NCBI GenBank assembly: GCA_005240015.1
Contig: SBBV01000566.1
Coordinates: forward strand, 1 to 14,874
Reading direction: 5' to 3'
Length of the DNA stretch: 14,874 nucleotides
Source of the DNA: Candidatus Odyssella thessalonicensis
GTDB taxonomy: Bacteria; Pseudomonadota; Alphaproteobacteria; Bin65
Numbering within the stretch: position 1 is the stretch's first letter; each line of letters starts with the position of its first letter. Shown here one piece after another: positions 1 through 14,874 of the stretch. The position numbers and the translations under genes are program-made. The notes below the pieces were generated by a model. The model did no database searches. It was not told where the DNA came from and saw only the letters and a program-made list of their open reading frames with translations.

Positions 1-51
1 CAGCGGCAGGCCGGGAAGGCGCACGGTCAACAGCGGATCGTCGGCGGCGGG
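1..51 (-). other. Inverted fragment of ribD at the window edge
   Basis: Read on the minus strand, these bases encode ADDPLLTVRLPGLPL, matching the TVLADDP-LTVRLPGL block near the start of the RibD reductase domain. The continuing RibD reading frame begins at about base 53 on the plus strand. The two pieces belong to the same gene in opposite orientations, with roughly 15 to 25 codons between them missing. A chimeric or hairpin read at a contig end is the simplest explanation; a true micro-inversion would make ribD a pseudogene. Confidence 0.7.
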
Positions 52-451
52 ACGGCGGCTCTTCGCCTCGCTCGAGGCCGGCCCGGTCTGGCTCGTGCTC
101 GCCGACGGCACGGCGCCGCCGCGCGATCTGCCGGCCGGCGTCGAGGTCATCGCGGTGGCGGCGGGTCCGCAAGGCCGCCCCGATCCCAAGGCCATGCTCA
201 CCGAGCTTGGCCGGCGCGGGCTCACGCGCGTGCTCGTGGAAGGCGGCGCGCGGCTCGCCGGCGCGCTCGCCAGAGCCGGCTTCGTCGACCGCATCGCCTG
301 GTTCCGCGCGCCGCTGATGCTGGGCGGCGACGGCGTGCCGGCGCTCGAGCCGCTCGGCGTCACCGATCCGGCCGGTGCGGCGAAATGGCGGCGCCTCGAC
401 ACGCGCCGGCTCGGGCCGGACCTGCTGGAAACCTATGCGGCGCTGCGCTAG
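2..451 (+). CDS. ribD: RibD, C-terminal part of the reductase domain (partial, 5' end disrupted)
   Basis: RibD carries out the deaminase and reductase steps of riboflavin synthesis; only the end of the reductase (HTP reductase/DHFR-like) domain is here. The reading frame is open from base 2, but only about base 53 onward reads as RibD: RRLFASLEAGPVWLVLADG, then the hallmark VLVEGGARLAGAL (bases ~230-270) and a proline/glycine-rich end (RAPLMLGGDG). The first ~50 bases do not fit in this frame; their reverse complement encodes ADDPLLTVRLPGLPL, which is the RibD segment expected just upstream, so the start of the window is rearranged or misassembled. The stop TAG (449-451) lies 8 bases before ribE, consistent with an operon. 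The start codon and deaminase domain are outside the window. Identity is confident; the 5' boundary is not. Confidence 0.8.
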   Translation, partial: SGRPGRRTVNSGSSAAGRRLFASLEAGPVWLVLADGTAPPRDLPAGVEVIAVAAGPQGRPDPKAMLTELGRRGLTRVLVEGGARLAGALARAGFVDRIAWFRAPLMLGGDGVPALEPLGVTDPAGAAKWRRLDTRRLGPDLLETYAALR

Positions 452-459
452 TTGAACCC

Positions 460-1065
460 ATGTTCACCGGCATCATCACCGACGTCGGCACGGTCCGTGC
501 CGTGCGCGCCGAAAGCGCCGACCGCGACCGGCGCTTCGAGATCAACACCGCGCTCGACACGAAGTCGATCGCGATCGGCGCCTCGATCGCGTGCTCGGGC
601 CCGTGCCTCACGGTGGTGGAGAAGGGGCCGGGCTGGTTCGCGGTCGAGGCCTCGCAGGAGACGCTGGCGCGCACGACCTTGGGCGAGTGGGGTGCCGGCA
701 CGCCGGTCAACCTCGAGCGCTCGCTCGCCGCCGGCGACGAGCTCGGCGGCCATCTCGTGAGCGGCCATGTCGACGCCGTGGTGCGCATCCTGGCGCGCAG
801 CGAGGCGGGCGGCAGCGCGCGGTTCGAGATCGAGCTGCCGCCGGCCCTCGCGCCCTATGTGGCCGAGAAAGGCTCGGTGGCGCTGGAGGGCGTGTCGCTG
901 ACCGTCAACGAGGTCGCGCGCGACCGCTTCGCCGTCAACATCATCAACCATACCGCCGAGCGCACGACCTTCGGCGGCATGGCGGCCGGGCGCCGGCTCA
1001 ATATGGAAGTCGACATGCTGGCGCGCTATGTAGAACGGCAGCTGACCGCCCGGTTCAAGGGCTGA
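460..1065 (+). CDS. ribE: Riboflavin synthase, alpha subunit type
   Basis: This enzyme dismutates two molecules of 6,7-dimethyl-8-ribityllumazine into riboflavin and the pyrimidinedione that is recycled by RibH. It is a 201-residue cytosolic protein, normal for the family. It begins with the conserved MFTGII and shows the two tandem lumazine-binding repeats: the first half with CLTVVE and GGHLVSGHVD (around residues 49-108), the second with VALEGVSLTVNEV and NIINHTAERTTF (around residues 140-175). I chose the ATG at 460 because MFTGI is the family N-terminus; an in-frame upstream start at 385 would overlap ribD and add unconserved residues. It follows ribD by 8 bases and precedes the ribB fusion by 17 bases. 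E. coli calls the same enzyme ribC. Confidence 0.95.
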   Translation: MFTGIITDVGTVRAVRAESADRDRRFEINTALDTKSIAIGASIACSGPCLTVVEKGPGWFAVEASQETLARTTLGEWGAGTPVNLERSLAAGDELGGHLVSGHVDAVVRILARSEAGGSARFEIELPPALAPYVAEKGSVALEGVSLTVNEVARDRFAVNIINHTAERTTFGGMAAGRRLNMEVDMLARYVERQLTARFKG

Positions 1066-1082
1066 CGCTCGGGAGAGCGCAA

Positions 1083-2222
1083 ATGGACCTCACCCATACC
1101 TACCGCTCCTATCTCTCCTCGATCGAGGAGATCATCGAGGAGGCCAGGAACGGCCGCATGTTCATCCTCGTCGACGACGAGGACCGCGAGAACGAGGGCG
1201 ACCTCGTGATCCCGGCGCAGATGGCGACGCCCAACGTCATCAACTTCATGGCCAAGCACGGGCGCGGCCTCGTCTGCCTGGCGCTGACGCCGCACCGCAT
1301 CGAGGAGCTCGGCTTGTCCCTCATGTCGGGGCGTAACCAGTCGCGCCACGCCACCGCCTTCACCGTCTCGATCGAGGCGCGCGAGGGGGTGACGACCGGC
1401 ATCTCGGCGGCGGACCGCGCCCGCACCATCTCGGTCGCGATCGATCCCACCAAGGGCCGCGGCGACATCGTGATCCCCGGCCACGTGTTCCCGCTGATGG
1501 CACGCGAGGGCGGCGTGCTCGTGCGCGCGGGTCACACCGAGGCCGCCGTCGATGTGGCGCGGCTCGCGGGCCTGCATCCCTCGGGCGTCATCTGCGAGAT
1601 CATGAACGACGACGGGACGATGGCCCGCATGCCCGACCTCGTCGCCTTCGCCCAGCGCCACAATCTCAAGATCGCGACCATCGCCGATCTCATCGCCTAT
1701 CGCCGGCGGCACGACCGCATCGTCGAGCGCATCATCGAGAGCACCTTCGAGAGCCGCTACGGCGGCAGCTTCCGCACCTACGTGTATGTGAACCGCGCCG
1801 CCTATGCCGAGCATCTCGCGCTCGTGAAGGGCGACGTGCGCGCGCCGGGCCCGGTGATGGTGCGCATGCATCGCCTCTCGGTGTTCCGCGACCTTCTCGG
1901 CGACAAGCTCGACAGCCACGTCGGCGAGCTCCAGGCCAGCATGCGCATGATCGGCAAGGAAGGGCGCGGCATGATCGTGCTGATCCGCGAGCCCTGGGTC
2001 TCGTCGCTCTCCGACAGCATGCGCAGCCCCGCGACCGGCGACGGCGAGACGCACGGGCACGATCCGGCGCTGCGCGACTACGGCGTCGGCGCGCAGATCC
2101 TGATCGATCTCGGCGTGCAGGACATGATCCTGCTCACCAACAGCAGCCGCACCATCGTCGGCCTCGAGGGCTACGGCCTGCGCGTCGTCGAGCGCCGGCC
2201 GATTCCGGTGGGAGGGGATTGA
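1083..2222 (+). CDS. ribB: DHBP synthase (RibB) fused to a degenerate GTP cyclohydrolase II-like domain (RibBX-type)
   Basis: The N-terminal half (about residues 12-215) is 3,4-dihydroxy-2-butanone 4-phosphate synthase, which makes the four-carbon unit of riboflavin from ribulose 5-phosphate. It shows the acidic metal-binding loop DDEDRENEGDL, HGRGLVCLAL, TGISAADRA, GHVFPLMAREGGVLVRAGHTEA and the CEIMNDDG segment. The C-terminal half (about 220-379) aligns with GTP cyclohydrolase II but lacks the three zinc-binding cysteines: where E. coli RibA has SECLTGD...RCDCG, this protein reads HRLSVFRDLLGDKLDSHVGE, and the GRNIGL segment is also gone. The tail TNSSRTIVGLEGYGLRVVERRP is still RibA-like. 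So the RibA half probably does not open GTP, and a separate ribA would be needed elsewhere. A GGGAGAG ribosome site precedes the ATG at 1083. Its TGA overlaps the ribH ATG by one base, suggesting translational coupling. Confidence 0.93.
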   Translation: MDLTHTYRSYLSSIEEIIEEARNGRMFILVDDEDRENEGDLVIPAQMATPNVINFMAKHGRGLVCLALTPHRIEELGLSLMSGRNQSRHATAFTVSIEAREGVTTGISAADRARTISVAIDPTKGRGDIVIPGHVFPLMAREGGVLVRAGHTEAAVDVARLAGLHPSGVICEIMNDDGTMARMPDLVAFAQRHNLKIATIADLIAYRRRHDRIVERIIESTFESRYGGSFRTYVYVNRAAYAEHLALVKGDVRAPGPVMVRMHRLSVFRDLLGDKLDSHVGELQASMRMIGKEGRGMIVLIREPWVSSLSDSMRSPATGDGETHGHDPALRDYGVGAQILIDLGVQDMILLTNSSRTIVGLEGYGLRVVERRPIPVGGD

Positions 2223-2698
2223 TGGCAACCCAGGCCAGGTCGGTTGCGCGCACCGTCCCGAAGCTCAGGGGGAAGGTGCTGATCCTCGAAGCGCGCTTCC
2301 ACGAGCACATCACCGACATGCTCGTCAAAGGCGCGATCGCGGTGCTGCAGGAATCCGGCATCAAGTACGACCGCTTGCCGGTCCCGGGCTCGTTCGAGAT
2401 CCCGGGCGCGATCAAGTTCGCGATGAACATGTATGACGGCTTCGTTGCGCTCGGCTGCGTGATCCGCGGCGAGACCAGCCACTACGAATATGTCTGCGCC
2501 GAGAGCGCGCGCGGGCTCATGTCGCTCTCGATGGACCACAACATCGCGATCGGCTACGGCGTGCTCACCTGCGATACCGAGGCGCAGGCGCTCGAGCGCG
2601 CCGACCCGAAGCGGCTCGACAAGGGCGGCGACGCGGCGCTCGCGTGCCTGCGCATGATCGAGCTGAAGTGCCGCTTCTTGGGCGGGCACCACGTATGA
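2222..2698 (+). CDS. ribH: 6,7-dimethyl-8-ribityllumazine synthase (lumazine synthase)
   Basis: RibH condenses 5-amino-6-ribitylamino-uracil with dihydroxybutanone phosphate to give the substrate of RibE; family members assemble into pentamers or icosahedral shells. The 158-residue protein has the full set of signature blocks: ARFHEHITDMLVKGA (residues ~24-38), VPGSFEIPGA (~53-62), GCVIRGETSHYEYVC (~78-92, with the histidine that corresponds to the catalytic one) and GVLTCDTEAQALERA (~113-127). The ATG at 2222 overlaps the stop of the preceding gene (TGATG) and is preceded by a GGGAGGGG ribosome site; a TTG one codon earlier is possible but unlikely. It sits in its usual place between ribB and nusB. 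Confidence 0.95.
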   Translation: MATQARSVARTVPKLRGKVLILEARFHEHITDMLVKGAIAVLQESGIKYDRLPVPGSFEIPGAIKFAMNMYDGFVALGCVIRGETSHYEYVCAESARGLMSLSMDHNIAIGYGVLTCDTEAQALERADPKRLDKGGDAALACLRMIELKCRFLGGHHV

Positions 2699-3255
2699 AC
2701 CAGCGCGGCGCCGCGCGCGAGCCGCATCGCTCGCCCAAGGCGCAGCGGCGCGGCGCTGCGCGCATCGCGGCGGTGCAGGCGCTCTATCAGATCGAGCTCA
2801 CCGGCGCCTCGCCCGACCGCGTGCTGCGCGAGTTCGTGGCGCACCGCATCGGCGAGGTTCCGCACCCCAAGGACGAAGCCGGCGCCGAAGAGGCGATCGG
2901 CGAGCCCGACCGCGAGCTGTTCGCGGCGATCGTGCGCGGCGCCTCGGAGCGGCGCCACGAGCTCGACGAAATGGTGGGCACGGCGCTCGCCGCCGGCTGG
3001 TCGCTCGAGCGCATGGATCGGGTGCTGCGCGCGCTCCTGCGCGCCGGCGCCTTCGAGCTGTTCGCGCGGCCCGAGACGCCGGCGCGCGTGGCCATCGCCG
3101 AATATGTCGGCGTGGCCAACGCGTTCTACGAGGGGCGCGAGCCCGGGTTCGTGAACGGCGTGCTCGACAAGCTCGCGCGCGTGCTCAGGCCGGAGGAGAT
3201 GGCGGGGGCGGGGCCGCCGGCGCCGATTCCGGATCGTCCCGCCAAGGGCAACTGA
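2695..3255 (+). CDS. nusB: Transcription antitermination factor NusB
   Basis: NusB binds boxA RNA with NusE (S10) and is needed for antitermination on rRNA operons. The 186-residue protein is all-helical by inspection. It has a basic, disordered N-terminus (KAQRRGAARIAAVQALYQIEL, the RNA-binding arginine-rich start), the long middle helices, and the conserved C-terminal block IAEYVGVANAFYEGREPGFVNGVLDKLAR (residues ~131-159). A proline/alanine-rich tail of about 25 residues follows. The ATG overlaps the ribH stop by four bases (ATGA), indicating coupled translation. The ribH-nusB-thiL order is common in proteobacteria. Slightly longer than E. coli NusB (139 residues) because of both tails, as is usual in alphaproteobacteria. 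Confidence 0.94.
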   Translation: MNQRGAAREPHRSPKAQRRGAARIAAVQALYQIELTGASPDRVLREFVAHRIGEVPHPKDEAGAEEAIGEPDRELFAAIVRGASERRHELDEMVGTALAAGWSLERMDRVLRALLRAGAFELFARPETPARVAIAEYVGVANAFYEGREPGFVNGVLDKLARVLRPEEMAGAGPPAPIPDRPAKGN

Positions 3256-3263
3256 GCCCCCGC

Positions 3264-4244
3264 ATGGCCGCGCGCAAGCGCATGCCGGGCGAGTTCGTCG
3301 CGATCGCCCGCTATTTCGCGCCGCTCGCCACGCACCCCGGCGCCTTCGGCTTGAAGGACGATCTCGCCTGGCTCGCGCCGCGCGCGCGCCGCCGGCTCGT
3401 GCTCAAGACCGATGCGATCGTGGTCGGCGTGCACACGCTGCCGCGCGATCCGCCCGACCTGATCGCGCGGAAGGCGCTGCGCGTGAACCTCTCCGATCTC
3501 GCCGGCAAGGGTGCCAGCCCCCTCGGCTACATGCTGGCGCTCGTCTTGCCCGGGAACACGACCGAGGCCTGGCTCGCGCGCTTCGCCGCCGGCCTTGCCG
3601 CCGATCAGAAGCTCTTCGGCGTGCCGCTGCTGGGCGGCGACCTCACGCGCACGCCGGGCCCGCCGACGATCGCGATCACGGCGCTGGGCGAGGCGCCGCC
3701 GGGGCAGCCGCTGCTGCGCGCCGGCGCCAAGCGCGACGATGCCGTGTTCGTCTCGGGCACGATCGGCGATGCGGCGCTCGGCTTGCTCGCGCTCAGGGGC
3801 AAGCTTGCGGCGCTGCCCGAGCGGCATCGGCGCTTCCTCGCCTGGCGCTATCATCTGCCTGCGCCCCGGCTGGCGCTCGGCCGCGCAATCGCGCCGCTGG
3901 CGAGCGCGGCGATGGACATCTCCGACGGCCTCGTCGGCGACCTCGGCCATATCTGTGCTGCCTCGGATTGCGGCGCGGAAATCGACCTCGCCGCGATCCC
4001 GGCCTCGCCCGCGGCCAAGGCCGCCGGCGATCGGCACGCGCTCCGGCGCATCACCGGCGGCGACGACTACGAACTGCTGTTCACGGCGCCGGCCACGGCC
4101 GAGGCGGGTTTGCGCGCCGCCGCGCGCAAGGCCGGCGTGCCGATCACGCGCATCGGCCACATCGTGGCGCGCCCGGGCGTGCGCGTGCTGGCGCCCGGCG
4201 GCGGCGCCATCCCGCTGAAATCACGCGGGTGGCAGCATTTCTAG
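3264..4244 (+). CDS. thiL: Thiamine-monophosphate kinase
   Basis: ThiL phosphorylates thiamine monophosphate to thiamine diphosphate using ATP, the last step of cofactor synthesis. The 326-residue protein belongs to the PurM/ThiL ATP-binding family. Metal- and nucleotide-binding motifs are visible in order: GLKDD (the GDDAA-like acidic pair), LKTDAIVVGVH, NLSDLAGKGA, LLGGDLTRT, MDISDGLVGDLGH and ITGGDDYELLF. The ATG at 3264 follows nusB by 8 bases; an internal ATG at 3282 (MPGEFVAIARYF) matches the family N-terminus better and is a real alternative. The protein ends in GWQHF, a normal ThiL end, but its TAG stop (4242-4244) lies inside the terminal CTAGAGC of the palindromic element that starts at 4241, so an inserted repeat supplies the stop codon. 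Probably the last gene of the rib operon. Confidence 0.93.
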   Translation: MAARKRMPGEFVAIARYFAPLATHPGAFGLKDDLAWLAPRARRRLVLKTDAIVVGVHTLPRDPPDLIARKALRVNLSDLAGKGASPLGYMLALVLPGNTTEAWLARFAAGLAADQKLFGVPLLGGDLTRTPGPPTIAITALGEAPPGQPLLRAGAKRDDAVFVSGTIGDAALGLLALRGKLAALPERHRRFLAWRYHLPAPRLALGRAIAPLASAAMDISDGLVGDLGHICAASDCGAEIDLAAIPASPAAKAAGDRHALRRITGGDDYELLFTAPATAEAGLRAAARKAGVPITRIGHIVARPGVRVLAPGGGAIPLKSRGWQHF

Positions 4245-4515
4245 AGCAGTGTTCGATCATGCTGAAGCAAGAAGTTTGTGTCCTCCCGGGCGCGGCGCAG
4301 GATGGCGCCTCTTCGCGCCATGGTGCGCCGCAGACCCGGGACCCATCGAGCGCCGGTAGTGGGTGACCCACTACCGAGGCGCCGAAGCCGCGGCATCAAC
4401 GCTGTACCTGTGTCCCGGGTCTGCGCAGCACCGCGCCGCTAAAGGAGCGGCGCGCTGCAGCGCGCCCGTGACGACACAAATTTGATTGGTCCAGTTCGAT
4501 CAGATACCGCTCTAG
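4241..4515. repeat. ~275-bp palindromic repeat element (MITE-like)
   Basis: The two ends are imperfect inverted repeats: CTAGAGCAGTGTTCGATC at 4241-4258 against the reverse complement of 4498-4515, matching at 14 of 18 positions. The arms continue to pair inward: TTTGTGTC near both ends, a perfect 13-bp pair GCAGACCCGGGAC at 4330-4342 and 4412-4424, and near the centre a perfect 10-bp hairpin with a one-base gap (GGTAGTGGGT, 4355-4364, with 4366-4375). No coding potential is evident. The structure fits a non-autonomous inverted-repeat element or a large REP-type hairpin. It overlaps the thiL stop codon and could also act as a transcriptional block behind the operon. Confidence 0.7.
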
Positions 4516-4580
4516 TAGCGCTAAGAGTCCGTTTGAGAACAGCGATTCCCTCGGAGGCGTATTCGTGATTCACACTGTGC

Positions 4581-4930
4581 ATGTGGACACGAGAGACACG
4601 GGGCCGCATGGGCCGCGATCGGGCTGATGGTCAACCTTACCGCGGCGGAGGCTGGCCATGGGTCAAGGACCTGTTCGCCGACGGCGCCTACGATAGGACG
4701 CAACTGATAGACAAGGTCGCCTTCCTCGACTTCGTCATCGAGGTCGTCCGCCACATCGACGCCGAACCGTGCTTCAAGGTCCTGCCACGCCGCTGGGTGG
4801 TCGAACGGACCTTCGGGTGGCTCACCCGCTGGCGCCGCTTGGTGCGTGACTACGAACAACGGATCGATTTCTCCGAAGCCATGATCCACGTCGTCATGGA
4901 AGCCTTCTGCTCTGAAGGATCAGCCACTAA
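4581..4930 (+). pseudogene. IS5-family DDE transposase remnant, internally deleted and frameshifted
   Basis: The N-terminus MWTRETRGRMGRDRAD resembles the first residues of IS5-type transposases. It is joined after about 16-28 codons to the end of the catalytic domain: LFADGAYDR (second catalytic aspartate), KVAFLDFVIEVVRHID, KVLPRRWVVERTFGWLTRWRR (catalytic glutamate in VVER) and DYEQRIDFSEAMIHV. The DNA-binding region and the first catalytic aspartate, well over 100 residues in intact relatives, are missing. At the end, a one-base loss after VVM shifts the frame: the ancestral reading GSLLLxRISH-stop lies in the neighbouring frame, itself carrying a TGA, and its TAA is at 4928-4930. The open frame instead runs on to 5099 through unrelated DNA. 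Not functional. Confidence 0.8.
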
Positions 4931-5045
4931 CGTGCATGCTGGTCGGCTCAGACCACCGCAGGCTGCTGCCAGCATCCGCCCTGCTCGGCGCCGAGACGAT
5001 GGATCTGTGCATGGATTGCCGGCGGCGGCTGCGCGGGTCAGCAGT

Positions 5046-5261
5046 TCAAAGGATGACCAGGAAGTTGGCCTCGACACCTTGAGGTCCGCGTACGATTAGT
5101 CGGCTCTTTGGCCCGGCGTGGCCGGAGCACCATTCCCCGACGACGCGGCTCGCTCCGCCAGAATAGGTCGGTACGTAATGCGGACCGTAAGCGTTGGGCG
5201 CACACGCAGCGGCGATGCCGGCAACAAAGATCGCGGCACTGAACCTATGGGTCGGCACCAT
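5046..5261 (-). CDS. Possible small lipoprotein (fragment) carried inside the decayed IS
   Basis: On the minus strand within the extra DNA of the IS, an open frame of 71 codons starts MVPTHRFSAAIFVAGIAAAC, a plausible signal peptide ending in a lipobox-like AAAC around residue 20. It is followed by PNAYGPHYVPTYSGG and a segment GEWCSGHAGPKSRLIVRGP that reads like a real protein rather than a shadow frame. The frame extends upstream to an ATG at 5327, but the start at 5261 puts the signal peptide first. It stops at 5046, close to the junction with the transposase remnant, so it may be a truncated passenger gene. No family recognised; the ribosome site is weak. It could also be a chance ORF in high-GC DNA. 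Confidence 0.35.
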   Translation of the reverse strand: MVPTHRFSAAIFVAGIAAACAPNAYGPHYVPTYSGGASRVVGEWCSGHAGPKSRLIVRGPQGVEANFLVIL

Positions 5262-5375
5262 TCCGATGCACCGCCAGAGAATGGCCGGCAGGAGGCCGTC
5301 AGATGCGACTGTTCGGATGATGTCCATTAGAGCATCGAATCAGGCCAATTCTCAAACAGACTCTTAGCCATCATA

Positions 5376-5470
5376 GGGGAGGGTTTCAAACCTGCCCCGC
5401 GGCGCTTCCGCCGCACAAAATCCGCGATCGCCGTTCTGCCGTCGGCAGGGGCGGGTTTGAGACCCGCCCC
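5376..5470. repeat. REP-like palindrome pair upstream of hppA
   Basis: Two related palindromic units face each other: 5376-5398 (GGGGAGGGTTTCAAACCTGCCCC) and 5446-5470, whose core is GGGGCGGGTTTGAGACCCGCCCC; each can fold on itself and each is nearly the complement of the other. The 47 bases between contain CGGCG/CGCCG-type short stems. This organisation is typical of repetitive extragenic palindromes in proteobacteria. It lies between the dead IS and the hppA leader. Confidence 0.55.
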
Positions 5471-5533
5471 CACGAAGATTGGGCCGCTCCGCGTTGCGAT
5501 CGCGTGGGCGCAAATTGCCGCGCTGGGGCTTTC

Positions 5534-5562
5534 TTGCGCGCTATCAGGGTTTTGCGTAAGTT
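5534..5562 (+). promoter_or_regulatory. Possible sigma-70-type promoter for hppA
   Basis: TTGCGC (5534-5539), 17 bases, then TAAGTT (5557-5562). Both boxes are imperfect. It is the best-spaced pair seen in the leader and would give a 5' untranslated region of about 120 bases. The remaining sequence between 5471 and 5688 holds nothing else recognisable. Confidence 0.25.
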
Positions 5563-5688
5563 CCGCGCCGCTTTGCGCCGCCCGCGAGGGGAGTGGGCGC
5601 CGGGCGCGCCGGGGCCGCAAAAGTCCCGGCCGGCTGCGTACCCGCGCAGCGCATCTTCGCGTCTTTCAGCTCTAAGGAACAATCGCAA

Positions 5689-7809
<2,121 letters not shown>

Positions 7810-7824
7810 TAACGAGCGTCTGCG

Positions 7825-7955
7825 GCGTAGGGGCGCGCTGCGCGCGCCCAGGTTCCGCGCGCAAGCGCTCGCCGGTAGCACGAGGGGCTCGGTCTTTCGT
7901 GATCGTTTGATCGCCGTGCGCGCTGAGATAGGGCGCGCGCAGCGCGCCCCTACGC
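7825..7955. repeat. Perfect 25-bp inverted repeat pair between convergent genes
   Basis: Bases 7825-7849 (beginning GCGTAGGGGCGCGCTG) are the exact reverse complement of 7931-7955. The arms are separated by 81 bases and are internally self-complementary (GGGCGCGC/GCGCGCCC), so each can also form its own hairpin. It sits between the ends of hppA and the minus-strand SnoaL-like gene, where it may terminate transcription from both sides, although there is no T tract. The arrangement matches paired REP units. Confidence 0.7.
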
Positions 7956-7993
7956 TTCGCGCGATTTCGCCTTTCCTCGGGACTTAGGACCAG

Positions 7994-8353
7994 TCAGCCG
8001 AGATCGTAGAAGAACTGCTCGTGCACGATCTTGCCGTCGCGGACCCGGAACACGCAGATCTCCGAGAACTGCGTGCGCGCGGCGCCCTTCTGGGTCATGT
8101 CGAACGTCATCGCGCAGCTGAAGTGGTTGCCGGCGACGATGGGGTCGCTCACCGTGACGCCGTGCATCGCCGCGAGCGTCGCCTCGAACTGCCGGCCTTT
8201 CTCGTGCAACGCGGCGAGGCCGCGCGCGGCGGCCCACGGCGAGCCCTCGGGCTCGAGGCTGACGGCGTCGTCGGCATAGAGCTCGTCGAGCGCTTGAGCG
8301 AACGACATCTTGCGGCACAGCTCGACCAGCCGCTGGGCGATCTCTGTCGTCAT
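7994..8353 (-). CDS. SnoaL-like / NTF2-fold protein of unknown substrate
   Basis: A 119-residue protein beginning MTTEIAQRLVELCRKM. It has the pattern of the SnoaL-like (NTF2-like) fold: an N-terminal helix pair (QALDELYADDAVSLEPEGSP), central strands, VSDPIVAGNHFSCAMTFDMTQKG, and the ending FRVRDGKIVHEQFFYD, which closely fits the family. These small alpha+beta barrels bind a small hydrophobic ligand and include cyclases, isomerases and many uncharacterised proteins, so no reaction can be assigned. Alternative starts are the ATG at 8365 (MRNAM...) and a frame extending to 8419, but the latter would translate an intergenic palindrome. It is convergent with hppA. A promoter with a perfect TTGACA lies far upstream (8543-8570), leaving a ~180-base leader that contains two hairpins. 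Confidence 0.82.
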   Translation of the reverse strand: MTTEIAQRLVELCRKMSFAQALDELYADDAVSLEPEGSPWAAARGLAALHEKGRQFEATLAAMHGVTVSDPIVAGNHFSCAMTFDMTQKGAARTQFSEICVFRVRDGKIVHEQFFYDLG

Positions 8354-8395
8354 GGCGTTTCTCATACCAACGCGCCCCTGAACCGATGGATGGCA

Positions 8396-8416
8396 AAAAG
8401 GGGTCAGACCCCTTTT
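8396..8416. repeat. Palindromic hairpin repeat, copy 1
   Basis: AAAAGGGGTC, one A, then GACCCCTTTT: a perfect 10-bp palindrome. As RNA it forms an A4G4/C4U4 stem with a small loop, ending in a U run on both strands, which resembles a bidirectional intrinsic terminator. A second copy differing only at the central base lies 41 bases further on. Confidence 0.75.
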
Positions 8417-8456
8417 CACGCTTGCCGTCCACGCCTAGCGTGCATCGGCGTAGCCG

Positions 8457-8477
8457 AAAAGGGGTCTGACCCCTTTT
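8457..8477. repeat. Palindromic hairpin repeat, copy 2
   Basis: AAAAGGGGTC, one T, then GACCCCTTTT: identical to the copy at 8396-8416 except for the central base. Flanking bases differ, apart from one extra A or T, so the palindrome itself is the repeated unit. Both copies lie in the leader of the SnoaL-like gene. Confidence 0.75.
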
Positions 8478-8542
8478 TGCGGCGAGTCACCTCACGAGCG
8501 CGTTGGTGCCACCTCGCGCCGGCCCGATGCCGGGCGGCGAGC

Positions 8543-8570
8543 GTTAGAACATTGCGCGAACGATTGTCAA
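8543..8570 (-). promoter_or_regulatory. Putative sigma-70-type promoter upstream of the SnoaL-like gene
   Basis: On the minus strand, a perfect TTGACA (8565-8570) is followed after 16 bases by TCTAAC (8543-8548). It points toward the SnoaL-like gene and lies just beyond the end of the next gene upstream. The predicted transcript would cross both A4G4TC hairpins before reaching the start codon. Confidence 0.4.
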
Positions 8571-8606
8571 CGGCGAAAAGCCGCGGTCAGTGCGTTCCCG
8601 GCGACT

Positions 8607-9035
8607 TCATGCCTCTTCGGCCATGCCGATGAGGATGCGGCGGAGCACGCGAGTCGGCAGCGGCATGGGCGCGCCCGACCTGAATGCGGCCCAGAGATAT
8701 TCCTCGGGCGTGCCGCGATAGCGCGCCGGGATCTGCGTGCGCTCGCGATCGCGCGGCCACTCGACGTAGGCATAGGCGTCGGCGCGGGCGCGGATGCGCG
8801 CCGCCTGCGTGCTCACCGGCACCCCAGGATAAAATCGCTGCGCGAGCGCGCGCAGCACGGCGTCGCGGATCTCGTTCGCGCGCTCCGGCGGCCCGCCGTT
8901 CCCGATCCTCTGCCGGAGACCGACCGCGCCCAGGGCGCGCTCGAGCCATAGCGCCAGTTCGAAGGGTAGATCGTGGCCGGCGCCGGCGCTGGCGCAGAGG
9001 CCGGGCACGCTCACGCGCTTCGGCATGGGTTGCAT
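8607..9035 (-). CDS. Uncharacterised protein, paralogue of the gene at 9772-10236 (TetR cassette)
   Basis: A 142-residue soluble protein with no recognised domain. Residues ~23-142 align with the protein at 9772-10236: LPFELALWLERAL near the start, RDAVLRALAQRFYPG in the middle, and a strongly conserved end, PARYRGTPEEYLWAAFRSGAPMPL then RVLRRILIG. It lacks the internal stretch (HSIDEALGLR...WWLEE) of its paralogue. I chose the ATG at 9035 for its excellent ribosome site GGGAGGA; the frame extends to 9080, but that extension (MNERRF) is just the translated operator. It lies 61 bases downstream of tetR on the same strand, with an operator-like palindrome 27 bases before its start, so TetR control is likely. 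Arginine/tryptophan-rich; function unknown. Confidence 0.75.
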   Translation of the reverse strand: MQPMPKRVSVPGLCASAGAGHDLPFELALWLERALGAVGLRQRIGNGGPPERANEIRDAVLRALAQRFYPGVPVSTQAARIRARADAYAYVEWPRDRERTQIPARYRGTPEEYLWAAFRSGAPMPLPTRVLRRILIGMAEEA

Positions 9036-9061
9036 GTTGTCCTCCCGGGGGCGAGGCGGTG

Positions 9062-9079
9062 TGAATCGACGTTCGTTCA
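9062..9079. promoter_or_regulatory. Putative TetR operator A
   Basis: TGAATCGACGTTCGTTCA, an imperfect 18-bp palindrome sharing the TGAA...TTCA ends and the ACGTTC core with three other sites near tetR. It lies 27 bases upstream of the start of the 142-residue paralogue. The weakest of the four sites; the corresponding promoter boxes are poor, though a TTGAAA overlaps the tetR stop codon. Confidence 0.55.
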
Positions 9080-9096
9080 TCTTCGGTGCAAATTTT

Positions 9097-9663
9097 TCAA
9101 GCGGCGAGGAGGCGCAGCGCAGCGCGCGACACGGTCTCGGACAGGGCCGCCGGCGTCGCCGTCACGCGGCCGCCGACCGAAAGCTCCACTACCTGATTGA
9201 TCGCGCCAACGATCATGGTTGCGGCGATGGTGGCGTCCTGCTTCGGGATCTGGCCGAGATCGATCGCGCGGGCGATGAGGTTGCGGAAGGCGAGGAACGG
9301 GTTGCCGCCGCCCGGGCGGACCCGGCGGGTGTACTCCTGGCGCGTGCGGATGAGGTAGGCGAGGCCGGCGCCGTCGCGCTCCATGCTGGCGAAGACGTGG
9401 GCGATCAGCGCTTTGAGCCGCGCGGGGAAGGGGCCGTTGCCGGCGGCGAGCCGCTCGAGCTCCGAGCCGATGCGGTGGAAGAGGTCGGCGAAGAGAACCT
9501 CGGCCAGCTCGTCCTTGCTCTTGTAGTGATTGTACATCGCGCCGAGCGAGACGCGCGCCGCCTTGGCGATCTGGCGGATCGAGGTCTCGGCGATGCCGTG
9601 CTTGACGAAGAGCGCGAGCGCCGCCCGCTCGATCCTCTCCTTGGTCTCGCTGCCATCGCGCAT
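9097..9663 (-). CDS. TetR/AcrR-family transcriptional regulator
   Basis: A 188-residue one-component repressor. The N-terminal DNA-binding domain is clear: ERIERAALALFVKHGIAETS, IRQIAKAARVSLGAMYNHYKSKDEL (residues ~30-54, recognition helix and the YNHYKSK hinge), followed by the helical ligand-binding and dimerisation domain, which has no recognisable family and therefore an unknown inducer. The ATG at 9663 follows AGAGGGG; a frame extension to 9702 (MNKCSF) is only the translated operator. Its promoter (TTGACA, 17 bases, TAATGA) is overlapped by an 18-bp palindrome, so it probably represses itself. It lies between two paralogous genes on the same strand that have similar palindromes, and these are its likely targets. 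Confidence 0.92.
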   Translation of the reverse strand: MRDGSETKERIERAALALFVKHGIAETSIRQIAKAARVSLGAMYNHYKSKDELAEVLFADLFHRIGSELERLAAGNGPFPARLKALIAHVFASMERDGAGLAYLIRTRQEYTRRVRPGGGNPFLAFRNLIARAIDLGQIPKQDATIAATMIVGAINQVVELSVGGRVTATPAALSETVSRAALRLLAA

Positions 9664-9683
9664 GGCCGGCCCCTCTACCGAAG

Positions 9684-9701
9684 TGAACGAACATTTGTTC
9701 A
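9684..9701. promoter_or_regulatory. Putative TetR operator B (autoregulation)
   Basis: TGAACGAACATTTGTTCA, symmetric at 14 of 18 positions. It overlaps the -10 box of the tetR promoter (9699-9704) and ends 21 bases before the tetR start codon, the expected place for a self-repression site. Confidence 0.72.
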
Positions 9702-9727
9702 TTACCGGCGGCGGCCGGCCGTGTCAA
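9699..9727 (-). promoter_or_regulatory. tetR promoter (sigma-70 type)
   Basis: On the minus strand, a perfect TTGACA (9722-9727), 17 bases, then TAATGA (9699-9704). The -10 box runs into operator B, so bound repressor would block polymerase. Confidence 0.65.
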
Positions 9728-9771
9728 GCGCGATTCCGGGCCACCGGAGCGAGGCCGCGGGAGCACGGGCG

Positions 9772-10236
9772 CTAGTCTCCGGCCCCGGCGGCCCCGGCGA
9801 GGATGCTGCGCAGGCGGCGCTCGCCGAGCGGCATCGGCGCACCCGATCGGAACGCGTGCCAGAGGTATTCCTTGGGCGTGCCGCGATAGCGCGCCGGCAT
9901 CTCCGCGTGCTCGCGGTCGATGGGCCAGTTGGCTGACGCGAACCGGTCGCTCAGCGCCACGATCGCGGCCGCGCGCGCCGTCGTCGACTCGCCGGGATAG
10001 AACCGTTCGGCCAGCGTGCGCAGCGCGGCGTCGCGCACGCGCATGCCCTCCTCGAGCCACCACGGGACGCCACCCTTGGCGAACCGCAGGCCGAGTGCCT
10101 CGTCGATCGAGTGGCAGCGGCGGTCGAGAAACTCGCGCAGCGACCGCTCGAGCCAGAGCGCGAGCTCCTCCGGCAGCGCGGTGCCGTCGCGGAAGCATTC
10201 GGCGATTTCGCGGAGATTCTTGATCACCAGCAGCAT
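9772..10236 (-). CDS. Uncharacterised protein, paralogue of the gene at 8607-9035 (TetR cassette)
   Basis: A 154-residue soluble protein, function unknown. Order of visible segments: LREIAECFRDGTALPEELALWLERSLREFL, then HSIDEALGLRF and VPWWLEEG, then VRDAALRTLAERFYPGES, and the conserved C-terminal block ARYRGTPKEYLWHAFRSGAPMPL. From about residue 19 it aligns with the product of 8607-9035, so the two arose by duplication around tetR. The ATG at 10236 follows AAGGGGAAG; a frame extension to 10311 (MSERTF) is the translated operator. Two operator-like palindromes precede it (10293-10310 and 10387-10404), the outer one on a good promoter. The ALWLERSL and YRGTP blocks may reflect a family of small alphaproteobacterial proteins, but I cannot name one. 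Confidence 0.78.
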   Translation of the reverse strand: MLLVIKNLREIAECFRDGTALPEELALWLERSLREFLDRRCHSIDEALGLRFAKGGVPWWLEEGMRVRDAALRTLAERFYPGESTTARAAAIVALSDRFASANWPIDREHAEMPARYRGTPKEYLWHAFRSGAPMPLGERRLRSILAGAAGAGD

Positions 10237-10292
10237 GGCTTCCCCCTTTTCGGGACGGCGCGGGCGCCGTGGGCCGATCGCGTCTCCGGTAA

Positions 10293-10310
10293 TGAACGTA
10301 CGTTCGCTCA
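10293..10310. promoter_or_regulatory. Putative TetR operator C
   Basis: TGAACGTACGTTCGCTCA, symmetric at 14 of 18 positions, 57 bases upstream of the 154-residue paralogue. A minus-strand TATAAA (10311-10316) abuts it and could be a second -10 box, though no good -35 accompanies it. Confidence 0.68.
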
Positions 10311-10386
10311 TTTATAGGCCAAGCTGACCGCACGGCCGGGTCTTCTTTCCGAAGGCCCGCGCACAGGCGCCGGTGCGGACCGTAAA

Positions 10387-10404
10387 TGAGTGAACGCACG
10401 TTCA
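10387..10404. promoter_or_regulatory. Putative TetR operator D
   Basis: TGAGTGAACGCACGTTCA; its reverse complement matches operator C at 16 of 18 positions. It touches the -10 box of the minus-strand promoter at 10404-10431, so it should control the cassette from its outermost promoter. Confidence 0.68.
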
Positions 10405-10431
10405 TAATATATTAGGCGGCACCCGCGTCAA
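10404..10431 (-). promoter_or_regulatory. Promoter of the 154-residue cassette gene (sigma-70 type)
   Basis: On the minus strand, TTGACG (10426-10431), 16 bases, then TATTAT (10404-10409), in an AT-rich patch unlike the surrounding DNA. Operator D begins at the end of the -10 box. The transcript would have a ~160-base leader containing operator C. The stretch 10432-10651 upstream of the next gene shows nothing else I can name. Confidence 0.55.
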
Positions 10432-10651
10432 GTGCCGCGGGCCCGGCCCGGCACGCCAATCGCTCCGCAGTGCCAACGCGCGGTGCGCACGCGGGAAATG
10501 CCGCTTCTTCAAGCGCCAAGCCGGGACCGCGGACGGCGTTTGGCACCGTCGCGCCTATCCTCGGGGACATTCATCCGACTTCGCTGTGCCGGGCCGCACG
10601 CTGCACATGGCGCGCGCCGAAAAGTCGAAACCTCATCCGGGGAGAAGACCG

Positions 10652-11165
10652 ATGACCGAAACGTCTCCGCTTACCTCGCCCAAATCCGTGCTCGTGCTGC
10701 TCGCGGCGCTCGGCTTGGCCGCTTGTGCCGGACGCACGCCGGCGCCGGTGGCGCTCGCGCACGCGACCGATACGACCGCGACCTGCGAGGCGTTCGCCGC
10801 CGAAATCGCCTCCAACAATCAGCGGGCCCTGTCGCTCGCGCAGCAGCAGTCGAACACCACGGCGAAGAACGTCTCCGCCGCGGTCGTCGGCGTTCTGCTG
10901 TTTCCGCCGCTGCTGCTCGCGATGGATCTGAGCGGCGCCGACGGCGTCGAGCTGCAGGCGCTGCGCGCGCAACGAGCACATCGCCACGCTGATGCGCCAG
11001 AAGAAGTGCGCCAATGTTCCTCCGCCGACGCCCGAAGCGGCGCAGACCAAGGCCATCGACGACAAGATCCGCGATGCCACCAAGTCCGGCCAGCAGCCCT
11101 GGTGCAAGGACGTGGGCGGCTACGAGGTCTACAAGCAGCGGACCGGCGAAATCTGCCGGCTCTAG
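10652..11165 (+). pseudogene. Small lipoprotein gene with a frameshift in a GC run
   Basis: The first part reads as a lipoprotein: MTETSPLTSPKSVLVLLAAL then GLAACAG, with a lipobox LAAC at residues ~25-28. A polar stretch (CEAFAAEIASNNQRALSLAQQQSN), a hydrophobic segment AAVVGVLLFPPLLLAMDLSGA (~71-91) and VELQALRA follow. At about 10964-10971 the coding sense moves to the next frame, which continues naturally as ARNEHIATLMRQKKCANVPP and ends DVGGYEVYKQRTGEICRL at TAG 11163-11165. Adding one GC to the GCGCGC run (LRARNEHI) restores a single frame of about 171 codons. This is either a real slippage mutation or a sequencing/assembly error. Four cysteines beyond the lipobox suggest a periplasmic disulfide protein. 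Unrecognised family; the ribosome site is GGGGAGA. If the frame were left unrepaired, the ORF would run into the bamE region at 11269. Confidence 0.7.
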
Positions 11166-11181
11166 CCGATCCTCGCGCGCA

Positions 11182-11208
11182 GGGCGGGCGGCCGCGCGCC
11201 GCCCGCCC
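11182..11208. terminator. GC-rich hairpin between convergent genes
   Basis: GGGCGGGCGGC (11182-11192), a five-base loop CGCGC, then its exact complement GCCGCCCGCCC (11198-11208). It lies in the 54-base gap between the ends of the lipoprotein gene and bamE and probably ends transcripts from both. It has no U tract. Confidence 0.5.
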
Positions 11209-11219
11209 GAGCGAGCGGC

Positions 11220-11720
11220 CTAATACTCGGGGCCGCGCCGGCTCTGCGGGCCGGTCCGGCCGCGATTGATCGGGCCGCGCATCAGCGTGTCGTAGAGCGA
11301 GCGCACGATGCCGGGCTCGCCGCCGCGCGTGGGCGTGGTGCGCTCGACATAGGTCGAGGCCTGGGCATCCTTCATGCCGAGCTGCTTCATCTCGCGCACG
11401 GCGCCGCTCTCGTCGAAGCGGATCACGAGCACGTTCTGATCGACGATGCGCGGCTTCAGGAACGCGTATTGTACTTGGCGTGAGCTGATGTAGTACCAGG
11501 TGTTGTTGTCGAACGCGGCGACGTTGGAGGGTGAGCCGAGCAGGCGCGTGACCTCGGCCTTGCTCGTGCGGCCGACCTGGATCTGCTCGACGTTCTCCTT
11601 CAGCGTGCGGTTGCCGAGATTGTCGGCGATCGGCGTGCATGCGCCCGCCGCGAGCGCGAGCGCGGCCAGCGCGGCAAGACGAAGGCGCGCCGATGGAAGG
11701 CTCGATGCGATTCGGATCAT
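11220..11720 (-). CDS. bamE: Outer membrane assembly lipoprotein BamE (SmpA/OmlA family)
   Basis: BamE is a lipoprotein of the BAM complex that inserts beta-barrel proteins into the outer membrane. The 166-residue precursor has a signal peptide (RLRLAALAALALAAGAC, lipobox AAGAC near residue 28). The SmpA/OmlA domain follows: NLGNRTLKENVEQIQVGRTSKAEVTRLLGSPS, which carries the family's VGxxxxxEVxxLLGSPS signature, then NTWYYISSRQVQ, and VLVIRFDESGAVREMK. An unconserved tail of about 45 residues, TPTRGGEPG...RRGPEY, follows. I chose the ATG at 11720, which gives the signal peptide directly; the upstream extension to 11789 lies in the promoter region. It is divergent from the bc1 chaperone gene, an arrangement typical of Rhodospirillales and relatives. 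Confidence 0.93.
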   Translation of the reverse strand: MIRIASSLPSARLRLAALAALALAAGACTPIADNLGNRTLKENVEQIQVGRTSKAEVTRLLGSPSNVAAFDNNTWYYISSRQVQYAFLKPRIVDQNVLVIRFDESGAVREMKQLGMKDAQASTYVERTTPTRGGEPGIVRSLYDTLMRGPINRGRTGPQSRRGPEY

Positions 11721-11770
11721 GGCTCGAAAAATCCCCGATGCGCGGCGTTGTCCCGGGCGCCGATGCCGGG

Positions 11771-11799
11771 ACAATTGCACCGGGTCCAAATCGTGTCAA
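11771..11799 (-). promoter_or_regulatory. Putative bamE promoter
   Basis: On the minus strand, a perfect TTGACA (11794-11799), 17 bases, then AATTGT (11771-11776). It lies 51 bases before the bamE start in the 137-base divergent gap; no equally good plus-strand promoter was seen for the chaperone gene. Confidence 0.45.
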
Positions 11800-11857
11800 T
11801 GTGAGAGGCCGTTGTCGGCCCCTTGCCGGGCAGCGCCGGCGCACGAGATAACGGCTT

Positions 11858-12433
11858 ATGGGACTTCTCGACTTCCTCTCCAGCAAGGACCGCACCTTGC
11901 GGGCGCGCGCGGCGGCCGCGCTCTACGCCGCGGCGGTGGCGCAGGCGCGCGCGCCGGCGCTCTACACGGCCTTGGGCGCGCCCGACACGCTCGAGGGGCG
12001 CTTCGAACTCATTGCTCTGCATGTTCACCTGCTCTGCCGGCGGCTCGGCAAGGCGGGCGGCGCGGGTTCGGCGCTGGCGCAAGCGCTGTTCGACACGATG
12101 TTCCGCGACATGGACCGCAATCTGCGCGAGCTCGGGGTCGGCGATCCCTCGATGCCGCGCCGCATCAAGACGATGCTCGAGGCCTATTTCGGGCGCATCA
12201 AGGCCTACGACGCCGCGTTCGCCCAGGGCGGTGGGGCGCTGGCCCAGGCGATCGCGCGCAACGTCTACAATGCCGCCGCGCCCGGCGCAGCGGCGCCGGG
12301 TGCCGTGGCGCTCGCCGATTATGTGCAGCGCGCCGCCGCCGCGCTCGACGCCGCCGACGCCGAGACGCTCATGAAAGGCGAAGTGGCGTTCGCACAAATC
12401 GCTCCTTCGTCCGCGAAGAGCAGTGGACTTTGA
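11858..12433 (+). CDS. Ubiquinol-cytochrome c chaperone (CBP3-like) protein
   Basis: A 191-residue protein of the ubiquinol-cytochrome c chaperone family, the bacterial relatives of mitochondrial Cbp3/UQCC1, which assist cytochrome b and bc1 complex assembly. Recognisable blocks are LYTALGAPDTLEGRFELIALHVHLLCRRL (residues ~36-64), LAQALFDTMFRDMDRNLRELGVGDPSMPRRIKTM (~72-105) and EAYFGRIKAYDAAF (~106-119). The C-terminal part is alanine-rich and unconserved. The ATG at 11858 lies in GGCTTATGGG with little ribosome site. It is followed immediately, with a possible overlap, by the DUF177 gene, the conserved alphaproteobacterial order. The bacterial role is inferred from the eukaryotic relatives. 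Confidence 0.88.
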   Translation: MGLLDFLSSKDRTLRARAAAALYAAAVAQARAPALYTALGAPDTLEGRFELIALHVHLLCRRLGKAGGAGSALAQALFDTMFRDMDRNLRELGVGDPSMPRRIKTMLEAYFGRIKAYDAAFAQGGGALAQAIARNVYNAAAPGAAAPGAVALADYVQRAAAALDAADAETLMKGEVAFAQIAPSSAKSSGL

Positions 12434-12437
12434 CGCC

Positions 12438-12929
12438 ATGGCGAAAGCCGGCCGCAACCGTCCCGCCGCCGCGCCAACGAAACCCGCGGCCAAGCCGGAA
12501 TTCAGCCGGCCGGTCGACGTCTCGCGCATGGGGCGGCTCGAGCACCGCATGGAGATCAAGGCCAACGAGGAGGAGCGGGCGGCGCTCGCCCGGCGCTTCG
12601 ATCTCATCGAGCTGCCGGCGCTGGCGGCCGAGCTCGTGCTCAAGAAGCGCGGCGACGGCGTGATCGAGATGAGCGGCCGCTGGCACGGTCGCGTGGTTCA
12701 GCGCTGCGTCGTGACGCTCGAGCCGGTCGCGGCCGAACTCGAGGGCGGTGTCCGCCTGTTCTTCGGCGGCACCGGCGCCGCGGCCGCCGCCGATCCGCTC
12801 GACGACGAGGGCTGGCCCGAGCCGATCGAAGGCGGCGTGATCGACGCGGGCGAGGCGGTGGCGCAGCTGATGGCCGTATCGCTCGATCCCTACCCGCGCG
12901 CGCCGGGTGTCGCGGCGCCGGCGGGTTGA
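12438..12929 (+). CDS. yceD: DUF177 family protein (YceD-like)
   Basis: A 163-residue protein of the DUF177/COG1399 family, usually encoded just before rpmF and in some lineages linked to 23S rRNA accumulation; the exact biochemical role is unclear. Visible: a basic low-complexity N-terminus (KAGRNRPAAAPTKPAAKP), then FSRPVDVSRMG, NEEERAALARRFDLIELPALAAEL, the conserved GRWHGRVVQRCVVTLEPV containing the family cysteine, and an acidic C-terminal half ending in QLMAVSLDPYPRAPG. The ATG at 12438 is four bases after the stop of the chaperone gene; a GTG at 12423 would overlap that gene by 11 bases and adds five residues. Either is possible. Position before rpmF-plsX-fabH supports the assignment. 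Confidence 0.85.
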   Translation: MAKAGRNRPAAAPTKPAAKPEFSRPVDVSRMGRLEHRMEIKANEEERAALARRFDLIELPALAAELVLKKRGDGVIEMSGRWHGRVVQRCVVTLEPVAAELEGGVRLFFGGTGAAAAADPLDDEGWPEPIEGGVIDAGEAVAQLMAVSLDPYPRAPGVAAPAG

Positions 12930-13012
12930 GCGCGGCCGCCGCCAACCATTCCAGTACGGAACCTTTGCGGCCGTCCGCGCGTATCTGGCGGGACTTCGCT
13001 GTGCGCCTGTTC

Positions 13013-13225
13013 ATGACCCTCCCCAGCTCGCCCTTCACCGAACGCGCCGCGCGCCAGCTCGCCGAGGAACTCATCGAGAATTACGGAGACGGCGCGGAGC
13101 TCGCCGCGGCCGACCGCTGCGAGGCGATGCGCGAACTCGGCCGCACCGAGGTGGCGCAGCTCTGGGCCGAAGTGGCCGAGATCATCGCGCGGCGGCAGGG
13201 GCGCGCCCGGCGGCGCGACGCCTGA
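13013..13225 (+). CDS. Small conserved-looking hypothetical protein
   Basis: A 70-residue soluble, helical, charged protein: SSPFTERAARQLAEELIENYGDGAEL followed by ADRCEAMRELGRTEVAQLWAEVAEIIARRQ. This resembles a group of short alphaproteobacterial proteins with an A-E-x-hydrophobic-x-x-x-Y/H-G pattern and a C-terminal helix, which I cannot name. The ATG at 13013 starts the plausible part; an alternative TTG at 12926 overlaps the DUF177 stop and would add 29 residues. The ribosome site is weak. It is in the same direction as its neighbours and may be cotranscribed. A chance ORF is possible but the amino acid composition looks genuine. Confidence 0.6.
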   Translation: MTLPSSPFTERAARQLAEELIENYGDGAELAAADRCEAMRELGRTEVAQLWAEVAEIIARRQGRARRRDA

Positions 13226-13228
13226 CCC

Positions 13229-13313
13229 AGGGGTCAGATACCAGATGCCAGAGGTCAGAAGGGACGCACATCCTTTTCTGATCCCTGATGTCTGACCTCT
13301 GTCCTCTGACCTT
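13229..13313. repeat. TCTGACC-type short repeats forming an inverted repeat
   Basis: The left part (13231-13263) repeats GGTCAGA-like words (GGGTCAGATACCAGATGCC, then AGAGGTCAGAAGGGA). The right part (13271-13312) repeats the complementary TCTGATC, TCTGACC, TCTGTCC and TCTGACC. The two can pair around a short loop near GACGCACA. It is low-complexity, AT-richer than its surroundings, and looks like a dispersed repetitive element inserted before rpmF. Confidence 0.55.
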
Positions 13314-13330
13314 ATGCCGCAGCAAAGCCA

Positions 13331-13359
13331 TTGTTTATTCGGCGCAATTTCGTTATGTA
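13331..13359 (+). promoter_or_regulatory. Possible rpmF promoter
   Basis: TTGTTT (13331-13336), 17 bases, TATGTA (13354-13359), in a noticeably AT-rich patch 84 bases before the rpmF start. The -10 match is weak (three of six). A promoter here would let rpmF-plsX-fabH be expressed apart from the upstream genes. Confidence 0.35.
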
Positions 13360-13442
13360 ACGCTACTGACGCCCCGGCGGCCCGGCCCTGGGGCGCTTTT
13401 CTGTCCGAGCAATGCACGTCAGCGAGCCCATTCGAGGCCCCC

Positions 13443-13634
13443 ATGGCCCTTCCCAAGAAGAAAATTTCCAAGTCGCGCCGCGATTTGCGCCGCGCGCACG
13501 ATCACCTCAAGCCGACCGGCTACAACGAGTGCCCGAATTGCGGCGAGATGAAACTTCCGCATCACGTGTGCCGGGCCTGCGGCTATTATGACGGCCGCGA
13601 AGTGACGCGCGCCGGCGGGTCCGAGGCCCAGTAG
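13443..13634 (+). CDS. rpmF: 50S ribosomal protein L32
   Basis: A 63-residue protein of the large ribosomal subunit. The N-terminus [20 protein letters not shown] is the family signature, and the zinc ribbon is complete: [20 protein letters not shown] with C-x2-C and C-x2-C. Because all four cysteines are kept, it is the zinc-containing (C+) form. The ATG at 13443 is the family start; the open frame runs upstream to 13314 but that part is not L32. It is the first gene of the usual rpmF-plsX-fabH cluster. Confidence 0.95.
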
Positions 13635-13691
13635 GCACGAGCCTTCGCCCGGGGTGAGGGGCCCGGCTTCGAGGGAGGACGACACGCCAAA

Positions 13692-14756
13692 GTGGCCGAG
13701 CGCCTGACCATAGCCCTCGACGCCATGGGCGGCGACAACGCGCCGCGCGCCGTGGTGCGGGGCGCCAACATCGCGAGGAAGCGCTTCCCCAACGTCGACT
13801 TCCTGCTCGTCGGCGACGAGGCCAAGCTCGTCCCGATGCTGAAGCGCCTCCCCAAGCTCCGCAAGATCACAACCATCGTCCACGCGCCCGACAAGGTGGG
13901 CGCCGAGGACAAGGCGGCCCAGGCGCTGCGCGCGAGCCGCAGTTCGAGCATGCGCATCGCCATCGACCAGGTGCGCGACGGCAAGGCGCAGGGCGTCGTC
14001 TCGGCCGGCAACACCGGCGCGCTGATGGCGATGGCCAAGGTGTTCCTGCGCACGCTTCCCGGCATCGACCGCCCGGCCATGGCCTCGTTCTTCCCGACCA
14101 TGAAGGGCGAGAGCGTGATGCTGGACTTGGGCGCCAACATCGAGTGCACGGCCGAGAACCTCGTGCAGTTCGCGGTGATGGGCGAGCTGTTCGCGCGCAT
14201 GGTGCTGGGCTCGCTGAAGCCTACCGTCGGCCTGCTCAACGTCGGCTCCGAGGAGCAGAAGGGGCACGAGGAGCTGCGCCAGGCCGCGGCGATGCTGCGC
14301 GAGGGCCGGCATCCCATCCAGTTCCACGGCTTCATCGAGGGCGACGATATCGCCAAGGGCACCGTCGACGTGGTCGTCGCCGACGGCTTCTCGGGCAACG
14401 TCGCGCTGAAAACCGCCGAGGGCACGGCGCGGCTCATCGCCGACTTCCTGCGCCAGACCTTCAAGAGCTCGATCCTCGCCATGATCGGCTACGTCTTCTG
14501 CCGCTACGCCCTGCGCAAATTGCGGTTGCGTCTCGACCCGCGGCGGTATAACGGCGCCGTGTTCCTGGGCGTCAACGGCATCGTGGTGAAGAGCCACGGC
14601 GGCACCGACGCTCTGGGTTTCGCCACCGCGATCGGCGTCGCCGTCGACATGGTCCAATACGGTTTCATCGCCAGCATGAAGCGCGAGTTCGAGAAAAGCA
14701 CCGGCACGCCGCTGATTCCCGAGGTCGAGGAACCCAAGCAGGCGGCGACCGGATGA
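13692..14756 (+). CDS. plsX: Phosphate acyltransferase PlsX
   Basis: PlsX converts acyl-ACP to acyl-phosphate, the donor for PlsY in phosphatidic acid synthesis; it is a peripheral membrane enzyme. The 354-residue protein shows the family motifs in order: LDAMGGDNAP (residues ~9-18), SAGNTGALMA (~104-113), MLDLGANIE (~143-151), LLNVGSEEQKGHEE (~180-193), FHGFIEGDDI and VVADGFSGNVALKTAEG (~233-249), and GVNGIVVKSHGGTD. The start is a GTG at 13692 (MAERLTIALDAMGGD), with GGAGGAC about 10 bases upstream; no ATG in the frame gives the family start. Its 57-base distance from rpmF and 67-base distance from fabH fit one transcription unit. Confidence 0.95.
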   Translation: MAERLTIALDAMGGDNAPRAVVRGANIARKRFPNVDFLLVGDEAKLVPMLKRLPKLRKITTIVHAPDKVGAEDKAAQALRASRSSSMRIAIDQVRDGKAQGVVSAGNTGALMAMAKVFLRTLPGIDRPAMASFFPTMKGESVMLDLGANIECTAENLVQFAVMGELFARMVLGSLKPTVGLLNVGSEEQKGHEELRQAAAMLREGRHPIQFHGFIEGDDIAKGTVDVVVADGFSGNVALKTAEGTARLIADFLRQTFKSSILAMIGYVFCRYALRKLRLRLDPRRYNGAVFLGVNGIVVKSHGGTDALGFATAIGVAVDMVQYGFIASMKREFEKSTGTPLIPEVEEPKQAATG

Positions 14757-14823
14757 GACTGCTTCGCCAAGGCTACGCAGGGCGGGCAGCGCCCTCCGAA
14801 GCGCAGCGCGCGAAGGAGGGCGG
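14757..14823. repeat. REP-like palindrome in the plsX-fabH gap
   Basis: The 67-base gap contains GCCCTCC (14791-14797) and its complement GGAGGGC (14815-14821) around a GC-rich loop, next to the words TTCGCCAAGGCTACGC and CGCAGCGCGCGAAGG. These resemble common dispersed intergenic repeats of alphaproteobacteria. The right arm, AAGGAGGGCGG, also serves as the fabH ribosome site, so the repeat may influence fabH translation. Confidence 0.45.
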
Positions 14824-14874
14824 ATGATCGCCCCGTTTCGCGCCGTCGTCCGCGGTTGCGGCTCGTACCTGCCC
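14824..14874 (+). CDS. fabH: Beta-ketoacyl-ACP synthase III, N-terminus only (runs off the window)
   Basis: Only the first 17 codons are present: MIAPFRAVVRGCGSYLP. The ending GCGSYLP is the start of FabH (…GxGSYLP). FabH condenses acetyl-CoA with malonyl-ACP to start fatty acid synthesis. The ATG at 14824 follows a strong AAGGAGGGCGG site. Assignment leans on the plsX-fabH order; the catalytic residues lie outside the window. Confidence 0.85.
   Translation, partial: MIAPFRAVVRGCGSYLP

What the first reader, a model, noticed from the sequence alone, without database searches (positions are those of the whole stretch)
8607..10236. TetR regulator between two paralogous orphan genes
Two genes of an unrecognised family, sharing a conserved end (ARYRGTP-EYLW-AFRSGAPMPL), flank a TetR gene on the same strand, each with its own operator-like site. 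This looks like a self-contained regulated cassette with duplicated effectors, inserted into a conserved housekeeping region. The function is open: it could be a stress or small-molecule response. It is the best candidate here for an undescribed system.
Basis: partly seen in the sequence, partly recalled or inferred. Interest (0 to 1): 0.72.

Follow-up and report, generated by a model that had tools for sequence, protein, structure and literature searches.

The report
TetR-controlled pair of unknown proteins
A soil-type bacterium carries a small genetic switch in which one repressor gene appears to control itself and two related proteins of an undescribed family; a similar switch with a similar DNA control sequence turns up in distant relatives, but what the proteins do is not known.

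Summary
On the minus strand lie orphan A (ATG 10236), a TetR gene (9097-9702) and a shorter paralogue B (8607 to about 9035). No library used here names A or B. Four 20-bp sites of the type ATGAACGNNCGTTCAT sit at the start of tetR and upstream of A and B; promoter-like boxes of tetR and A run into two of them. Autorepression plus repression of A and B is the likely wiring (inferred, not measured).

The TetR-orphan pairing recurs: of 8 loci holding this TetR clade, 5 have an orphan beside or near it (4 species, 3 families), one a lipoprotein gene, two an 80-aa gene. It is not obligatory: 6 of 14 orphan genes examined sit by such a TetR. Yet 10 of 22 homologues with an N-terminal extension carry the motif that the operator would encode (MNxxSF). 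The cassette lies between hppA and bamE, which are adjacent in 7 of 9 sister-genus genomes.

A and B are predicted helical, mostly basic, with no confident fold match; distant relatives sit in a prophage-like stretch and on an 18-kb plasmid. I favour a TetR-gated, nucleic-acid-binding effector pair; that effector role is weakly supported.

The parts
9775..10236 (-). Orphan A, 154 aa, undescribed helical protein family (GGVPWW ... GTPKEYLWHAFRSGAPMPLGERRLRSIL)
   Evidence: no Pfam, NCBIfam, PHROGs or PADLOC match worth the name; NG86 dN 0.174, dS 0.689 against the G001 orthologue
9097..9702 (-). TetR-family regulator, 201 aa
   Evidence: PF00440 TetR_N E 1.2e-13; clade of 8 TetRs, support 0.906
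8607..9035 (-). Orphan B, about 142 aa, short paralogue of A lacking the PWW segment
9683..9702 (.). Operator-like dyad at the tetR start, GTGAACGAACATTTGTTCAT
10292..10311 (.). Operator-like dyad upstream of A, ATGAACGTACGTTCGCTCAT
10386..10405 (.). Second operator-like dyad upstream of A, abutting the -10 box
9061..9080 (.). Operator-like dyad between tetR and B, GTGAATCGACGTTCGTTCAT; no promoter-like boxes were flagged here
9699..9727 (-). Putative tetR promoter TTGACA-17-TAATGA; the -10 overlaps the operator
   Evidence: read by eye from the sequence (the pattern scan did not flag it)
10404..10431 (-). Putative promoter of A, TTGACG-16-TATTAT, running into the operator at 10386-10405; same arrangement in G001
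10652..11165 (+). Divergent lipoprotein gene; an orthologue with a longer open frame lies beside the G001 cassette; here the frame changes near 10970. Control by the operators is possible, not shown

Best explanation
An autorepressed TetR switch. Without its signal, the TetR dimer sits on 20-bp dyads (ATGAACGNNCGTTCAT type) over or beside the -10 boxes of tetR and A and upstream of B, keeping all three off. A ligand, most likely a lipid-like or hydrophobic compound, releases it. Cells then make A and B, small helical proteins that share a C-terminal domain with near-invariant Arg, Trp, Asp and Tyr; B lacks the PWW segment. I think they bind nucleic acid or a nucleoprotein complex, with B a partner or modulator of A. 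Shown by sequence: gene order, dyads, promoter-like boxes, recurrence of TetR plus operator plus orphan. Inferred: repression, ligand class, biochemical role.
For: A matrix trained only on G000 and G001 sites finds sites by tetR or its neighbours in loci not used for training: G080, both G319 loci, G017, G166, G035. In those six loci (48,383 bp) 14 positions reach 16 bits, shifted overlaps of one site included; in 129,518 background positions of 12 other loci (one contig in twice) 2 do, one of them the start of a more distant TetR in G299. Promoter-like boxes run into sites for A in G000 and G001 and for tetR in G080 and both G319 loci. The eight TetRs form one clade, support 0.906, midpoint rooted. 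The orthologous A-tetR pair is in G001. A-type and B-type homologues have equal longest-contig lengths in four other cases (111791, 7692, 4890, 6687); one pair is tagged VIF14_16825 and VIF14_16815. 10 of 22 extended homologues carry MNxxSF before the core, 0 in 28,827 core residues. Median pI 9.5 (A type) and 9.7 (B type). R68, W104, D107, P114, Y117, R140, R143 are at 91-100% in A and B types and present in the plasmid, prophage-like, Microvirga and C43 members. Relatives sit beside a phage antiterminator-like gene and after replication-initiation-like genes. The next TetRs by profile lie by acyltransferase, MFS-acyltransferase, PHB depolymerase and aldehyde dehydrogenase genes.
Against: No expression, binding or ligand data. 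8 of 14 family genes examined lack such a TetR. The same clade adjoins unrelated small genes in three of eight loci. The operator type is not exclusive to the clade: G299, outside it, has GTGAGTGAACGTTCATTCAC at its TetR (24.3 bits). The tetR start site of G319 C135 is weak in the matrix (8.0), and in G166 only the target gene shows a site. The MNxxSF motif was narrowed after a first look at the same sequences, and five of the ten carriers are close kin. The ligand guess rests on neighbours of TetRs outside the clade; the own paralogue C240 shows no such dyad. No confident PDB match, so nucleic-acid binding rests on charge, conserved Arg and context; the 5th percentile of pI in A-type proteins is 5.4, so not all are basic. 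The G166 TetR frame has an internal stop and the G035 frame lacks the N-terminus.
Confidence: 0.5

Rival explanations
1. TetR is autoregulatory and moves about with whatever small gene lies next to it; A and B are one of several interchangeable neighbours with unrelated roles, not a dedicated system.
For: In G017 the clade TetR adjoins a lipoprotein gene, in G166 and G035 an 80-aa gene with no Pfam match, each with operator-like sites. 8 of 14 orphan genes examined are unlinked.
Against: Orphan pairing in 5 of 8 clade loci from three families; A and B types with equal contig lengths in four other cases; operator-like signature in 10 of 22 extended homologues; purifying selection on A.
Confidence: 0.25
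2. A and B are phage-derived genes domesticated in an inserted segment and silenced by TetR; their products are phage-type proteins without a present role in the host.
For: Homologues in the G423 prophage-like stretch (E 7e-19) and on the 18-kb plasmid LR743506 (E 4e-26); a transposase remnant lies in the window, though beyond hppA.
Against: No match in 50,697 phage records with two family members as queries (A itself was not tried there), none confirmed in the IMG/VR scan, no PHROGs family. Copies in G000 and G001 sit among chromosomal genes and A is under purifying selection.
Confidence: 0.15
3. Anti-phage defence or toxin-antitoxin module.
For: Small paired genes with a regulator in an inserted segment.
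Against: No PADLOC family for A or B at E up to 1; TetR only a short weak match to mad1, E 0.028. The genes do not overlap and each has its own site.
Confidence: 0.05

Closest known systems
TetR-family autorepressors (PF00440)
   Same: TetR_N domain, palindromic sites at its own promoter and in front of adjacent genes
   Different: Targets are an undescribed protein family rather than an efflux pump or enzyme; operator of the ATGAACGNNCGTTCAT type; no NCBIfam model reached its cut-off
TetRs by MFS-acyltransferase (LplT-Aas-like), PlsC-like or PHB depolymerase genes in Alphaproteobacteria
   Same: Next TetRs by profile (E 8e-55 to 1e-37), some with related dyads such as GTGAGTGAACGTTCATTCAC in G299
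   Different: Outside the clade in the tree, different neighbours and mostly different dyads. In L078 the acyltransferase part scores just under the Pfam cut-off (22.2 against 23, at the edge of the locus); in L096 it is above
Ribosome modulation factor RMF (PF04957)
   Same: One distant prophage-like relative (G423) matches weakly over residues 83-123, E 0.021
   Different: Below the family cut-off; none of the 29 members of A1 was listed with it; a lead only

Membership tests
TetR family of regulators | N-terminal TetR_N helix-turn-helix domain | tested here: met
   51.1 bits against cut-off 24
TetR family of regulators | Palindromic operator-like site at its own promoter | tested here: met
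   Dyad at 9683-9702 over the -10 box; similar in G001, G080 and G319; binding itself not testable
TetR family of regulators | Ligand-released repression | not testable with these tools
   Needs binding and expression assays
A known TetR type (NCBIfam) | Score above the curated cut-off | tested here: not met
   Best MtrR 59.6 bits against 280; none of 24 listed reached its cut-off
Any Pfam or NCBIfam family (A and B) | Match above the curated cut-off | tested here: not met
   over 29 family members the best Pfam E is 0.009, in one member
PADLOC defence protein | Profile match for A or B | tested here: not met
   0 families for both at E up to 1
PHROGs phage protein family | Profile match for A or B | tested here: not met
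   Best E 0.23 (A) and 0.29 (B)
Known protein fold (PDB) | Confident structural match | tested here: inconclusive

The most novel reading that the evidence does not exclude
A and B found a new effector family shared between phage-like elements and chromosomes, acting on transcription or ribosomes, gated by a TetR clade that senses a membrane or lipid signal; B is a modulator made by loss of the PWW segment.
Probability: 0.15. Interest if true: 0.7.

Novelty: new variant of a known kind. Interest (0 to 1): 0.48.

Why it matters
It gives an anonymous gene family with over a thousand database homologues and no family entry in the libraries used a predicted regulator, promoter and operator, so that induction conditions can be tested directly. 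The recurring operator also allows target prediction in uncultured Alphaproteobacteria.

Tried and rejected
Pfam, NCBIfam, PHROGs and PADLOC scans of family members gave nothing usable. Weak hits (HTH_32, DUF7917, Hydro_N_hd, DUF6639, RMF, Cas4-domain phrog) were rejected as isolated and below cut-offs. Sequence search of the PDB gave best E 0.11. Fold searches of both models gave no confident match; BFVD was searched for A only, best E 2.0.

IMG/VR: 9 pattern matches, none confirmed. Phage records: none, with P0027 and the plasmid-borne member as queries. Plasmid records: 2, Methylobacterium bullatum and, weakly (E 2e-4), Microvirga ossetica. The Pseudomonas locus L007 covers only 27 residues and was dropped from the gene count; L006 is the same contig as G017:C645 and was counted once.

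Paper searches (search listings and abstract starts only, no paper opened): 64, 65 and 80 returned none; of the others I saw 10 of 22, 8 of 387, 6 of 44 and 6 of 7 listed papers, none on this operator or family by title or abstract start. This covers only open PubMed Central texts and those terms.

Defence, toxin-antitoxin and recent tandem duplication were considered and set aside for the reasons given. The dN/dS for A against B (NG86 0.397 and 0.896) was not used; YN00 failed there, and the C43/C44 comparison failed on a frame error. The gene-picking script mis-called some genes, for example the TetR of L072, on the opposite strand.

Full report
What is there. The window is contig C279 of a 74% complete genome of 3.52 Mb in 624 contigs. 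Its order is riboflavin genes, nusB- and thiL-like genes, a transposase remnant, hppA, a SnoaL-like gene, then B, tetR and A on the minus strand, a divergent lipoprotein gene, bamE and further housekeeping genes to plsX (names without a family match in those calls, such as hppA and plsX, are recognised from the translations, i.e. recalled). A is 154 aa; B is best started at about 9035, where its orthologues begin.

The sites. Four dyads occur: 9061-9080, 9683-9702, 10292-10311 and 10386-10405. Searching five genomes for TGAACGAACGTTCGTTCA with up to 3 mismatches gave, as distinct places, 3 in G000 (3 in the cassette), 4 in G001 (3 in the cassette), 6 in G017 (3 at its TetR locus), 2 in G080 (both in the cassette) and 0 in G319; the reversed control gave 0, 0, 1, 0, 0 on the forward strand. 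With a looser pattern the own genome has 12 distinct places, 4 in the cassette. G319 has variants such as ATGAGTGNNCGNNCACTCAT; the matrix trained on G000 and G001 finds two at 20-21 bits in the C135 locus, upstream of the orphan and of a secreted-type gene, and two at 16-21 bits in the C181 locus, while the tetR start of C135 scores only 8.0 (slightly different values with a fixed background). Promoter-like pairs, TTGACA or TTGACG with 16-18 bp spacing, run into or over dyads: flagged by pattern for A in G000 and G001 and for tetR in G080 and both G319 loci, read by eye for tetR in G000 and G001. Such overlap is the usual geometry of repression (general knowledge).

Recurrence. Profile search found the orphan family in 5 of 385 alphaproteobacterial genomes, 3 of 398 in the phylum sample, 2 of 11 in the order, 1 of 3 and 1 of 1 in two other orders and, with A alone, 3 of 61 relatives; these samples overlap. 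The database of 5.8 billion proteins gave 268 hits for A alone and 1110 with the alignment (120 listed each, and one search scored only the best 7996 candidates). I looked at 14 family genes in context: G000 three, G001 two, G017 three, G080 one, G319 two, G290 one (plasmid LR743506), G423 one, Microvirga plasmid one (a weak member). Six lie by a TetR detectable with this TetR as query: A, B, G001 C299, G080, G319 twice; in the G319 C135 locus 1.2 kb lies between. Eight do not; some of those contigs are only 4 to 8 kb long.

From the TetR side. A profile of five TetRs matched 32 of 385 genomes at E up to 1e-30, in a steep gradient: the training members at 1.9e-90 to 8.5e-102, G166 at 5e-72, all other listed places at 8e-55 or weaker. 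G035 belongs with G166 by synteny and operators though its frame lacks the N-terminus. In a tree of 34 TetRs the eight (G000, G001, G017, G080, G319 twice, G166, G035) group with support 0.906 (FastTree, midpoint rooted, G001, G166 and G035 as partial sequences). Neighbours of the eight: orphan in five, a lipoprotein in G017, an 80-aa gene in G166 and G035. The operator type is not confined to them: G299, elsewhere in the tree, has a 24.3-bit site at its TetR start, and G020 a weaker one. The orphan is the commonest neighbour of the clade in this small sample.

Evidence without DNA. Some homologues were called from a start codon upstream of the real one. In 22 of 189 retrieved A-type proteins (the listed best hits of two searches) the extension is 10 residues or more, and in 10 of these it contains MNxxSF, which is what ATGAAC-NNN-NNN-TCN-TTY, i.e. 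the operator, would encode in that frame. The motif as searched, M[NS]xxS[FL], occurs 0 times in 28,827 core residues. It was narrowed after a first look. Four of the ten begin at that ATG, and five (P0061, P0069, P0070, P0073, P0103) are close kin and not independent. That gene was not seen.

Unlinked copies. The C43 copy of the own genome and its G001 counterpart on C44 have other dyads (GTGAGCGATTACTCAC; GTGAGTGTTTACTTAC) next to a TTGACA box, like those near some other TetRs of the wider group. They may answer to a different TetR; this is a guess.

Insertion. bamE was found in all 11 family genomes. In 7 of the 9 genomes of other genera an hppA frame is its direct neighbour; in 2 it is a trmFO-like gene. 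In G000 the SnoaL-like gene, the cassette and the lipoprotein gene lie between them; in G001 the contig ends inside tetR, so its hppA side was not seen.

The proteins. A is predicted all-helical with pLDDT 89.7, B with 78.6 and a low-confidence N-terminus. Neither has a confident match. R68, W104, D107, P114, Y117, R140 and R143 (A numbering) are at 91-100% in A and B types and present in the four more distant sequences compared; A-type proteins add PWW, which B has lost. B has 44 hits, 43 besides itself, so it is an old, maintained variant. NG86 dN 0.174 and dS 0.689 (YN00 0.153 and 1.634) between A of G000 and G001 indicate purifying selection.

Mechanism and doubt. The regulatory half is well supported by comparative sequence; I would put it near 0.8. 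The biochemical half, nucleic-acid binding, rests on mostly basic charge, conserved arginines and the company of phage replication or antitermination genes, and I would put it near 0.25. The ligand class is inferred from neighbours of related TetRs. The stated overall confidence is a compromise.

Novelty. An autorepressed TetR with adjacent targets is a familiar kind; the target family and this operator-TetR clade are, as far as the searches in Tried and rejected go, undescribed. Hence new variant of a known kind.

Noticed in passing
window 8393-8480: Two near-identical palindromic repeats (AAAAGGGGTCWGACCCCTTTT) 61 nt apart, forming perfect 25-nt inverted arms, between the SnoaL-like gene and B. 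Among 116 fetched loci exact matches occur only in 9 pieces of this same contig.
   Followed up: partly
window 4581-5096: Remnant of a DDE transposase (PF01609, E 2.6e-9) upstream of hppA.
   Followed up: partly
window 10652-11165: Lipoprotein gene whose frame changes near 10970 relative to its G001 orthologue; assembly error or decay cannot be told apart.
   Followed up: partly
L103 5045-5320 and L104 5352-5621: 80-aa protein beside the same TetR clade, with operator-like sites ATGAACGAACGTTCATTCAA; the L103 copy has no Pfam match.
   Followed up: partly
L073 7512-14913 (G423): Prophage-like island with integrase-like, replication-initiator-like, orphan-family and ClpP-like protease genes; integrase and protease recognised by eye.
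   Followed up: partly
L078, L081, L085, L096: TetR genes adjoining an MFS-acyltransferase-like gene in several alphaproteobacterial families, L081 with a dyad GTGAGTAAGCACTCACTCAC; two of these neighbours were checked against Pfam.
   Followed up: partly
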